A stretch of DNA of 64,000 bases from Halosolutus gelatinilyticus (lineage in GTDB: Archaea; Halobacteriota; Halobacteria; Halobacteriales; Natrialbaceae). Location of the stretch: assembly GCF_023028105.1 (NCBI RefSeq), contig NZ_CP095491.1, positions 3,720,001 to 3,784,000 of the forward strand, in the 5' to 3' direction. Of this stretch, positions 1 to 64,000 are shown piece by piece. The notes beneath the pieces are model-generated. The model was not told the origin of the DNA and ran no database searches. It saw only the letters and a list, made by a program, of their open reading frames with translations. Positions within the stretch are counted from its first letter, which is position 1; every line of letters starts with the position of its first letter. A program made the position numbers and the translations under genes.

Positions 1-84
1 GACCCGCGTACGAAAATGATCCGGTATACCCCGAACGAGCGCGTCGAGAGAGTGCTCCGGTTCGTCACCGAAGACTTGGAATAG
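1..84 (+). CDS. C-terminal end of a truncated protein
   Basis: An open frame enters from the left edge and stops at TAG 82-84, giving 27 residues ending VTEDLE. Codon use is haloarchaeal, so it is probably the tail of a real gene cut by the window edge. I do not recognise the family from this fragment. Confidence 0.4.
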   Translation, partial: DPRTKMIRYTPNERVERVLRFVTEDLE

Positions 85-132
85 AAACTCGAAACGGCGG
101 GGCTTTTTGCCCTCTCCAAGTCAATTGTTACC

Positions 133-924
133 ATGGTGGATTTCGAGGAGGAGCAGGCCGAAGCCGAAGCGCTCGACCGATTGCAAGACCTTGGGCTGTC
201 CACATACGAAGCTCAAACGTTGATCAATCTCTTACGACTCGGAACGGGAACCGCACGGGACATCACGCGAATCAATGGTGTTCCCCGAACTCGCGTGTAC
301 GAATCGGCAGAGCGACTCTACGAGTTGGGATTCATCGACATCCAGCACACGACGCCGCGAAAGTTCACCGTGATCTCTGAGGAAACGATCATCCGACTGC
401 TGAACGTCAAACGCGAGAACACGATTACCAAACTCGCGGAGTGTCTGGAGGAGATCGGCCCCGTTCAACCACAACGCGAACAGTTCGGCGTCTGGACAGT
501 CACCGGACGGGAAGCGGTGTCATCCCGCGTTAACGGGTTCATCGCTGACGCTGACAAACAGATCGTTTACATGACCGTCGATGAGTTGCTCACCGACGAC
601 CACCTTGACGCGCTGGAGGTCGCCGCCGACCGCGGGGTCGATATTTATCTGGCGGGTATCTCGGAGAAGGTGAAAGACCGCATTCGGGAAAAGGTGCCGT
701 CGATCGAACTGTTCGACACCCTCTGGAAATGGGAGGAGACGCCCGCTGGAAGCCTGCTGATCACGGACGAAGAGACGGCTCTCGTGAGCGCCCTCGCGGG
801 GGATTCCTCCACTACCGACGAGATCGAGGAGACGGCGATCTGGGGTGCCGGCGAGCGAAACAGCCTCGTCGTCGTCATGCGGGCGATTTTCACCTGGCGA
901 CTCAACAGGAACCAGCCATCGTAA
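133..924 (+). CDS. TrmB-family transcriptional regulator
   Basis: The 263-residue product has an N-terminal winged-helix region (about residues 15-85, LGLSTYEAQTLINLL followed by the recognition segment GVPRTRVYESAERLYELGFI) typical of TrmB-type regulators. A C-terminal domain (about 115-255) resembles the phospholipase-D-like sensor part of that family. TrmB proteins bind DNA and respond to sugars or other metabolites. ATG at 133 gives the full winged helix and lies just after the upstream stop. No obvious target operon is adjacent, so the ligand is unknown. The family call is from pattern recognition. Confidence 0.75.
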   Translation: MVDFEEEQAEAEALDRLQDLGLSTYEAQTLINLLRLGTGTARDITRINGVPRTRVYESAERLYELGFIDIQHTTPRKFTVISEETIIRLLNVKRENTITKLAECLEEIGPVQPQREQFGVWTVTGREAVSSRVNGFIADADKQIVYMTVDELLTDDHLDALEVAADRGVDIYLAGISEKVKDRIREKVPSIELFDTLWKWEETPAGSLLITDEETALVSALAGDSSTTDEIEETAIWGAGERNSLVVVMRAIFTWRLNRNQPS

Positions 925-973
925 GGCCACCCAGTTATTTACCCAGAAAATCACACCAAACTTTTCTTCGCAG

Positions 974-1294
974 ATGCTGTGCGAAGAGTATGGGTGGAGA
1001 ACGAGAGCGAGAAGGGGCCGGGCGATCGCTAACTCGCGAGGGGCACTATTCCGGCGAACGTACGATTGGTCAGCCACAGTAGCGAGTACGGCTACAATCA
1101 CTGCCCTTGCAACCCTTGAAGAGGTCGATCCGGTGGAACTCTCCGACGTTTTCGGCGCCACGTTGTACGATCACATCGATCCAGAAGCGCTAGACGCGCT
1201 TGTCGCTGGCGAAGGACATGTTATCCTGTCGTTCCCGATCGACGATTATCGGGTGCGGATCGACGGTGAGGAGTTGACGATTACTCGCAAGTGA
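974..1294 (+). CDS. HalOD1-type small output domain protein
   Basis: The C-terminal 70 residues (YDWSATVASTATITALATL, then DPVELSDV, IDPEALDALV and a short beta-hairpin end) match the haloarchaeal HalOD1 output domain, usually found alone as a roughly 90-residue protein of unknown role. The N-terminal 35 residues read from ATG 974 (MLCEEYGWRTRARRGRA) look unlike family members. A second ATG at 990, one frame away, gives a more family-like start (MGGEREREGAGR) that stops at 1082, so a one-base loss near 1063-1066 is possible. The gene may be mildly frameshifted. Confidence 0.55.
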   Translation: MLCEEYGWRTRARRGRAIANSRGALFRRTYDWSATVASTATITALATLEEVDPVELSDVFGATLYDHIDPEALDALVAGEGHVILSFPIDDYRVRIDGEELTITRK

Positions 1295-1387
1295 GGCCCT
1301 GACGATCTCACCGCGATCAGTTCGCATGGTTATGTAACGAATTGGTCAACTCAGAATTATCCTGGTATTAGGCACAGAGATATAATA

Positions 1388-2455
1388 TCAATTACTGTAC
1401 ACAGTATCTCCGATCTCGAATTCGACAGGTGCTTCTAACTCTGGATCGACGACTTCGTATACTTTTGAATTGGTCTTGCCGGGCATCCTCACCAAATCGT
1501 AGTCGGCAATCTTGCTCAGATAGTTCCATGCTTGTCGCCATGCGACTGGCTCGCGTTGCTCCCCCTCGAAGATCGCCTCTTTGTGCTCATGGTAGACGTC
1601 TTTCAGTTCGGTTCCGATCGGGCCGACCGCGCGCAGGAGCTCGTACAGTCGGAGATGCGTCACCGGTAGCGACCGCAGGTTGGCCTTTCGGATCATGCGC
1701 TTTGCACGATCGAACGAGTCCCGGACATCGCTTTCGCGGATCGTCCCGTGGTCGCGGTCCATCGCGATCTCGGCGGCGGCGAGCACAGACTTGATCGCGT
1801 ACCGTGCAACCCCACCGGTTTCGTCAGCGATTCACTCCAGCTGGCCGATCGAAATCGGGTTTCCGATCAGCCCGTGCTCGACTCGGGGCTCGAGGATGCC
1901 GACGAGCTCCGGAACGCGATATTTTCGATACTCGATCTGGCGATCGCCGTGGAACTGCGGTCGGAGGTTCCGATCGACACGATTGAGCCACTCGGTGTCC
2001 GCGTGCGTGATCGCGATCACCGAGACCTCCTCGACCGAGAGGAGATCGCCGAGGACGTCCAGATCGGGGATGACGTCAGCCTCGTCGAGAGCGATGATGA
2101 ACGGCTCGTCGACGATCCTCTGGAACATCTCTAGGAGTTCGTCGTGGGGCTGGTTGCGGTGGACGACCGTCCCCTTCGGGTACTTTTCGATCGCTTCGTG
2201 TAGGATTCCGTTCCGTGTTTTACCGGAGCACTCGATCAGCGCGGAGTTGACGTCGGCGCGCTGGCGGAGATCGCGTAGCATCCAGCGAGCAGAGGCCGTT
2301 TTCCCGACACCGCTGGGACCGTGGATGAGGGCGTTATCCGCGGGGTGCCCGTATTGTGCGGGCTCAAGCAGCCGGGAGAGTGAGTCCATTTCGGCGTTTC
2401 GATGGAGAATCTGCGTCGGATACGCGTCGTCGAACACCCACCGATTCTTAATCAT
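1388..2455 (-). pseudogene. Orc1/Cdc6-like replication initiator, interrupted by one TGA
   Basis: The reading frame codes for an AAA+ initiator of the archaeal Orc1/Cdc6 type. It shows an N-terminal RNAEMDSLSRLLEPA segment, Walker A GPSGVGKTASARWML (about residues 48-62), Walker B IIALDEADVIPDLDVLGDLL and a C-terminal winged helix (LRLYELLRAVGPIGTELKDVY). The frame is intact except for one TGA at 1832-1834, where the context GQLE*IADETGG implies TGG (Trp) mutated to TGA. Total length, about 355 codons, is slightly short for the family. Such orphan copies normally initiate plasmid, virus or secondary chromosomal origins. It is probably dead, or makes a truncated 207-residue ATPase part. Confidence 0.85.
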
Positions 2456-2476
2456 TACCGATGGATTCGATGACAG

Positions 2477-2487
2477 ATATAAAAGGT
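2477..2487 (-). promoter_or_regulatory. TATA box of the orc1/cdc6-like gene
   Basis: The minus strand reads CCTTTTATATCTG about 25 nt upstream of the ATG at 2455, the usual place for an archaeal TATA box giving a leaderless or very short leader mRNA. Confidence 0.45.
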
Positions 2488-2623
2488 ATACTGGGCGTCA
2501 TTTCGAAACCGAAGTTCACGCTGAATCAGGACCGACTAGTTCGTTGCGTACAGATGCGAACTGATCGTGAGTGAGTTAGTCAAGAGGTTGTTGTGGTTCG
2601 ACCTGTACCTGTAGAATATCTAA

Positions 2624-2764
2624 TCACTCTTCCCCACACGAACACTCGTTTACTAGTCCCACTCCGATCAGAAGTACTGATCCATCGCTCCTAATTTCAA
2701 CGACGTGGATTTGCCCACAGCTACTACACTTCGCAACGGTCTTCTCAGGCTTGGAGCATGCCAT
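2624..2764 (-). CDS. 46-residue zinc-finger microprotein
   Basis: This short frame starts MACSKPEKTVAKCSSCGQIH and ends NECSCGEE, giving two Cys pairs (CSSC and CSC) able to bind one zinc. Such tiny one-zinc-ribbon proteins are very common in haloarchaea and mostly of unknown function. It lies 170 bases upstream of the broken orc1/cdc6-like gene on the same strand and could have been part of the same element. Confidence 0.6.
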   Translation of the reverse strand: MACSKPEKTVAKCSSCGQIHVVEIRSDGSVLLIGVGLVNECSCGEE

Positions 2765-3072
2765 ATTATGTTTATCGGCATAGCCCAAGATTAGATTAGA
2801 TTGTTTCCAAGGATCTTTGGTATAACCTATTATATACGATGATCAAAACCGTGATAAATACACATATTTTCTAATTAGACAGTGAGGATCTAGCAGACTG
2901 AGATGATCACCATATCAGTAGATAATAACATACTTTCCGTATTTAGAACCGTTCCTGAAACCGAATCAGACGGGGCGATAACAACGTGAGCGGATTGAAC
3001 AAACCGCTAACTATCCACAACTACGTGTACGATAAAACGCGTAACAGAGGACGCGTGGTCTTCTACAGGAAT
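2765..3072. other. AT-rich intergenic region
   Basis: This stretch is clearly richer in A and T than its surroundings (for example around 2815-2880) and has no convincing open frame on either strand. It may hold the promoter of the 2624-2764 gene or be the remains of an origin region, but I found no recognisable origin-recognition-box repeat. Confidence 0.3.
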
Positions 3073-3507
3073 TTAGGCACGAGCACGGGTATGCTCAGGC
3101 GCGTCAGCCTTGCTGTTCGCGTAGGCATTATACGCCGAGAGAATAGCGGTGACCGCCCCTGAGATCGCGGTCCCGGTGGCCAGCGTGTCGCTCCCCATGT
3201 CGATAACGGAGGGTGCAGCGACCAGCCAGAGGCCTAGGAGAACGGCTAGCGATGCGACGCCGACGCTCGCCAGCCGGTCTCTCGACAGCCGGACGAAGTT
3301 GTATCCGGCGAGCAGGAAGATCCCAGTCCCGACGAGCGTATCATTCCAAGCCGCCGCGTCCGTCGACTCGAAGATGAACGGCGACGCGACAACGTAGAGG
3401 CCGATCAGTGCGACAAGGGCGCTCACCCACTGCATTGCATCTGTGTTCAGGGAATTGTAATCGTCCCGTCTACCATGGTTCATTTTAGAGTCTGTTGTAT
3501 CACTCAT
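3073..3507 (-). CDS. SPW-repeat membrane protein
   Basis: The 144-residue product has two copies of a two-helix membrane unit. The first, around residues 26-75, has WVSALVALIGLYVVASPFIF then WNDTLVGTGIFLLAGYN. The second covers about 80-130. The W...SP and W-N-D spacing is characteristic of the SPW family, which is of unknown function. A GAGGA ribosome-binding motif lies just before the ATG at 3507. The first 20 residues are polar and cytoplasmic. Confidence 0.75.
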   Translation of the reverse strand: MSDTTDSKMNHGRRDDYNSLNTDAMQWVSALVALIGLYVVASPFIFESTDAAAWNDTLVGTGIFLLAGYNFVRLSRDRLASVGVASLAVLLGLWLVAAPSVIDMGSDTLATGTAISGAVTAILSAYNAYANSKADAPEHTRARA

Positions 3508-3521
3508 GATTCCTCATCTTA

Positions 3522-3561
3522 GGGGTCTCCACCGTTTAAGGAGGGTCTCCACCGATTAAGG
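3522..3561. repeat. 20-bp tandem repeat in the SPW gene promoter
   Basis: Two adjacent copies of GGGTCTCCACCGnTTAAGG lie 15-55 bases upstream of the SPW gene start. On the minus strand each copy supplies a CCTTAAnCGG box that could act as a TATA-like or operator element. Confidence 0.6.
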
Positions 3562-3802
3562 AAAACGTACGTGCCTGCACCTGTCGGGATGATTGGTGAC
3601 TGGTACTTCATCACCTACTCTTCCGTTCTTTACCTGTTCAGACCGTCTTCTACCGAGTGAACACACGCGTTTATCTCTCGTATGCGCTCCATATCTTCTA
3701 TTATCCGCACATGCTATTTGGAAAATGATTATCAAACTACATTTTTCGACTTGCTGGTGCTGGCCGAAGTCTCCTGTCAGTAGGGGCTGGTGATATTAAT
3801 TG

Positions 3803-4762
3803 ATGTCACGTAAGCCAGATATAACCTCTCCACACGAGGGGACGACCAGACACGAAGAGAGAAGGAGAACCGAGGAGGAAATGGCGACCAGAGATGAGGA
3901 GAGAATGACTACTGAGAAGGGGAGATCTCGTCCCCGTCTAATTGATGTAGTCACTCTCATCGGCCTTGGTTACGTACTCCGAGATTGGTTTGGTTCAGTA
4001 AGCGAAAAGGTCGGTTCTGAGGGAGACGGCTCCTCAAAGCAGGGTCATGGAGCCATTGATACAGTCAAAAGTCGTACGTGGAGGACGACCCACGGTGCGG
4101 CTGATCAAGTCCAGAAGGGCGGTAAAAAAGTAGCAAAAAAGACGGAGAGGACCACGGAGAACGTCGCCAACCGAATTAGAGAGTCCAGCGAGGGGATCAG
4201 CGATCAGATCGAAGAGGGAAGTAAACAGATCGGTGATATGGTCGAAGAAAGTGGTGAAGAGGCGGGTGAGATGCTCGAAGAGGCGGGCGAGATGCTCAAA
4301 GAGGGTGGTGAGGAGACCGGCGAGATGGTCGAAGAAAGTGGTGAAGAGGCAGGTGAGATGGTTGAAGAGAGTGGTAAGAAGACAGGTGAGATGGTTGAAG
4401 AGAGTGGTAAGAAGACAGCTGAGACGGTCGAAGAAGGTGGCGACGAAGTAGGCGGGACGCTCCGAGAAGGTGATGAGGAGACCGGTGAAAGGCTTGAAGA
4501 AGGTGGCGACGAAGTAGGCGGGACGTTCCGAGAAGGTGATGAGGAGACCGGTGAAAGGCTTGAAGAAGGTGGCGACGAAGTAGGCGGGACGTTCCGAGAA
4601 GGCGATGAGGAGACCGGTGAAATGCTCGAAAAAGGTGGTGAAGAAGGAGAAGACGATGGTGAGGACACGAGAGAAAAGATGAGAGACGGCGGGAAAGAAA
4701 TAGTCGAAAAGACTGAGGAGGAAGCAATAGTAGACCGTATCCGTCAGATTCTATCAAAATAG
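3803..4762 (+). CDS. LEA-like protein built of 11-residue amphipathic repeats
   Basis: I take ATG 3803, directly after a possible TTG at 3800, giving 319 residues. After a charged N terminus there is one hydrophobic segment (RLIDVVTLIGLGYVL, about residues 50-65). From about residue 110 to 295 the protein is an array of 11-mers such as EEAGEMVEESG, KKTGEMVEESG, EETGERLEEGG and DEVGGTFREGD. The last units alternate as 22-residue blocks that are almost identical at DNA level. An 11-residue period is typical of group-3 LEA proteins, apolipoproteins and similar amphipathic helices that bind membranes or protect dried proteins. Function here is inferred only from the repeat geometry; no homologue is recognised. 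Confidence 0.7.
   Translation: MSRKPDITSPHEGTTRHEERRRTEEEMATRDEERMTTEKGRSRPRLIDVVTLIGLGYVLRDWFGSVSEKVGSEGDGSSKQGHGAIDTVKSRTWRTTHGAADQVQKGGKKVAKKTERTTENVANRIRESSEGISDQIEEGSKQIGDMVEESGEEAGEMLEEAGEMLKEGGEETGEMVEESGEEAGEMVEESGKKTGEMVEESGKKTAETVEEGGDEVGGTLREGDEETGERLEEGGDEVGGTFREGDEETGERLEEGGDEVGGTFREGDEETGEMLEKGGEEGEDDGEDTREKMRDGGKEIVEKTEEEAIVDRIRQILSK
4436..4640 (+). repeat. 66-bp tandem DNA repeats inside the LEA-like gene
   Basis: Three near-identical 66-bp units encode (G)DEVGGTnREGDEETGERLEEGG. The second and third units differ from the first by only a few bases, so the array grew recently by slippage or unequal crossing-over. Confidence 0.75.
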
Positions 4763-5030
4763 AAAACTTCCGAGATGTCGATATTGAATGTGCGCAGTAA
4801 GTAGGTCTACTGAGTAGTTGGTTCCTCGTCGTTGACGCGAAACAAAACGAAGCCTCTATGCGGAACGCATCTTCTATATTCAGCAGGCGACTTTTGGCAT
4901 ACTTCGGACAAATCAATAGCTGCCTTGGTAACTGCTTGTCCTATACTGAACACAGCTTTCACAGCTAGCTCTAAATAAAGAAATCGTTCAACTATCTACT
5001 GGCAAGAGTCGATCGACCGGAGTTCAGCCA

Positions 5031-5327
5031 TCAGTACCCGCCATCAACGAGGCCGATGTCGCGCTCGGCGCGATCGAGGCGTTGCTCGATGTCTTCGAAC
5101 CGTTCGTCGATCTTCTCGTGGCTCTCAACGATGTGCTCCGCGATCGTCTCACCGTCCTCTCCCAACGCGTCGAGTTGTTCCTCGATCTCCTCGAGGCGCT
5201 CCGCGAGCGTGTACGAAGGGCAGTCACGGGACGAGTGGTACACCATGATCGTCCCACAGGCGACGCAGTACGACAGGCCGTCCGGGAGATCGAGAGTGGG
5301 TTCGTAGCCCGGGCCGTTGAACGGCAT
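5031..5327 (-). CDS. Hypothetical protein with CxxC and a coiled coil
   Basis: The 98-residue product begins MPFNGPGYEPTLDLPDGL, has a possible half zinc site (CVACGTIMVYHSSRDC, residues 20-36) and then an acidic heptad-like helix (LAERLEEIEEQLDAL onwards to about residue 90) that should form a coiled coil. The ATG overlaps the stop of the upstream gene (TGATG), so translation is coupled. I do not recognise the family. The gene is last in a three-gene operon of virus- or plasmid-like character. Confidence 0.6.
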   Translation of the reverse strand: MPFNGPGYEPTLDLPDGLSYCVACGTIMVYHSSRDCPSYTLAERLEEIEEQLDALGEDGETIAEHIVESHEKIDERFEDIEQRLDRAERDIGLVDGGY

Positions 5328-5901
5328 CACGCCTCACCTCCCTCGCCGTCACGATCGTGGATCGGCGCCACGAGTTCCAGCCTCGATCGCGGGTACGCGT
5401 AGCGCTTCTTGTCGATCTCCATACCCGTCCGGTTGGAAAAACGATCTCGACGACGTCGTCCTGCTCCGGGTAGTCCGGGTTCGCCGCCGCGACGGTTGGC
5501 CCGCCGTTTCCGAGTTCGTACGCGTCTGCACGAAGCGTATCGAGCCCGACGACGATCATCGGCGCACCGTCGTCATCGTCGCGATCGGTCACGTGGTCGC
5601 CGATATGGAGTGCCGGAAGCGCGTCGGTGCTGCTGTTCGAGTCGAATTCGTGGTCTGCCATGGCTAAGTTCTCCGCGTTCCGCGCCGCGTGCGTTCGGTC
5701 GTCAGTCGGTTCCCCCTCTCGCAGTCCGGCCGGGTCGGGCCCCCAGCTATCACCAGCGCCGTCGGCACGAACCTCGGGCCCGGCGACCGCCCCGGCTTCG
5801 TCGATCGACGGCTCGGGCCCGCGGGCCTCGTCGAAGGCCTCGTCCCAGTCGACGTCGACGTAGTTGGGGCGCTTGTGGACGGCCGCGCTACTGATCGTCA
5901 T
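5327..5901 (-). pseudogene. Hypothetical operon protein with a one-base frameshift
   Basis: The frame from ATG 5901 (MTISSAAVHKRPNYVDVDWD) is good to residue 150, ending in EIVF. Family-like coding then continues one frame over, with GMEIDKKRYAYPRSRLELVA reaching the stop at 5327-5329, which overlaps the next start. The change of frame coincides with a run of five T on the coding strand (5437-5441). One extra T restores a 191-residue protein. It could be a real mutation or a homopolymer sequencing error. The central IVVGLDTLRADAYEL segment resembles small beta-rich haloarchaeal virus proteins, but no function can be given. Confidence 0.6.
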
Positions 5902-6281
5902 CGCAGGCCCTCCGCAAGCGCGTCTTGGAGGCGATCGGCCGCCGAAACCGGGCGTTCGGCCCAGCCGACGTGCTCGTCGATGAAGTCGATCCAGATCGCG
6001 ACGCCGTCGTCCGTGCCGTCCGCGTCTGGATGCTCGCTGACTCGCCGCGCGTGCAGGATTGGACCTTCAAGCGTGAAGACCGGGACCGCCCCCGAGTCGT
6101 CGCGATCGGCGCGTGAGTTCGTGACGACGACGCGCTCGAGTTTCCGATCGATGTGGTGGTGTCGACCTTCCTCGTCTTCGCCGATGTACGCGTAGTTCCA
6201 CGATCGACGCTCGAGGACGACGTCGTCGATCTGTGCCGGTGCATCCGAAACATCTTGGTTGGTGCGTTGCGTAGTTGCCAT
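5898..6281 (-). CDS. Hypothetical protein, first gene of a virus-like operon
   Basis: This acidic 127-residue protein begins MATTQRTNQDVSDAPAQIDD and ends with an amphipathic helix. It overlaps the next gene by 4 bases (ATGA), so 6281 to 5031 is a coupled three-gene operon. The promoter is in the divergent region 6282-6477. I do not recognise the family. The context suggests an integrated virus or plasmid. Confidence 0.6.
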   Translation of the reverse strand: MATTQRTNQDVSDAPAQIDDVVLERRSWNYAYIGEDEEGRHHHIDRKLERVVVTNSRADRDDSGAVPVFTLEGPILHARRVSEHPDADGTDDGVAIWIDFIDEHVGWAERPVSAADRLQDALAEGLR

Positions 6282-6361
6282 CTGCCTTTCACCGAAGGCA
6301 CGGTCGAGGGCGCTCCAACGCCCGCGGCCAGTTTCTGCGGCCGACTCCCGTGCTCAGTTAC

Positions 6362-6473
6362 TACTCTATTCGCCAGGCACTTAATTCTTACTCTATAGCG
6401 TATACACTTAGTAGAGTACATACCCTTAGGCGTAAGTTACTTACGTAATGGAGTAAGATTACGGCATGGGGTA
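6362..6473. promoter_or_regulatory. Divergent promoter with five TACTCTA-like sites
   Basis: TACTCTA occurs at 6362-6368 and 6389-6395. Its reverse complement TAGAGTA is at 6412-6418, and the variants TGGAGTA and TGGGGTA are at 6449-6455 and 6467-6473. The sites lie between two divergent operons in an AT-rich stretch, as expected for operators of an element repressor. The near-palindrome TTACTTACGTAA lies among them. Confidence 0.5.
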
Positions 6474-6477
6474 ATTT

Positions 6478-6726
6478 ATGGCCACACAAGAAACAGTTGA
6501 GGTAATGAGCGAGGAGGGCCGGGCCCTGCTGACTGATCGCGAAAAGGAGATCATCAGCGGAGAGGCCGATGTATCGGACAACTACCGGTACAAGGTAGAG
6601 TCGATCGTCCGGAACAGGATTCGAAAACATCTCGGAGAAGATATCGAGTTCCTCGAGGAGCACTTCGAGGAGGCGCACAAGCTCGCGATCGAGGCGGTCT
6701 GCGAGGAGGCCGATCGCAATGAGTAG
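6478..6726 (+). CDS. Small hypothetical protein of haloarchaeal mobile elements
   Basis: The 82-residue, mostly helical, acidic protein (GRALLTDREKEIISGEADVS, then YRYKVESIVRNRIRKHL) is a type I recall from several haloarchaeal proviruses and plasmids. There is no assigned function. It starts right after the divergent operator region and overlaps the next gene by 8 bases, so it is the first gene of a rightward operon. It may be a small DNA-binding or regulatory protein, which is inference from size and position only. Confidence 0.65.
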   Translation: MATQETVEVMSEEGRALLTDREKEIISGEADVSDNYRYKVESIVRNRIRKHLGEDIEFLEEHFEEAHKLAIEAVCEEADRNE

Positions 6727-7361
6727 CGCTGCTACCGAGGAACGACTTGACTGGCCCGCGGGCTACGATCGGACCGCCGACACCGTACCCAGGAAACATC
6801 TCGGTCTCGCACAAGCAGGCGTTCGAGTCGATTGTCGAGGAGTTCGAGCGCTGGGGGAAGACCGACGTCCAGATCGAGACGGCCAGCCAGCACTACGCCA
6901 ACGATCCGAACATCCCGCACAAGTCCGACGACCCGGACGACGTTAGCGTTGTGGCATACTACCGTGACCTGGAAGCGCGGGCTAACGAGCAGTCGGCGAT
7001 CGCGTGCGACTGCTGGGAGACCCAGCGGGAGAACGCCCGCACGATCGCGCTGTGGGTCCGCCGGGTCCGGCTCGCCGAGCGCTGTGGTGTCGAGACCGCC
7101 CGAGATATCGACGAAGTCGCCCAACTGCCGCCCGCAGAGGGCGAGGCGATCGCGGCGCCGCCGGCACCCTCAGAAGGAGATATCCTCGGCGATGAGGAAC
7201 CACACGAGGTCCTGGATGTCGCACCAGACGCACCGGACGAGGTCGTCATCGCGGCATTCAAGGCACAGGTGAGAGATCTCGAGGGCCATCCGGATACCGG
7301 CGGCTCGAGTGGGCGGTTTCAGCAGCTCAAGTGGGCTCGGGATGAACTACTTGACAAATAA
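6719..7361 (+). CDS. J-domain protein of a mobile element, probable frameshift near its start
   Basis: The main frame (readable from about 6785, or from TTG 6747) has a conserved block YPGNISVSHKQAFESIVEEF and a C-terminal J-like domain, EPHEVLDVAPDAPDEVV followed by the HPD motif (GHPDTGG) and FQQLKWARDELL. J domains stimulate Hsp70. ATG 6719 overlaps the upstream stop and gives a good N terminus (MSSAATEERLDWPAGYDRTAD), but in another frame that joins at 6783-6790 only if two bases are missing or one is extra. The decayed copy at 8324-8716 has the joined arrangement, supporting a frameshift here. Confidence 0.6.
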
Positions 7362-7386
7362 CGATAAAATAGGGAGGAGAGACGGG

Positions 7387-7854
7387 TTACGGCTCTCCTA
7401 GTGCTTCATGTCGCCGGTATAGATAGGCTGCTGCCGAGACGATGTTTATCAGCCAGATAGCACCTGCAATACACCAAACTACGGTGTTGGGATTCCATTG
7501 GCTATTCGCTCGAACGTATTTCGCATCAAAATACGTCGCAACGGGTATCAATACCCACGCAACTAACACAATCAATCCCAGGAACGCACTCTCACTACCA
7601 GTTGCACTTGCAATTGCCAAAAGAAGGATCCACAATCCAGCGCCAGCGGCGATTCCGTAGTACCACGTGTCGGATACCGTTGTTTCGTACTGTGACGGAT
7701 CATGTTTGACGCTTGCCGAAGGCGGCGAAGACGTCTGCGAACTCTTTTCTTGCTTATTTCGAACGCCGCATTCAGGGCAGATTTCCGCTTCCTCTTTGAT
7801 TGGTTCTCCACACGATCGGCAAAAAATCTCGTCAACGGCTTTTGTCCGTGGCAT
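7387..7854 (-). CDS. Zinc-ribbon plus three-helix membrane protein
   Basis: The 155-residue protein starts with a zinc ribbon (CRSCGEPIKEEAEICPECG, residues 12-30). A polar linker and three hydrophobic segments follow (about 67-88, 91-112 and 122-145). The arrangement is common in haloarchaea; the ribbon is cytoplasmic and the role unknown. It overlaps the stop of its upstream neighbour (TGATG), which has the same ribbon, so the two are a translationally coupled pair. Confidence 0.65.
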   Translation of the reverse strand: MPRTKAVDEIFCRSCGEPIKEEAEICPECGVRNKQEKSSQTSSPPSASVKHDPSQYETTVSDTWYYGIAAGAGLWILLLAIASATGSESAFLGLIVLVAWVLIPVATYFDAKYVRANSQWNPNTVVWCIAGAIWLINIVSAAAYLYRRHEALGEP

Positions 7855-8264
7855 CAGTACCCCTCAACACCTGCCTGGAGGAGTTCTTCGCGCGCATCTT
7901 TGATGATTTTCCTCGTGTGGAACGGGACAAGGATTGGGCCAAGAAGCAGATAGTTCAATGTGAGGAAGTTTATGATAGCAAGCCCCGTCTTGCCAACCAT
8001 GTAATATCCAATGGGAGTAAGAAGGAAACTCACCAGCATCACCGTGATTGTATCCTTATTTGCAATTTTCTCTAGTTCATACTGCTTTGCATCGGGCAGG
8101 TTAGAGATTGTTCCGTTTTCTGCTTCCTGCTGTCGGACCCCACACTCAGGACAAACTTCAGCTTCGGCTTTGATGATTTCACCACAACTCATACAATATG
8201 CCTCATCAGGACCTGGTGTCCCTCTTTCGTCTTCTTCGTCAAAATCTGGATTGTCGACTGACAT
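7854..8264 (-). CDS. Zinc-ribbon plus TM2-like membrane protein
   Basis: The 136-residue protein has an acidic N terminus, a zinc ribbon (CMSCGEIIKAEAEVCPECG, residues 24-42) and two hydrophobic segments from about residue 72 to 115 (ITVMLVSFLLTPIGYYMVG, INFLTLNYLLLGPILVPF). It is paralogous in its ribbon to the downstream gene but not in the membrane part. The role is unknown. Confidence 0.65.
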   Translation of the reverse strand: MSVDNPDFDEEDERGTPGPDEAYCMSCGEIIKAEAEVCPECGVRQQEAENGTISNLPDAKQYELEKIANKDTITVMLVSFLLTPIGYYMVGKTGLAIINFLTLNYLLLGPILVPFHTRKIIKDAREELLQAGVEGY

Positions 8265-8323
8265 ACTACGAGTCTAAAGATGAATGAAACCTTATTAATT
8301 CTTATTGCCATTGCATTCTCTAT

Positions 8324-8716
8324 ATGACATACTACGATTGGAGCGACCCGAACGATCACGAACCGTATCCGGGGAACCTTTCGGTCTCGCACAAACAGGC
8401 GTTCGAGAGCATCGTCGAGGAACTCGAGCGCTGGGGGAAGGCTGACGTCTAGATCGACACGGCTCGCGATATCGACGAAGTTGCCTAGCTGCCGCCTGCA
8501 GAGGGCGAGGCGATCGCGGCACCGCCGGCCTCGAGCAACGACGGCCTCGACGAGGATCCGCACGAGATCCTGGACATCGTGCCGGACGCACCGGACGACG
8601 TCGTCAAGGCGGTCGCTCGCCGGAAAATGGCGAACGTACATCCCGATGGGGATAACCCGGACGAGGAGGAGTACGTACGGATCCAGAAAGCCAAGGAGGC
8701 GATGCTTGACGGTTGA
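8324..8716 (+). pseudogene. Decayed second copy of the J-domain gene
   Basis: The frame starts MTYYDWSDPNDHEPYPGN, repeats the SVSHKQAFESIVEELERWGK block of the gene at 6719-7361, and ends with an HPD-containing J domain (VHPDGDN). Two in-frame TAG stops (8450-8452 and 8486-8488) replace the CAG and CAA/CAG Gln codons present in the other copy. About 78 codons between the two ETA(S/R) segments are deleted. The rest of the frame is open, so inactivation is recent. Confidence 0.8.
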
Positions 8717-8799
8717 GTAGAGCGTATGGGGCCTTCATTTTGAACGCTCACGTCCGGAGATTCAAGACATCTCGGATCTACTCTCCGTATGAGAGACCG

Positions 8800-9024
8800 A
8801 TGACTAACCGCCACTCCTGCCCGTCGCCGGATGACTACGAGTTTGAGACCGACGAGATTTCGGAGTTGACCGAGCACATCAACTCCGAGCACGCCGGCGA
8901 GTACCAGCGCGAGGACTGGCCGGACACCGAGGCCGGTCGGGCGGCCCGACCGAAAGCCGAAGCCGAAGATGACGAAGAAGACGACGGCGACGACCTCGAA
9001 ACGGAGCGTGATCTCGATGAGTGA
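8800..9024 (+). CDS. Small zinc-finger-like acidic protein
   Basis: ATG 8800 gives 74 residues starting MTNRHSCPSPDDYEFETDE with a pattern C...H-x4-H (SELTEHINSEHAGEY) that resembles a C2H2-type finger lacking one Cys. The tail is a run of acidic residues. The gene overlaps the following short frame by 8 bases. It is probably part of the same mobile element as the J-domain genes. Confidence 0.5.
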   Translation: MTNRHSCPSPDDYEFETDEISELTEHINSEHAGEYQREDWPDTEAGRAARPKAEAEDDEEDDGDDLETERDLDE

Positions 9025-9175
9025 CAACAGCGACCTCGAACGCCTCAAGGAGATCGCGATCGAGCGTTACTTCGATCGATTCGACGAGTTCCAGAGGTCG
9101 CACTCAACTGTGCGTCAGCGACTCGAGAAGGCTGCCGACTAGATTGACGAGGTCGCCGATCAGTTCCGGGAGTAG
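9017..9175 (+). pseudogene. Short helical protein cut by a TAG codon
   Basis: ATG 9017 gives 41 residues (MSDNSDLERLKEIAIERYFD onwards), then a TAG at 9140-9142. The frame continues as IDEVADQFRE to a second TAG at 9173-9175. CAG to TAG is the simplest cause of the first stop. It may still make the 41-residue form. Confidence 0.4.
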
Positions 9176-9220
9176 GGCTGTGACTTTGAATAGCGAACCC
9201 AGATCACTATTATGAGGGAT

Positions 9221-9640
9221 TCAACACTCTTTTTGGATGAATTCGACAGACATGTCCTTTAGAACTCTAATTATTAAGTTTTGGTGATAACAATCAGCTG
9301 GAGACCACGTCATTGTAAACGGGCCAGTACTCCTCGCACCATCTTTAGATTCGATTTCTACCTCAACATCATATGTGCGTGTTTTAACAATATTTGAATT
9401 GCCACTACGGTAATGTCTTGTCGGGAAAATCCGATGTCGATTTTCGTATTTAACTTCAGGAGATGAGAAGAGACCACCGGTGGAAAGGACCGTTGTTTCC
9501 GCCCAGACTTCCTCTTCTCGCTCGTTCGCCCACTCTATCGAGCCGTAGCCAGTCGAAAGCACGGACATACCTGTATACACCCCAACACCACCTATGGTTC
9601 CTCCTGCAACTGAAAATAATAATTCCCGTCGTGTAGGCAT
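9221..9640 (-). CDS. Putative Tat-exported small protein
   Basis: The N terminus MPTRRELLFSVAGGTIGGVG has the twin arginine and hydrophobic core of a Tat signal peptide, the main export route in haloarchaea. The rest (about 110 residues) is beta-rich with no motif I recognise. Base composition is lower in GC than the core genes, fitting an accessory origin. It is downstream of a two-gene exported-protein operon on the same strand. Confidence 0.5.
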   Translation of the reverse strand: MPTRRELLFSVAGGTIGGVGVYTGMSVLSTGYGSIEWANEREEEVWAETTVLSTGGLFSSPEVKYENRHRIFPTRHYRSGNSNIVKTRTYDVEVEIESKDGARSTGPFTMTWSPADCYHQNLIIRVLKDMSVEFIQKEC

Positions 9641-9749
9641 TAGTGGCTATATTGAAGTGCCATGGTTAGGTGTATTTTCTGGTTCTTGTCTATAGATTAG
9701 CCATCTGTCTGTGACTGCTCTAAGAATTCGATAAAGATGTTAAGATAGG

Positions 9750-10433
9750 CTACTCGACAATTTCGACCGACTGCATGTAGGCTAATTCAGGCGTCTCCGT
9801 AGTAACTACCCCCGGACCAGAACAGTAATGGATGACATCCCAAGAGTAGGAATGCTTCACTAGAGGTGTGTACCAACCTGTCGTTGATTCGGCCTCAAAG
9901 TCCCAGCGGACGCCTCGCGCGTCTTCCTGACTTGCTGGAAGATCCTCGCCAGAAACTCCGGGGTCAAACTTCCACGTAGTTTCGACATACGAGTCGTTCG
10001 TGAGGTTCACACTTGGGAAGACCGACACTGCCAGTCCGGCAGAGAACGGTCCAACGCTATGGCTAATGTTGAACGAGAAGTCACTATTTCCATCATTGCT
10101 ATCTGGATAGTGAGCTTCGCTGTGAATAATATCCTGATCAGCATCCAGATCGGGGTAAGAGATGCTGAAGGTCGCCTCAGTCCCTTCAGTATACCATGCA
10201 CCGCCATCGTAGATCGGGCACCCCTTGTCATCGTCAAGAATTGTCGGCTCTTCTGTGAAATGCGCTTGCGTAGTCCACCGGTTAGAACCATGTGTTTTCA
10301 ATTCAAGAGGGTTGAGGTCACCATTATTCTCACTCGATGCCAAGAATCCCTCGTATGACCAGGAACTGATGTTCGAACTCTCGTCGTCCGCATTTCTGTG
10401 ATAGCCCGCCCTCTCCTGAATAGTGTACGACAT
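9750..10433 (-). CDS. Hypothetical protein, partner of the Tat protein upstream
   Basis: ATG 10433 follows the stop of the upstream gene by one base, so I choose it over the earlier in-frame start at 10469. The 227-residue product is polar, rich in Ser, Asp, Trp and Tyr, has no signal peptide and should be mostly beta strand. No family is recognised. Pairs of a Tat-signal protein followed by a beta-rich partner recur in haloarchaeal accessory regions. Confidence 0.5.
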   Translation of the reverse strand: MSYTIQERAGYHRNADDESSNISSWSYEGFLASSENNGDLNPLELKTHGSNRWTTQAHFTEEPTILDDDKGCPIYDGGAWYTEGTEATFSISYPDLDADQDIIHSEAHYPDSNDGNSDFSFNISHSVGPFSAGLAVSVFPSVNLTNDSYVETTWKFDPGVSGEDLPASQEDARGVRWDFEAESTTGWYTPLVKHSYSWDVIHYCSGPGVVTTETPELAYMQSVEIVE

Positions 10434-10434
10434 T

Positions 10435-10920
10435 CTACTTACCCTCTTTGCCCGGAGCGGTTTGATCAAGCAACCAGCGAAGATCGTAATCTCGAGACTT
10501 CGGAATTAATGAGAAGGCAACTTTTTCACCATTATCTTCTACATACCCCGTAAGTCCATCCTCGATAGCCTTCAGACGCACATGACGAGTAGTTTGCTCG
10601 GAAGCAGAAGCATCCTGCTCGAAGAATTCATGTTTACTTCGGACCATTCCCTTCGCCTTGCCAGTGTATGCCTGCTGGGCCTTGCTCATGTTTATCTGTT
10701 CATCACCGAGGCGGAGATTTCCTCGGAGATCGCCGTGAAGTTGGTTGAATTGCGCTGAGGCATTACCATAGACCTCATGAGTGACTGGGTCATATGCTAA
10801 GCCTTCATATCGGGCTCCGTTCCGTTTTGCCGACACCGTAGGGACCGCGCTCATAGTTACACTTCCCGATGCTATTGCTTTTAGCACTTTCCGCCTATTT
10901 TTGGATTCTCTATCATCCAT
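10435..10920 (-). CDS. Putative Tat-signal exported protein
   Basis: ATG 10920 gives MDDRESKNRRKVLKAIASGS followed by a hydrophobic stretch ending TVSA, a good Tat signal with RR and an Ala-x-type cleavage region. The remaining 130 residues are mixed alpha and beta with no known motif. It is first in an operon with the 9750-10433 gene. The longer start at 10962 would put 14 residues before the signal and is less likely. Confidence 0.55.
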   Translation of the reverse strand: MDDRESKNRRKVLKAIASGSVTMSAVPTVSAKRNGARYEGLAYDPVTHEVYGNASAQFNQLHGDLRGNLRLGDEQINMSKAQQAYTGKAKGMVRSKHEFFEQDASASEQTTRHVRLKAIEDGLTGYVEDNGEKVAFSLIPKSRDYDLRWLLDQTAPGKEGK

Positions 10921-11001
10921 GATATCAAATATTTCATTATGGACAATAAGTCTTTTTATCAAATTTGATATTAATTACAAGTTCTGGAGAATGAACCCCG
11001 A

Positions 11002-11109
11002 CTTAATGCCGAACTCGCCGACTACGCGTGGCAGCTGGCCGCCGATCGGCTCGTCGAACATGGCGTGACGGCAGCCGAGGCCGTCGACGAACTCCCAATG
11101 AGAACGTGA
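11002..11109 (+). pseudogene. C-terminal gene fragment
   Basis: A frame with strong haloarchaeal codon use reads LNAELADYAWQLAADRLVEH and ends VDELPMRT at TGA 11107-11109. It has no start and is preceded by AT-rich unrelated sequence. It is a leftover C terminus of an unidentified gene. Confidence 0.4.
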
Positions 11110-11215
11110 ACCGTCTGAACACTCATCAAATTCCTGTGACTCAACCAGTCCAGTTCATCGCAGTGCTCATCAAGTCACTTGCCGAAATCACCCCGCCAGT
11201 TCCGATTTCTCGATG

Positions 11216-11395
11216 AATTTGATCCATCAGAACCTTTTCTGACTTCTGCGACCCTAGGCATCGTTGAGGACGTCGGCGAAAAGATGGCGTTTCAATCCCG
11301 TACTGGGTTTTCTGCTCGTCGCGACGCTTGAAGCGCGGAGGTTCGGCCGATCGAAAATGTTTCAATCCCGTTCTGGGTTTTCTCCCTGCTGCGAC
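11216..11395 (+). CRISPR. Relic CRISPR array without cas genes
   Basis: Two 37-nt repeats start GTTTCAATCCCGT and end GCGAC, at 11289-11325 and 11359-11395, separated by a 33-nt spacer. They match each other at 31 of 37 positions and resemble the 37-nt repeats of haloarchaeal CRISPR arrays that begin GTTTCAATCCCGTTCTGGG. A third, badly decayed unit (11216-11252, shared TTTTCT and CTGCGAC) fits the 70-73 bp period. No cas gene is in the window. This is probably the worn end of a lost array. Confidence 0.6.
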
Positions 11396-11550
11396 TGCCG
11401 GATCACCTCGTAGTCGCCAATGTAATCCCAGCAGACCGTCCGTTCGCCGTGTTTCGGGTGATCGATGACGACGTCGGCGTCCTCGGTGCAGCCGATCGCT
11501 CCGCAGAACGGGCCGAATCCGTCACCGGTGTCGGCACTCACGCCAACCAC
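11362..11550 (-). CDS. Small zinc-finger protein whose end lies in the CRISPR relic
   Basis: From GTG 11550 the frame reads MVGVSADTGDGFGPFCGAIG and contains C-x4-C, H-x2-H and a further Cys (VCWDYIGDYEVIRQ), a pattern seen in tiny haloarchaeal zinc proteins. Its last eight or so residues are encoded by the second CRISPR-like repeat, so the natural C terminus may be lost or changed. Confidence 0.45.
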   Translation of the reverse strand: MVGVSADTGDGFGPFCGAIGCTEDADVVIDHPKHGERTVCWDYIGDYEVIRQSQQGENPERD

Positions 11551-11735
11551 CTCGCGGGGGCAGCTGTCTCGTTTCCGAGCATAGCTGTATCTTTTGTACG
11601 CATATCTGGCCGTACTTCCACGCGACTACGGTTGGCGGTCGCTATCGTGGCATGTGATATATGCTTGTCAGTAGACGATAGAGAAGAATCGCAGCTAACA
11701 CGCCCTATACGTGGGAATGTAAAGAAATTGAGTAG

Positions 11736-11886
11736 TGCCCGGGGAGGGCTCCGAACCCTCGATCTCCGCATGTCCCAGGTCCGAGGCTCGGCAGTCCTCG
11801 CGGGACACGGAGGCTTCCAAGGCGAAACCGCACCGAATCTCTGAACCCTATGAGTGCGGCGCTATGTCCAGCTAAGCCACCCGGGC
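11736..11886 (-). tRNA. Elongator tRNA-Met (CAT) with a 77-nt intron
   Basis: The 5' exon is GCCCGGGTGGCTTAGCTGGA onwards, with anticodon stem CCGCA and loop CTCATA. The 3' exon resumes at A38 with TGCGG, then the T arm GAGGG-TTCGGAG-CCCTC and acceptor CCCGGGC plus discriminator A. The anticodon CAT is at 11850-11852. An intron at 11772-11848 interrupts after position 37, the classic site for the bulge-helix-bulge endonuclease in haloarchaeal elongator tRNA-Met. CCA is not encoded. Confidence 0.92.
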
Positions 11887-11913
11887 TCGTTTTCCCGTAG
11901 TGCGGTCCTGTTC

Positions 11914-11923
11914 TTTAACCTTC
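11914..11923 (-). promoter_or_regulatory. TATA-like box of tRNA-Met
   Basis: The minus strand has GGTTAAAGAA about 30 nt upstream of the tRNA 5' end, the expected box A position. Confidence 0.4.
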
Positions 11924-12104
11924 TCATTCGAGACCGTCTTGCGACGAGGACTCACGGCAAGCACGTCGTCACCGTCATCGCGCAGCCGAGGCATTCGGGG
12001 CGGTTCACCCCGGCAACCGGGTCGGCGGAACGCGCGCTGGGTCCGGACGGGACTCACCAACAGGTACCCACGGTTTTATCACCGGTCCTTACGAACCCCG
12101 GAGC

Positions 12105-13268
12105 ATGAGCGTTCCGGGAATCGTCCAGTCTACTCTCGATGGCGAAGAGATCGCGGCGCGCGTCTCTCTCGGCGGCGAGGACGAACTCTTCGTCACCCCT
12201 TCGAACACGATTATCTATCGTGCCGACGGTCTGCTGAGCGACGAATCGGTCGAGAAGTATCCCCACGACGCCGATCGGATCACCCTCGCGGAGGGCCGGC
12301 GAAAGACCAAGTTCACTCTCGAGTACGCCCTCGAGGGAGCGAAGACGTTCGCCGTGCCGGCGAGCAAGACCGACGCGGTTCTCCACCCCGTCCTCGCCGG
12401 CGTGTTGAACGGCAACGGGATCTCCGATCCGGGCGAGACCGTGACCAAGACGTACCGCTTTAGCGAACTCACCCTGATCATCACGAGCAACCGGCTCGTC
12501 AAACACATCGGCGAAGCGGTCTGGGACGGCGATTACGAGGAGTACCACTTCGACGACGTGACCAGCCTCGCCTTCGAGGACGGAAGCGTCGCCACGCAGA
12601 TCGTCCTCACCGTCGACGGCCGTCCGCAGCGGATCAAGGCCCCGAACGAACAGGCGAACGACCTCAGAGAACGGCTCAAGCGCGCGCTGTTCGAGTTTCA
12701 CGACGTCGAGTCGCTCGCGGAACTCAACGAGACGGTCGGCGAGGACGAAGCCGAGGACGAGGACGCCGATCGCGGCGGCGCGAGGGTCGACTTCGGCGAC
12801 GGCGTCGACCCGCTCGACGCGGATCCCCCCGAACTCGACGATCGGGACGGCGCCGGCGAGACCGCCGCGAACGCGGCAGCGGATTCTCCGACCGATGCGA
12901 TCGATCCGCTCGCCGGCGACAGCGCGATCCCGGACTCGGTCGACGCCAGCCGCGACCGCGATCGGGAGCGCCGATCCGCCGACGACTCCCGGTCTCCCCA
13001 GGGCGGGGAGCGAACCCGCGAGTCGCCGCCCGTCGAAACGGCCGAGCTGTTCGACGACGTGCCGATCGACGCGGAGCCGGTCGGTTCTGCGGCCGTCGAC
13101 GTGGACTCCGCGGCGCCGGTCCGGGACTCCGGCCGATCCGAACCGGCCCCAGAGGTTTTGGACCGACTCGACGCGCTCGAGGCGGCCGTCGATCGGCAGT
13201 CCGAACTGATCGAACGACAACAGCGGACGATCGAACAGTTGATCGAAGAGCTCCGGCAGGGACGATAG
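12105..13268 (+). CDS. Haloarchaeal DUF7115-like protein
   Basis: The 387-residue protein has a conserved N-terminal half (to about residue 205). It contains two PH-like beta-sandwich units, of which FVTPSNTIIYRADGLLSDES and YHFDDVTSLAFEDGSVATQI are signature stretches. A long acidic disordered linker (210-345) and a C-terminal coiled coil (LDRLDALEAAVDRQSELIER onwards) follow. I recognise it as a widespread haloarchaeal family, probably DUF7115, of unknown function. The coiled coil suggests oligomerisation. Confidence 0.75.
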   Translation: MSVPGIVQSTLDGEEIAARVSLGGEDELFVTPSNTIIYRADGLLSDESVEKYPHDADRITLAEGRRKTKFTLEYALEGAKTFAVPASKTDAVLHPVLAGVLNGNGISDPGETVTKTYRFSELTLIITSNRLVKHIGEAVWDGDYEEYHFDDVTSLAFEDGSVATQIVLTVDGRPQRIKAPNEQANDLRERLKRALFEFHDVESLAELNETVGEDEAEDEDADRGGARVDFGDGVDPLDADPPELDDRDGAGETAANAAADSPTDAIDPLAGDSAIPDSVDASRDRDRERRSADDSRSPQGGERTRESPPVETAELFDDVPIDAEPVGSAAVDVDSAAPVRDSGRSEPAPEVLDRLDALEAAVDRQSELIERQQRTIEQLIEELRQGR

Positions 13269-13305
13269 CGATCGTCTCGCGGCCAGGATTTCGCGCCTCG
13301 GCGCG

Positions 13306-13710
13306 TCACTCCCGCCCGGTCACCTTTCGAATACAGGACGACCCGAACGGGCCGAGTTCTCCGGCGTCGAGTTTGATGAAGTGCCCCGTGGAGAGTCCGG
13401 AGCCACAGCGCCGACAGGAGAACTCCCCTTCTTTCGTGACGACGTCCCGCTCGAAGCTGACGTACTGGCGGCTCTTCGGGCGGACGATACCGTCCTCTCG
13501 CTCGATGATGCCCCGCAGCTCCGCCCGATCGAGGATCGTCCGCGTCACCGTCGGGTCGCTGGTGACGGTTTCGATCCGATCGACGACCTCGGCCAGCGAG
13601 AGCGACTCGTGTTCCAAGCGTTCGAGCAGCGCCAGTCCGAGTTCGACGCGATCGTCGGCGGTACCGTCGCCGGCGTCGGGTCCGGCGGCGTCCTCGCGGT
13701 CGTCGGCCAT
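13306..13710 (-). CDS. DUF5830-family protein
   Basis: ATG 13710 (MADDREDAAGP) gives 134 residues, with a winged-helix-like body (LALLERLEHESLSLAEVVDR, then RTILDRAELRGIIERE) and a C-terminal Cys site (FSCRRCGSGLSTGHFI ... GSSCIRKVTGRE) likely to bind zinc. It matches the haloarchaeal DUF5830 family as I remember it, a presumed DNA-binding protein. The earlier start at 13773 adds unlike sequence. Confidence 0.7.
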   Translation of the reverse strand: MADDREDAAGPDAGDGTADDRVELGLALLERLEHESLSLAEVVDRIETVTSDPTVTRTILDRAELRGIIEREDGIVRPKSRQYVSFERDVVTKEGEFSCRRCGSGLSTGHFIKLDAGELGPFGSSCIRKVTGRE

Positions 13711-13807
13711 CGGTTCGTGCTGTCGCGGCGGAGCGAATAAACGTTGTGCCGTCCGCCGGTCGAGAAGAGGCACAAAAGCTTCAACGGTCGAGAGAAAACT
13801 CCGACCG

Positions 13808-14560
13808 ATGGTACGGACGTCGCGTCGGGCGATCGCGGGTTTGGTCGTGATCGGCGCCGTCGTCGCCGGCGTCCTCGTTTCGCCGGCCGCGACGGCGGCA
13901 GCGGTCGCGTCGATCGCGGCCGACCCGCTCCTGTTCGGACTGGTCGTGGCGGGGCTCTACCTCGTCCGACCTCTGTTCGCGTGGCCGACGACCCCGCTCG
14001 CCGCCGTCGCCGGCTACGGCTTCGGCGTCGCACTCGGCGTTCCGATCGCTCTCGTCGGCGTCGTCGCGACCGTGATCCCGGTCTTTCTCGCCGTCACGTG
14101 GGTGACGATCGACGCCGACGGAGCGGCAGCTAAAACTGGCCCGACCACCGATTCCGGGAGACTGTCGACGGCGATCGCCGGACCAGTCGAGCGGCTGTTC
14201 GAACGCACCGGCACCGCAATCGATCGCTATTACGAGACCGCCGGCCCGGTCCGAGGCGTCGTCGCGTCGCGACTCGCACCGATTCCGTCCGACGTCGCGA
14301 CGGCCGCGGCCGCGATCGCGGATGTTCGACTTCGCCAACTGGTGGTCGGGACGGCGATCGGCGAACTCCCGTGGACGATCGCCGCGGTCGTCGTCGGCGC
14401 CTCCGCCGCGACGCTGTCGACGGACGGTCTCGCTGGAACGAGCGTCGCGCTCGCGATCGGCTGTGCCGTCGCCGCCGCGCTCCTGCTCGCCGGCCCCGCG
14501 TACCGACTGGTTCGATCCGAGCCGCAGTCGACGGAGTCGCCTACCCCGTCGGACGCCTGA
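13808..14560 (+). CDS. TVP38/TMEM64-like (VTT domain) membrane protein
   Basis: ATG 13808 gives 250 residues with about six hydrophobic segments. The central part (residues 35-190) follows the VTT/DedA pattern, with a P-x-x-P entry region (VRPLFAWPTTPLAAVAGYGF) and a later re-entrant segment around RLAPIPSDVATAAAAIADVR. Proteins of this superfamily include lipid scramblases and transporters, and the role in haloarchaea is unproved. The gene stands alone, divergent from the DUF5830 gene. Confidence 0.7.
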   Translation: MVRTSRRAIAGLVVIGAVVAGVLVSPAATAAAVASIAADPLLFGLVVAGLYLVRPLFAWPTTPLAAVAGYGFGVALGVPIALVGVVATVIPVFLAVTWVTIDADGAAAKTGPTTDSGRLSTAIAGPVERLFERTGTAIDRYYETAGPVRGVVASRLAPIPSDVATAAAAIADVRLRQLVVGTAIGELPWTIAAVVVGASAATLSTDGLAGTSVALAIGCAVAAALLLAGPAYRLVRSEPQSTESPTPSDA

Positions 14561-14750
14561 CGATCGGCCGCCTCCCCGGCGAGGGGAGCCGCGGGTCGAT
14601 TGGCGACGAGCGCCCGCTCGACTTCGTTAGGTCGGACTCGAACCCTCTACTCCTCGGTTACCTCGCGCTCGTCGAGCGTTCGTTCTCGACCGCGTACTAG
14701 CCCCGATCGGTTGGCGTTCGGTTCATGGCGGGCGCCGCGCAGTCTACGCG

Positions 14751-14912
14751 TCACACCCAAAACGTGTCGGAACAGTCGTAGACGACGCCGTGTTGCGGAC
14801 AGACGTACTTGCAGTGGCGCTTGTACAGCGGCCGTTCGCACCGCGGACACGGGCGTCCACCGGTGGATTCGCCCCCTCGATCGGCCTCGGGTGTCGTCCC
14901 CTCGTCGGTCAT
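14751..14912 (-). CDS. 53-residue zinc-ribbon microprotein
   Basis: The frame starts MTDEGTTPEADRGGESTGGR and carries CPRC, CKYVC and a final DCSDTFWV, so Cys-x2-Cys, His/Cys and Cys ligands for one or two zincs are present. It is a conserved type of haloarchaeal zinc-finger microprotein with no assigned role. It is just downstream of, and on the same strand as, the ribonucleotide reductase gene. Confidence 0.65.
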   Translation of the reverse strand: MTDEGTTPEADRGGESTGGRPCPRCERPLYKRHCKYVCPQHGVVYDCSDTFWV

Positions 14913-15036
14913 CGACGGTGTGTTCGGCGCGGGAACTGCTAAGTGCTTGGAAAACCGCAGCGGCGGAGCAAAATTCGGCGATCGATGAGCGACCCCGAAT
15001 CGGCGTTACCGCCGGTTAGACAGGGCCGATCGGCGC

Positions 15037-18000
15037 TCAGCACTCGCTCCAGCCACAGGATTCGCACGTCTTGCAGCCTTCGGAGAAGTACAGCGACAAC
15101 GCGCCGCAGTCCGGACACTCGGGCGACTCGCCGGCGTCAATGAGGTCCTGCGTCGCGTCCTCGTTCGATCCGCTCTCGGCCGCCGCGCCGCCGTCGGTTT
15201 TGGGTCCGTCCTGTTCGATCGACGTGGCGTCGGCCGACTCCTCCAGCGTCTGTTGGGTCGGATACGGTTTGTCGATCTCGTCCTCCAGGTACCGGCGCAT
15301 CGCGGTGCCGATCGCGTCCGGGATCGACTGGATCTGTTCGCCCTTGTCCCAGGCGACCTTCGGGCTGCGAGTGCCACAGAGTTCGTCGACGATCTCGTCG
15401 GGGTCGACGCCGGAGCGCAGCGAGGTCGAGATGACCTTCGCCAGCGCCTCGGTGAAGGAGTTCGTGAAGCCGCCGGAGTGGCCGATGTTCGCGAACAGTT
15501 CGAACGGCTGGCCGGTCTCGGGGTCCTCGTTGATCGTCACGTAGACCTTGCCGTAGCCGGTGTCGATCCGCTGGCTGACGCCCTGGAGCGCGTCGGGCCG
15601 CTCGCGTTTTTCGGTGAAGTCGACCTGAATCGGCTCGCGGTCGTCGTCGGCCAGCGCCGTATCGAGATCCTCCTCGAGTACGTCCCGGACGTCCTCGCTC
15701 TCGAGGAACGCTTCGAGGCCGCCGAAGATCTCGTCGATCTGCTCGACCAGCGCCGCCGCGGCTTCGGTTTCGTCCGCGAAGTCGGTGTTGTCGGCGCGCG
15801 TGGTCAGCACCTGCTTGCTCCGCGTGCCGTCGCGGTAGTAGGTGACGCCCTTGCCGCCGTGGTCGTAGACCCACTCGAAGACCTCCTTGGCGTCCTCGAG
15901 CGTGGAGTCGTTGGGCGCATTGACCGTCTTCGAGATGGCGGAGTCGACGCCCTCCTGGCAGGCACACTGGACGGCGGCGTGGTCCTTCGCCGAGAGGTCG
16001 CTGGTGATGACGAACAGTTCGCCGATCGCGTCCGGCACGGTCGACAAGCCTTCGACGCCCTCGAACCGGTTCGTGGCCATCTGCTCCTGGGCTTCTCGCT
16101 TGACCTCGTCGACGTCGATGTCGTTGGCCTCCAGCACGCGCAGGAAGTAGTCGTCGAACTCGACGAGCATCTCGTCGCCCTGCACGTCGTCGGTGACGTT
16201 CTTGTAGTAAGCGACGTTGTAGATGGGCTCGCAGCCGCCGGTCGTATTGCCGACCATCGACGTCGTTCCCGTGGGCGCGATCGTCGTCACGTTGTGGTTG
16301 CGGATGGGGAACCCGTCCGCCCAGTCGCCGGCGTCCTCGCCGGTCTGGTGTTCGAACCACTCGCGGTACTCGATGGGGTCGGCGTACTTCGAGTCCGCCC
16401 AGTCGTTGAACGAGCCGCGTTCGAGCGCGAGTTCATGGCTCGTGGCCTTCGCCTCGCGATTGATGTGGGTCATCAGCTGGCGGGCGACCTCGTTGCCCTC
16501 CTCGCTGCCGTAGCGGATGCCGAGTTGGATATACAGCTGCGCGAGCCCCATCACGCCGAGGCCGATCTTGCGCATGTCCCGGACCTTCTGCTCGATCTCG
16601 GGGACGGGGAAGTCCGACATCGTGACGACGTTCTCCAGGAACCGCGTCCCGTACTCGATGCGTTCGTCGAACTCCTCGTAGTCGATCGCCCCTTCGAGGA
16701 AGGCGTCGACGGCCGCCTCGAACGAGTCGTACTCGTCGGCGTGCTTCTCGCTCCAGACGCGCCAGTCCGGGGCGTCTAGGTCGGCGAGCGTCGAGAGGTT
16801 GATGTGGCCGAGATTACAGGCTTCGTACTCTTCCAGCGGCTGCTCGCCGCAGGGGTTCGTCGCGAGGATCCGGTGGTCGTCGTGCTTTTCGACGTCGAAC
16901 GAGTGTTCCTTGTTCACGCGCTCGAGGTAGATGACCCCCGGTTCGCCGTTTTCGTGGGCGCCCTCGACGATGCGCTCCCAGACGATCTCCGCGGGGACCG
17001 AAAGCTCCTCGCCGACCTCGACGTACTCGCCGAGGCCGTAGCGCTCGTACATCTCCTTGGTCTCCTCGGTCGCGACGTGGGGCTCCTCGGTGCGCGGGTT
17101 GGTGAAGGTGTACTCCTCGCCGTTCTGGAGCGCCGCCATAAACTCGTCGGTGACGCCGACGGAGATGTTGAAGTTCGAGAGGTGGCCCTCGACGGCGTTG
17201 CGAAGGTGTTTGGGGACCCGGCCTTCGTCGTCGATGAGGTCGCGAGCCTCCTCCAGGGCCTCGGCGAACGAGGTGTAGGTGTAGTCGTCCGGATCGTTCA
17301 GCCGGAGGCAGTGAGCCAGGGAGACGTCCTTGTTCTTGGCGTGGATGAACTCGATGACGTCGGGGTGTGAGACGCGCATGATGCCCATCTGGGCGCCGCG
17401 GCGCGTGCCGCCCTGCGCGATCGTCTCGCAGAGCTGGTCGTAGGTCCGCATGAAGGTGATCGGACCGGAGGCGATGCCGCCGGTGGAGCCGACGGCGTCC
17501 CCGTAGGGGCGCAGCTGCCAGAACCCGTAGCCGACGCCGCCGCCGGACTGGAAGACCTCGGCGGCCTTCTTGGCCGTCTCGTGGATGTCCGAGAGGTCGT
17601 CGTCCGGGCTCATGACGAAACAGGCCGAGAGCTGCTGGAGTTCGTCGCCCGCGTTCATCAGAGTGGGCGAGTTCGGCATAAAGGAGAGCGTCTCCATCCC
17701 CTCGATGAACGTCTCGGCGACGTCCTCGACGTGTCCGCGGACCTCGTCGGGGAGCTCCGGAACGACCGTGTCGTAGGCGAACTTGGTGACGTTCTGCTCG
17801 GTGAGCGTCGTCTCAGCGTCGTCCTCGATCGAGACCCCTTCGCCGAACACGTCCTCCGCGAGTTCGTCGCGCCGCGGATGCTCGGGCTTGAGCTGGTCGG
17901 GTGTGACGGTGAGCTCGAGGTCGTGCTTCTCAGCCTCGTACACCGCTTCGGCCAGCGCGATGTTCTTGCCGACGCGATCGAAGAGGTCCTCCTGCTCCTC

Positions 18001-18150
18001 GACGAGTTCGCCGTCGGCGTCCTTCCGCAGATAACGGGCAGGAAGGATGTTATGATACGCGTTGGCAGTCATGCGCTCCTCCAGCGTGTCGCCGTCGGTG
18101 CGCTTGATCGGGAGGGTGAGGTCCTCCGCGGAGAGTTCGGATTCGCTCAT
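15037..18150 (-). CDS. nrdJ: Adenosylcobalamin-dependent ribonucleotide reductase (class II)
   Basis: The 1037-residue enzyme reduces ribonucleotides to deoxyribonucleotides using adenosylcobalamin. Family landmarks are NSPTLMNAG and QQLSACFV (substrate-binding and redox Cys, about residues 160-180), SGGGVGYGFWQLRP (about 204-217), the active-site stretch TNPCGEQPLEEYEACNLGHI, and APTGTTSMVGNTTGGCEPIY with the typical phosphate-binding loop. The C terminus is a four-Cys zinc ribbon (CPDCGALSLYF ... CESCGWSEC) serving in re-reduction. There is no intein. It stands alone, and a TATA-like TTTTATGATG lies about 110 nt upstream. Confidence 0.95.
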   Translation of the reverse strand: MSESELSAEDLTLPIKRTDGDTLEERMTANAYHNILPARYLRKDADGELVEEQEDLFDRVGKNIALAEAVYEAEKHDLELTVTPDQLKPEHPRRDELAEDVFGEGVSIEDDAETTLTEQNVTKFAYDTVVPELPDEVRGHVEDVAETFIEGMETLSFMPNSPTLMNAGDELQQLSACFVMSPDDDLSDIHETAKKAAEVFQSGGGVGYGFWQLRPYGDAVGSTGGIASGPITFMRTYDQLCETIAQGGTRRGAQMGIMRVSHPDVIEFIHAKNKDVSLAHCLRLNDPDDYTYTSFAEALEEARDLIDDEGRVPKHLRNAVEGHLSNFNISVGVTDEFMAALQNGEEYTFTNPRTEEPHVATEETKEMYERYGLGEYVEVGEELSVPAEIVWERIVEGAHENGEPGVIYLERVNKEHSFDVEKHDDHRILATNPCGEQPLEEYEACNLGHINLSTLADLDAPDWRVWSEKHADEYDSFEAAVDAFLEGAIDYEEFDERIEYGTRFLENVVTMSDFPVPEIEQKVRDMRKIGLGVMGLAQLYIQLGIRYGSEEGNEVARQLMTHINREAKATSHELALERGSFNDWADSKYADPIEYREWFEHQTGEDAGDWADGFPIRNHNVTTIAPTGTTSMVGNTTGGCEPIYNVAYYKNVTDDVQGDEMLVEFDDYFLRVLEANDIDVDEVKREAQEQMATNRFEGVEGLSTVPDAIGELFVITSDLSAKDHAAVQCACQEGVDSAISKTVNAPNDSTLEDAKEVFEWVYDHGGKGVTYYRDGTRSKQVLTTRADNTDFADETEAAAALVEQIDEIFGGLEAFLESEDVRDVLEEDLDTALADDDREPIQVDFTEKRERPDALQGVSQRIDTGYGKVYVTINEDPETGQPFELFANIGHSGGFTNSFTEALAKVISTSLRSGVDPDEIVDELCGTRSPKVAWDKGEQIQSIPDAIGTAMRRYLEDEIDKPYPTQQTLEESADATSIEQDGPKTDGGAAAESGSNEDATQDLIDAGESPECPDCGALSLYFSEGCKTCESCGWSEC

Positions 18151-18591
18151 GCGCGGCCCACCTCGTCGCTATCCCGACGTTGTGCGTCGATTCCGATCGG
18201 GGTCCGGGTCCTGAGTTGCATCATTCGTGACGAAGGTCTGGTATTCATGCATCCATCATAAAACGTGGTGATGTTACGCTACTTTGCTTGTAATAGTGCA
18301 AATGTGGTTGTACAGATATCTCTGTGTCCTGTCGTGGTTCGTTCGGAGGACGACCGTCGAAACGGGCGTCTCCTGTGTTGTTAGACACTACGTGGCCGAC
18401 GGCCTTAACGATTTTCAGAGCCTCCTGAAAGTGATTTCGATAAAGAATATCCGCCACGTCTGCGAGTGGTTTTCTCTTTCACGGCGCCGAACGGCCGGCG
18501 AACCGTACTGATCACCAATCGTGAGAGTCATCGGATCGGATCAGTCAGGCTACCCAGAAAGATTACGTTCTTTCGGTTCAGTACCTCGGAT
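18151..18591. other. Intergenic region upstream of nrdJ
   Basis: No convincing gene. It holds the nrdJ leader (about 100 nt), a TATA-like box near 18256-18265 on the minus strand, and the promoter of the small membrane protein at 18592. The open frames seen here have poor codon bias. Confidence 0.4.
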
Positions 18592-18774
18592 ATGGAACCG
18601 TTTACCTCCGGAACAGGGATACTCCTCGTGCTGGCCGTGCTCGCCGCGGTCGCCGTCGCGATCGTCGCCATCAAGATCGCGATCAAACTGGCGATCCGCG
18701 TCGGCATCGTCGCCGCGATCGTCCTCGTCGCGCTGTACGCAACCGGGACGCTTGAGTTGCTTCCGGGACTCTGA
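18592..18774 (+). CDS. Small two-helix membrane protein
   Basis: A 60-residue product (MEPFTSGTGILLVLAVLAAV onwards) is almost entirely hydrophobic, with two predicted membrane helices separated by a short KIAIK turn. It is of a kind widespread in haloarchaea and unassigned. Confidence 0.6.
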   Translation: MEPFTSGTGILLVLAVLAAVAVAIVAIKIAIKLAIRVGIVAAIVLVALYATGTLELLPGL

Positions 18775-18930
18775 GCGATCGGCGACCGGTCACCGAAGTT
18801 CGATTGCGGTGCAGATCGCTGGCAGTCTCGTCCGTTCCGGCGCCGTGGGCTCGATCGCGCCTGAAACGCTTCTACTTCTGAGGTCCTTCCGAAACACCGG
18901 CGATACCTCGGGGCGTGGCCCCGTTACGGT

Positions 18931-19607
<677 letters not shown>

Positions 19608-19611
<4 letters not shown>

Positions 19612-21302
19612 CGGCCCACCTCCGGGTTCGACGCGATCGGTTCGTCGTCGGCCCGCTCGCCCTCCGCGTCGTCCTCGCGCTCGATCGCTTCGAGCGCGGC
19701 GAGGACGCCGCCCATCTTTTTCTCGGTCTCCTCGTACTCCGCGGCGGGGTCGCTGTCCGCCACCAGGCCGGCGCCGGCCTGGACCGTGATCCGATCGCGA
19801 TCACGTTCGTTCTCTACTGCTGCGGTCCGAATCACGATCGCGAAATCGGCGTCGCCGCACCACGAGTAGTAGCCGACGCCGCCGCCGTAAAGGCCGCGGG
19901 ACTCGGTTTCGAGGGCGTCGATGATCTCCATCGCCCGGATCTTCGGGGCGCCGGAGAGCGTCCCGGCGGGGAACGACGCCCGCGTGGCGTCGAACGCGTC
20001 GGCGTCCGCAGCGAGTTCGCCGGTCACCGTCGACTCGATGTGCTGGACGTGGCTGTACTTCAGGACGTTCATGAACTCGTCGACCCGGACGGTTCCGGGC
20101 TCGGAGACGCGGCGGACGTCGTTTCGCGCGAGGTCGACCAGCATCGTGTGCTCGGCGCGTTCCTTCCCGTCGGCCAGCATCTCGCCGGCGAGTCGCCGGT
20201 CCTCGACGGGGCTCGAGCCTCGATCGCAGGTGCCGGCGATCGGGTTCGACATGACCTCCCGCCCGCGAACGGAGACGAGCGTCTCGGGACTCGCGCCGAC
20301 GACGGTCAGGTCGCCGTGCTCGAGCAGGTACATGTACGGCGACGGGTTCACGTCGCGCATCGCCTCGTAGAAGCCGAGCGGATCGACCCGCCCGTAGAGC
20401 TCCCGCGTGCGGGAGACGACGCCCTGGTAAATGTCGCCGTCGAGGACGTGTTCTTTGGCCCGGCGGACGCTCTCCTCGTACTCGTCTCGCTGGCCGGCGA
20501 TCTCCTGTTCGCGGACGAATCCCCCGGTTTCGGGGGGTTCGGCGCCGCGGAGCGTCTCCGCGACGGCCGCAGCTTCGGCGCGCAATCGATCGTAGATGGC
20601 GTCGGGGTCGTCGCCGGCCTCGATCACCGGCGTGAAGATCAGCGAGATCGTCTCCTCGCGATCGTCGAAGGCCAGCGTTTTCGTCGTCAGGACGAACTGC
20701 GCGTCGGGGAAGCGCGACTCGGGTCGCTCGAGGCCGACCTCCTCGAGCCAGAGGTCGTAGACGGCGTCGTAGGCGAGAAAGCCGACGAGTCCTCCTTCGA
20801 GGTGCTGGCGGTCGTGCTCCGGCAGGTTGGCGAGGCGAACGTCCGGCATCGCGCCCCGGAGCGTATCGACCGTATCGCCGTCGACGCCCGTCTCGATCAG
20901 GTCGATCGGCGCGTTCTCGGAGAGCGCCTTCACGGTCGTCCCCTCGGGACCGACCGTCACGACCGCTTCGGGGTCGTACCCGACGTAGGAGAAGCGGGCG
21001 TGGCGCTCGGCGTCGGCGGAACTCGGCCGGAACGCGCCGTCGGGATCGCTCGAGGCCGTCTTCTCGGCGCTCTCGAGCAGGAACGCGTACGGCGATCGGT
21101 CGCGATCGCTCGACGGCGATCGGCCGGTGAGCGCGGCGTAGGCGGCCAGCGGCGTCGTCTCGACGTCGAGGGTGGTGACGGCGCGGACGACCGCCGGGCG
21201 ATCCTCGCGGCCGCCCGCGTGTTCGCGGAAGGCGTCGCGATCGATATCGAGCGGCGGGGCGTCGGGAGCATCCGGAGTGTCGGACGTATCGGAGTCGGTC
21301 AT
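19608..21302 (-). CDS. trpE: Anthranilate synthase component I
   Basis: The 564-residue enzyme converts chorismate to anthranilate, the first step of tryptophan synthesis. Chorismate-binding motifs are seen in the C-terminal half: NPSPYMYLLEHGDLTVVGAS, NPIAGTCDRG, DLARNDVRRVSEPG and GTLSGAPKIRAMEIID. An LLESAE motif in the N-terminal part is the site that binds tryptophan for feedback inhibition in the family. ATGA overlaps couple it to trpF upstream and trpG downstream. Confidence 0.95.
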
Positions 21303-21967
21303 GGTGATTCCGGGCGGAGCTGGCGATCGGCGGTCGTCGCGCGTTCGACGAACGATCGGACCGCGTCCGGATCCTTGGTTCCCCCGTCGCGCTCGACGCC
21401 GCTTGCGACGTCGACGGCGAACGGCTCGACGGTGCGGACGGCTTCGGCGACGTTCTCGGGGGTCAGCCCGCCCGCGAGGATCAGCGGCGAGTCGAGGTCG
21501 GCCGCGATCGTCCGGGTTCGATTCCAGTCGTGAGTCTCGCCCGTTCCCCCGCCGCCGTCCTCGCTCGTCGAGTCGACGAGCAGCGCGTCGGCGACCTCGT
21601 CGTAGCGCTCGACGGTCGCCACGTCGGCGGCGCCCTCGGCGTCGATCGCGAACAGCACCGACGCGGCGACGCTCGATCGAACTTCGGCGAGTTCGTCGGG
21701 ATCGAGGGTGCCGTGGACCTGTACCGCGTCCGGGCCGACCGCTTCGACGAGATCGATCGCCGCCGCGGCGCTCTCGGGCATCGTGACGAGGACGCTCGTC
21801 ACGAACGGCGGGACGGACGCGGCGAGCGTCTCGGCCCGCTGGGTCGACACCTCGCGGGGCGTCTCGACCGGCACGTCGCAGACGATCCCGACGGCGTCGG
21901 CGCCCGCGTCGACCGCGATCGCGAGGTCGTCGTCGGTCGTCAGGCCGCAGACCTTCACTCGCGTCAT
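21299..21967 (-). CDS. trpF: Phosphoribosylanthranilate isomerase
   Basis: A 222-residue TIM barrel catalysing the third committed step. The N terminus MTRVKVCGLTTDDDLAIAVD carries the catalytic Cys, the segment DAVQVHG is the central strand, and SPLILAGGLTPENVAEAVRT followed by DVASGVERDGGTKDP is the phosphate-binding end with the catalytic Asp. Four bases separate it from trpD and it overlaps trpE. Confidence 0.95.
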   Translation of the reverse strand: MTRVKVCGLTTDDDLAIAVDAGADAVGIVCDVPVETPREVSTQRAETLAASVPPFVTSVLVTMPESAAAAIDLVEAVGPDAVQVHGTLDPDELAEVRSSVAASVLFAIDAEGAADVATVERYDEVADALLVDSTSEDGGGGTGETHDWNRTRTIAADLDSPLILAGGLTPENVAEAVRTVEPFAVDVASGVERDGGTKDPDAVRSFVERATTADRQLRPESP

Positions 21968-21971
21968 CGAG

Positions 21972-23000
21972 TCATCGTCCCTCCGCCTCGACGGTTTCGG
22001 GCGCTTGGCCGGTCCGGAGCAGGTCCAGTTTCGCCGCCGCGTCGCCGGACTCGATCGCCTCGAGCGCGGCGTCGGCGCCCGCTTCGAGGGAGTCCGCCTC
22101 GCCCGCGACGTAGACCGCGGCGCCGGCGTTCGCGAGGATGACGTCCCGTTTCGCGCCGGTCACGTCGCCCTCGACGATGCCGCGGAGGTCGGCCGCGTTC
22201 GCTTCGGGCGCTCCGCCCGCGATGTCCCCGATGTCGTGTTCCTCGAGGCCGAGGTCGGCGGGTTCGATCGCGTAGGTCTCGACGTTCTCACCGTCGACCT
22301 CCGCGACGGTGGTCTCGCCGTGGATGGCGATCTCGTCCGTCCCGGCGCCGTGGACGACCAGCGCTCGCTCGGTGTCCATGCGGGCGAGCGCGTTCGCGAG
22401 GACCGGCGCCAGGTCCGGGTCGTAGACGCCGACGACCTGGGCGCTGGCGCCCGCGGGGTTCGTCAGCGGTCCGAGCACGTTGAAGATCGTCCGCATCGCG
22501 AGTTCCCGGCGCGGGCCGATGACGGCCTTCATCGCGGGGTGGAACGCGGGCGCGTGCATGTAGCCGATGCCGCGCGCCTCGATCGATCGCTCGACCGCGT
22601 CGGGATCGGCGTCGAGCCTAACGCCGAGTTCCTCGAGCACGTCGGAACTGCCCGACGAGGAGGAAACGGAGTAGTTGCCGTGCTTGGCGACCGGCACGCC
22701 CGCTCCCGCGGCGACCATCGCGCTCGTCGTCGAGACGTTGATCGTGTCGTAGTCGTCGCCGCCCGTCCCGCAGGTGTCGACCAGCGGCTCGCGATCGGGC
22801 TCGATCGTGCGGGCGGCAGCGCGCATTCCCTCGGCGAAGCCGGCGATCTCGGCTTCCGTCTCGCCTTTCGCGCGAAGTGCGGCCAGGAGCGCGCCGATCT
22901 GCGCCTCGGTCGCGTCCTCGAACACGGCCGCCGAGGCCGCGCAGGCCTCCGTCTGTGTGAGATCCTCCCCGTCGGTAACGCGTGTGACGTACTCCTTCAT
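21972..23000 (-). CDS. trpD: Anthranilate phosphoribosyltransferase
   Basis: ATG 23000 (MKEYVTRVTDGEDLTQTEAC) starts a 342-residue enzyme that joins anthranilate to PRPP. Family motifs are DTCGTGGDDYDTINVSTTSA (PRPP loop), KHGNYSVSSSSGSSDVLEEL, and FHPAMKAVIGPRRELAMRTI followed by NPAGASAQVVGVY. It is first in the operon trpDFEG, an order known from Haloferax. The earlier start at 23039 would lie in the promoter. Confidence 0.95.
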   Translation of the reverse strand: MKEYVTRVTDGEDLTQTEACAASAAVFEDATEAQIGALLAALRAKGETEAEIAGFAEGMRAAARTIEPDREPLVDTCGTGGDDYDTINVSTTSAMVAAGAGVPVAKHGNYSVSSSSGSSDVLEELGVRLDADPDAVERSIEARGIGYMHAPAFHPAMKAVIGPRRELAMRTIFNVLGPLTNPAGASAQVVGVYDPDLAPVLANALARMDTERALVVHGAGTDEIAIHGETTVAEVDGENVETYAIEPADLGLEEHDIGDIAGGAPEANAADLRGIVEGDVTGAKRDVILANAGAAVYVAGEADSLEAGADAALEAIESGDAAAKLDLLRTGQAPETVEAEGR

Positions 23001-23021
23001 AGTGGACACCAATGTACGTTG

Positions 23022-23033
23022 TTGTCTTATAAT
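23022..23033 (-). promoter_or_regulatory. TATA box of the trpDFEG operon
   Basis: The minus strand has GCATTATAAGAC about 25-30 nt before ATG 23000. This implies a leaderless or nearly leaderless transcript and leaves no room for a peptide-type attenuator. Confidence 0.5.
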
Positions 23034-23186
23034 GCCCAAATCAGTACATCACCTTAAGGTTGTCGGAGGGCCCGTGGTTCGGACTCGCGTACGGCGCCCG
23101 ATTCGAAACCTTCAATTACGGTGGCCGGCAACGAACGAGTGCAGACAACGTGGCGCGATGCGCCGCGGATGCGAGCGAAACCAGGC

Positions 23187-23261
23187 GGGTTGGTGGTCTA
23201 GTCTGGTTATGACACCTCCTTGACATGGAGGAGGCCGGCAGTTCAAATCTGCCCCAACCCA
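23187..23261 (+). tRNA. tRNA-Val (GAC)
   Basis: The cloverleaf is complete: acceptor GGGTTGG with CCAACCC plus discriminator A, anticodon stem CCTCC/GGAGG around the loop TTGACAT (anticodon GAC), and T arm GGCAG-TTCAAAT-CTGCC. It lacks encoded CCA and introns. Its 3' tail GTTCAAATCTGCCCCAACCC is copied twice downstream, as described for the direct repeats. Confidence 0.95.
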
Positions 23262-23267
23262 CTACTT

Positions 23268-23295
23268 CTGTCGCGAGCAAATTCGCGAGCGACAG
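23268..23295 (+). terminator. Hairpin after tRNA-Val
   Basis: CTGTCGC and GCGACAG form a 7-bp stem around an AT-containing loop immediately after the tRNA. It may help end transcription, but no T-run follows, so the role is inferred. Confidence 0.35.
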
Positions 23296-23312
23296 GATCG
23301 TGACGGTAGGGA

Positions 23313-23383
23313 GATTTGAACTAGACGAGTCGCGCACAGCGTAGCGAGCACGTCTCGGCGAAGTTCAAATCTGCCCCAACCCA
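23313..23383 (+). repeat. 71-bp direct repeat DR1 ending in a tRNA-Val tail
   Basis: This segment matches 26650-26720 at about 65 of 71 positions and ends with the last 21 bases of tRNA-Val. Inside, GATTTGAAC at the start pairs with GTTCAAATC of the tail, and AGACG pairs with CGTCT, so the unit folds into a long hairpin. It is a probable integration scar (att-like). Confidence 0.7.
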
Positions 23384-23604
23384 TTTTTGACGACGCAACG
23401 ACGACAAGCGGAGCGAGGAGTCCTCGTTGTCAGGCTCTGTTGAAACCCTATTCTTCAAATGTATTTGAGCGCGAAACGTACGCTCACTACACATGCGCAC
23501 TGACCAGCCGAACTCGGTTACAGAAGGTCTTCAAATCCCGATCGTTTCTACGGTCAATTACCAAATCGATCATAGATTTGATGGGGGATTCCACGGTGAC
23601 CACT

Positions 23605-23790
23605 TTAGCGAACGAAACTCTGGACAATAACCGCAATAGCGAAGAGAGTTCCGCTGATGAACGTAAAGAACCCACCCCAAAAGAGACCGACTGCCGTATC
23701 AGCGTACAGCGAGTACAGACCCATCGCTGCTATCCACAGCATCAGCACACCGAGAACCAACACCGCGCCCCCATCGTTGAGAGGGTTCAT
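23605..23790 (-). CDS. Small membrane protein inside the transposon-like unit
   Basis: From ATG 23790 (MNPLNDGGAVLVLGVLMLWI) the 61-residue product has two hydrophobic helices separated by a short YADTAVG turn. A GTG at 23814 is an alternative start. It is on the same strand as the ABC genes and follows them, so it may be an accessory subunit. No family is recognised. Confidence 0.5.
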   Translation of the reverse strand: MNPLNDGGAVLVLGVLMLWIAAMGLYSLYADTAVGLFWGGFFTFISGTLFAIAVIVQSFVR

Positions 23791-23934
23791 GGTGAACAAC
23801 GACCCGAACGCCACGGTAGCACAACCGCACCCACGTGTACAATGAACGCGAATATCGACTCGAGTGGAGTACCCCGTCCTTTGTCGATCTCTTATCCCCC
23901 TGTGTCGCGCCAGTGGTATAGCACTCGTGCGCTG

Positions 23935-25680
23935 TCAGTGCAGTTCGTGGGTCTCGAACCTTCGTATCGCTCCACGATAGGCGCGCCAAGCGACCAGTAG
24001 TCCACCGAAAACCAGCAGTATGCCGAATCCACTCCGGAAGGCAGTGAGCGGGAGCCCCTGAATTGTCGCGCCAGCGTCGTTCAGCGACGACGCGAGGGTG
24101 GTGAGTACTCCTCCGCTGGCGACTAATCCGAGAATGAATCCCGGAATGTAACCGATCCCAGAGAGCGCCAGCCTCACCAACTCCGGTGCTGCCACGAGTC
24201 CAACCAGCGCCGCGCCGGGAAGCCACATCAACACAACGTGAAGCACACCCGCGAGCAACCGGGGTGGTCGTACTCCGTCGCTGTTGCCGATGCGGATGGC
24301 ACTGTAGCGCGGGAACCACATCCCGACTATCGGTGCGAGTGTCGTCCCGACAACGGTGAGGAAGCATCCGATCAGTGTCAGCGCTATCGCCGCCAGTAGT
24401 CCGTATCCCCCTACGAGTGCCGTCACAAGCGTGACAACGGTGACGACAGGCGCGAACAGCAGACTCGGGGCGATGAGTCCGCGGACGAACGCCCGACCCG
24501 AAACGGCGGTCAGGGTTGTCGGCAGGACGGCTCCCTCGTCGCCGAACGGGTTGAGACCGAACGCAGCGCCGGCGGTCCACCCAAGCAACACGGCGATGGC
24601 TGGTCCCAGTATTGCGAGCGAGCCGGACCCCTGTAGCATCATATTCACTAATGCTGAGCCGCCACCGAATACCGGGATCAGCAGGAAGTTTAACCGCTGA
24701 GGTTCCCGACGGGCTCGCAACAGAGACCATTCAGCAACGTGACGGGTTGGACCGGTGATGAACGGGACGCCGAGGGGGCTGATGGCCCGCTCAAGGGCTC
24801 GCTGATCGCCCTCCGTGCGGGTGGAGACGGAAGTTTTGCCAGTATCAGAAACGGTGATCGACTCGCCAAACCAGAACGAGGTGGCAATACGCTCGGAAAG
24901 CCAGCTTCCACCGATGAGCACCACGCTAACCGCGACCACTCCCCCGAGAGCGTGTGTCGATGACCAGCCGATGGGCGTGCCAACCGCCAGTAAGTCTGCG
25001 AGCCACCCAGTCGGAATCACTCCGAGCGTGGCTGGACTGATCGAGATAGGCAGTTGCGGTACTTGGAACAGGAAGTAGATGCCGAAAAACAGCATCACAA
25101 CCGTCCCGCCCAGCACGCCCTTGTGACGAGCAACGAACGGCACGTTGGCCACAAGCCATGCAGCACAATACCCCAGCAGGCGACCGGCCGTAACCGCGCT
25201 GGCGACGTACAGACTGCCGACCAGCGAGACTGCCAGAAGGGTCAGTGGTGCACTGAAGGCGTATGCCCCGGAAATGGCGAGGAGGAGGCCGACCGGGAAC
25301 ACATACGTCAGCACTCGCAGGCTCTCGGCGACGATGCCCCCGACGACGGCGGTTCTAGGTGAGACGGTCGTCAGCACGAACGCATCGGCGACCGGTTTAC
25401 TATGCGCCGTCGTCGTCCGCTGCGCGAGCATGAACGTCCCAAACACCCAGAGCATGGCGAGCGTTCCTCTGACGATCCGATTTATCGAGAACTCTGGATC
25501 CGTCCCCCGGAGTTCCGGAACGAACAGGACCGCGAATCCCGTTAGCAGGAGCGTCATGAAACCTACACCGCCAGCCATCAAGATCAGCCGACCAGTGTCT
25601 TCCCGAATCGCCCGGACAGAACGCTGATAGTCGAACCAGCCCATCCGAATGGCATGCCCGAGCCAGCCCGATTCAGCCAT
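23935..25680 (-). CDS. ABC transporter permease (ABC-2-like)
   Basis: ATG 25680 (MAESGWLGHAIRMGWFDYQR) gives 581 residues with about twelve hydrophobic segments in two sets. A polar middle region (about 285-330) contains ISPLGVPFITGPTRHVAEWS. The layout, a fused pair of six-helix halves, fits the ABC-2 type exporter permeases of haloarchaea. The start overlaps the end of the ATPase gene by 8 bases, so the two are co-translated. The substrate is unknown. Confidence 0.75.
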   Translation of the reverse strand: MAESGWLGHAIRMGWFDYQRSVRAIREDTGRLILMAGGVGFMTLLLTGFAVLFVPELRGTDPEFSINRIVRGTLAMLWVFGTFMLAQRTTTAHSKPVADAFVLTTVSPRTAVVGGIVAESLRVLTYVFPVGLLLAISGAYAFSAPLTLLAVSLVGSLYVASAVTAGRLLGYCAAWLVANVPFVARHKGVLGGTVVMLFFGIYFLFQVPQLPISISPATLGVIPTGWLADLLAVGTPIGWSSTHALGGVVAVSVVLIGGSWLSERIATSFWFGESITVSDTGKTSVSTRTEGDQRALERAISPLGVPFITGPTRHVAEWSLLRARREPQRLNFLLIPVFGGGSALVNMMLQGSGSLAILGPAIAVLLGWTAGAAFGLNPFGDEGAVLPTTLTAVSGRAFVRGLIAPSLLFAPVVTVVTLVTALVGGYGLLAAIALTLIGCFLTVVGTTLAPIVGMWFPRYSAIRIGNSDGVRPPRLLAGVLHVVLMWLPGAALVGLVAAPELVRLALSGIGYIPGFILGLVASGGVLTTLASSLNDAGATIQGLPLTAFRSGFGILLVFGGLLVAWRAYRGAIRRFETHELH

Positions 25681-26497
25681 CGGTATTCTCCTCAACGACC
25701 CTCTGGTCAGCGGTATCGGCGGCGCTGGCCTCACTGTCCGTCTCTCCTGCGGTGCCGCGCTCGTCGGTCGTGAGTTCGAGGAAAGCATCCTCCAGCGAGC
25801 GCGTCTCACCAGTCTCTGCGCGGCGTTCGAGATTAGCGGGCGAACCTTCAGCGACCAACTCTCCATCGTAGAGGATTCCGACCGTGTCAGCGACCTCTTC
25901 GACAACAGGGAGGATATGCGTCGAGAGGAAGACGGTCGTTCCCGCGTTGGCGAGTTCCGTAATCATCTCCCGGAGCGTCCGTGCAGCGCGTGGATCCAGC
26001 CCGGACGTGGGTTCGTCAAGGAAGACCACATTGGGTTCGTGGAGGACGGCCTGTATGTAGGCGGTTTTCTGCCGCATTCCCTTCGAATAGTCCGCGATCC
26101 GCGTGTCGGCATCTGCCGTGAGATCCAGTTTGTTGAGGAGTACATTGATTCGGTCACGTGCCGCTTCCGCGGGGAGATCGCGGAGACCGGCGGCGTATTC
26201 GAGCTGTTCGTAGGCCGTCGCGTGGTCGTACAGTGGTGGTTCCTCGGGTAAGTATCCGATGTGGGTGCGGAGGCCGTCTCGGTCCGTGATCGAGACGCCA
26301 GCAACGGAACCGGCTCCCTTGGTTGGCCGTGTAAGCCCGGTTAACATTCGCATCGTCGTGGTTTTCCCTGCGCCGTTCGGCCCAAGAAATCCGTAGACCG
26401 ATCCACTTGGGATAGAAAGATCTAGACCACTGATGGCGGTAGTCTCGCCATATTGCTTTGTTAATCCTTTAGCGAAGACAGCAGGTTGATCGTTCAC
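25673..26497 (-). CDS. ABC transporter ATP-binding protein
   Basis: The 274-residue ATPase shows Walker A GPNGAGKTTTMRMLTGL (about residues 39-55), the Q-loop region GYLPEEPPLYDHATAYEQLE, a weakly conserved signature YSKGMRQKTAYIQAVLHEP, Walker B VVFLDEPTSGLDPRAARTL and the switch His in STHILPVVEEVAD. This type pairs with ABC-2 permeases for export. Its TATA box GGTTATAATG lies 22-31 nt upstream of ATG 26497. Confidence 0.9.
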   Translation of the reverse strand: MNDQPAVFAKGLTKQYGETTAISGLDLSIPSGSVYGFLGPNGAGKTTTMRMLTGLTRPTKGAGSVAGVSITDRDGLRTHIGYLPEEPPLYDHATAYEQLEYAAGLRDLPAEAARDRINVLLNKLDLTADADTRIADYSKGMRQKTAYIQAVLHEPNVVFLDEPTSGLDPRAARTLREMITELANAGTTVFLSTHILPVVEEVADTVGILYDGELVAEGSPANLERRAETGETRSLEDAFLELTTDERGTAGETDSEASAADTADQRVVEENTDG

Positions 26498-26518
26498 AGG
26501 ATGGTGTTTTCATACGTA

Positions 26519-26528
26519 CATTATAACC
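26519..26528 (-). promoter_or_regulatory. TATA box of the ABC exporter operon
   Basis: GGTTATAATG on the minus strand, 22-31 nt before the start codon, lies inside the transposon-like unit. The cargo therefore brings its own promoter. Confidence 0.5.
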
Positions 26529-26649
26529 TTTCTTGTGACAGCTTCCGAAGATAGTGAACAATGCATATCCTGTACTGACCGTAGAGCACTCAGAATACGT
26601 CAGCTGTTGAGGGTTTCAACAGAACCCGTCGTCAAAAATCGTTACGGGC

Positions 26650-26720
26650 GATTTAAACTAGACGAGACGCGCGCAGCGTAGCGAGCACGTCTCGGCGTGG
26701 TTCAAATCTGCCCCAATCCA
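26650..26720 (+). repeat. 71-bp direct repeat DR2 ending in a tRNA-Val tail
   Basis: Second copy of the repeat at 23313-23383. It has the same inverted GATTTnAAC/GTTCAAATC arms and ends GCCCCAATCCA, one base different from the tRNA tail. Removing the transposon-like unit would leave two tandem tRNA-tail repeats about 140 bp apart. Confidence 0.7.
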
Positions 26721-26847
26721 TTTCTAACGGAACAACGATCGACGAGCGCAGTGTGGCGCGCCGCGCCACGGAACAGCGAACGGCGAAGCCGTGAGCGTCT
26801 CGACGAGGGTCATCCGGTTCGATTGATCCGAAGTGACCAGATGGACG

Positions 26848-26884
26848 GGATGACGCACGCTGGAATCGAACCAGCGGACCAAAC
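26848..26884 (-). other. tRNA 3'-end-like fragment
   Basis: The minus strand reads GGTCC GCTGG TTCGATT CCAGC GTGCGTC: a perfect T-arm stem with a TTCGATT loop and acceptor-like 3' bases, right after the acetyltransferase stop. No matching 5' half is present. It may be an att scar from a different tRNA gene. Confidence 0.3.
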
Positions 26885-26885
26885 G

Positions 26886-27422
26886 TTATCGACGCTGTTG
26901 CCACTCAGAGACGAGTAATCCGTACGAGATACAGTCGTGGTATTCACCATCGACGAAATCTTGCTCTCGTTGCCTCCCTTCCTCGACGAACCCGATCTTC
27001 TCCAAAAGGTGTCGGGCTGGTTCATTAAACTCGATGACCTCTGCTACGAACTTGTGAAGCCGACAGTGGTCAAACCCGTACTTGATGAGCAGTTTGGCAG
27101 CCTCGGTTCCGTAGCCTTCGCCGGAGTAGTCCGGATGTATCCAACAACTTGGTTCCGCAACGCCTGCGGTCTCGTTCACCTCTGAAAATCCGACTAAGCC
27201 AACGGGCTCCGCCTCAGTGGTGACGAGGAAGCGAACGGTGGACGATGATTCCGAATCCGGAGAGAAGATGGAGCGAATTTCGTTCAGGGAGTATGGTCTG
27301 GATGGCTGCATCGTCTTCCAGATCTCGGAAGAGTTGACTGTTTCGTGGATGAACTCCACATCTTCTTCTTCAACCGTGCGGAGCGACACTGAATTACCGA
27401 TAAGAAAGGCTGGCTCGGACAT
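26886..27422 (-). CDS. GNAT-family N-acetyltransferase (RimJ/RimL-like)
   Basis: A 178-residue acetyltransferase of the type that acetylates protein N termini or small amines. The order of motifs is NSVSLRTVEEEDVEFIHETV at the N terminus, PVGLVGFSEVNE (strand 4), CWIHPDYSGEGYGTEAAKLL (acetyl-CoA loop, G-x-G-x-G/A) and VIEFNEPARHLLEKIGFVEE (motif B). It stands alone between the tRNA-tail repeats and the next operon and is probably accessory. Confidence 0.85.
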   Translation of the reverse strand: MSEPAFLIGNSVSLRTVEEEDVEFIHETVNSSEIWKTMQPSRPYSLNEIRSIFSPDSESSSTVRFLVTTEAEPVGLVGFSEVNETAGVAEPSCWIHPDYSGEGYGTEAAKLLIKYGFDHCRLHKFVAEVIEFNEPARHLLEKIGFVEEGRQREQDFVDGEYHDCISYGLLVSEWQQRR

Positions 27423-27736
27423 GAACTACGTCGGCAGTAGCTTCGCTTAACGATTGTGCGTTCTATATTCTGAGACCACGTTACCGCCTCCCCAGATACG
27501 TTCGCGTGTCTTCGTCGGAGATGTTCCTCTTGTCGCTGTCGTAGCCAATGACGATGTCTTCGAGGGCGATGAGTGGCGGGCGTTCTCCAGCCAACTTGGT
27601 TGACCCCCTCGATCGTCGTTCGATCGAAGTGACGATCACGACCGATCGATGCCTATGGAATTGCCGATCGCCACGTTCAGATACCCGCCGTGAGAGGTGT
27701 ACGGCGTGCTGCTGGCGCCGAACGACAGTGATCGCG
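27423..27736. other. Intergenic region with a short possible coding remnant
   Basis: On the minus strand 27481-27639, from a possible GTG, 52 codons end LEDIVIGYDSDKRNISDEDT and TYLGRR before TAA. The codon use looks real, but I recognise no family. It could be the C-terminal scrap of a lost gene. Nothing else is visible here. Confidence 0.3.
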
Positions 27737-28501
27737 ATGGCTCGTGATAGGGATCAGACGAATCTGACGCAGTTCGACGGCTCCGACGATCGTTTCGACA
27801 CCACGGCCGATCGATCCTCCGACGAGCCGTTCGTCCTCGAGCTCAAATCGAGCGCCCGGGAGCGAAACAGCGCGGTCGAGGCGATCGCAAGCGACCGGGG
27901 ACGGCTGCTCGAGTGCGACTCGCGGGCCGATGCGGAGTCGATCGCCGCGCGATGTTCGGAGAGGGGCAAGGTTCGGGTGCGACTCCAGGCCGTCGCGCCG
28001 CAGGACGAGACGCCGGCGGACGCCTACCTGGTAGCCCAGCCCGAGCGACGCACTGCGACGCCGATCGATCCCGACGCCGAAACGTGGCGATTCCAGCCGG
28101 CGGCGAACCAGTACGGGGCGATCGGGCAGGCGCTCGTGACGACGCCGCGGACGAACCCGCCGGCGCTGACCTACTACGTGCGGGAGGATCTCGGTCTGGA
28201 GGTGGACGAGGTGCGGGTCCGGCTCCGCGAGCCGTCGCTCGTGACCGAGCGGCTCGCCGACGGGCGGCGGGCGAGCTGGCTCCCCGACGTCGTCGCCGAG
28301 GCGGTCCGCGAGTCGACGGGGGCGACGCTCCGCGAGTACCACTGCGAGGTCAAGACCGGCAACGCGTCGTTCGAGCGCGACCAAGTCGCGGTCATGGAGG
28401 CGAAAGCCGACGAGCCGGGCGTCGCGGTCCTGAAGATCCGCGTCGCGATCGACGACGTGCCCGAGGAGTACGGGATTCGAATTCGCGACGTATCGCCGTG
28501 A
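27737..28501 (+). CDS. Conserved haloarchaeal hypothetical protein
   Basis: ATG 27737 (MARDRDQTNLTQFDGSDDRF) is preferred over 27548, which adds sequence with poor codon bias. The 254-residue product is acidic. It has two alpha/beta regions, PFVLELKSSARERNSAVEAI near the start and YYVREDLGLEVDEVRVRLRE in the middle. No catalytic motif is recognised and no function is proposed. Confidence 0.6.
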   Translation: MARDRDQTNLTQFDGSDDRFDTTADRSSDEPFVLELKSSARERNSAVEAIASDRGRLLECDSRADAESIAARCSERGKVRVRLQAVAPQDETPADAYLVAQPERRTATPIDPDAETWRFQPAANQYGAIGQALVTTPRTNPPALTYYVREDLGLEVDEVRVRLREPSLVTERLADGRRASWLPDVVAEAVRESTGATLREYHCEVKTGNASFERDQVAVMEAKADEPGVAVLKIRVAIDDVPEEYGIRIRDVSP

Positions 28502-28584
28502 GCGACGGATCCGGGAGCGGGGTCGATCGCTCGGGTGCACCCGCGCGACGAACGCTTAAGGCCGTTCCCGTAGTATTATAGATC

Positions 28585-28725
28585 ATGACATACAAACTAC
28601 GGTGCGACAGCTGCGACCTGGACCGCGAGGTCGCCGACTGGGCCGACGCCAACAAGTACGCCAGCGACCATGAGGCGGAGTTCAGCGCGCACTGGGTGAG
28701 CATCCACGAACTCCAGCACGCCTAA
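28585..28725 (+). CDS. 46-residue CxxC microprotein
   Basis: The frame MTYKLRCDSCDLDREVADWA onwards ends SIHELQHA. It holds one CxxC pair and several His residues that could complete a zinc site. A TATA-like TATTATA lies about 10 bases before the start, so the mRNA may be leaderless. Typical of haloarchaeal small zinc proteins. Confidence 0.6.
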   Translation: MTYKLRCDSCDLDREVADWADANKYASDHEAEFSAHWVSIHELQHA

Positions 28726-28846
28726 CCGCTCGGTATGCCGGGTTTTGAGTGCCCGATCGCTTCTTTTGCTCGCAGTATCGGCTCGAATCGATCTGCACGG
28801 TCGCAGCGCCCGCTATCGTCACTACCGGTAGCGCCGCCGACGGCCC

Positions 28847-28996
28847 TTAAACCACGGCCTGAACCCAGTCCGCGGTGACGAACTTGTACCGACACCCCTC
28901 GCAGAGGGCGACCTCCACGACCTCGTCCGTCGCCAAGTAGATGTGGTACCGGCTGGTCGGGAGCTCTTCGCCACAGTTCGCGCAGATCGTCGTCAT
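28847..28996 (-). CDS. 49-residue zinc-finger microprotein
   Basis: ATG 28996 gives MTTICANCGEELPTSRYHIY and a second Cys pair (CEGC), so one zinc-binding site is formed by CxxC and CxxC. It is a DNA-gyrase-inhibitor-like or rubredoxin-like fold at most. The role is unknown. The longer start at 29032 adds a hydrophobic stretch that looks like intergenic sequence. Confidence 0.6.
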   Translation of the reverse strand: MTTICANCGEELPTSRYHIYLATDEVVEVALCEGCRYKFVTADWVQAVV

Positions 28997-29147
28997 CTCC
29001 CCATCGAGCAAAACTACGATAAGGAGTAGCATAACTTCTCACCCCGCGCCGTGATCGTTCTCCGCCGATCGGCGCTCCCCCGAAGACAGCTGTGTCGATC
29101 GATCCGACGCAGCGACGAATCCGTCCCGCGCCGTCTCGGATCGCCGA

Positions 29148-29855
29148 TCACTCTCGAGTCGATCGATCGGCGCGACCGTCGATCCCGTCGATTCGCCGCC
29201 GGAGTTCCGACACGACGTTCGGCGGCAGGTCCAGTCGAGCCAGCCACTCTCGGTGTCGCTCCGGGTCGCCGTGGCCGGCGACGAACCCGTTGAGCCGCGC
29301 GACGACCGCCGAATCGACGAACGAATCCCCGTAGAGGGCCGCGAGTTCGTCGCCGACGACCGGCGTCGATCGCAGTTCGTACTTCTGGTGGTACGGTTCG
29401 GCGAGGGTGAACCCGTCGAGGGCCTCGATCGCGGTCTCGGCCGACGTCCCGGCCCGCTCTTCGAGCGCCGTCCGCCGCCTCCGGGCCGTCTCGAACTGGT
29501 CGTCGTCGTGCGCGAGGACGACGCTGCGGTACTGGCGCTTGTGCGTCGGCGACGACCAGGCGTGATTCGACCAGAAGACGTCCAGCAGATCGTCGTAGGA
29601 CAGCGCGTCGGGATCGTACTCGACCTGGACGACCTCGGTGTGGTCGCCGAGCGAGTAGTAGCTCGGATCCGGCGTCGTGCCGCCGGCGTACCCGACGCGA
29701 GTCCGGACGACGCCCTCGATCGCGCCGAACCGGGCGTCGGGGCCCCAGAAGCAGCCCATGCCGAACGTCGCCGTCCTCGTCTCGTCCGGTTCGGGACCTG
29801 CCTGATCCTCGGCGGCTGAGGGGGCGAGCGCGGGCTCGCGGTTCGAGTCGTCCAT
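29148..29855 (-). CDS. msrA: Peptide methionine-S-sulfoxide reductase
   Basis: MsrA repairs oxidised methionine (S form). The catalytic motif GMGCFWG places the nucleophile at Cys35 after a polar N terminus. Downstream are VRTRVGYAGG, YYSLGDHTEVVQVEYDP, WSNHAWSSPTHKRQYRSVV and the C-terminal EPYHQKYELR. ATG 29855 with a GGAAG element is chosen over the upstream start at 29963, which adds 36 Arg-rich residues unlike the family. No resolving Cys is seen near the C terminus. Confidence 0.92.
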   Translation of the reverse strand: MDDSNREPALAPSAAEDQAGPEPDETRTATFGMGCFWGPDARFGAIEGVVRTRVGYAGGTTPDPSYYSLGDHTEVVQVEYDPDALSYDDLLDVFWSNHAWSSPTHKRQYRSVVLAHDDDQFETARRRRTALEERAGTSAETAIEALDGFTLAEPYHQKYELRSTPVVGDELAALYGDSFVDSAVVARLNGFVAGHGDPERHREWLARLDLPPNVVSELRRRIDGIDGRADRSTRE

Positions 29856-29970
29856 ACTTCCTTCAGGGGCTGCAGCCGTTTGCGTCCTCCGCTCTCGAAA
29901 GCGTTCGTCGCGGCCGTCGCGGTTCCGACCGCCGATCGTCGTCGATCGCCGGTGATTTGTCACCGATTGA

Positions 29971-30150
29971 CTACAGCACGAACGACGCGATCATCGCGAG
30001 GACGAACAGCGCGGCGACGATCGAAAGCGCCTCGTATCGGTACCCGGAGTCGCCGTCGAGGTCGGGCGTGCCGAACGCGACGCCGAGAAGGCCGCCGACG
30101 GCGACGATCAACACCGCGATCGCGTAGATCGAGTACAGGATACTCGCCAT
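29971..30150 (-). CDS. Small two-helix membrane protein
   Basis: ATG 30150 gives 59 residues (MASILYSIYAIAVLIVAVGG onwards), two hydrophobic helices around a DLDGDSGYRYE loop. It is upstream of msrA on the same strand. No function is known. Confidence 0.55.
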   Translation of the reverse strand: MASILYSIYAIAVLIVAVGGLLGVAFGTPDLDGDSGYRYEALSIVAALFVLAMIASFVL

Positions 30151-30278
30151 GTGATAGCGTACGGCGTCCAGTCCCGTAAACCCCCGACGCACCGGTTAGC
30201 GCTTCGACGCGAGCGATCGGTCGAGGGCGTCGACCGGCACCGGAAGTCCGACGATCGGCGAAACCGAGGATCGCGGGT

Positions 30279-31319
30279 TCACCCGTCGTCAGTGCCGCTC
30301 GTGCCGGGTTCGTCCCGGGAAGCCGGTTCGCCGCCGTCGGCGGCGGTCGTCCCGGTCGCGGCTCGCTCCCGACGCTGGCGCAGGTAGCGCGCCCGGAGCA
30401 CGTTCCCGTACACCGAGAGCAACAGACCGAGGAGCAACACGAACATCCCGATGTTGATCCCGATCGTCCGCAGGACGCTGCCTTCGTTGAACGCCAGCGT
30501 CTCCGGGACGGGGTAGCCGCCGTAGTCGAGGCTGGCCACGAGCACGCTGACGATACCGACGACGACGAGCACGGCGACGACGTTTGTCGCCCAGCGCCAC
30601 GATGGTCTGAGCCGAAGGCGTTCGATCCCCGTCGTCTCATACTCGTCCGGATTGCCGTGGAAGTTCGGCGTCTGGTCTTTCGGCAGGAACGCCTTCATCT
30701 CGATGGGGTAGAACGCGGGGTGGAACCCGTGCTCGAAGGTGTGAAACAGCACGCCCATCAGCATGATGACACCGAGCAGGCCGTGGAAGGCGACGAACGC
30801 CATCGCGACCGACTGGGAGTTATAGAAGTCGATCAGCCAGGTCTTGCGCCAGATGAGCAGCCCCGAGATCATCAGCAAGAGTAGTTCGACCGTGAAGATC
30901 CAGATGACGCCCTTCCCGACGTAGGAGAGCAGCGGCACCTCGTCGGCCTTGTAGCCCGCGAACTGCCGCGCGTTGGGGTGGCGCTCGTCGGCCCGCCCGA
31001 GCGCGAACTTGACGTCCTGGACGAACGCCGCCGCGTCCGCCCGAAGGTCCGGAAGTACCTCGCGGAAGTTCGATCGACTCGCCGATCGGATGAGCATGTA
31101 GGGCACCCAGAACCCGGTCAAGAGGATCAGCGCGAAGCCAGCGAGGCGGTGGATCGAGAGCACGCCCCGGTTGCCGCCCATCAGTTCGACCATCCACCAC
31201 AGTTCGGTGTTGAACGCGATGGCGTAGCCGGTGAAAAAGAGAACGAACACCGTCAGCGCCAGCAGCGAGTGGAACATCGTGGTGACCCGCGAGAACTTGC
31301 CGTGATCGAGGTTCGTCAC
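30279..31319 (-). CDS. Formate dehydrogenase cytochrome b (gamma) subunit
   Basis: The 346-residue membrane protein has four main helices and resembles the di-haem cytochrome b subunit of membrane formate dehydrogenases. Candidate haem ligands are His residues in TTMFHSLLALTVFVLFFTGY, LSIHRLAGFALILL, and VAFHGLLGVIMLMGVLFHTF. An additional C-terminal pair of helices is present (NVVAVLVVVGIVSVLVASLD). It is last of four genes joined by ATGA overlaps. It would pass electrons from the catalytic and iron-sulfur subunits to the quinone pool. Confidence 0.85.
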   Translation of the reverse strand: MTNLDHGKFSRVTTMFHSLLALTVFVLFFTGYAIAFNTELWWMVELMGGNRGVLSIHRLAGFALILLTGFWVPYMLIRSASRSNFREVLPDLRADAAAFVQDVKFALGRADERHPNARQFAGYKADEVPLLSYVGKGVIWIFTVELLLLMISGLLIWRKTWLIDFYNSQSVAMAFVAFHGLLGVIMLMGVLFHTFEHGFHPAFYPIEMKAFLPKDQTPNFHGNPDEYETTGIERLRLRPSWRWATNVVAVLVVVGIVSVLVASLDYGGYPVPETLAFNEGSVLRTIGINIGMFVLLLGLLLSVYGNVLRARYLRQRRERAATGTTAADGGEPASRDEPGTSGTDDG

Positions 31320-32005
31320 GACGGCTCACCCCCGCTACCGGAGCGATCGTCGGCTGGCTCTCGGTCGGACCGGTCGCGATCGAGGGGCCCACGGGTCCGT
31401 TCGCCGCCGTCCGTGGCGGCAGTCGTCTCCCCCGATCGCGTCGCCCGCTCCGGCGGTTGCATCCGGGCTGCGAGGCGACGGAACGCCGCCCAGTGAATGA
31501 ACACCATCACGAGGATGAAGATCCCCATGACGACGTCGGCGAGGTGGACCAGCGCGATCGCCAGGTCGAGAAGCGGCCCCGTATTACCGACGACCCAGTC
31601 GGCGCCCACGCCGCCGCCCTCGACGGTCGGCCGAACGCGCAAGACGTTCTCGAAGAACGGGGCCCGGCCCGACACGAGCGCGATCGCGCCGACCGCGAGG
31701 ACGAGCGCGATCAGGGCGCTGGTCCAGAACGCGACTCGATTCGAGCCGTCCTGAGTCTCCGTCTCGGCTTCGTTCGGTTGATCGGGGTCCGGAGCGCGTT
31801 CGTCGTCCGCACGCTCCTGTCGGCGATCGTCGCCGTATCCGCCGTCGATCTCTCCGTCGCGCGGGGCGTCCGGGGACGGATCGTCATCGCGACGATCGCC
31901 GGGCGCGTCGCGTTCGCGCGGTTCGTCTGCTGGCGAGTCGTCGTCCGGGGCCGTCGGCCCGTCGGCGCGATCGTCGGGGTCGTCCGGAGGTCGATCGTCG
32001 CTCAT
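31316..32005 (-). CDS. Membrane subunit of the formate dehydrogenase operon
   Basis: The 229-residue product has a long acidic, Pro- and Asp-rich N terminus (to about residue 85), two hydrophobic helices (FWTSALIALVLAVGAIALVS and LADVVMGIFILVMVFIHWAA) and a polar tail. It overlaps its neighbours on both sides by 4 bases. No homologue outside such operons is recognised. It probably helps anchor the enzyme or binds a haem, but this is inferred from position only. Confidence 0.65.
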   Translation of the reverse strand: MSDDRPPDDPDDRADGPTAPDDDSPADEPRERDAPGDRRDDDPSPDAPRDGEIDGGYGDDRRQERADDERAPDPDQPNEAETETQDGSNRVAFWTSALIALVLAVGAIALVSGRAPFFENVLRVRPTVEGGGVGADWVVGNTGPLLDLAIALVHLADVVMGIFILVMVFIHWAAFRRLAARMQPPERATRSGETTAATDGGERTRGPLDRDRSDREPADDRSGSGGEPS

Positions 32006-32694
32006 TGGTCTGGGTTGTAGTCCTGGAAGAGCTGGGCGTCTTCCTCGCCGAAGATTATCTCCATGGCCTGGTCGTTGAAGAACGAGCCGCTGCCGCGCTT
32101 CTCGAGTTCGTCCGAGATTTCCCCCGCGCTGCCGACGAGGATCGCATCGGTCGCGCACTCCTCGGCGCAGGCGGGTCCCTTGCCCGCTTCCTGGCGCGGG
32201 CGACAGCCGGTGCACTTGTCCATGATGCCGCCGGTGCCGAAGAGCTGGGCCGAGCCGTCGTTGCTGTCGGGGAACTGCGGCGCGCCGAACGGACAGCCCG
32301 AGAGGCAGTACTGGCAGCCGACGCAGAGGTCGTCTTGCACCGTCACGAACCCGTCCTCCTCCTTCTGGAGCGCGTTCGTCGGACAGACCGAGACGCACGG
32401 TGCGTTCTCGCAGTGGTAACACTGCATCGGCAGGCTCGTCTCGCCGGGATTCTCGCCGGCGATCAGCGGATCGACCTTGGCGGCGTTCTCCCCCTGCGGT
32501 CCCGCGATCCCCTCGGCCATGGTCGTGATGTCGATGCGCTGGTTCTGGATCTCGCGGTCCCAGGTGCGTTTGCAGGCGACGACGCAGCCCCCGCAGTCGA
32601 TGCAGGCCTCGACGTCGGGGAAGATCCGCATCCCCTCGCCCGTGCTCATCACGCCCTGGCTCATCACGTCTCCGGATGGTCCTTCCTGTGTCAC
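32002..32694 (-). CDS. Formate dehydrogenase iron-sulfur (beta) subunit
   Basis: A 230-residue ferredoxin-like subunit with four Cys clusters in the FdnH/DMSO-reductase-family pattern: CIDCGGCVVAC (residues 31-41), CYHCENAPCVSVCP, CVGCQYCLSGCPFG, and CTGCRPRQEAGKGPACAEEC. It should hold four [4Fe-4S] clusters carrying electrons from the molybdenum site to the cytochrome b. It has no signal peptide and is presumably co-exported with the Tat-signal alpha subunit. Confidence 0.9.
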   Translation of the reverse strand: MTQEGPSGDVMSQGVMSTGEGMRIFPDVEACIDCGGCVVACKRTWDREIQNQRIDITTMAEGIAGPQGENAAKVDPLIAGENPGETSLPMQCYHCENAPCVSVCPTNALQKEEDGFVTVQDDLCVGCQYCLSGCPFGAPQFPDSNDGSAQLFGTGGIMDKCTGCRPRQEAGKGPACAEECATDAILVGSAGEISDELEKRGSGSFFNDQAMEIIFGEEDAQLFQDYNPDQ

Positions 32695-35600
32695 AGTTGC
32701 TCACCCCCGTTCATCATGTCCCACTCGCGGACGTCGTATCGCTTTTGCGTCCCGAGGCCGATCTCGTCCTGCGGGTAGTCGATGAACTCCATGTTCAGAT
32801 CCTCGACCACCTGCTGGGTCGCCTTCTGCACGTGGACGACGCCCGATTTCGTCTCCTGCATCTGGGTCTCGGCGTCGAACCCGCTCGGCGTGATAATGTT
32901 CGCGCTCTCGCCGATCGCCAGCGGTTCCGTGCCGTCGGGCCAGTTGCCGGATCGATTTTCGCCGTGGAAGACGCCGCCCCAGTGATAGGGGAGAAAGACC
33001 TCCTCCTCGTTGACCCGGTTCGTCACCTTCGCCTTCACGAGGATCGATCCCTTGTCGGCCGAGGTGACGACCACGTGATCGTCGCCCCCGACGATATCGA
33101 GTTCCTCGGCGAGGCCGGGACTGATCTCGGCGTACATGTGCGGCTGGCGATCGGCGGTGTACTCGTTGTTCCGCGTCTCGGCGCCGCCGCCCTGGTGCTC
33201 GACCTGGCGGCCGGACGTGAGGATCACGGTCCGACCGTCCCCCTCGTCGCTGCCGAGTTGGGTGTGCACGGCCTCCGTCGCCCGCTGCTGGACGGTCGCG
33301 TTGTTCTGGTCGAGTCGCCAGAAGTTGACCTGTTCGCCGTTGGCCGGCCACTGCTCGGCGAGGTCCGGCCGCGGACTCTCGACGGGTTCTCGGTGGACCG
33401 GGACCGTGTCGAGGAAGTTCCAGACGACCGCGCGGGCCTGCCCCCGGCCGGTCGGCGGATCGGGCTGGGCGTAGTCGTACTCCTCGTAGGCGGCCGGATC
33501 GATATCGACCTCGTCGCCGTACTCCTCGACGAGCGCCTGGGCGGCGGTGTACACCGACTCCCCCTCGTCGAGGGCGTACTGGACGGGCAGCGTCTGCGTC
33601 GACGCGTTCGACGGATCGTCCGGGAGCATGGTCGAGTAGTTCGGGTACGACGGCACGCCGTTTACCTCCTGGTCGTCCCACCACGGCGCCTCGAACGACC
33701 CGGCGATCAGGGAGAGACCCTCCTCGCCTTGCTGCTCGTACGTCTGTTGGAGCGGATACTCCTTGTCGATGTTCAGTTCGTTCCACTCCTCCTGCGTCGG
33801 CGCCCGGACTCCCCAGTTCTCGCGGAAGTCGTGACCGCCGTCGCGCGGGTCGGCCTCCTTGGTCCAGATGATCGGCGAGCCGGGATGGTCGCCACCCCAG
33901 TAGGGCCACGGCAGCATCCAGTAGTCGCCGTCGACCGGCGTTCCGGTGTTTTCGGCCCGCAGATCCTCGGTGCTGAACGCCCAGTCGTACTCCGCGTGCT
34001 GCTGGAGCTTCTCGGGCGACTGCTGGTAGCCGATCGATCGCACCCCGAGGTTGATCTCGCGGAGGGCGTCCTCGTAGGTACTCCGCCCGTTGTAGATCTC
34101 GGGACCGGACCCCCAGTCGAAATGTTCGCCGAATCCCATGTGGTGGGCCAGTTCTTGCATGATCCGGAGATCCGGGCGGGAGTTGTGCGCCGGCGATCCG
34201 ACGGCTTCGCTCCACTGGACCGATCGGTGCGAGTTCGTCACCGAGCGGACGTGCTCGTACTGGCTGGACGCCGGCAGCAGGAGGACGTTCGCGTCGTCGG
34301 GGAGCGTCCCGGCGACGGCGGGGAAGACGTCGACGACGACGAGCAGGTCGAGCGACTCCATCGCCTGCTTCATCTTGCCCATCTCGCTGATGGAGTTCGC
34401 CGAGTGCCCCCAGAAGAACGCCATCTTCAGCGGCTCGGGCTGGTAGAGGTTCGAATCGAGTAGTCGATTCTCCTGCTGGAGCGCGCCCTCGTACCACCGG
34501 GCGACGGTCATCCCGATCTGGAACATCATCGATCGCTGGCTGACGTCGTCGATCGGGGCCTCCTCCGCCAGCCCCTCGTCTTCGTCTTCGCCCGATCCTT
34601 CACCCTCTTCCTCGTTTCCCTGGCCGCCAGCGCTCTCCTCGCCTTCGCCTCCTTCACCCTCTTCTTGCTCCTCGACGTCGACGCCCGCACCGCCCGCCTC
34701 GACCTCGGCCGGCGTCTCCATCCCCTGCCACATGCCCTCCGGCATCATCTCGAACGTATCGTACAGCTCCTGGAACGACGTGCTCCCGCTGGTCCACGGG
34801 CTCCGGTCCCAGACGTCCGCCCAGTGCTCCCACGATCCCGGCGAGTCGACGCCGTAGTAGCCCGGCAGAATGCTCGCGTCCACGCCGAGGTCCGTCGCGC
34901 CCTGCACGTTCGCGTGCCCGCGCATGACCTGCAGGCCGCCGCCCGATCGGGCCGCGCTCCCCGTCGCCAGACTGAACAGCGCGTACGAGCGGATGTTCTG
35001 CGTCCCGTTGTTGTGCTGGGTGCCGCCCATCGCCCACTCGACCTGGATCTGGGGCGCATTTTCGACGATCAGGTCGCCGATTTCCTCCAGTTGTTCGACG
35101 TCGAGCCAGGTGATGTCCGAGACCGTCTCCAGGTCGTACTGGTCGAGTTCCGCTTCGGCGTCGGGCCAGCCCATCACGCGATCGCCGAGGAACTCGTCGT
35201 TGAGTCCGTCCTGCTCCCGGACGTAGTTGAGCAGCCCCATGACCAGCGCGACGTCCGTCCCCGGCCGCAGCCGGTAGAAGTAGTCGGCGTGGGCCGACGT
35301 CTTCGTGTACCGGGGATCGATCGAGACGATCGTCCCGCCGCGGGCCTGTCCCTCCAAGATGTGCTGCATCGCGATCGGATGGGACTCCGCCGGGTTCTGC
35401 CCGAGGATGATGAGCAGGTCGAAGTTGCGATAGTCGTTGATCGTGTTCGTCATCGCGCCGAAGCCCCACGTGTTGGCGAGGCCGGTCACGGTCGGCGAGT
35501 GGCAGATCCGCGCCTGGTGGTCGACGTTGTTCGTGCCCATGAACGCAGCCAGCTTTCGGATGGCATAGGCCTCCTCGTTGGCGTGGTGGGCGCTTCCCAG

Positions 35601-36056
35601 CAGCATGACGCTCTCGCGGCTGTACTCGTCGATCGTCTGCTCCCAGGTGTCGGCGATCTCCCGGTAGGCCTCGTTCCAGGTGACCTTCTGCCACTCGCCG
35701 TCGACCTTGCGCATCGGGTGCTTGAGCCGCTTCGGCGAGTGCTCCGTCTCGAGGATCCCGGCGCCCTTCGAACAGAGCGAGCCGTTGTTGATCGGATTCT
35801 CGAACCACGGCTCCATCGCGGTAAAGGAGTTGCCCTCCTTGACCGCCTTGAAGCCGCAGCCGACGGCGCAGTAGTTGCAGATGACCTTCGACGTGTCGGC
35901 GTCGTCGTGAACGCCGTCGGTCTCCTCGTCTTCGTCCTGGCCGAGCACGTGTCCGGCGACGCCCCCGCCGAGGAACAGCCCGCCGGCGAGCGCGCTCGCC
36001 TTCATGAACGATCGCCGATCGAGGTCGATCGTCACCGGCTCCGCGTCCGCGCTCAT
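32691..36056 (-). CDS. Formate dehydrogenase catalytic (alpha) subunit, Cys type
   Basis: A 1121-residue molybdopterin oxidoreductase. A Tat signal (DRRSFMKASALAGGLFLGGG) is followed by the [4Fe-4S] motif CNYCAVGCGFKAVKEG...SLCSKG. The metal-ligand region ARICHSPTVTGLANTWGFGA has Cys where selenocysteine is found in E. coli FdnG, and the conserved His follows. The C-terminal molybdopterin-dinucleotide domain (RTVILTSGRQVEHQGGGAET) is present. An acidic insertion of Glu, Gly and Asp (about residues 455-500) is unusual. It probably acts outside the membrane and oxidises formate. A loosely related substrate cannot be excluded. Confidence 0.88.
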   Translation of the reverse strand: MSADAEPVTIDLDRRSFMKASALAGGLFLGGGVAGHVLGQDEDEETDGVHDDADTSKVICNYCAVGCGFKAVKEGNSFTAMEPWFENPINNGSLCSKGAGILETEHSPKRLKHPMRKVDGEWQKVTWNEAYREIADTWEQTIDEYSRESVMLLGSAHHANEEAYAIRKLAAFMGTNNVDHQARICHSPTVTGLANTWGFGAMTNTINDYRNFDLLIILGQNPAESHPIAMQHILEGQARGGTIVSIDPRYTKTSAHADYFYRLRPGTDVALVMGLLNYVREQDGLNDEFLGDRVMGWPDAEAELDQYDLETVSDITWLDVEQLEEIGDLIVENAPQIQVEWAMGGTQHNNGTQNIRSYALFSLATGSAARSGGGLQVMRGHANVQGATDLGVDASILPGYYGVDSPGSWEHWADVWDRSPWTSGSTSFQELYDTFEMMPEGMWQGMETPAEVEAGGAGVDVEEQEEGEGGEGEESAGGQGNEEEGEGSGEDEDEGLAEEAPIDDVSQRSMMFQIGMTVARWYEGALQQENRLLDSNLYQPEPLKMAFFWGHSANSISEMGKMKQAMESLDLLVVVDVFPAVAGTLPDDANVLLLPASSQYEHVRSVTNSHRSVQWSEAVGSPAHNSRPDLRIMQELAHHMGFGEHFDWGSGPEIYNGRSTYEDALREINLGVRSIGYQQSPEKLQQHAEYDWAFSTEDLRAENTGTPVDGDYWMLPWPYWGGDHPGSPIIWTKEADPRDGGHDFRENWGVRAPTQEEWNELNIDKEYPLQQTYEQQGEEGLSLIAGSFEAPWWDDQEVNGVPSYPNYSTMLPDDPSNASTQTLPVQYALDEGESVYTAAQALVEEYGDEVDIDPAAYEEYDYAQPDPPTGRGQARAVVWNFLDTVPVHREPVESPRPDLAEQWPANGEQVNFWRLDQNNATVQQRATEAVHTQLGSDEGDGRTVILTSGRQVEHQGGGAETRNNEYTADRQPHMYAEISPGLAEELDIVGGDDHVVVTSADKGSILVKAKVTNRVNEEEVFLPYHWGGVFHGENRSGNWPDGTEPLAIGESANIITPSGFDAETQMQETKSGVVHVQKATQQVVEDLNMEFIDYPQDEIGLGTQKRYDVREWDMMNGGEQL

Positions 36057-36339
36057 GACGGCGGACCTCCCGCGCGTTCACCTGTCCACACCCGTGATGT
36101 CCCCACGGTGACATCAACTAATACGGTGGTAGTGTTACCCACTCGCATGGCGGCAACTTCCCCGCTGACCCTCATCAATATTTGCTTCGAACATTTCGCG
36201 GAAAATTATCTCTCGACTAGGGGAGTAGCTAGCAAAGTAACACTGTGTTAGTCATGTATGATTAATTCCTTTGACCTGGAGTGATATTCACCACTTCCTG
36301 ACGCAACGCTATTGTCGTGCCACGGTATAGCACGATGGG

Positions 36340-38523
36340 ATGAAGGTCGGGAGTTTCGTGTGTTCGTGCGCCGACACGTGCGACATCGACCTGGAGGGGG
36401 CCAGGGAGGGGATCGACGACGTCGACGTCGCGGCGAGTTCGAGTCTGCTCTGTCAGGACGGCCTCCCCGCGATGGAACAGGTGATCGAGGAGTTCGACCT
36501 CGATCAGTTGATCGTCACCTGCCCGGAGAGCGGAGCACAGCGGAAGCTCAGACGAGTCGCCGAACAACAGGGGCTGCGTCCGGACGCGGTCTCGTTCGTC
36601 GATCAGCGCGAGCGCGCCGGCTGGGTCCACGACGAGGCCGGCGCCACGGCCAAGACGGCTCGAATGGTCAACGCTCGGTACGCGGGACTGGAGGCCGAAT
36701 CGATCGGGAGATCGATCTCTCGGGAGGCCGGCGACGAGGTCGCGGTCGTGGCCGATCCCGAGACCGCCGCGGCGCTGGCCGACGACGCCGACGTCACCCT
36801 GATCGCAGATGGGGAAGAGTACGTCGACGCGGCCGCCAACCTCGACGACGTGACGATCGAACGCGGACGGGTCGTCGACGTGGAGGGGCGCTACGGCGAC
36901 TTTACCGTCCGCCTGGCGTCCCGCGTCACCGAGGACTGCATCTCCTGTATGAAGTGCGTCCACGAGGGTCCGGACGGACAGGTCACACGCTACCCCGTCG
37001 ACATCGATCCCGAGGCGCCCGACGGTGGGTGGACCGACGTCTGTCCCACTGACGCGATCGAGCTGAACGGCACCCGGCGCAGCCTCGAGTTCGACCAGAT
37101 CGTCTACCCGGCCGCCGATCGCCGGACCCGCGGCGGCCGGATCGGGTTCTACACCGCGCCGATCGACGCGTCGACGATCTCGGCCGTCAGGAAGCACCTC
37201 GGCGGGATCGAGAAGCCCGACCACCTCGACCTCGAGATGGACGTCTGCGCGGCCGGCGACTCCAGCCAGATGGGCTGTAACGAGTGCGTCGAGGCCTGTC
37301 CCCACGACGCGGTGGAACGATCGCGGATCGACGAGGTCGAGTTCGACAAAGCGGCCTGCCAGAACTGCGGGGCCTGTACGAGTTCCTGCCCGACGGGCGC
37401 GACGATGCTCCGCGAACCGTCGAACGAGCGCCTCGCCCGCGAGGTCGAGGCGCTCCTGGTGCCGGCCGACGGGGAGGGCGGCTGGCTCCTCGATCGATCG
37501 GGGTCCGACCTCGATCCGGCGATCGTGGCCTTCGTCTGCTCCGAGCGGGCCGACGACGCGCTCGCCGAGTACGGCCGGCTTTCGGCCGCGGGCAAGGCCG
37601 AGGTCGAGTACCCGCCGATCCTCCCGGTGCGCGTGAACTGCACCGACACCGTCGGCGAGGCCCACGCGATGCACGCGCTCGCCTGCGGCGCCGACGGCGT
37701 CGCGATCGTCGGCTGCGGCGGCGACTGCCTGCACTCCGGGCCGGACCCGAAGGCGGACCTCGTCGATCGGCTCAACCGCGCGACCGCGAACCTTGGCCTC
37801 GGCGAACGCGTCGGCTTCTTCGCGCCCGATCCGGCCGACCACGAGGCGTTCGTCGAAGAGATCACGACCTTCGCCGGCGATCTCCCCGAATCGCCGATTC
37901 CCGCCGGCGGACACGAGGCGACGGGCGGGATCGACAGCGCGGAACCACGTTCCGCGAACAGCCGGACTGCGTCCGGCGACGCCGATCGGGACAATCCGCC
38001 GTTCGACAGTCACGGCTGGACCTTGGAGAGCGTGCGGGCGATCCTCGACCACGTCGACCCCGATCGGGAGGTGATCCGCGGCCTGAAGGACTTCGGCCGG
38101 ATGGAGGTCGGCGACGGCTGTACGTTCACGCCGACGTGCTCGAACCTCTGTCCGACCGACGCGATCCGTCGAAACGAGGAGACCGCGACGCTGGAGTTCA
38201 ACCACGAGCGCTGCGTCAACTGCGGCCTCTGCGAGGAGGGCTGCGTCGAGGACGTCATCACGATGCGCGACGGCCTCGACCTGTCCCTGCTCCCGGAGAA
38301 CCGCGACGGCAAAGATTCCGTCTGGACCGAGGTGTTCGAGGGCTCGATGCTCGAGTGCCGACACTGCGGCACGCCGTTTACGAGCGAGCAATCGGCGCAG
38401 AAGATTCAGGAGGAAGTCGGCGAGGTCGTGGCCGGTATCGCGCCGAGCGCGTCCGGGAGCATCTTCGAGTACTGTAACGACTGTCGCGCGCAACTGCTGT
38501 ACGACAGGGGTGGGAGTCGATGA
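36340..38523 (+). CDS. HdrA/MvhD-like multi-[4Fe-4S] protein
   Basis: The 727-residue protein combines an HdrA-like N terminus (VCSCADTCDIDLEGAREGID) with a ferredoxin pair near residue 205 (CISCMKCVHEGP), a 2x[4Fe-4S] unit near 310-350 (CNECVEACPHDAVE, CQNCGACTSSCPTGA), an MvhD/FlpD-type [2Fe-2S]-binding domain (about 390-510, VAFVCSERADDALAEYGRLS, GCGGDCLHSGPDPK), another ferredoxin pair near 600-640 and a C-terminal zinc pair (CRHCGTPF, CNDC). The MvhD family links hydrogenase or formate dehydrogenase to heterodisulfide reductase. Here it is divergent from formate dehydrogenase and is a likely electron carrier. Confidence 0.8.
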   Translation: MKVGSFVCSCADTCDIDLEGAREGIDDVDVAASSSLLCQDGLPAMEQVIEEFDLDQLIVTCPESGAQRKLRRVAEQQGLRPDAVSFVDQRERAGWVHDEAGATAKTARMVNARYAGLEAESIGRSISREAGDEVAVVADPETAAALADDADVTLIADGEEYVDAAANLDDVTIERGRVVDVEGRYGDFTVRLASRVTEDCISCMKCVHEGPDGQVTRYPVDIDPEAPDGGWTDVCPTDAIELNGTRRSLEFDQIVYPAADRRTRGGRIGFYTAPIDASTISAVRKHLGGIEKPDHLDLEMDVCAAGDSSQMGCNECVEACPHDAVERSRIDEVEFDKAACQNCGACTSSCPTGATMLREPSNERLAREVEALLVPADGEGGWLLDRSGSDLDPAIVAFVCSERADDALAEYGRLSAAGKAEVEYPPILPVRVNCTDTVGEAHAMHALACGADGVAIVGCGGDCLHSGPDPKADLVDRLNRATANLGLGERVGFFAPDPADHEAFVEEITTFAGDLPESPIPAGGHEATGGIDSAEPRSANSRTASGDADRDNPPFDSHGWTLESVRAILDHVDPDREVIRGLKDFGRMEVGDGCTFTPTCSNLCPTDAIRRNEETATLEFNHERCVNCGLCEEGCVEDVITMRDGLDLSLLPENRDGKDSVWTEVFEGSMLECRHCGTPFTSEQSAQKIQEEVGEVVAGIAPSASGSIFEYCNDCRAQLLYDRGGSR

Positions 38524-38597
38524 ACGACGATCGACGGCGAGAGCCGACGAACGGCGGCGCAACAGCGTGTCGGCTACGAGGGGGTGAGCACCGATGA
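38520..38597 (+). CDS. 25-residue Arg-rich microORF between hdrA-like and torD-like genes
   Basis: ATG 38520 overlaps the upstream stop and the TGA at 38595-38597 overlaps the next ATG, so it bridges two genes with coupled starts on both sides. The peptide MNDDRRREPTNGG-ATACRLR-GGEHR is polar and basic. It may be only a translational coupler. Confidence 0.35.
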   Translation: MNDDRRREPTNGGATACRLRGGEHR

Positions 38598-39226
38598 GCG
38601 TCGACCAGGAGGCGCTGTACGACGCCCGGCTCGAACTGGTGAACTTCCTGATCGACGCGCTCGCGGACGTGCCGACGGCGGAGTTCGTCGAGGCCCTGCT
38701 CGACGGCGCGGTCAGGTTCCCCGACGAGAGCGTCGACGATCGCCTCGATCGGGGCTTCGAGCGGCTCGCGGCGTTCATCGAGGAGAACGAGGACCGCGAC
38801 CCGGCCGCCGTGCAGGACGAACTCGAGCGGGAGTTTACACGGCTGTTCGTCGGGCCGCGCCCGCGGATCATGGCCCACGAAACCTACTATCGGGAGGACA
38901 CCGACTTCCGGGGCTCTGGGCTGGCTCGGATCGAGGCCAGCTACGGGGCCGCCGGCTGGTCCCCGCCGGAGGCGTATCCCGAGGAGAACGATTACGTCGC
39001 GGTCGAACTCGCCTTCCTCCGCTATCTGATCGAGCGTCAGCGCGACGGCTACGAGGAGACGTTCGGCTACCAGCGGGTCTTCCACGAGGAGCACCTCTCC
39101 GAGTGGATCGACGAGTTCGCCGCGGACGTCCGCGAGACCGCCGACGTCCGGTTCTACGAGGGCGTCGCCGACGTGCTGGAGGGGGTCGTCGCCTTCGAGG
39201 AAGAGATCGCGATGCAGATGGCCTGA
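38594..39226 (+). CDS. TorD/DmsD-family molybdoenzyme chaperone
   Basis: A 210-residue all-helical protein with the family motif FTRLFVGPRPRIMAHETYYR (about residues 80-100) and EENDYVAVELAFLRYLIERQ. TorD-type chaperones bind Tat leaders of molybdenum enzymes and aid cofactor insertion. Next to a Tat-signal formate dehydrogenase it is very probably the matching chaperone. It is translationally coupled to the HdrA-like gene through the microORF. Confidence 0.85.
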   Translation: MSVDQEALYDARLELVNFLIDALADVPTAEFVEALLDGAVRFPDESVDDRLDRGFERLAAFIEENEDRDPAAVQDELEREFTRLFVGPRPRIMAHETYYREDTDFRGSGLARIEASYGAAGWSPPEAYPEENDYVAVELAFLRYLIERQRDGYEETFGYQRVFHEEHLSEWIDEFAADVRETADVRFYEGVADVLEGVVAFEEEIAMQMA

Positions 39227-39227
39227 G

Positions 39228-39470
39228 TTACCGATCGAGGACGTCCCGGGCTTCCTCCTCCACCGCGCCCGCGACGTCCTCGACGTCGTCCGCCGCCTCG
39301 TCGACGTCGTCTTCCGCGTCGTCGACGAACGGTTCGAGGACCTCGTCGCTGAACGAGACGTCCCCATCCACTTCGCCGTCGTTGATGTCGTGGGGCGCCG
39401 TGTGCGTCCAGACCTCCTTGTCCCGTTTCGTGTCCATTCCGGGGTCCGGCCGCCAGCCCGTGTGCGTCAT
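39228..39470 (-). CDS. Acidic hypothetical protein
   Basis: An 80-residue product (MTHTGWRPDPGMDTKRDKEV onwards) has a conserved-looking N terminus and a very acidic helical tail (DDAEDDVDEAADDVEDVAGA). It runs toward the TorD-like gene with a one-base gap. Function unknown; it may belong to the formate dehydrogenase locus. Confidence 0.5.
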   Translation of the reverse strand: MTHTGWRPDPGMDTKRDKEVWTHTAPHDINDGEVDGDVSFSDEVLEPFVDDAEDDVDEAADDVEDVAGAVEEEARDVLDR

Positions 39471-39548
39471 AGTTCCGTGTGCATCGATGGCACGGAAATA
39501 GGTTTGTGGCGATCGGCGGGACTGTTCAGAAGTTCGATCAGCCTCGGC

Positions 39549-39902
39549 TCACCGACCCGGGCGCGGATCGTCGGACCACTCTGGACCCGACCCACCCTCG
39601 TCCTCGAGAAACGCCCGCGCGAACAGCTCGACGTGCATCTCGAGGATCTCGTCGGGGTCGAGCCCGTACGCGTCCGCCTGTCGCTCGAGGAACGCCTCGA
39701 GATCGTCGCTCGGTTCGTGGCGGATCGTGTCGCCGTCGACCTCGAACTCGACCTCGGTCGCGCCGGCGATCAGGTGTTCGATCTCGAGCAGCGCCTGCTC
39801 GGCTTTCGTCTTGAGCGCCGACTCCTCGTCCAGCAGTCGGTTGTCGCCCCAGTCGGCGGCGGCCTCGCGGAACCGATCGCTGACGGTGATCGACAGCGTC
39901 AC
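39549..39902 (-). CDS. Helical hypothetical protein
   Basis: GTG 39902 preceded by GGAGGTG is preferred to the far upstream start. It gives a 117-residue acidic protein (VTLSITVSDRFREAAADWGD at the start) with a long helix around LKTKAEQALLEIEHLIAGAT. The start overlaps the stop of the small zinc protein upstream. No family is recognised. Confidence 0.55.
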   Translation of the reverse strand: MTLSITVSDRFREAAADWGDNRLLDEESALKTKAEQALLEIEHLIAGATEVEFEVDGDTIRHEPSDDLEAFLERQADAYGLDPDEILEMHVELFARAFLEDEGGSGPEWSDDPRPGR

Positions 39903-40039
39903 GCCGACCACACCTCCCCCTCGAACGCGAGCGTCCAGAGGGTGCGTTCCTCGCAGGTCAGACAGGGGCGATACGACGCCCCTGAATCGGGTTGACAGAG
40001 TCGATCTACCGTGCCGCAGCGGGTACATTCGTAGTACAT
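39899..40039 (-). CDS. 46-residue zinc-ribbon microprotein
   Basis: MYYECTRCGTVDRLCQPDSG with a later CLTCEERT gives CxxC and CxxC for one zinc. It overlaps the following gene by 4 bases, so the two are co-translated. Unknown role. Confidence 0.6.
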   Translation of the reverse strand: MYYECTRCGTVDRLCQPDSGASYRPCLTCEERTLWTLAFEGEVWSA

Positions 40040-40077
40040 CGAAATGAAGTGAAATGCGGTGAAACGCGGTCGAGGGA

Positions 40078-40335
40078 CTATTCGGGCGGCCACTCCTCCG
40101 GCGTCGGGTCGGGCTCCCCGAGCGCGCCGAACACAGCGAGGATCAGGACGAGAAACGCCGTCAGTACGAGCAGCCCCATCACGCCGCCAAAGCCGTGTTG
40201 TCCGACCCAGTCGCCGATCGCGGGACTTTTCATCTGCGTGACCACGTTGAGGCCGATCAGGAGCGTCCACACGGCGGCGAACAGCAGGCCGAACGTGACG
40301 ATCGGGTTGTGATCGATCGCGGTTCGAATGCCCAT
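40078..40335 (-). CDS. Two-helix membrane protein
   Basis: ATG 40335 (MGIRTAIDHNPIVTFGLLFA) gives 85 residues with two hydrophobic segments and an acidic C terminus rich in Pro and Glu. The upstream start at 40524 runs through unlike sequence. It belongs to the many unassigned haloarchaeal small membrane proteins. Confidence 0.55.
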   Translation of the reverse strand: MGIRTAIDHNPIVTFGLLFAAVWTLLIGLNVVTQMKSPAIGDWVGQHGFGGVMGLLVLTAFLVLILAVFGALGEPDPTPEEWPPE

Positions 40336-40533
40336 ACCCGTGCGAACGCGAGCCACGATAAAAACTTCCCACGTTACCCGTTTCGGTACCCGAAATTCGC
40401 GAGCTCCGATGGGTTCGCCGTTCGGGAACGGTACCGCATCCGATCGGCGCTGGACGCAGAGTAACCGCGGGCTATCGGCGACCGAGTTCCGGTCACGATC
40501 GGCCGACTGCCCCCGCGGGCGCATAACCGCCGA

Positions 40534-41367
40534 TTACTCCGGCTCGGGATCGGATTCCGACGGAGATGGTGCCGATTCATCGTCTGCCGCGAGGCTCCAG
40601 CCGGCCTTCGCGGCGGCCTTGGACAGCGGCACGAACTCCCACCCGGCCGCCTCGGCGATCGGTTCGTCCGCCCCTTCGCAGCCGACGACGACCGTTCGAT
40701 CGGCGTAGAACATCGAGTTGCGATCGATCTGGGCGAGTCGCTCGCCAGGGTCGGTCCCCGTCCCGTTAAAGAAGTCGGCGTCGATCCCGCGCTCCCGCTG
40801 GAACTTCCCGATCACGTGGACCGGCACGTCGCCGACGATGCCGATCCAGTCGGCCCACGCCGACCCGGCGAAGACGCGTTCGGGGTGTTCGAGCCGGCGG
40901 GCCGCACCGTACGTGAACGCCATCGTCATGTCGTCGGCGCCGTCTCCGTGCGGACCCGACGCGTCGGCTCCCATCGGTCGCGGCGTCGACTGCGCGGTGT
41001 TCGATTGATCGTCCGACGCCGGTGACGCGGTGGTTGCGTTTCCTCCGTCCGATCCGTCCACGGGGATCCCGGCGGGCGTGCGATTGCCCGTTTTGGGAAC
41101 GTGCGGCGCCGGCGCGCTCGCGGGATCGCCGCTCGCGTTCGATCCGCCGCCCGCCTCGTCGTCGATCGATTCGCTCTCGTCTTCGTCACCCGGGTCCGAT
41201 CGCGATCGGGTCCGATCGTCCGCTCGGGCACTCCGTCCGGGGGGATCGGGTTCGGCATCCGGATCGGCGTCGCCGTCGTCGCGCCACAGCCAGTCTCCGT
41301 AGTTGGCCCGCGGTTCGTTCTCGTCCTCGGCCGCATCGAGTTCGTCGAGATCGATTCGTTCAGTCAT
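40534..41367 (-). CDS. DUF7124-like protein
   Basis: The 277-residue protein has an acidic low-complexity N-terminal half (to about residue 145), and a conserved C-terminal alpha/beta domain (TMAFTYGAARRLEHPERVFA, WIGIVGDVPVHVIGKFQRER, DFFNGTGTDPGERLAQIDRN). I recall this domain as a haloarchaeal DUF, tentatively DUF7124. It overlaps the preceding AOR-like gene by 8 bases, implying a joint role, but what that is cannot be read from the sequence. Confidence 0.6.
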   Translation of the reverse strand: MTERIDLDELDAAEDENEPRANYGDWLWRDDGDADPDAEPDPPGRSARADDRTRSRSDPGDEDESESIDDEAGGGSNASGDPASAPAPHVPKTGNRTPAGIPVDGSDGGNATTASPASDDQSNTAQSTPRPMGADASGPHGDGADDMTMAFTYGAARRLEHPERVFAGSAWADWIGIVGDVPVHVIGKFQRERGIDADFFNGTGTDPGERLAQIDRNSMFYADRTVVVGCEGADEPIAEAAGWEFVPLSKAAAKAGWSLAADDESAPSPSESDPEPE

Positions 41368-43174
41368 CGTCGGTCACCTCCGCGCTCGCGTCGCGATCGC
41401 TCGACGGCGCCCCCGGAACCGGGGTTTCGTCGTCGACGACCGACGTCAGTCCGAGCCGGCGAACCGTCTCTCGCGTCGGCCGGCCGTTTCGGTCCCAGCC
41501 CCGGTACCGGTAGTACCGATCGAGCAGCGATCGGAACTCGGCCGGATCGATCGCGTTCCCGTCGCCGGGTTCGTCGCGCGGTTCGAGCAGCGCGTCGGGG
41601 AGACCGTCGTCGGATCGGTCGAACCCTTCGCGGACGTTGAACAGTCGGACGAGGGTCCAGATCCGCTCGCCAACCGTCGCGAGGGCCTCGCGATCGTACT
41701 CGCGACCGACGGCGGCGAGCCATTCCGCGCCGAGATCGTCCAGCGCCTCGCCGACGAAATCGTCCGCGATCAGGCTCCAGCGGACGGCGCGGCGGTTCTG
41801 CTCGCCGACGACGGCCGCGACTCGCGCGCGATCGGTGGGCCAGCCGCGACCGACGGCCTCCGATTCGACCGGCCGGGCGCGGCGGTGACACGCGCCGCGA
41901 TCGCTGGTCGCGTAGGCGAGCGCCATCGTCTCCGCGCCGCGGGGGTCGTACGACGAGAGGTCCATCCCCTTGACCGTCGGGATCAACCCGGAACCGCCGA
42001 ACTCGGCCGCCGTCGCGTCGATTCCGTCGGCGAGCGCGTCACCGAGGGGCGTCTCACGGGTCGCGATCTCCCGGATCAGGTCGCGCGCCGCCTCGTAGTC
42101 GCCGAACGCGAGGTCGCGATCGATCAGGCCCTCCTCGCTCGCGCGGACGGCCCAGGCGACGGCATTCCCCGCGGTGATGACGTCGAGCGCGAGTCGATCG
42201 CAGACGGCGCCGAGTGCGGCGACGGCGTCGAAGTCGTCGATCCCCAATCCCGCGCCGAGAACGATCGGCGTCGCGCCGCGCGGGACGCTCTCGCCCTCCT
42301 CGCTGTCGACGCGGAAGCCGCCGGGTACGGCGTCGTCCTCGCGTTCGCGCTCCCGCGCGTGCTCGCGAACCGCCTCGATCCCGATCTCGTCCGCGCCGTC
42401 GAACTGTCCCTCCTGCCAGCCGCGGGTCGGCAGGACGCCGACCTCGTTCGCGAAGTCGATCGTCTCCGCGGTCTCGCTCGCGCCCTGCCAGCGGCCGGTC
42501 TCGCTCTCCGCGAATCGTCGTTCGTACCGCTTTCGGAGAGCCGCGTGTTCGCGGCCGTCCGGCGGGTCGCCGCGCACGACGACCGCCTTGAGGCGTTTCG
42601 ATCCCATCACGGCTCCGGCGCCGCCTCGCCCGGCGTGGTGGTCGCCGCCGTCGGAGGCGATCGTCGCGTACTGGACGCCGCGTTCTCCGGCGGGGCCGAT
42701 ACAGGCGACCGCGGCGTCGGGGAACGCCTCGGCGGTCGCTTCAGCGTCGCGTCCCCACAGGTCGTCGGCGGGTTCGATCGTCGCCTCGCCGCCGTCGATC
42801 GAGAGCGCGATCGGGTCGTCCGCCCGCCCGGTCACCAGCACTCCGAGGTGGGTCCCGAGCGACCCGGCGAGGCGGGCGGGAAAGGAGCCGCCGCCGTAGG
42901 AGTCCAGAAAGGCGCCGGTCAGCGGCGACTTCGTGATCGCCGCGTACCGCGCCTCGCCGGGTATCTCCCCGGACACCGGCCCGAGCGCGAAGAGGAGGAC
43001 GTTCTCGGGTGCGAGCGGATCCGTCCCAGCGTCCAGTTCCTCGTAGAGGTACCTGGCGCCGAGCCCCTTCCCCCCGACGTACGCCTCGAGCCACGCCTCC
43101 GGAATCCGCTCGCTGGTGACGGTCCGGGTCGTGCAGTCGACTCGGAGGAGGCGCGGCGGTTCGTCCCGTGCCAT
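41360..43174 (-). CDS. Aldehyde ferredoxin oxidoreductase homologue lacking cluster cysteines
   Basis: ATG 43174 (MARDEPPRLLRVDCTTRTVT) gives 604 residues. AOR landmarks are present: YVGGKGLGARYLYEELDAGT, ARYAAITKSPLTGAFLDSYG, GRGGAGAVMGSKRLKAVVVR and the DPRG-type pterin site SSYDPRGAETMALAYATSDR followed by GACH. The CxxCxxxC set and the later single Cys that bind the [4Fe-4S] cluster in Pyrococcus AOR are absent; the expected region reads REREDDAVPGGFRVDSEEG. The tungstopterin part may be intact while electron exit differs. The ORF start at 43435 is too long. Confidence 0.85.
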   Translation of the reverse strand: MARDEPPRLLRVDCTTRTVTSERIPEAWLEAYVGGKGLGARYLYEELDAGTDPLAPENVLLFALGPVSGEIPGEARYAAITKSPLTGAFLDSYGGGSFPARLAGSLGTHLGVLVTGRADDPIALSIDGGEATIEPADDLWGRDAEATAEAFPDAAVACIGPAGERGVQYATIASDGGDHHAGRGGAGAVMGSKRLKAVVVRGDPPDGREHAALRKRYERRFAESETGRWQGASETAETIDFANEVGVLPTRGWQEGQFDGADEIGIEAVREHAREREREDDAVPGGFRVDSEEGESVPRGATPIVLGAGLGIDDFDAVAALGAVCDRLALDVITAGNAVAWAVRASEEGLIDRDLAFGDYEAARDLIREIATRETPLGDALADGIDATAAEFGGSGLIPTVKGMDLSSYDPRGAETMALAYATSDRGACHRRARPVESEAVGRGWPTDRARVAAVVGEQNRRAVRWSLIADDFVGEALDDLGAEWLAAVGREYDREALATVGERIWTLVRLFNVREGFDRSDDGLPDALLEPRDEPGDGNAIDPAEFRSLLDRYYRYRGWDRNGRPTRETVRRLGLTSVVDDETPVPGAPSSDRDASAEVTDDD

Positions 43175-43387
43175 CTCGTAGCACGTACGCGACCGTCGAC
43201 CGTTAAGATTTACCCGAACTCGTCGAATCCACGCGGACTGTCTGCCGTAGTTGACGTCCGGTATATTGTCACAGTGTCGGAAACCAACCGATCGGCGAGA
43301 TTTCTGCGACCGAACACGATCCCGAAGGTGTGACTGTTCGGCAGCGTTCGAAAAACGCCCTTGCGTGTCCGTCGCTAGCACTATCGC

Positions 43388-43786
43388 ATGCGAATGGAAC
43401 TCCGGGTCTGCAAACACTGTTACGACGGGACCCACGGGAACGAGGAGAAGACGTCTGTCACGCGGGACATGGTCGAGTGTGCGGAGGTCGTCCGCGAGTA
43501 CAAGGACCTGATCGGGCTCGATTCGATCTACATCTCGAAGGTCGAAGAAGGGGACGTCGGCGGCGCTGAGGCGCTCTCAGCGATCGTCGCCCGGATCGAA
43601 AACGACCAGGTGACCCTCGCGGACACGCAACTCGTCATGGAAGACGGGAACGGGAATCTGCTCGTCTACCCCGAACCCGAGGACGTACTCGAGGTGCTGA
43701 CGCGGAACATCGACCAGATCAACGATCAGACGCGACAGGACGTCACCGTCGAACTCTCCCGGGAGAGTTCCGCGCTCCTCGTCTGA
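43388..43786 (+). CDS. Hypothetical protein
   Basis: The 132-residue acidic protein begins MRMELRVCKHCYDGTHGNEE, with a single CKHC pair and a later alpha/beta body ending in ELSRESSALLV. No family is recognised. It is divergent from the AOR-like gene. Confidence 0.5.
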   Translation: MRMELRVCKHCYDGTHGNEEKTSVTRDMVECAEVVREYKDLIGLDSIYISKVEEGDVGGAEALSAIVARIENDQVTLADTQLVMEDGNGNLLVYPEPEDVLEVLTRNIDQINDQTRQDVTVELSRESSALLV

Positions 43787-43904
43787 TCGGGTCCAGGGAT
43801 CCCGATCGAACGCCGCACGGCGAGATCGATCCGCGGCCGAGACGTCGCGAGTGCATTGCGGTCACCTGTCACACTTTTGTATTCGCTGTCTGAATGGAGT
43901 ACGT

Positions 43905-44969
43905 ATGCGTGCTGCCGTACTCGAAGACTACGGGGAACTACTCGAAATCGCGAACGTCGACTACCCGGAGCCGGAGCCGGATCAGGTCGTCGTCGAAACG
44001 GAAGCCTGCGGGATCTGCCGCAGCGACTGGCACGCGTGGCAGGGCGACTGGGGCTGGGTCGGCGCGCAGGCGCCCCCGGGGCAGATCCTCGGCCACGAAC
44101 CCGCCGGGGTCGTCGCCGCCGTCGGCGAGGACGTCGAAACGCTTAGGGAGGGCGATCGGGTGACGGTCCCCTTCCACCTCGGCGACGGGACCTGTTCGCA
44201 CTGTCGCGAGGGCCGGGCCAACAACTGCGAGACGGTCATCCCGCTCGGGTTCACGGGCATCGCGCCGGGCGCGTTCGCGGAGGCGTTCCCCGTTCGGGAG
44301 GCCGACTACAACTGCGTGAAACTCCCCGACGACGTCGAGTTCGCTGAGATGGCCGGCCTCGGTTGCCGGTTCATGACAGCCTACCACGCCCTGGCCGATC
44401 GGGCGGACCTCCGCCCCGGTGACTGGGTCGCGATCCACGGCTGCGGCGGCGTCGGCCTCTCGGCCGTCCACATCGCCGCCGCCCTCGGCGCCCACCCGAT
44501 CGCGGTCGACGTTCGCGAGGACAAACTCGATCGCGCGACCGAACTCGGCGCCGTCGAGACGGTCAACGTCACCGAGGTCGAGAACCCGTCCCAGCAGGTG
44601 AAAGCGATCTCCGGCGGCGGAGCGGACGTTTCGATCGACGCCCTCGGCATCGCAGAGACGTGCCGGAACTCGGTCGGCAGCCTCGGGACGCGGGGCACCC
44701 ACGTGCAGGTCGGCCTGACGTCCGGCGAAGAGCAAGGACAGGTCGAACTCCCCGTCGACGCGATGACGATGCAGGAACTCGACTTCCGCGGCTCGTTCGG
44801 GATGCCGCTGGTTCGGTACGAGGAACTGTTCGACCTGATCGCACAGGGAACGCTCGATCCGGGGAAGATCATCGGCGAAACGCTCTCGCTCGACGAACTG
44901 CCCGAGACGCTGGCCTCGATGGACGACTACGAGACGATCGGCATCCCGGTGGTCACGGAGTTCGCCTGA
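43905..44969 (+). CDS. Zinc-dependent alcohol dehydrogenase (MDR family)
   Basis: ATG 43905 gives 354 residues. Catalytic zinc ligands are Cys38 (CGICRSD), the His of GHEPAG and a later Glu/Cys. The structural zinc loop CSHCREGRANNC has only three of the usual four Cys. The NAD(P) fold is seen in AIHGCGGVGLSAVHIAAALG with ADVSIDALGIAETCRNSVGS. It oxidises an alcohol or polyol of unknown identity. It is a single gene with its own promoter. Confidence 0.88.
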   Translation: MRAAVLEDYGELLEIANVDYPEPEPDQVVVETEACGICRSDWHAWQGDWGWVGAQAPPGQILGHEPAGVVAAVGEDVETLREGDRVTVPFHLGDGTCSHCREGRANNCETVIPLGFTGIAPGAFAEAFPVREADYNCVKLPDDVEFAEMAGLGCRFMTAYHALADRADLRPGDWVAIHGCGGVGLSAVHIAAALGAHPIAVDVREDKLDRATELGAVETVNVTEVENPSQQVKAISGGGADVSIDALGIAETCRNSVGSLGTRGTHVQVGLTSGEEQGQVELPVDAMTMQELDFRGSFGMPLVRYEELFDLIAQGTLDPGKIIGETLSLDELPETLASMDDYETIGIPVVTEFA

Positions 44970-45634
44970 TCGAACGGGCGGTTTTCGTCCGGCACTGCCA
45001 CGATCGAATACACCACGAAAGCCTGGCGTTCAGCGGAAGCGAGGCTTCCGCGATGCTCGGGAGAGCTTTGCTCTCCCGTCGGCATCCAGTCGAAGGACTC
45101 GCTGCGCGCGTTCTCTCCGCGTTCGCGGGACCTTCGGTCCCGCGCGGGTCACGTGCTTGTGTCGTCCGTCTTCCCGGATGCCAGCAACCCCTTTCAGTCC
45201 CACCCGCGGTTGCCTGACCGGCCGGCCGGCACGGATGGGACTTTCGTGGTGGTCTACTCGTCGAAAAACACCTCACGATAGTCTCTGAATCTGACCAAAC
45301 GTACCACTGAGAACGGTGGAAACCGGGCGGGGGCGGGAGCCCGCCCTGGCATGAGAGACATGAGCGTACTCGAAGCGGGGGCGAGTCCACTTCCGAGCGA
45401 TCCGGGCACGAACGCACGCAATCGGCTGGTCAGCGCGTCGTTGTCTGGGCCAAGCGCGTACCCGGCGGGGCGTTCTAACCCCGCACGTGGGCCAACGAGC
45501 GACCCCCCATTTGTTATCCGGCCACTTGGACGGCGGTAGCGGCACCGATCCGTACGCAGGACCTCGCTACGCCGCCGGTAGCGGCGGCCTGCGAAATCGT
45601 CGGATCGATCGGAGCGCCCGTAACCGACACCTAA
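44970..45634. other. Gene-poor stretch with a structured intergenic element
   Basis: No convincing coding frame is present on either strand; the long frames have poor amino acid composition. It contains the multi-hairpin element described at 45033-45200. The rest (45200-45634) shows nothing I can identify. Confidence 0.4.
45033..45200. other. Structured intergenic element with four stems
   Basis: Three strong hairpins follow one another: GCGGAAGC-GAG-GCTTCCGC (45033-45051), GGGAGAG-CTTTG-CTCTCCC (45059-45077) and GCGGGACC-TTC-GGTCCCGC (45125-45143). GGCATCC (45080-45086) pairs with GGATGCC (45177-45183) to close a larger structure, with a small AGTC/GACT hairpin inside. On the minus strand it is preceded by GTGGGACTGAAAGGGG. 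The style is that of dispersed haloarchaeal repeats. An RNA or transposon end is possible. Confidence 0.4.
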
Positions 45635-45868
45635 ATGCGCTCCTTGCAGATTCCGGCCCCGATCGGCAACTCGTCGGCGAACACCGACTCCGTCGAACCG
45701 ACCGACGGCGCCCCGAACTGGTTGCGCGACGGTTCCGGTGGTCGGAACCGTCGCGCGCTGCTGACCCGATCGGAGTTCATTCGATCCCAAACCGGCGAAC
45801 GGTGGTCCGTCGATCGGGTCGTCGATTCCTCGGTACCGGGCGGGCAAGTCGTCGTTATCCGGCGGTGA
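45635..45868 (+). CDS. Possible small hypothetical protein
   Basis: The frame MRSLQIPAPIGNSSANTDSV and onwards has GC-rich third positions and a protein-like composition over 77 residues, unlike the other frames here. There is no recognisable domain and no clear ribosome-binding site, so it is only a candidate. Confidence 0.35.
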   Translation: MRSLQIPAPIGNSSANTDSVEPTDGAPNWLRDGSGGRNRRALLTRSEFIRSQTGERWSVDRVVDSSVPGGQVVVIRR

Positions 45869-46088
45869 AGCGGCCGTTACGCGGCGACCGATCTTCAATC
45901 TGCAACCCGTTATGCGGTTATTAGGCACCGATTACGGCCCCTCGATCGGCCCGCCATGGTGTGTGAGTTTGTAGCACGCTCTCTGGCGGCCGAGGAGCCG
46001 ATCGTTCGGCCCGGAACCCGACGATAATCACCGCCCACCTCCGGTTACAAGCCGGATAACTACAACCGGATACGGCGATACATCGAGT

Positions 46089-46304
46089 ATGATCACCTGC
46101 GCTAACTGCGAGACCCCGCAGTTCCTGCAGATCACCCAGAGCCGCGTCTACTTCGAGGACGGGGAGATGATCAACGAGATCTCCGAGACCTACGAGTGTA
46201 CGCTGTGTGAGGGGACCGGCCAGTACGTCTACGACGAGGACCGCGACGAAGCCACCGTCTCCGGCGACGTCGAACTCACGAAGGAACGCCCGAAGCAAGC
46301 GTGA
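46089..46304 (+). CDS. 71-residue zinc-ribbon protein
   Basis: MITCANCETPQFLQITQSRV with a later CTLCEGTGQYVYDEDR gives two CxxC pairs and a DnaJ-like CxxCxGxG element. It is probably a single zinc ribbon with an acidic tail. Common in haloarchaea without known role. Confidence 0.6.
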   Translation: MITCANCETPQFLQITQSRVYFEDGEMINEISETYECTLCEGTGQYVYDEDRDEATVSGDVELTKERPKQA

Positions 46305-46457
46305 CCGCCCGCCCTCGTTTCGGGGGCGACGGACGGAAACGATCGCCGAACCGCCTCGCTCGATCCACTGACGACCGTCTGTGATCGAACGACGGCTCCC
46401 GTTCGCCGGCTACACGTGCCGTCGATCGAATCCGAACGATCGACGGTGCAGGTTCGT

Positions 46458-46805
46458 TCATTCCTCTTCTCGATTCGTCTCGTCGTCGTCCGTTTCGTAG
46501 TCCGCATCGCCGTTTCGGTGACCGACGGTGAGCCGATCGAGCGATTCCACGGCGGGATGATCGTCGTCCGGCTCGGCCTCGGACCGAGAGCGGGCGATCG
46601 CGCGGTGTCGTCGTCTCGCGTCCCACTCCTCGAAGACCCCGTACTCGTTCATTGTCTCCATCCCGGCGATCAGCGCCGTGAGTTTGATCCCGACGAGAGG
46701 GATCTCCGCGATCGAGACGATCACGTCGGCGCGAACGACGACGCCGTCTCGAAGCAGCACGTCGATGACGTCGACGAACGTTTCGTCGTCCTTTCGCGGT
46801 CTCAT
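46458..46805 (-). CDS. gvpM: Gas vesicle protein GvpM
   Basis: ATG 46805 ([20 protein letters not shown]) gives 115 residues. The core VVRADVIVSIAEIPLVGIKL is the GvpA-like beta-alpha fold, as in GvpM and GvpJ, minor proteins thought to seed vesicle ends. The tail is longer and more acidic than that of Halobacterium GvpM. It is last of the gvpFGHIJKLM operon and overlaps gvpL by 4 bases. Confidence 0.9.
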   Translation of the reverse strand: MRPRKDDETFVDVIDVLLRDGVVVRADVIVSIAEIPLVGIKLTALIAGMETMNEYGVFEEWDARRRHRAIARSRSEAEPDDDHPAVESLDRLTVGHRNGDADYETDDDETNREEE

Positions 46806-47803
46806 CGCTGTGCAGTTCCGTCGTCGCCGTTTCCGAAGCCGTCGCTCCCGGCTCCGCTCTCGTCCGTCTCTGCCCCGCCGAGTTCCGGCGCGAAGGTGTA
46901 GGGCGGCCACGGGCCCGTAAAGCGGACTTCCAGTCCTGGGACGGCCGCAACTTCGTCGAGGATCGATCCGACCGCCTCCTCGTCGTTCTCGTGAGCGAGG
47001 ACGGTCAGCCGACAGACCGTTTCGCCGTCGGCCGCCTCGTCCCCGACGCTCGGCGACGCGTCCTCGGACTCGCCGTCCGTCTGCCCTCCCATCGCCTCCG
47101 AAAGCGACGCGCGCGGCGATCGGTCGAGCGCGTGGACCTCGCGAACGACGTCGTCGAGTCGAGACTCGAGGTCCGCGGTCAGGGACTCGCGGCGGGCGCG
47201 CCGGAGTTCGCGCACGCGCTCGTCGTACTTCTTCTCGAGGAGGTAGGCCGTTCCCTCTCCGGATTCGTCGATGCGCTCGTCGAGGTCCTGCAGTCGCTCA
47301 TCGCGGTCGACCAGTTCCGCCTCGGAGAGCGGATCGGTTTCGACGACTTCGACGCGGTACTCCCAGTGACCCGCGAGTTCCGAGAGCGTGCGATCGATCG
47401 GCTCGTACTCCTCGCGAAGCCACTCCCGGAGCCCCTCGTCGCCGCCGCGGAGGATCGTATCGAACTGGAAGGGGATCGGCGTCCCGAATTCGTTGCCGGC
47501 CTCGTCGACGACCGTCTGGTGTCGAACGAGCCACCGCTTGACCTGCAGCAGGTCCGAGGTATCGTAGAGCCCGTCGCAGGCGTGGACGACGGCGCCGATT
47601 CCGTCGACCGAGATCACCGAGACGGTCTCGTCGTCGACGCCGGTCGTCTCGAAATCCGCCCCCTCGTCGGCCCGGACGAGACAGTAGAGGTACCGCCCCT
47701 CGTCGATCTCGGGGACGTCGCCGGCCCGCTGTTGGTCCCGATCGACCCGCCGCTCGTCATCCCGATCGGGCTCGGACAGCGTCTCCGGCTCGTCAGAACT
47801 CAC
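46802..47803 (-). CDS. gvpL: Gas vesicle protein GvpL
   Basis: A 333-residue GvpF/GvpL family protein, needed in small amounts for vesicle assembly. It has the N-terminal [20 protein letters not shown] strand region, the helical stretch [20 protein letters not shown] with [20 protein letters not shown], and the C-terminal [15 protein letters not shown] motif that is shared with GvpF. It overlaps gvpM and gvpK by 4 bases each. Confidence 0.9.
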
Positions 47804-48144
47804 CGCTCGTCACCTCCGAACACCGAGTAGCCGGGCTGTCGGTGGGTCTCGGGATCCTCGTCGAGTCGCTCGATCGCGTCGTTGACCAAGCCGTCCAGAT
47901 CCCCGCGGAGGTCGTCGACCCCCTCTTCGATCCCCTCGTCCTGTTTGAGCTGTTCGATCTCGGCCTCGATCCTCGCGAGTTGCGCGCCGAGGCGTTCGAT
48001 CTCCTCGTCGTGGAGCCGCCCGGAGTCCATCCGGCGGACGGCCTCGCGCTCCAGGGCGTCGAGCAGGATCTCGACGACGGTCACGACAAGGGTGACCAGC
48101 CCCTGTCGCGCGTCCTCGCCGTCGCCGACGTCGATCGTCGCCAC
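47800..48144 (-). CDS. gvpK: Gas vesicle protein GvpK
   Basis: GTG 48144 gives 114 residues ([20 protein letters not shown] onwards), matching GvpK in length and content. The segment [20 protein letters not shown] and [20 protein letters not shown] is the family hallmark. It is a minor protein essential in several vesicle clusters. The stop of gvpJ is one base upstream. Confidence 0.9.
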
Positions 48145-48145
48145 G

Positions 48146-48742
48146 TCAGGACCCCTCCGATTCGGGGGCGGATTCCGCTTCGCTCGCGTCCTCACCACTC
48201 GCATCGTCGGCGTCCGCCGTCTCTCCCTCGCCGTCTCCGTCGGCCGCCCCGTCTCCTCCCTCGGAGTCGGTACTGAGCAGATCGAACCCGCCGCTGGTCG
48301 GTCGCTCGGGGTCGGGGCGCTTCCCGACCCGATCGGTCACGCGGTCCTCCTCGTACGACGCGTCCCCGTCGCTGCTCTCGCCGCCGTCGCTTTCGCGGTC
48401 GCCGTCACCTTCACCCTCGTCTCCGGGGTTCGGCGTCACGTTGACGCCGCGGGTGGCATCGATCGGCGGCTTCGGCCGCTCCATCTCCGCGAGTTCGGGT
48501 TCGTCGACCGCGGCGGCGAGCCGTTTCATGTCCGTCCCCTCGGGGAACTCGAGGCCGTACTTCGCCGCGGTCTCGAACGAGGCGATGGCGGCCCGAACCT
48601 GTACGCCGAGCAGTTGCGTGTCGCCGATCGAGACCGCGATGTCGGCGTTGATGACGATCCCTTTGTCCAGCAGCATTTCGATGACCTCGGCGAGGTCGCT
48701 CTGCTGGCGGCTCGGCTGGAAGTCATGCGGCACGGGACTCAC
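48146..48742 (-). CDS. gvpJ: Gas vesicle protein GvpJ with a long acidic tail
   Basis: GTG 48742 starts a 198-residue protein whose first 75 residues are GvpA-like ([20 protein letters not shown], then [20 protein letters not shown]). A conserved [13 protein letters not shown] segment follows at about 93-105, then a roughly 90-residue acidic low-complexity tail. Halobacterium GvpJ is near 114 residues, so the tail is an expansion. The start overlaps the small Arg-rich frame upstream. Confidence 0.9.
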
Positions 48743-48869
48743 CTCGGATCGTCCCGCGGCCGGCCGAATCGATCGTCGTCCGTCGGCGGATCGGGCCGAC
48801 CGCCGTCTCGCGGCGGGTCGGTTCTCGTGTCGATCGGTTCTCGTGTCGGTCGGACGGTGGGTCAGTCAT
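48723..48869 (-). CDS. 48-residue Arg-rich ORF between gvpI and gvpJ
   Basis: ATG 48869 overlaps the gvpI stop and the frame runs to TGA 48723-48725, 20 bases into gvpJ. The peptide (MTDPPSDRHENRSTREPTRR onwards) is basic and disordered. In other clusters gvpI and gvpJ are closely spaced, so this is either a coupler or an extra microprotein. Not recognised. Confidence 0.35.
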   Translation of the reverse strand: MTDPPSDRHENRSTREPTRRETAVGPIRRRTTIDSAGRGTIRGESRAA

Positions 48870-49809
48870 CATCGGTATCCTCCTTTCGTTTCCGTCGTTC
48901 GATCTCGAATCGACGGCCGTAGATCCGCCTGCGGCTCGGCGCCGTCGAGAGTTTCACTTGCTGCGGAACCGTCGCGTGCCGGGTGCCGCCGCCGAGGTCG
49001 CGACGATCGCTCTGGATCGTCGATACCGCCGTCGGATTCCGGGAACTCGGGCGGCGGTCCAGATCGCGCATCTTCTGGCGGTTGATCTCGTACAGCCGCT
49101 CGAACTTCGCGTTGACCTCCAGGAGCGCCTCGCGGAAGGCGTCGAGGCCTTTCATCGCCTGCTCCTGGATGAACACCTGGTACGCCTCCGGATCCTCGGC
49201 GACGTCGGGTTTCCCGAGCGCCTCTTTGGCGCCCTCGACCGGGTCCATGTCGGAATCGACCCACTCGTCGCCGTCGATCAGCCCCTCGTCGTCCTCGTCG
49301 CCGCCGAGCAGTCCGCCGTCTTCGTCGGCGAGGTCGGACACGGCGTCTTCGATCATCCCGGCATCCTCGCCGTCGCCGAGGGCGTCCATCGCGTCGTCGA
49401 GTTCGCGCGTCTCCTCCCAGACGTCGGTCAGATCGGTCGCGTCCCAGGCGTCCAACAGATCGATCGCGTCGACCAGCTGTCGGAGCTTCACGACGTCGCC
49501 CTCCTCGTCGTCGGCGAGGGCGTCGGGGATCTCGCCGAGTTCGATCGCGTCGACGAGTTCGCCCGCGTCGATCGCCTCGGGGAGCTCCGAGAGATCGATC
49601 GCGTCGACGAGTTCCGCGACCTCCTGAAGGACGGTCGCGAGCGCGTCGACGTCCCCGACGATCGCCTCGATTTCGTCTTCCGCGAGTTCGTCGATCGCCT
49701 CGATTCCACCGAGGCGCTCTTCGAGCCGACCGAGGCGCTCGGTGGCGTCTTCGAGCAGCGTCTCGAACGATTCGTCCTCCGAATCGGTACTCTGTTCGGC
49801 GTCACTCAT
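48862..49809 (-). CDS. gvpI: Gas vesicle protein GvpI with an extra acidic N-terminal domain
   Basis: ATG 49809 overlaps the gvpH stop (ATGA) and gives 315 residues. The C-terminal 100 are basic, ending RRIYGRRFEIERRKRKEDTD after a TVPQQVKLSTAPS stretch, as in GvpI. The N-terminal 210 residues are strongly acidic, with repeating helical units such as LVDAIDLSELPEAIDAGELV and LADDEEGDVVKLRQLVDAID. Halobacterium GvpI is about 145 residues, so more than half is additional. Identification rests mainly on position and the C terminus. Confidence 0.7.
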   Translation of the reverse strand: MSDAEQSTDSEDESFETLLEDATERLGRLEERLGGIEAIDELAEDEIEAIVGDVDALATVLQEVAELVDAIDLSELPEAIDAGELVDAIELGEIPDALADDEEGDVVKLRQLVDAIDLLDAWDATDLTDVWEETRELDDAMDALGDGEDAGMIEDAVSDLADEDGGLLGGDEDDEGLIDGDEWVDSDMDPVEGAKEALGKPDVAEDPEAYQVFIQEQAMKGLDAFREALLEVNAKFERLYEINRQKMRDLDRRPSSRNPTAVSTIQSDRRDLGGGTRHATVPQQVKLSTAPSRRRIYGRRFEIERRKRKEDTDDD

Positions 49810-50609
49810 CGGTCGGCCTCCGGGGTGAGACGGACGGTCAGGATCCCGTTCTTGATCGTCGCCGTCGCCGTCGGTTCCCGCCACGGGACCTCGATCCGAT
49901 CGAGTTCGGTCCCCGAGACGGCGACGACGAGCGTCGAGTCGTCGAAACCGACGGTGACCGCCTCCGGATCGACGCCGGTGACGTCCGCGGTGACCAGCAA
50001 TTCGCCCTCGTTCTGTCGCGACGTCACGTGGTGATCGCTCGGCGGATCGCCCCGACGTCGTCGCGTTCGCGATCGGTCGTCGCTCGAGTCGTCGAACCGG
50101 TTAGACTCGGGTCGCGGGGAGTCGGAGTCGTCTGACGAGTCCAGCGGGGTGCCGATCGAGATGTCGTAGTCAACGATCGCCCGATCGCTGCGGTGGCGGC
50201 CGGACGCGGACGACGACGAACTCCCCTCCAGCCGTTCGAGCGCCGCGAGCAGGCTCGAGAGCCAATGGTCGTCGTCCCGATCACCGTCCGACGGGGGCGT
50301 GCCGGGTCGGGTATGCGGATGCGGGTCGCGCCGCGGCGCGCGTCGACTGTCGGCCGCGTTCTCGTCCCGATCGGGGAGATCGGGGCGATCGGGAGCCGCT
50401 CCGTCCTCGTCACGATCGCCGTCCCGATCGTCGATCGAGGGGCCGTTGGACGCCGCGTCGTCCGTTTCACCGTCCGCCGTCGCGTCTCGGTCCGCCGCGC
50501 GGTCGTCCGCCGGATCGCTCGACTCGGCGTCAGTCGACTTCGCCGACTCGTCCGCGTCGGGATGGTCGTCCTCCTCGATCCGATCGTCGTGGCTGTCGTC
50601 GTCGGTCAT
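49806..50609 (-). CDS. gvpH: Gas vesicle protein GvpH (Hsp20-like)
   Basis: The 267-residue protein has a long acidic disordered N-terminal half and a C-terminal alpha-crystallin-type domain. Evidence for the latter is ELLVTADVTGVDPEAVTVGF, the strand TLVVAVSGTELDRIEVPW and the final IKNGILTVRLTPE, the usual Hsp20 ending. GvpH acts as a chaperone in vesicle assembly. The start overlaps the gvpG stop (TAATG). Confidence 0.88.
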   Translation of the reverse strand: MTDDDSHDDRIEEDDHPDADESAKSTDAESSDPADDRAADRDATADGETDDAASNGPSIDDRDGDRDEDGAAPDRPDLPDRDENAADSRRAPRRDPHPHTRPGTPPSDGDRDDDHWLSSLLAALERLEGSSSSSASGRHRSDRAIVDYDISIGTPLDSSDDSDSPRPESNRFDDSSDDRSRTRRRRGDPPSDHHVTSRQNEGELLVTADVTGVDPEAVTVGFDDSTLVVAVSGTELDRIEVPWREPTATATIKNGILTVRLTPEADR

Positions 50610-50863
50610 TATTTTTTCACCTCCACGCGGCCGCTCGCGAGCTGCTCGTGAATCTCTCGCGCGATCTCGATCTCCTCTTCGAGTTCTTCCTTGCGCCGCC
50701 GATACTCCTCCTCGGAGCGGTCGCCGATTTCGTACAGCAACTGGTTCTCCTTGAGGTCGTCCTCGAGCGCCTCGATGTCGTACAGCTCGTCGAGCGCCAT
50801 CGTGTGGAGCGTGTCCACGATGCCGACGATCGGTCGGAACAGGAGGTCGTCGAGGACGAACAT
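50609..50863 (-). CDS. gvpG: Gas vesicle protein GvpG
   Basis: An 84-residue helical protein matching GvpG: MFVLDDLLFRPIVGIVDTLH, then the YDIEALEDDLKENQLLYEIG and EEEYRRRKEELEEEIEIARE helices. GvpG is a minor assembly protein. It is two bases after gvpF. Confidence 0.92.
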   Translation of the reverse strand: MFVLDDLLFRPIVGIVDTLHTMALDELYDIEALEDDLKENQLLYEIGDRSEEEYRRRKEELEEEIEIAREIHEQLASGRVEVKK

Positions 50864-50865
50864 CG

Positions 50866-51483
50866 TTATCCCTGCGCCCCGATTTTCACGTCGACGAAGC
50901 TATACGGCGCGAACGGCCCCGTGTATCGGAACGTGAGGTCGTCGTGCTCCTCCTCGAGGCTCGCGACCGCCTCGTCGAACGCCTCGCGGTCGTCCCGATC
51001 GACGAGGTACGACCGGTTGAGCACGAGTCGATTACTGAAAAGGCCGTTCGCGACGGACTGTGCTGCGATCGGTTCGAGTTCGTCCGCGACGGCCTCCTCG
51101 ATCGCCTCCTGATCGACGTCGTCATCCTCGTCGCGGACGACCTTGACCCCGAGTTCGATCCGGCCGTCGACGTCGTTCAGCGCCCGTCGAAACGCGGGTC
51201 GGGCGCCGCGAAGGACGTTCTTGAGCGTCCGATCGCTCTCGAAGGCCATCCCGAACTGCATGGGGACGATCGATTGGCCGTCGTCCATGATCTCCCGGAG
51301 GACGTCGTCGTGTCGTCGGGCGTCCTCGTCGGTCTGCTCGGGTTCGGTGGTGTCGATGTCCGAGACGACGGCTCCGAGTCGGCGGTGCGAGATCGTGTAC
51401 ACCTGCTCTGCACCTGCGACGGCCTCCGTCTCGAACGAGACGTCGTCGCCGTCGACGATGCCGTAGACGTATCTGTTACTCAT
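50866..51483 (-). CDS. gvpF: Gas vesicle protein GvpF
   Basis: The 205-residue protein is the first gene of the minus-strand operon. Motifs are NRYVYGIVDGDDVSFETEAV, ISHRRLGAVVSDIDTTEPEQ, IVPMQFGMAFESDRTLKNVL and the C-terminal FRYTGPFAPYSFVDVKIGAQ. GvpF is thought to contact GvpA during early assembly. Its promoter is in the divergent region to gvpA. Confidence 0.92.
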   Translation of the reverse strand: MSNRYVYGIVDGDDVSFETEAVAGAEQVYTISHRRLGAVVSDIDTTEPEQTDEDARRHDDVLREIMDDGQSIVPMQFGMAFESDRTLKNVLRGARPAFRRALNDVDGRIELGVKVVRDEDDDVDQEAIEEAVADELEPIAAQSVANGLFSNRLVLNRSYLVDRDDREAFDEAVASLEEEHDDLTFRYTGPFAPYSFVDVKIGAQG

Positions 51484-51798
51484 CGGACACCTCCGCCTCG
51501 GTCGGCGGTAACGATCGATAGGGGGTGGTCGTCGGGATCATGATCGGCGATATCGCCGCAAGCGGTCGGCTAACTCGTCGTCCGTGCTTTGCAGTCGCGC
51601 GTGGTCATCGTACTGCTTGCAATGGCAGCGCGATCGACCTCTCTCGGTCGATCGCATCGTCGTGTGCGGCTCGGTCACGTCGTCGTACCCTCGCGGAACC
51701 CTTCAGTAGGCAGCCGGTAACGCCGCTGGACGCACCGGGCACTTGCAAACGCAGCGCGAGTCGTGTTACGCCGCGGTAGTCAACGACGGCACGTAGCT
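51484..51798. promoter_or_regulatory. Divergent gvpF-gvpA promoter region
   Basis: Two copies of a 19-bp motif, CTTGCAAnnGCAGCGCGA, lie at 51615-51633 and 51741-51759 (16 of 19 matching). A strong hairpin GCGATCGACC/GGTCGATCGC spans 51630-51655. These are candidates for activator or repressor sites. The gvpD and gvpE regulators known from Halobacterium are not in the window. Confidence 0.5.
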
Positions 51799-52086
51799 AT
51801 GGCACAACCACAACGAAGACCCGACTCCTCGAGTCTCGCGGAGGTACTGGACCGCATTCTCGACAAGGGTGTCGTCATCGACGTCTGGGCGCGGATCTCG
51901 GTCGTCGGGATCGAGTTGCTGACGATCGAGGCGCGCGTCGTCGTCGCGTCCGTCGACACGTTCCTCCACTACGCGGAGGAGATCGCCAAGATCGAGCAAG
52001 CCACCGCGGAGGGCGACCTCGAGGAACTCGAGGAACTCGAGGTCGAACAGCGACCCGAATCGTCACCGAAATCCGCGACCGAATAA
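51799..52086 (+). CDS. gvpA: Major gas vesicle structural protein GvpA
   Basis: ATG 51799 ([20 protein letters not shown]) gives 95 residues. The core [20 protein letters not shown] and [20 protein letters not shown] is the almost invariant GvpA sequence that forms the ribs of the vesicle wall. The C terminus is acidic and longer than in Halobacterium. It is followed by gvpN after 5 bases. Confidence 0.96.
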
Positions 52087-52091
52087 CCAGC

Positions 52092-53120
52092 ATGGCCGAC
52101 GACTCGTCTTCCCGCGAGCGCAAGGTCCGCGGTCGGAAGATCAGACGCGATCGCGCCGAGAAGGAGGGTCGGCGAGCGAAGAAGGAACTCGCGCGGAAAG
52201 CCGCGACGGTGGGCGAGCGAACCGACGACAGCTCGCTGTCCGATCCCGAGGCGATCGCGCCGGAGCCGTTCGCCGAAACCAACGCCGTCGTCACCCTTCG
52301 CGATCGAATCATGAACTGGCTCGACGCGGATCAGCCGGTTCACTTGATCGGGCCGACTGGCTGCGGGAAGACGGCGCTCGCGCTCTCGGCGGCCGCCGAA
52401 CGCGGCCGTCCGGTCGTCTGGCTCAACGGTGACGAGGCGATCGACACCGCAGCGCTCGTCGGCGCCCACGCCGGCGGGGAACGGTACGAGGAGCACGATC
52501 GGTTCGTCAGCGGCGTCGACAAGAAGACCCAGATCGTCCGCCAGCGATGGGTCGACAACCCCCTCTCGGTCGCGGTTCGGGAGGGCGCGACGCTCGTCTA
52601 CAACGAGTTCTCGCGCAGCGACCCGGCGGCGCACAACGTCCTGCTCTCGGTGCTCGAGGAAGGCGTCCTCGAGCGACCGGGCAAACGCGGCGAGGATCGG
52701 ACGATCGACGTCCACCCCGAGTTCCGCGTGATCCTCACCTCGAACGACGTCGAGTACGCGGGCGTCCACGAGCAACAGGACGCGCTGCTCGATCGGTTCG
52801 TCGGCGTCCACGTCGACTTCTACGACGAGGAGACGGAGCGCGAGATCGTCGCCGCGCACGTCGACCTCTCCGACGAGGAGATCGCGACGATCGTCGCGAA
52901 AACGCGCGCGCTGCGCGAGGAACTCGACATGGTCGTCGGCACCCGCGCGGCGATCACCGCCGCCAAGGGCGCGGCCGTCTTCGACGGCGACTCCGGAACC
53001 GGCGAGTTCGACGACGACGTGCTCGCGGACGTCTTCACCGACGTCCTCGCGCCGAAGATCGCCGGCGAGGGGCCGGAAGACGTCGCGGAACTCCGATCGA
53101 CGATCGCCGAGACGATCTGA
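52092..53120 (+). CDS. gvpN: Gas vesicle AAA+ ATPase GvpN
   Basis: A 342-residue MoxR/GvpN-type ATPase. After a basic N terminus come Walker A LIGPTGCGKTALALSAAAER (about residues 84-103), Walker B TLVYNEFSRSDPAAHNVLLS, sensor FRVILTSNDVEYAGVHEQQD and the arginine finger region DALLDRFVGVHVDFYDEETE. GvpN is needed for full-size vesicles. gvpC, which often lies between gvpA and gvpN, is absent. Confidence 0.93.
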   Translation: MADDSSSRERKVRGRKIRRDRAEKEGRRAKKELARKAATVGERTDDSSLSDPEAIAPEPFAETNAVVTLRDRIMNWLDADQPVHLIGPTGCGKTALALSAAAERGRPVVWLNGDEAIDTAALVGAHAGGERYEEHDRFVSGVDKKTQIVRQRWVDNPLSVAVREGATLVYNEFSRSDPAAHNVLLSVLEEGVLERPGKRGEDRTIDVHPEFRVILTSNDVEYAGVHEQQDALLDRFVGVHVDFYDEETEREIVAAHVDLSDEEIATIVAKTRALREELDMVVGTRAAITAAKGAAVFDGDSGTGEFDDDVLADVFTDVLAPKIAGEGPEDVAELRSTIAETI

Positions 53121-53169
53121 ATTCGATCCGAGACCAGCACCGCACGCACACCGAGATTCGACACAATCC

Positions 53170-53715
53170 ATGGCCGAAGCCGACACACAGCAAGCGGATC
53201 AGTGCAAGGCGCTCACCGAGAGCGGCGAGCGCTGCTCGCGGCCAGCCCAGGACGACGGGTTTTGCTACCAGCATGACGAGAGTGATCCAACCGTGAGCGA
53301 CAGCCAGGCCGCCGAACAGGAAGCAGAAGAGTCGGACGAACAAGCCGAGCAGGAAGCCGGATCGGGCGCTCCCCAGTCGACGGAGATGGTTGACGAGGAG
53401 GCGACCGATCCCGGCAGCGTCGACGCCGACGCCGACACCGATCACGACGAGATCGAGGGTGTCCTCGCGATTCGCCAGACCGTCCGGTCGACGGCGGGCC
53501 AGCTCATCGGCCGGGAGTTCGACGCGGTCAGCGAGATCGCGCCGACCGACGACGGCTGGCGCGCGGTCGTCGAAGTCGTCGAACGCCGATCGGTCCCCGA
53601 CACCCAGGACATCCTCGGCCGGTACGAGATCGAGCTCGACGAAAACGGAACCGTCCACGGCTACCGCCGACTCGATCGCTACCGGCGCGGCGACACGGCG
53701 GCCTTCGAGGGCTGA
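53170..53715 (+). CDS. gvpO: Gas vesicle protein GvpO with an N-terminal zinc finger
   Basis: The C-terminal 100 residues (LAIRQTVRSTAGQLIGREFD, then DGWRAVVEVVERRSVPDTQD and ILGRYEIELDENGTVHGYRR) are GvpO. An N-terminal segment CKALTESGERCSRPAQDDGF-CYQH (residues 12-35) is a Cys/His zinc motif, followed by an acidic linker. The 181 residues compare with about 120 in Halobacterium GvpO. Last gene of gvpANO. Confidence 0.9.
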   Translation: MAEADTQQADQCKALTESGERCSRPAQDDGFCYQHDESDPTVSDSQAAEQEAEESDEQAEQEAGSGAPQSTEMVDEEATDPGSVDADADTDHDEIEGVLAIRQTVRSTAGQLIGREFDAVSEIAPTDDGWRAVVEVVERRSVPDTQDILGRYEIELDENGTVHGYRRLDRYRRGDTAAFEG

Positions 53716-53849
53716 GTCGCTCACTATCGCGGATCGTTCCCGGTCGTCCCGGGCGGACAGTCGCAACTGCGCCCCGACCGCGACGTCGAAGGCGCCGATC
53801 GGCGGCGTGCGCCCGATTTCGGATCGCGCTCCACACCATCGCCCGGAGT

Positions 53850-54452
53850 TCACAGCGTGCTGTATCGTTCTTCGTTCCACGGGTTTGCGGTGTTCGAGTA
53901 GCCGCGTTTCTCCCAGTAACCCCGCTTCGGTTCGGCGAGGAATTCGACGCGCGTGACCCACTTGGCGCCTTTGTAAGCGTAGAGCTGCGGCGTCACGACG
54001 CGAAGCGGGCCGCCGTGTTCCGACGGGAGCGGTTGTCCCTCGAGTTCGAGCGCGAACAGCACTTCGTCGCGCTGGCACTCGTCCAGCGGGAGATTCGTCG
54101 TGTATCCATCCAGGGCGTGAAACAGAACGTGTTCGGCGTCATCGAGGACGGCGGCTCGCTTGGCGATCGTCGGGAAGGTCACACCGGTAAACTTGGTATC
54201 GAACCGGCTCCAGCCGGTCACGCAGTGGAAATCCTGGCGTTGCGTTTCCCGGGGGAGATCGTTGAATTCGTCCCACGAATACGACAGCTCGTTTTCGACG
54301 GCACCGGTAACGGTGAACTCCCACGCGTCCACGTCCCACGAGGGCGTTCCGCTCTTCGAGAGCACCGGGAAGCGTTCGGTTCGGCGCTGCCCGGGCGGTA
54401 GCCGCTCGTCGCCGAACTCCTCGTAAATGGAGGTGGCGTCCCTGTCTACCAT
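53850..54452 (-). CDS. Sulfite-oxidase-like molybdopterin oxidoreductase
   Basis: ATG 54452 (MVDRDATSIYEEFGDERLPP) gives 200 residues, the size of the molybdopterin domain alone. The ligand Cys is in DFHCVTGWSRFDTKFTGVTF. SEHGGPLRVVTPQLYAYKGA and KWVTRVEFLAEPKRGYWEKR are further family blocks (YedY/MsrP-like superfamily). No Tat signal or haem domain is present, so it is likely cytoplasmic. The substrate is unknown. Confidence 0.85.
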   Translation of the reverse strand: MVDRDATSIYEEFGDERLPPGQRRTERFPVLSKSGTPSWDVDAWEFTVTGAVENELSYSWDEFNDLPRETQRQDFHCVTGWSRFDTKFTGVTFPTIAKRAAVLDDAEHVLFHALDGYTTNLPLDECQRDEVLFALELEGQPLPSEHGGPLRVVTPQLYAYKGAKWVTRVEFLAEPKRGYWEKRGYSNTANPWNEERYSTL

Positions 54453-54581
54453 ACCACGTTCCAGTCGGAGCAGCCACAAGAATCTGGGCCCGACGATCGT
54501 CAGCACCCCGTGCGCGTTCGAGAACGTACCCGCAGGGAGAGGTATTTTTTCGCCGGCACCCGTCGGTAGCTGTGAGTTACC

Positions 54582-54836
54582 ATGCCACGCATTCACTTCG
54601 AGATGGCAGACTCGACCGAACGAACGCAGATCGGAGAAGGGCTCGTCCGGTTCGCGGTGCAGGCCGGACGATTAGAGACGGGAGAGAACGAGGGAAAGTA
54701 TTACTTGAACCACGCCGACGGTTGTGGCGCCGACGGAAAACGGATCAAACCGGGCGACGGGTTCTTTTTCGACACGGAAACGGGAGCTATTCTCTGCGAA
54801 GAACACGGAAAAGCCCGACGTGAAAACGACGCGTGA
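54582..54836 (+). CDS. Hypothetical protein
   Basis: An 84-residue product (MPRIHFEMADSTERTQIGEG onwards) with two Cys and two His (DGCGADG, CEEHGKA) that could form a metal site. It is divergent from the molybdoenzyme gene. Not recognised. Confidence 0.5.
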   Translation: MPRIHFEMADSTERTQIGEGLVRFAVQAGRLETGENEGKYYLNHADGCGADGKRIKPGDGFFFDTETGAILCEEHGKARRENDA

Positions 54837-54861
54837 ATTCTCCGTCCCGAACACTCTCGGA

Positions 54862-55314
54862 TCAATAATCGCTAAAGAACCCGAATTCCTCCCCGCTACG
54901 GTGGATGTAATCCGTTTCCAGTACTTCGCTGACGGTCCGCCCGAGCTCGTCTAGCTCCTCTTCGATTCCCTGGCGTTCGCCCCGCTCAAGCGCGCTATCC
55001 GGTGCAGGAAAATCGTCGGGGACGGCGGGCGTTCGGTACCCGACGTCTCCCGCGGCAACGTTCCAGTAAAAATCGAATCCGTCGATCAACCCCTGCTCGC
55101 GCACGAGGCGGAACTCGTCTTCCGTCATGTACGTGTGATCTCGCCATTCGTCGAACCCCGCCTCCCAGGCCCCGTCCTGCAGGAACGCGGCCAGTGCCTC
55201 GCGAGGGGCGGTACTGTCTACTCGTTCGTCCGGTCCGACGACGGCGTCGTACTCTGTCGCATCCTGTGGTTCCTCGAGCGTCGGCGGGTCGGGAATTTCG
55301 ACATCGAGTGTCAT
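54862..55314 (-). CDS. Hypothetical acidic protein
   Basis: A 150-residue acidic protein (MTLDVEIPDPPTLEEPQDAT onwards), rich in aromatic residues in its middle (AWEAGFDEWRDHTYMTEDEF) and ending GEEFGFFSDY. No motif is recognised. Confidence 0.5.
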   Translation of the reverse strand: MTLDVEIPDPPTLEEPQDATEYDAVVGPDERVDSTAPREALAAFLQDGAWEAGFDEWRDHTYMTEDEFRLVREQGLIDGFDFYWNVAAGDVGYRTPAVPDDFPAPDSALERGERQGIEEELDELGRTVSEVLETDYIHRSGEEFGFFSDY

Positions 55315-55838
55315 GGGTTACAGTTCGATCAGTAGCAGCTTGGAAGTTTCGTCACCGTCTAATTGAGGCTCCCAAATTGTCTTCATACTCTCAATAAGAA
55401 TTCGATTATTTTGATGAATGTTTTGAGAAGTCGATTTCGAGGACGCGATCGTCACTCCCAGTGTTTCGAAGCGAAGCGTCTCCGATCAGTCCGTCCGGGA
55501 GGATTCGAGAAACGCTTCGAGATCCGATTGGATGTGTTCGGCGACGCGCTCGCGGGACCGTTCGTTCGGTATCGAAGGCCGGCGGATTGGACTTCTTCAT
55601 CGAGTTCCTCCACGGGAATCCCCACGAGCGACAGGAAGTAGCTTTTCGCTACCGAACGCGAGTGTCACTCGGTCGGACCGGTGCTCGCGGACCGCGGAAA
55701 ACCGTTATGATCGAATTGGGGTGGCCGCTCTCGGCGCCGTACTAGCGACGAGACGCGTACGGATCGCCGAATCTGACAGTGTTCTCCGCGCGGCGAAGTC
55801 AGAGAACGGTCGCGGAGTTCGTTCGGAACGATCGACGC
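55315..55838. other. Intergenic region with a decayed gene
   Basis: No intact gene. The minus strand holds the frameshifted remains noted at 55486-55690. The rest is AT-richer near 55370-55430 and shows nothing identifiable. Confidence 0.4.
55486..55690 (-). pseudogene. Short protein gene broken by two frameshifts
   Basis: Three neighbouring frames join into one plausible product: SDRVTLAFGSEKLLP, then VGIPVEELDEEVQSAGLRY, then NERSRERVAEHIQSDLEAFL-ESSRTD ending at TGA 55486-55488. Each piece has haloarchaeal codon use. The family is not recognised. Confidence 0.4.
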
Positions 55839-57212
55839 TCAGTCGTCGGCCGGCGCCGGCGACGAGGCCTCCCGATCGATCGATTCTTCCAGGGCCGCTT
55901 CGACCGTCGGTGCGAGTTCGTTCACGGTCGCGCGGCCGTCGCGCTCGCGGACGACGAGGCCGTCCTCGGCGAGCGACGAGAGGTGGTGCGAAATCGTACT
56001 CGGGTCCCGCCCGAGTTCGGTCGCGAGGCGGCCGTTGTGCGCCGGTCCGAGGTCGGCGAGCGCCTCGAGCACGTCCCGTTTGGCGGGTTCCGCGAGCGCG
56101 GCGTGCAGTTCGACGTCGACGGGCTCGTTCGACGACCGATCGGACGCCGCGGGATCGCCGGTGGCGTCGAGGTAGTACCGGCGCTTCCCGTTGACCTTGG
56201 CCGTCGTCACCATCCCTTCGTCCTCGAGCACCCGGACGTGGTGGCGCACCGTCGAGAGCGAGACCTCGCTCCGATCGCCGAGTTCGGAGAGGTAGCAGCC
56301 GGGTTCGGCCTCGATCGTCTCGTAGATGGCCCGACGGTGGCCGTTCTCGAGCGGATCGGAGTCGTCGTACCGGCTGTACTTGAAGACCGGGATCATCTCC
56401 CAGGGGAGGGCCGAGCCCGCGCGCCGGAGGTGTCGAAGCTGGCCCGCGATCGCCGACAGGGTTCCGCCGCCGGTGCTCGCGCCGGCGCCGGCACCGGCAC
56501 CCGCGCCGCCCGCCGCAGCCGAGGCAGTCATCGCCCCGAGCAAGCCGACCAGGACTGCGTCCGCGGCCGCCGAGGCGTCCGTTCCAGCCGGTCCCGGCAC
56601 ACCGCCATCGCCGTCCGAGCGGTCGCGATCGGCGCCCTCGGCCGTCGAGCCGTTCTCCGGCCCCGTACTATTCTCGGCGTCCGAGTCGTCCGCACCCGCG
56701 CTCGTCGAGACGCCGGCCGCGAGCTCCGTGTCCGCCAGTCGCCCCTCCGCGGTCACGGTGACACCGGGCGCGAGCGGCGGCGGCCGGATGACGGTGGAGT
56801 CGGCGATCTCGGCGGCGCCGTCGATCGTCTCCTCGGTCTCGTCGCTCGCGTTCTCGAGCCCGTCGATCGTTCCCGTGACGTCGTCGATCGTCTCCGCTCC
56901 GGATCCGACCGAATCGCCGCGCTCGTCGACGCCGGCCCCCGTCTCGTCGACGTCGTTCGCCGCGTCTCCGACGCCGTCTGCAGTATCCTCGACGCCGTCT
57001 ACGGCGTCCGTCGCGTTCCCGACCCGCTCGGTCGCGTCGTCGGGGTCGCCGTCCTCGTCCGAGGGCGATCCGTCGGCGAGCGAGGGCGCGAGCGCGCGCT
57101 CGTCGCCCGTCGCCGGCGAACCGGCCGCTACGAGGCCGACGGACCCGCCGAGTACGAGCAGAAACGCGGCCAGGCAGACGAGCAGTCGTCCGAACGACGA
57201 ACCCGGTTTCAT
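55839..57212 (-). CDS. Membrane-anchored double winged-helix regulator
   Basis: ATG 57212 ([20 protein letters not shown]) begins with a signal-like hydrophobic helix, followed by an acidic exterior region (about 35-215) and a Gly/Ala-rich second helix (about 222-255, [20 protein letters not shown]). Two winged-helix domains come last. The first is [20 protein letters not shown] with [20 protein letters not shown], and the second is [20 protein letters not shown] with [20 protein letters not shown]. Topology suggests an outside sensor and a cytoplasmic DNA-binding tail. The target is unknown. Confidence 0.75.
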
Positions 57213-57351
57213 GGCGATCACGCCCGTTTTCGGCGCCGATCGTAATACGCTTTTTCAGTTTCGTGACTGTCCGGTGAGCCAACCGGTCGATCAGGGCCGA
57301 GGATGGGGCGATCCAGCAAGGTATTTCCCCGTTCGGCGGCGGGATTCGTGT

Positions 57352-60096
57352 ATGGATCCGGCGCTTGGCCCGCCCGACGCGATGGCCGAGAAACGCGACG
57401 AGCTGACGCCGATGATGCGTCAGTACCACGACCTCTGTGCGCGCTACGACGACGCGCTCGTGCTCTTTCAGGTCGGCGACTTCTACGAGACCTTCTGCCA
57501 GGCCGCGGAACGGGCGGCGCGGATACTCGAGATCACGCTCACCAGCCGCGAGGACAGCACCGGCGAGTACCCGATGGCCGGCATCCCGATCGACAACGCG
57601 GAGTCGTACGTCGAGGAGCTGCTGGAAGCCGGCTACCGGGTCGCGATCGCGGATCAGGTCGAGGAACCGGGCGAGTCGCCGGGCGTGGTCGAGCGGGCGG
57701 TCACCCGCGTGATCACGCCGGGGACGCTCACGGAGGACGAGCTGCTCGCGGGCGACGACAACAACTTCGTCGCTGCGATCGCCCGAGACGGGGATCGCCT
57801 CGGTCTGGCCGTGCTCGACGTTTCGACCGGCGACTTCCTCGCGACGAGTTCGACCGCGAGCGAGTCGATCGCCGACGAGGTCAGCCGGTTCGACCCCTCG
57901 GAGGCGGTCGTCGGCCCGGACGCCCCCGTCGACCCCTTCCCCGAGAGGTGCATGGTGACGCCCTTCGACGCCCGGGCGTTCGATCGCGATCGGGCCGGAG
58001 AGAAGCTCTCGGCGTACTTCCGGAACCCGGACGCCCTGCTCGCGACGGACGCCGAGATTCGCGCCTGCGGGGCGTTGCTCGCGTACGCCGAGTACGTCCG
58101 GGGCGGCGAGCACGACGGAGAGCGCGGAGACGACGACGCGGACGACGAAGTCGAACCGCGCAGCGGCGTCGACGCCGCGCTCGATTCCGAGGCCGCTGAA
58201 ACTCGGCTGGAGTACATCACGCAGCTCGCTCGTTACGACCCGCGCGAGTACCTCCTGCTCGACGCCGTCGCCCTCCGGAGCCTCGAACTGTTCGAGCCGC
58301 GAGCGGTCCGCGGTCGGGACGACGCCACGCTGGTCGGCGTGCTCGACGAGACCGCCAGCGCACTGGGCGGACGCAAACTCCGGGACTGGCTCCGCCGACC
58401 GCTGCTCGACCCCGATCGGATCGCGGCCCGCCACGACGCGGTCGCGGAACTCAAAGGCGCGGTTCAGAGGCGGGAACGACTCCACGATCGGCTGCGAACG
58501 GTCTACGACTTAGAGCGGCTGATCGGTCGCATCTCCCGCGAGCGGGCGAATGCGCGCGACCTGCGATCGTTGCGCGACACGCTCGTCGTGGTTCCCGAGA
58601 TCCGAGATCTGCTCGAAGACGCGGAGTGCGATCGGCTGCGGGACCTCCACGGCAACCTCGACCCGCTCGCGGACGTCCGGGAACTGATCGACGACGCGAT
58701 CGTCGCCGATCCACCGATCGAGATCACCGAGGGCGGCATCATCGCGGAGGGCTACGACGAGGATCTGGACGAGCTTCGCGGAACGGCCCGGGACGGTAAG
58801 CAGTGGATCGACGACCTGGAGGACGAGGAGCGACAGCGGACGGGGATCGACTCGCTGAAGGTCGGCTACAACTCGGTCCACGGCTACTACATCGAGGTAA
58901 CCAACCCGAACCTCGATTCGGTGCCGGAGAACTACCAGCGCCGCCAGACGCTGAAGAACTCCGAGCGGTTCGTCACGCCGGAACTCAAGGAGCGCGAGGA
59001 TCTGATCGTGGGCGCGGAAGAGCGCGCCGACCGCCGCGAGTACGAACTCTTTTGCGACGTCCGTCGGACCGTCGCCGACGAGGTCGAACGCGTCCAGGGA
59101 CTCGCCGACGCGCTCGCGACCCTCGACGCGCTGGTCTCGCTCGCGACCGTCGCGGCCCAGTACGACTACTGTCGGCCCGAGCTGCTCGATCGGGACGCCC
59201 GCGACGGCCTGGCGATCGACGTCGAGGGCGGCCGCCACCCGGTCGTCGAGCGCACCCAGGAGTCGTTCGTCCCCAACGACGCCCGCCTGACACCCGGTCG
59301 ACGCCTCGCCGTGATCACGGGGCCGAACATGTCGGGAAAGTCGACGTACATGCGACAGGTGGCTCAGATCGTCCTGCTCGCGCAGGTGGGCAGTTTCGTC
59401 CCCGCCCGATCGGCCCGGCTGACGCCGGTCGATCGGATCTTCACGCGCGTCGGGGCGAGCGACGACATCGCGGGCGGCCGATCGACGTTCATGGTCGAGA
59501 TGGACGAGCTCGCGACCATCCTGCGGGAGGCCGACGAGCGCTCGCTGGTCCTGCTCGACGAAGTCGGTCGGGGCACCTCGACCGCGGACGGCCTCGCGAT
59601 CGCGCAGGCGATCACCGAGCACCTCCACGACGAGGTCGGCGCGACGACGCTGTTCGCGACCCACCACCACCCGCTGACCGAACTCGCCGACGACCTCGCG
59701 GCCGCGTTCGCACTCCACTTCGAGGTCGAGCAGGAGGACGGCGAGGTCGTCTTCCACCACGAGATCGCTCCCGGGGCGGCGACGGGGTCCTACGGCGTCG
59801 AGGTCGCGACCGCCGCCGGCGTTCCGGAGTCGGTGGTCGATCGGTCGCGGGAACTGGTCGCCGAGGCGGCCGCGGACGCAATCGACGAGGGCGACGAGGC
59901 CGAGGCCGATCGCGATCCGATCGAACGGGAACCGGATGTCTCCGCGACCGACGCCGACACGGCAGCGCCGACGACCGATGGCGGAGACAATCCGACCGAC
60001 GTCGCCACCGAACTCCGCGCCCTCGACCTGGCGCACCTCACTCCGGTCGAGGCGCTGACGGAACTCGATCGGCTGAAACGGCTGCTCGACGAGTAA
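57352..60096 (+). CDS. mutS: DNA mismatch repair protein MutS
   Basis: ATG 57352 ([20 protein letters not shown]) starts a 914-residue MutS. The mismatch-reading motif F-x-E is in GDFYETF (about residue 43). The clamp and lever domains follow ([20 protein letters not shown]). The ATPase has Walker [21 protein letters not shown] near residue 655, Walker [21 protein letters not shown] and signature [20 protein letters not shown]. An acidic insert near 265-280 is haloarchaeal. mutL, often next, is not adjacent. The 1256-residue frame upstream of this ATG is a shadow. Confidence 0.95.
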
Positions 60097-60117
60097 CGGC
60101 GCCGGTTCGTCGGACGG

Positions 60118-60645
60118 TCAGTCGTTCCGCCGGCCGAACTTCAGGAACGCGATCGCGGCGCCGAGCAGGGCGGTGTTCTTCAGGAAGTGGATAACCTCCT
60201 GCTGTTGCTGTTCGGGATCCTCGACGTTCCAGAAGTCGTGCATCACCGGCGTGATGCTCGCCAGGAAGCCGACGGTCGCCGCGGCCGCCGCCGATGGGGC
60301 GCGCCACAGGGCCAGTCCCAACCCGCCGAACAGGAGGCCACCGCTGGTCGCGGGGACGGTGAACTCCGGAGCGGGCGCGTTCTTGGCTTCGGCGTAGCCG
60401 ATCCGCTCGTCGAGGTTTCGCAGGTTGTCGAGCGCGTTGAGTGCAAGCACGCCGCCGAACAGGGCGCGACCGATGCGGAACAGCGGCGTCTCGACGAACA
60501 CGGGCTCGTTCTCGATCGGCGCGGGCTCGGATTCAGATTCGGACGCGGTTCCCGGAATGCGCACGGCGAATCCTGCCGACTCGTCGGATCGCACGCTTTC
60601 GTCGGCATCTCGTCGTTCGGACGTGAACTGTGATAGAATACTCAC
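60118..60645 (-). CDS. DoxX-family membrane protein
   Basis: From GTG 60645 the 175-residue protein has a polar acidic N terminus and four hydrophobic helices, with LFRIGRALFGGVLALNALDN and LNALDNLRNLDERIGYAEAK typical of DoxX proteins and HDFWNVEDPEQQQQEVIHFL in the last loop. DoxX proteins are small quinone-linked or redox-related membrane proteins. The start is uncertain. Confidence 0.75.
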   Translation of the reverse strand: MSILSQFTSERRDADESVRSDESAGFAVRIPGTASESESEPAPIENEPVFVETPLFRIGRALFGGVLALNALDNLRNLDERIGYAEAKNAPAPEFTVPATSGGLLFGGLGLALWRAPSAAAAATVGFLASITPVMHDFWNVEDPEQQQQEVIHFLKNTALLGAAIAFLKFGRRND

Positions 60646-60892
60646 GAGCGACGGTCGCGCCGCGAACGAGTTAGGTTGCGTCGTGGCAAGAGCATGGACC
60701 CCGACGGACGCGTCGAGTCGAAGACCGATCGCAGCCGATCGCCTCGGTCGCGGACCGCTCTGCGAAAGGCAATCCGAAGCCACCGCGAGTGGCACTGGTC
60801 GGCGCAGGCGATCCCGACGCCTGCAACATTATTCCCGACCGCCATCGAAGGTCCGCATGCGGTGCGGAACGACCCAGGAGGTGCAACCCATA

Positions 60893-61345
60893 ATGGAACT
60901 CGAACTCACGAGCAATGCGTTCGACCACGGCGAACGGATACCCGACCGACACGGCTACGAAAAGGACAACGTCAACCCGCCGCTGTCGATCGAGAACGTT
61001 CCGGACGGCGCGGAATCGCTGGCGCTGATCGTGGACGACCCGGACGCCGTCGATCCGGCGGGCAAGGTGTGGGACCACTGGATCGTCTGGAACATGTCGC
61101 CGGACACGACGACGATCCCCGAAGACTGGGACCCCGACGACGTAGCGGAGGGAACCAACGACTTCGGCGAACCGGGTTACGGCGGTCCCAATCCGCCGGA
61201 CAGGGAGCACACCTACCGGTTCCGGCTCTACGCGCTGGATACGACCCTCGATCTCGATTCGGACGCGGACGCCGACGATCTCGAGTCGGCGATGGACGGC
61301 CACGTCATAGGTGAGGCCCGTTACGAAGGGACGTATCCGGCCTGA
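60893..61345 (+). CDS. YbhB/YbcL-type phosphatidylethanolamine-binding-like protein
   Basis: ATG 60893, with a strong AGGAGGTG ribosome-binding site 17 bases upstream, gives 150 residues of the bacterial/archaeal PEBP family. Signature parts are NVNPPLSIENVPDGAESLAL, VDDPDAVDPAGKVWDHWIVW and GYGGPNPPDREHTYRFRLYA. The ligand is unknown. Confidence 0.9.
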   Translation: MELELTSNAFDHGERIPDRHGYEKDNVNPPLSIENVPDGAESLALIVDDPDAVDPAGKVWDHWIVWNMSPDTTTIPEDWDPDDVAEGTNDFGEPGYGGPNPPDREHTYRFRLYALDTTLDLDSDADADDLESAMDGHVIGEARYEGTYPA

Positions 61346-61444
61346 TCCCGTCGCACCGAGCGAGGCCGGCGTCAGTCGGCGATCGACCGCGGTCTCCGGC
61401 TGCCCGACCGATCGGGGGCCGATCTGTGGCTCATCCGGCGTCAG

Positions 61445-62497
61445 TCAGCCGATGAGAGCGGTTAGCCAGTCCGGAAGATCGACCCCGTCCGGCAGTTCGA
61501 TCCCGCCCGGGCGGTCGATCTCTGTCGGCGGTTTCGGATCCGCCGGCTCCGTCGGTTCGCCCTCGAACGTCCCGTTCTGTACGATCGAGTGCGAATCGTA
61601 GTAGACGGAGAGGGGTTGCGGTGCCACGTACCGACCGCCGTAGTGTCCGGCGGGGCCGGTCGTGTCGATGGCGTTGGTTTCGAGATCCTTCGTGAACCGG
61701 AAGTCTCCGCGATCGTAGACGAGTTCGCCGTCGAGCCAGTACCGAACGACGCCGTCGGAGATCGCCTCGCCGTCGTCGACCGAATTCACGCGCACGTAGT
61801 ACTCCAATTCGTACCACTGTCCGGGGACGATTTCGGGCGCCCGAACCGCGTACTCCTCGCCGTCGACGAGATAGTCGTGGTCCTGGGGCTTGTCTATATG
61901 GTAGGTGTTCGAGAGAAGGTGGAAGGGGCCGTCCGAACTCGCCCCCTCGGTGGTGACGTACAGCCGGTTACTCCAGCCGTTCGTCCCGTCGGGGACGTCG
62001 CCGCCGGCGCTCCCCTCGCCGAGCCCCATCGCGCAGTTCCAGAGTCGGCAGTTCGCGACGTCTCGGCCGTCCATCGCCCAGTCCGAGTCGAGCGCGAAGT
62101 GGACTCGTCCGGACAGTTCCAGCAATCCGTCGTCGAGATCGTAGTGCGTGCTCGCGCCCCAGTGGTCCCCCTCTCGAATCCGGATCTGAAGGGCGGTATC
62201 TCCGGTGTACGTCGGGTCGGAAACGAACGAGACGTTGTCCGAATCGCCGTTCGACAGCCAGTACACGTCGTCCCACCGCTCGTAGTCGTCGTAATCGAGG
62301 CGGGTCACTTCCCGCTGTCCGTCGTCCGTCTGAGTCGCCGCCGAGACGCGATCGACGGTCGGCCCGATCGAGCCGACCAGTCCGCCCGCGCAAGCGATAC
62401 CCCCGGCACGAAGCACCCGTCGTCGCGTCGTCTCGTTGTTGGTCGTCGACGCCGCTGCGTCGTTCGCACCCGTCCGATCGGAATGAATCCCGGTCAT
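61445..62497 (-). CDS. Tat-exported polysaccharide-lyase-like protein
   Basis: ATG 62497 (MTGIHSDRTGANDAAASTTN) leads into a Tat signal (ETTRRRVLRAGGIACAGGLV). The 350-residue product has a beta-jelly-roll-like body. VRYWLDGELVYDRGDFRFTK and GHYGGRYVAPQPLSVYYDSH are blocks resembling polysaccharide lyase families such as PL14/PL20, though catalytic residues cannot be confirmed. The C terminus is Pro-rich. Likely surface or secreted. Confidence 0.65.
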   Translation of the reverse strand: MTGIHSDRTGANDAAASTTNNETTRRRVLRAGGIACAGGLVGSIGPTVDRVSAATQTDDGQREVTRLDYDDYERWDDVYWLSNGDSDNVSFVSDPTYTGDTALQIRIREGDHWGASTHYDLDDGLLELSGRVHFALDSDWAMDGRDVANCRLWNCAMGLGEGSAGGDVPDGTNGWSNRLYVTTEGASSDGPFHLLSNTYHIDKPQDHDYLVDGEEYAVRAPEIVPGQWYELEYYVRVNSVDDGEAISDGVVRYWLDGELVYDRGDFRFTKDLETNAIDTTGPAGHYGGRYVAPQPLSVYYDSHSIVQNGTFEGEPTEPADPKPPTEIDRPGGIELPDGVDLPDWLTALIG

Positions 62498-62683
62498 GCG
62501 GATTTCTGCATCCCGTTTCGAGGTAATAGTATTGGGTACGATACCAAAACGTATCCCGTGTGTTCGCTCTCGGTTTCGAACTGCTACCCGTCGAACGTCG
62601 TTCGTTTCGGAGTCACTACCCGGTTTCACCAACCGAAACGGTTGCGCGGCTGAAACGATCGAGGCGGAGTCCCAGTTCGACGG

Positions 62684-63424
62684 TCACGCCGTCGGCTCGA
62701 GCGAGACGAACTCGAGCCCGTGTTCGGCCAGCAGCCGATCGGCCCGGTCGGTCACCGACGGAGCGACGAGGATGCCGCGAACGGCGGCGTCGGCGTGGAG
62801 GTCGCGATCGAGCGCGTCGACGTACCGCCGGAGTTGGCCCACCGCGTCGGGGCCCACCCGGCGACGCTTGAGTTCGACGACAACCGCTCGACCCGCGGCG
62901 TCCTCGCCGTAGATATCCACGGCGCCCGCGGGCGTGTCGCGCTCGGTCGCAAGCGGGGTGAACTCGGGTTCCAGGAGGTCGGGCTCGTCGAGGATGCGCT
63001 GGCGGAGGTCCTCCTCGGTTCCCTGGAGCGCGAGTTCGGTCGTGTCGGTTCCCGAGAACGCCGAGACCTGTAGGACCCCCTCGAACTCCACGCGAAGCGA
63101 TTCGGCCGGCGTCGATCGCTGGCTCTCCAGGACGAGCGTCCCGTCCTCGCAGAAGACCGCGTGTTCGCACCCCGGCGGCTGCCAGTTGACCGGCTGCTGG
63201 CCCTCGTGGGTGTGAACCAGCGCCGCGCCGTCGGGTTTGAACATGACGTGTCGATCGCCCGCGTCGAGCCGGCTCGACGCGCGCCCGTCGTAGTCGACCG
63301 TACAGCGGCCGAAGACCGTCACGAGCGCTTCGCGCTCGAAGCCGTCGGCGATCGCCTCGCGAGCGGCCTCGAGACTCGGCTGTTCGAGGGTGATCGCCCG
63401 CGAGGAGTGGATACCGGCCGTCAC
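62684..63424 (-). CDS. nucS: Mismatch-specific endonuclease NucS/EndoMS
   Basis: The 246-residue protein has the N-terminal beta domain (LVTVFGRCTVDYDGRASSRL, MFKPDGAALVHTHEGQQPVN) and C-terminal restriction-like nuclease domain of NucS. The catalytic set is Asp170, Glu184 and Lys186 in AVDIYGEDAAGRAVVVELKR, followed by RVGPDAVGQLRRYVDALDRD. NucS cuts both strands at mismatches and replaces MutS/MutL in many archaea and actinobacteria. Here it is 2.6 kb from mutS. Confidence 0.93.
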   Translation of the reverse strand: MTAGIHSSRAITLEQPSLEAAREAIADGFEREALVTVFGRCTVDYDGRASSRLDAGDRHVMFKPDGAALVHTHEGQQPVNWQPPGCEHAVFCEDGTLVLESQRSTPAESLRVEFEGVLQVSAFSGTDTTELALQGTEEDLRQRILDEPDLLEPEFTPLATERDTPAGAVDIYGEDAAGRAVVVELKRRRVGPDAVGQLRRYVDALDRDLHADAAVRGILVAPSVTDRADRLLAEHGLEFVSLEPTA

Positions 63425-63539
63425 TGCACCGAGGTAGTCCGTCGCCGAATAAAAGGTGCCCGGACCACTCCCGAGCGCGGATCGGACGACACCGTATCAA
63501 AAAGACTATACTCGTAGACCAGGGCGTTCGGGCACCTAC

Positions 63540-64000
63540 ATGACCAGTGACCACCACCGTCGCCGGTTCCTCCAGCTCGCCGGCACGGGCGCCGCAGCGT
63601 CGATCGCCGGCTGTAGCCGGCTTCGCCCCGCGAGCGACGATTCTGACGCCTCGAACGAGTCGGACGACGGGAACGGCACCGTGCTCGACGTGGGCGAGGA
63701 ACCGGCGATCAATCCCGAGGACGGGATTACGGCGATCGTCCAGCCGCCCCAAGAAGAACTCGCGACGATCGAGCAGGAGGTGATGGCCGAGGTCGAGGAG
63801 GGGAAACTCGACCGGCAGGAAGCCCAGAAGGAGATGATCGACCGCCAGCGAAAACTGGTCTCGGAACGGTCGGTGGCGTTCGAATCCAAGGTGGCGGGCG
63901 ACGACGACCTCTCGATCGAGGCGGGGATCGCCGAACGGGGTGCTTTCCTGCTCGACGGCTCGGACAAACGACTGCTCGATACGCTCCGGAACGGAGAGGC
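63540..64000 (+). CDS. Tat-exported lipoprotein, partial
   Basis: MTSDHHRRRFLQLAGTGAAA then SIAGCSR is a Tat signal with a lipobox (AGC). The mature part is acidic with a long charged helix (EELATIEQEVMAEVEEGKLD, then RQEAQKEMIDRQRKLVSERS). The frame is open to the window edge. No family is recognised. Confidence 0.7.
   Translation, partial: MTSDHHRRRFLQLAGTGAAASIAGCSRLRPASDDSDASNESDDGNGTVLDVGEEPAINPEDGITAIVQPPQEELATIEQEVMAEVEEGKLDRQEAQKEMIDRQRKLVSERSVAFESKVAGDDDLSIEAGIAERGAFLLDGSDKRLLDTLRNGE

Follow-up and report, generated by a model that had tools for sequence, protein, structure and literature searches.

The gene of an 11-residue-repeat protein of Halosolutus gelatinilyticus as probable cargo of a haloarchaeal cassette/array element

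Introduction

What kind of protein is encoded by a gene of Halosolutus gelatinilyticus that repeats an 11-residue unit through most of its length, and by what route did this gene reach its present position? The gene (3803..4762, plus strand; ATG start, 319 codons) is located in a stretch of 64,000 nucleotides (contig NZ_CP095491.1, positions 3,720,001 to 3,784,000), hereafter termed the window, to which the coordinates refer unless another locus is named. The original prediction, made from these letters alone, had envisaged a LEA-like, membrane-tethered protein of desiccation or osmotic stress on an accessory island. Haloarchaea swap genes on a large scale, and the single-gene carriers among them are poorly known. 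According to the comparisons presented here, the repeat gene is probably one of the cassettes carried by a cassette/array element of haloarchaea, and its product a tethered amphipathic membrane helix.

Results and Discussion

Repeat structure of the encoded protein

The repeat periodicity of the 319-residue protein is genuine: residue identity at lags of 11, 22 and 33 amounts to 0.38, 0.45 and 0.31, respectively, versus 0.13±0.02 in shuffled sequences (2000 shuffles, maximum 0.22), and hydropathy power peaks at 3.65 residues, i.e. 11/3 (385, compared with at most 76 in the shuffles). The degenerate part of the tract (residues 86–155) shows the signal as well; the periodicity analysis on which the original prediction had staked its refutation thus returned a significant 11-residue signal. 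The units extend over codons 86–282 (4058..4648, plus strand), degenerate at first and then regular, and their register comprises approximately five degenerate 11-mers upstream, one 7-mer, 11 full regular 11-mers and one partial unit; the number of about fourteen units given beforehand was a fair estimate. The seven-residue irregularity that had been noticed corresponds to the unit GEMLEEA (residues 155–161; 4265..4285, plus strand), which is kept in several orthologues; 7 and 11 residues are each close to a whole number of helix turns. The 66-bp tandem duplications described at the end of the tract were recovered by TRF (4430..4646, plus strand; period 66, 3.3 copies, 95% match). The regular unit resembles GEMVEESGEEA, in which positions 3, 4 and 11 are apolar, positions 1, 7 and 8 hold small residues and the others are mostly acidic.

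The protein is strongly hydrophilic (net charge −46), and its last third, rich in Gly and Glu, may be coil. A structure predicted from two-sequence input, of low confidence (mean pLDDT 53), contains a single helix from residue 82 to 211 and coil after residue 212. The single hydrophobic segment upstream of the repeats (codons ~45–66, RLIDVVTLIGLGYVLRDWFG / RLIDVVTLIGLGYVLRDWFGSV; 3935..4000, plus strand) is short and includes one Asp; its core is invariant in the orthologues, the region LIGLGYVLRDW being almost unchanged among them. This segment is likely a membrane anchor, and the tether proposed for it is plausible. The length of the repeat tract varies among the orthologues from 75 to 159 residues. 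The gene immediately upstream encodes an SPW-repeat membrane protein (3073-3507, minus strand), and a 20-bp tandem repeat, GGGTCTCCACCGATTAAGGA, is situated between the two genes (3523-3562); another SPW gene is found approximately 8 kb from the plasmid copy of the repeat gene in Halomontanus.

Profile matches and putative function

The top Pfam match of the repeat protein was Apolipoprotein A1/A4/E (PF01442; E 2.5e-10), at 40.8 bits versus the curated cut-off of 90 bits for membership, followed by YtxH and then apolipophorin III, both under their cut-offs. Three scrambled versions of the protein, obtained by shuffling the residues or the residue order within each 11-mer and one of them retaining the 11-residue period, gave zero matches; the Apolipoprotein match therefore reflects amphipathic order and not composition, and a composition artefact as source of the profile matches is ruled out. 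None of the solved structures searched matched as a relative. Membership in the LEA, apolipoprotein, YtxH and phasin families was rejected, the respective matches being absent or under cut-off. Viral contigs and phages contained no relative, and the PHROGs yielded only a weak tape-measure match; a viral origin of the gene was rejected.

The protein is most likely an acidic amphipathic helix of 11/3 geometry that is tethered to the membrane; this geometry, as modeled, would be compatible with lipid-surface binding of the apolipoprotein type. Held by its conserved hydrophobic segment, the helix might run along the membrane or project from it, with even chances for the membrane-lying arrangement; it could coat or buffer the membrane much as helices of the apolipoprotein, synuclein or LEA-3 type do, and the number of repeats would determine its length.

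The main rival to the membrane-tethered helix takes up the stress role originally proposed: a true LEA-3-like protein of desiccation or osmotic stress that would be disordered when wet, turn helical on drying and shield proteins and membranes. Tandem amphipathic 11-residue units as in LEA group 3 (LEA_4) are indeed present, with what we take to be the apolar spacing of the LEA-3 consensus; the high hydrophilicity and the net charge would fit, and universal stress protein genes occur within about 8-9 kb of the gene in two plasmids. However, the profile search against the LEA families found no LEA model in Pfam at E<=1, with the sub-cut-off Apolipoprotein profile as best match; a conserved hydrophobic segment is atypical of LEA-3, the neighbours of the gene are not conserved, and haloarchaeal proteins are acidic generally. 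Of the LEA-like amphipathic helix the 11/3 geometry was retained and the LEA membership was not; both the LEA-3 identity and a role in stress protection are considered unlikely. Less probable still, the protein might coat polyester granules as an amphipathic, phasin-like protein instead of acting at a membrane: the weak matches to Phasin_2 of Pfam (E 0.033) and TIGR01985 (E 2.5e-4) that would speak for it are far under the curated cut-offs, the conserved hydrophobic segment argues against it, and no polyester-synthesis genes are listed next to the annotated plasmid copies.

Distribution and horizontal spread of the repeat gene

Clear orthologues were detected in nine of the 61 Natrialbaceae genomes searched, and two other species of the same genus lack the gene. 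Four orthologues reside on plasmids (Halomontanus, Natrinema, Halostagnicola and Natronosalvus); Halomontanus rarus possesses two copies, one chromosomal and one on a plasmid. The copies share no neighbour genes, yet conservation at the DNA level extends beyond the gene, over roughly 160-340 bp on its upstream side and some 130 bp on its downstream side. Synonymous divergence across the orthologues (dS 0.03-0.41) is far below that of trpD (0.50-0.77): for the non-repeat part of the gene, dS was 0.029 versus 0.50 for trpD in comparison with a genome of a different genus (G025), and 0.16-0.41 versus 0.57-0.77 in comparison with the other genomes. These differences indicate that the gene has almost certainly spread horizontally, and recently. 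Its median dN/dS of 0.44 would be compatible with a functional protein (1.08 against G025, on few changes).

More distant haloarchaeal proteins (L013, L015, L016) combine a hydrophobic segment (GL.GIGY.LRR) with 11-mers that follow it; this wider family, with a clear putative anchor and 11-residue helices, bears no Pfam or NCBIfam name and may be the chromosomal source from which the cassette gene descends.

Element ends and target duplications

Full copies of the repeat gene sit within transposase-less elements with asymmetric inverted ends (54 nt left, 49 nt right; GGCTCTGTTGAAACCC...TGCTGAATACA) and 8-bp target duplications; where the copies are more complete, the conserved block opens with GGCTCTGTTGAAATC..GTGCTGAATACACAGCGCG and closes with GGCTCTGTTGAAACCC..GTGCTGAATACAGAGGATG in inverse orientation. 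Direct duplications of 8 bp, with one mismatch at most, flanked 17 of 25 distinct adjacent inward end pairs and none of 1500 offset controls. The gene lies in a complete element of 1402 bp in Halostagnicola larsenii and of 2226 bp in Natronosalvus caseinilyticus, each with both ends and a 7/8 duplication. For the Natronosalvus copy the uninterrupted (empty) site is preserved on a plasmid of Halomarina BCD28, and no relative showing an empty site was found for the H. larsenii copy. In the latter (L037), the right outer end begins approximately 110 nt past the inner motif and not approximately 36 nt, because a degenerate junction with a 39-nt spacer (see below) precedes it.

End models trained without the loci of the repeat gene match its copies with E values down to 7e-14. 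The same ends bound unrelated haloarchaeal genes (GNAT acetyltransferase, glyoxalase-like, GrpB, GYD, HNH, PD-(D/E)XK, PAS kinase with cupin, HEAT repeats, small membrane proteins) or nothing at all. The left-end consensus gave 187 matches on 116 plasmids and zero in phage records, and the strict two-part end pattern occurred in 21 of 391 genomes (reversed control: 0). On this evidence, the repeat gene very probably is a cassette with inverted ends and 8-bp target duplication; the accessory island originally suggested can accordingly be refined to the cargo of a transposase-less cassette/array system bounded by inverted ends.

The elements insert with duplication of 8 bp of target, presumably mobilised in trans by a transposase, putatively of the DDE type. 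The search for a transposase bearing these ends found none: IS1595 and IS6 were rejected as parents on their ends (CGCTCTTCTGTAGG and GGCACTGTCTAG, respectively) and ISL3 on its absence from 292 haloarchaea; the IS5/ISHtu1 transposase adjoining a Haloterrigena end is an insertion into that end. Insertions of IS5/ISHtu1-like elements (ends GGCCTTGTTTAGACGC, 9-bp duplication) are often located directly after a TGCTGAATA motif, and thereby in cassette ends or junctions (L158 5061-5996; L049 5328-6306 and 12377; L007 3515; L062 1556; L137 2466; L068 251, the last locus having been chosen without reference to cassette motifs).

Junction sites and cassette arrays

Inside the elements, the inner arms of a right and a left end are fused into one site of ~85 bp, TGTATTCAGCA-N39-TGCTGAATACA (written by its arms, CTCTGTATTCAGCA-N39-TGCTGAATACAGAG). 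Among 57 distinct full sites, the spacer measured 39 nt in 46 of the 49 with resolved arms. The junction model matched 192 times over all loci and never in reversed sequences, a count from loci partly selected for these motifs and not a genome-wide rate; the consensus had 105 matches on 45 plasmids. Co-oriented runs comprised 14, 9 and 7 sites, the two longest on arrays of Haloprofundus plasmids, in which mostly zero or one annotated gene separates successive junctions. Tandem one-gene cassettes split by co-oriented sites, as expected of an integron, were present in four arrays (L147, L179, L180, L181). In the long arrays L180 (8097-21758), L179 (12859-21207) and L147, several segments carry no annotated gene.

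The plasmids of N. caseinilyticus, N. rutilus and N. halobius contain different cassettes at one common integration site (ACTCTAAC), and homology between the first two begins at the junction. Composite elements with internal junction are flanked by duplications (perfect in L154, 7/8 in L051 and L141); arrays can thus move as units. From the motif comparisons, the existence of arrays with a defined junction appears highly probable and the exchange of cassettes at this junction quite probable; within an element, cassettes would be swapped at the ~85-bp site between them.

Alternatively, the junctions might be independent small dispersed repeats, similar to the SMRs of Haloquadratum, or terminators, and the arrays ordinary intergenic repeats in which no cassettes are exchanged. 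None of the 41 mapped junctions falls within an annotated gene (coding share of the DNA 54-67%), as would be expected of dispersed repeats and of cassette junctions alike; small repeats are abundant in Haloquadratum, from which MITEs, PATEs and SMRs have been described (PMC3119063), and homologous recombination between similar repeats could swap genes as well. Such an origin is nevertheless improbable: each half of a junction corresponds to the inner part of a transposing end, one of the right end and the other of the left, the long runs are co-oriented with one gene each, 8-bp duplications flank the composite elements with internal junction, and a recombinase gene adjoins the sites.

Candidate recombinase of the junction exchange

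The array of Natrinema salinisoli includes a gene for a tyrosine recombinase of ~224 residues; an element of Halorubrum encodes a recombinase that shares 89% identity with it. Five further recombinase loci, few in number and chosen by the protein alone, all had junctions nearby (distances of 27, 29, 119, 929 and 3219 bp). An identity as IntI or archaeal XerA was rejected on scores (integron integrase TIGR02249, 20.7 bits versus the 265-bit cut-off; XerA, 46.9 bits versus 220). By its position, this recombinase is a somewhat favored candidate for the exchange enzyme of cassette arrays, in which case it would carry out the reaction at the junction.

The cassettes of the window

The gene in the window is preceded by a conserved non-coding cassette leader (3630..3802, plus strand), recognized by comparison of the copies, from which the outer left end of the other copies is absent; Rfam returned no RNA family for the leader. 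To the right, a degenerate cassette junction with a TATATTCAGCA arm and a 39-nt spacer (4863..4921, plus strand) was detected by a model trained without the repeat gene loci (E 2e-4). Both outer ends of this cassette are unrecognisable; the copy is probably a relic cassette that lost its left end and kept a degenerate junction to its right.

A second, complete element of 3194 bp with the same ends occupies 23433..26626 of the window (no strand assigned), and G025 shows the empty site. It is flanked by an 8-bp target duplication on the plus strand (left copy CGTTGTCA, 23425..23432; right copy CGTCGTCA, 26627..26634). Its cargo consists of an ABC transporter ATPase (25673..26497, minus strand; Pfam ABC_tran, E 1.2e-28) and a probable permease partner (23935..25905, minus strand), which is hydrophobic, adjoins the ATPase and has no Pfam match. 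A tRNA-Val gene (23187-23262) is located close to this element.

Comparison with known systems

Apolipoprotein A1/A4/E (PF01442) and apolipophorin III (PF07464), which were among the best profiles for the repeat protein and match it in dependence on residue order, likewise consist of 11-residue amphipathic helical units; unlike them, the repeat protein is very acidic, Gly-rich and archaeal, with a putative N-terminal hydrophobic anchor. LEA group 3 proteins and synucleins resemble it in 11-residue periodicity, apolar spacing and hydrophilicity; the lack of a LEA model at E<=1 and the putative anchor set it apart. A single hydrophobic segment followed by a long amphipathic helix also characterizes YtxH-like proteins (PF12732; 20.5 bits versus 37.5) and the haloarchaeal L013 and L015, and the latter two share the style of the 11-mers; the long regular repeat tract and the cassette mobility are restricted to the family of the window. 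If it is a mobile 11-mer helix that lies on the membrane and varies in length, the protein would represent an archaeal counterpart of apolipoprotein- and synuclein-type helices.

Mobile insertion cassettes (MICs) and MITEs represent established classes (PMC3129680); the cassette elements share with them inverted ends, target duplication and cargo genes without transposase, but differ in their asymmetric two-part ends, composite multi-gene arrays and defined internal junction. For a MIC a cognate IS with the same ends is expected; for the cassette elements none was found, and IS1595, IS6 and ISL3 were excluded. With integrons the arrays have in common co-oriented one-gene cassettes between repeated sites and a tyrosine recombinase close by; unlike integrons, they are framed by transposon-like ends. 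The ~85-bp junction, which we take to differ from attC, does not behave as a single-strand-folding attC-like site: its arms do not covary (complementarity 8.33/11 versus 8.24 for shuffled partners) and its consensus is different. Archaeal integrons have been reported in metagenome-assembled genomes of nine phyla, in a paper whose main text has no word starting with "halo" (PMC9668308); no earlier description of the present ends, sites or arrays was found in the open-access literature, and the cassette/array system is apparently undescribed.

On balance, we slightly favor the reading that haloarchaea own a gene-capture system apart from integrons, in which a dedicated tyrosine recombinase, with the ~224-residue protein as candidate, would assemble one-gene cassettes at ~85-bp inverted-arm sites, and arrays framed by inverted ends would be moved with 8-bp duplications by a trans-acting transposase; the 11-residue-repeat gene would be one such cassette. 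End matches on 116 plasmids, together with junction matches on 45, point to a general gene carrier in haloarchaea, one that would be comparable to integrons but with another recombinase and another site.
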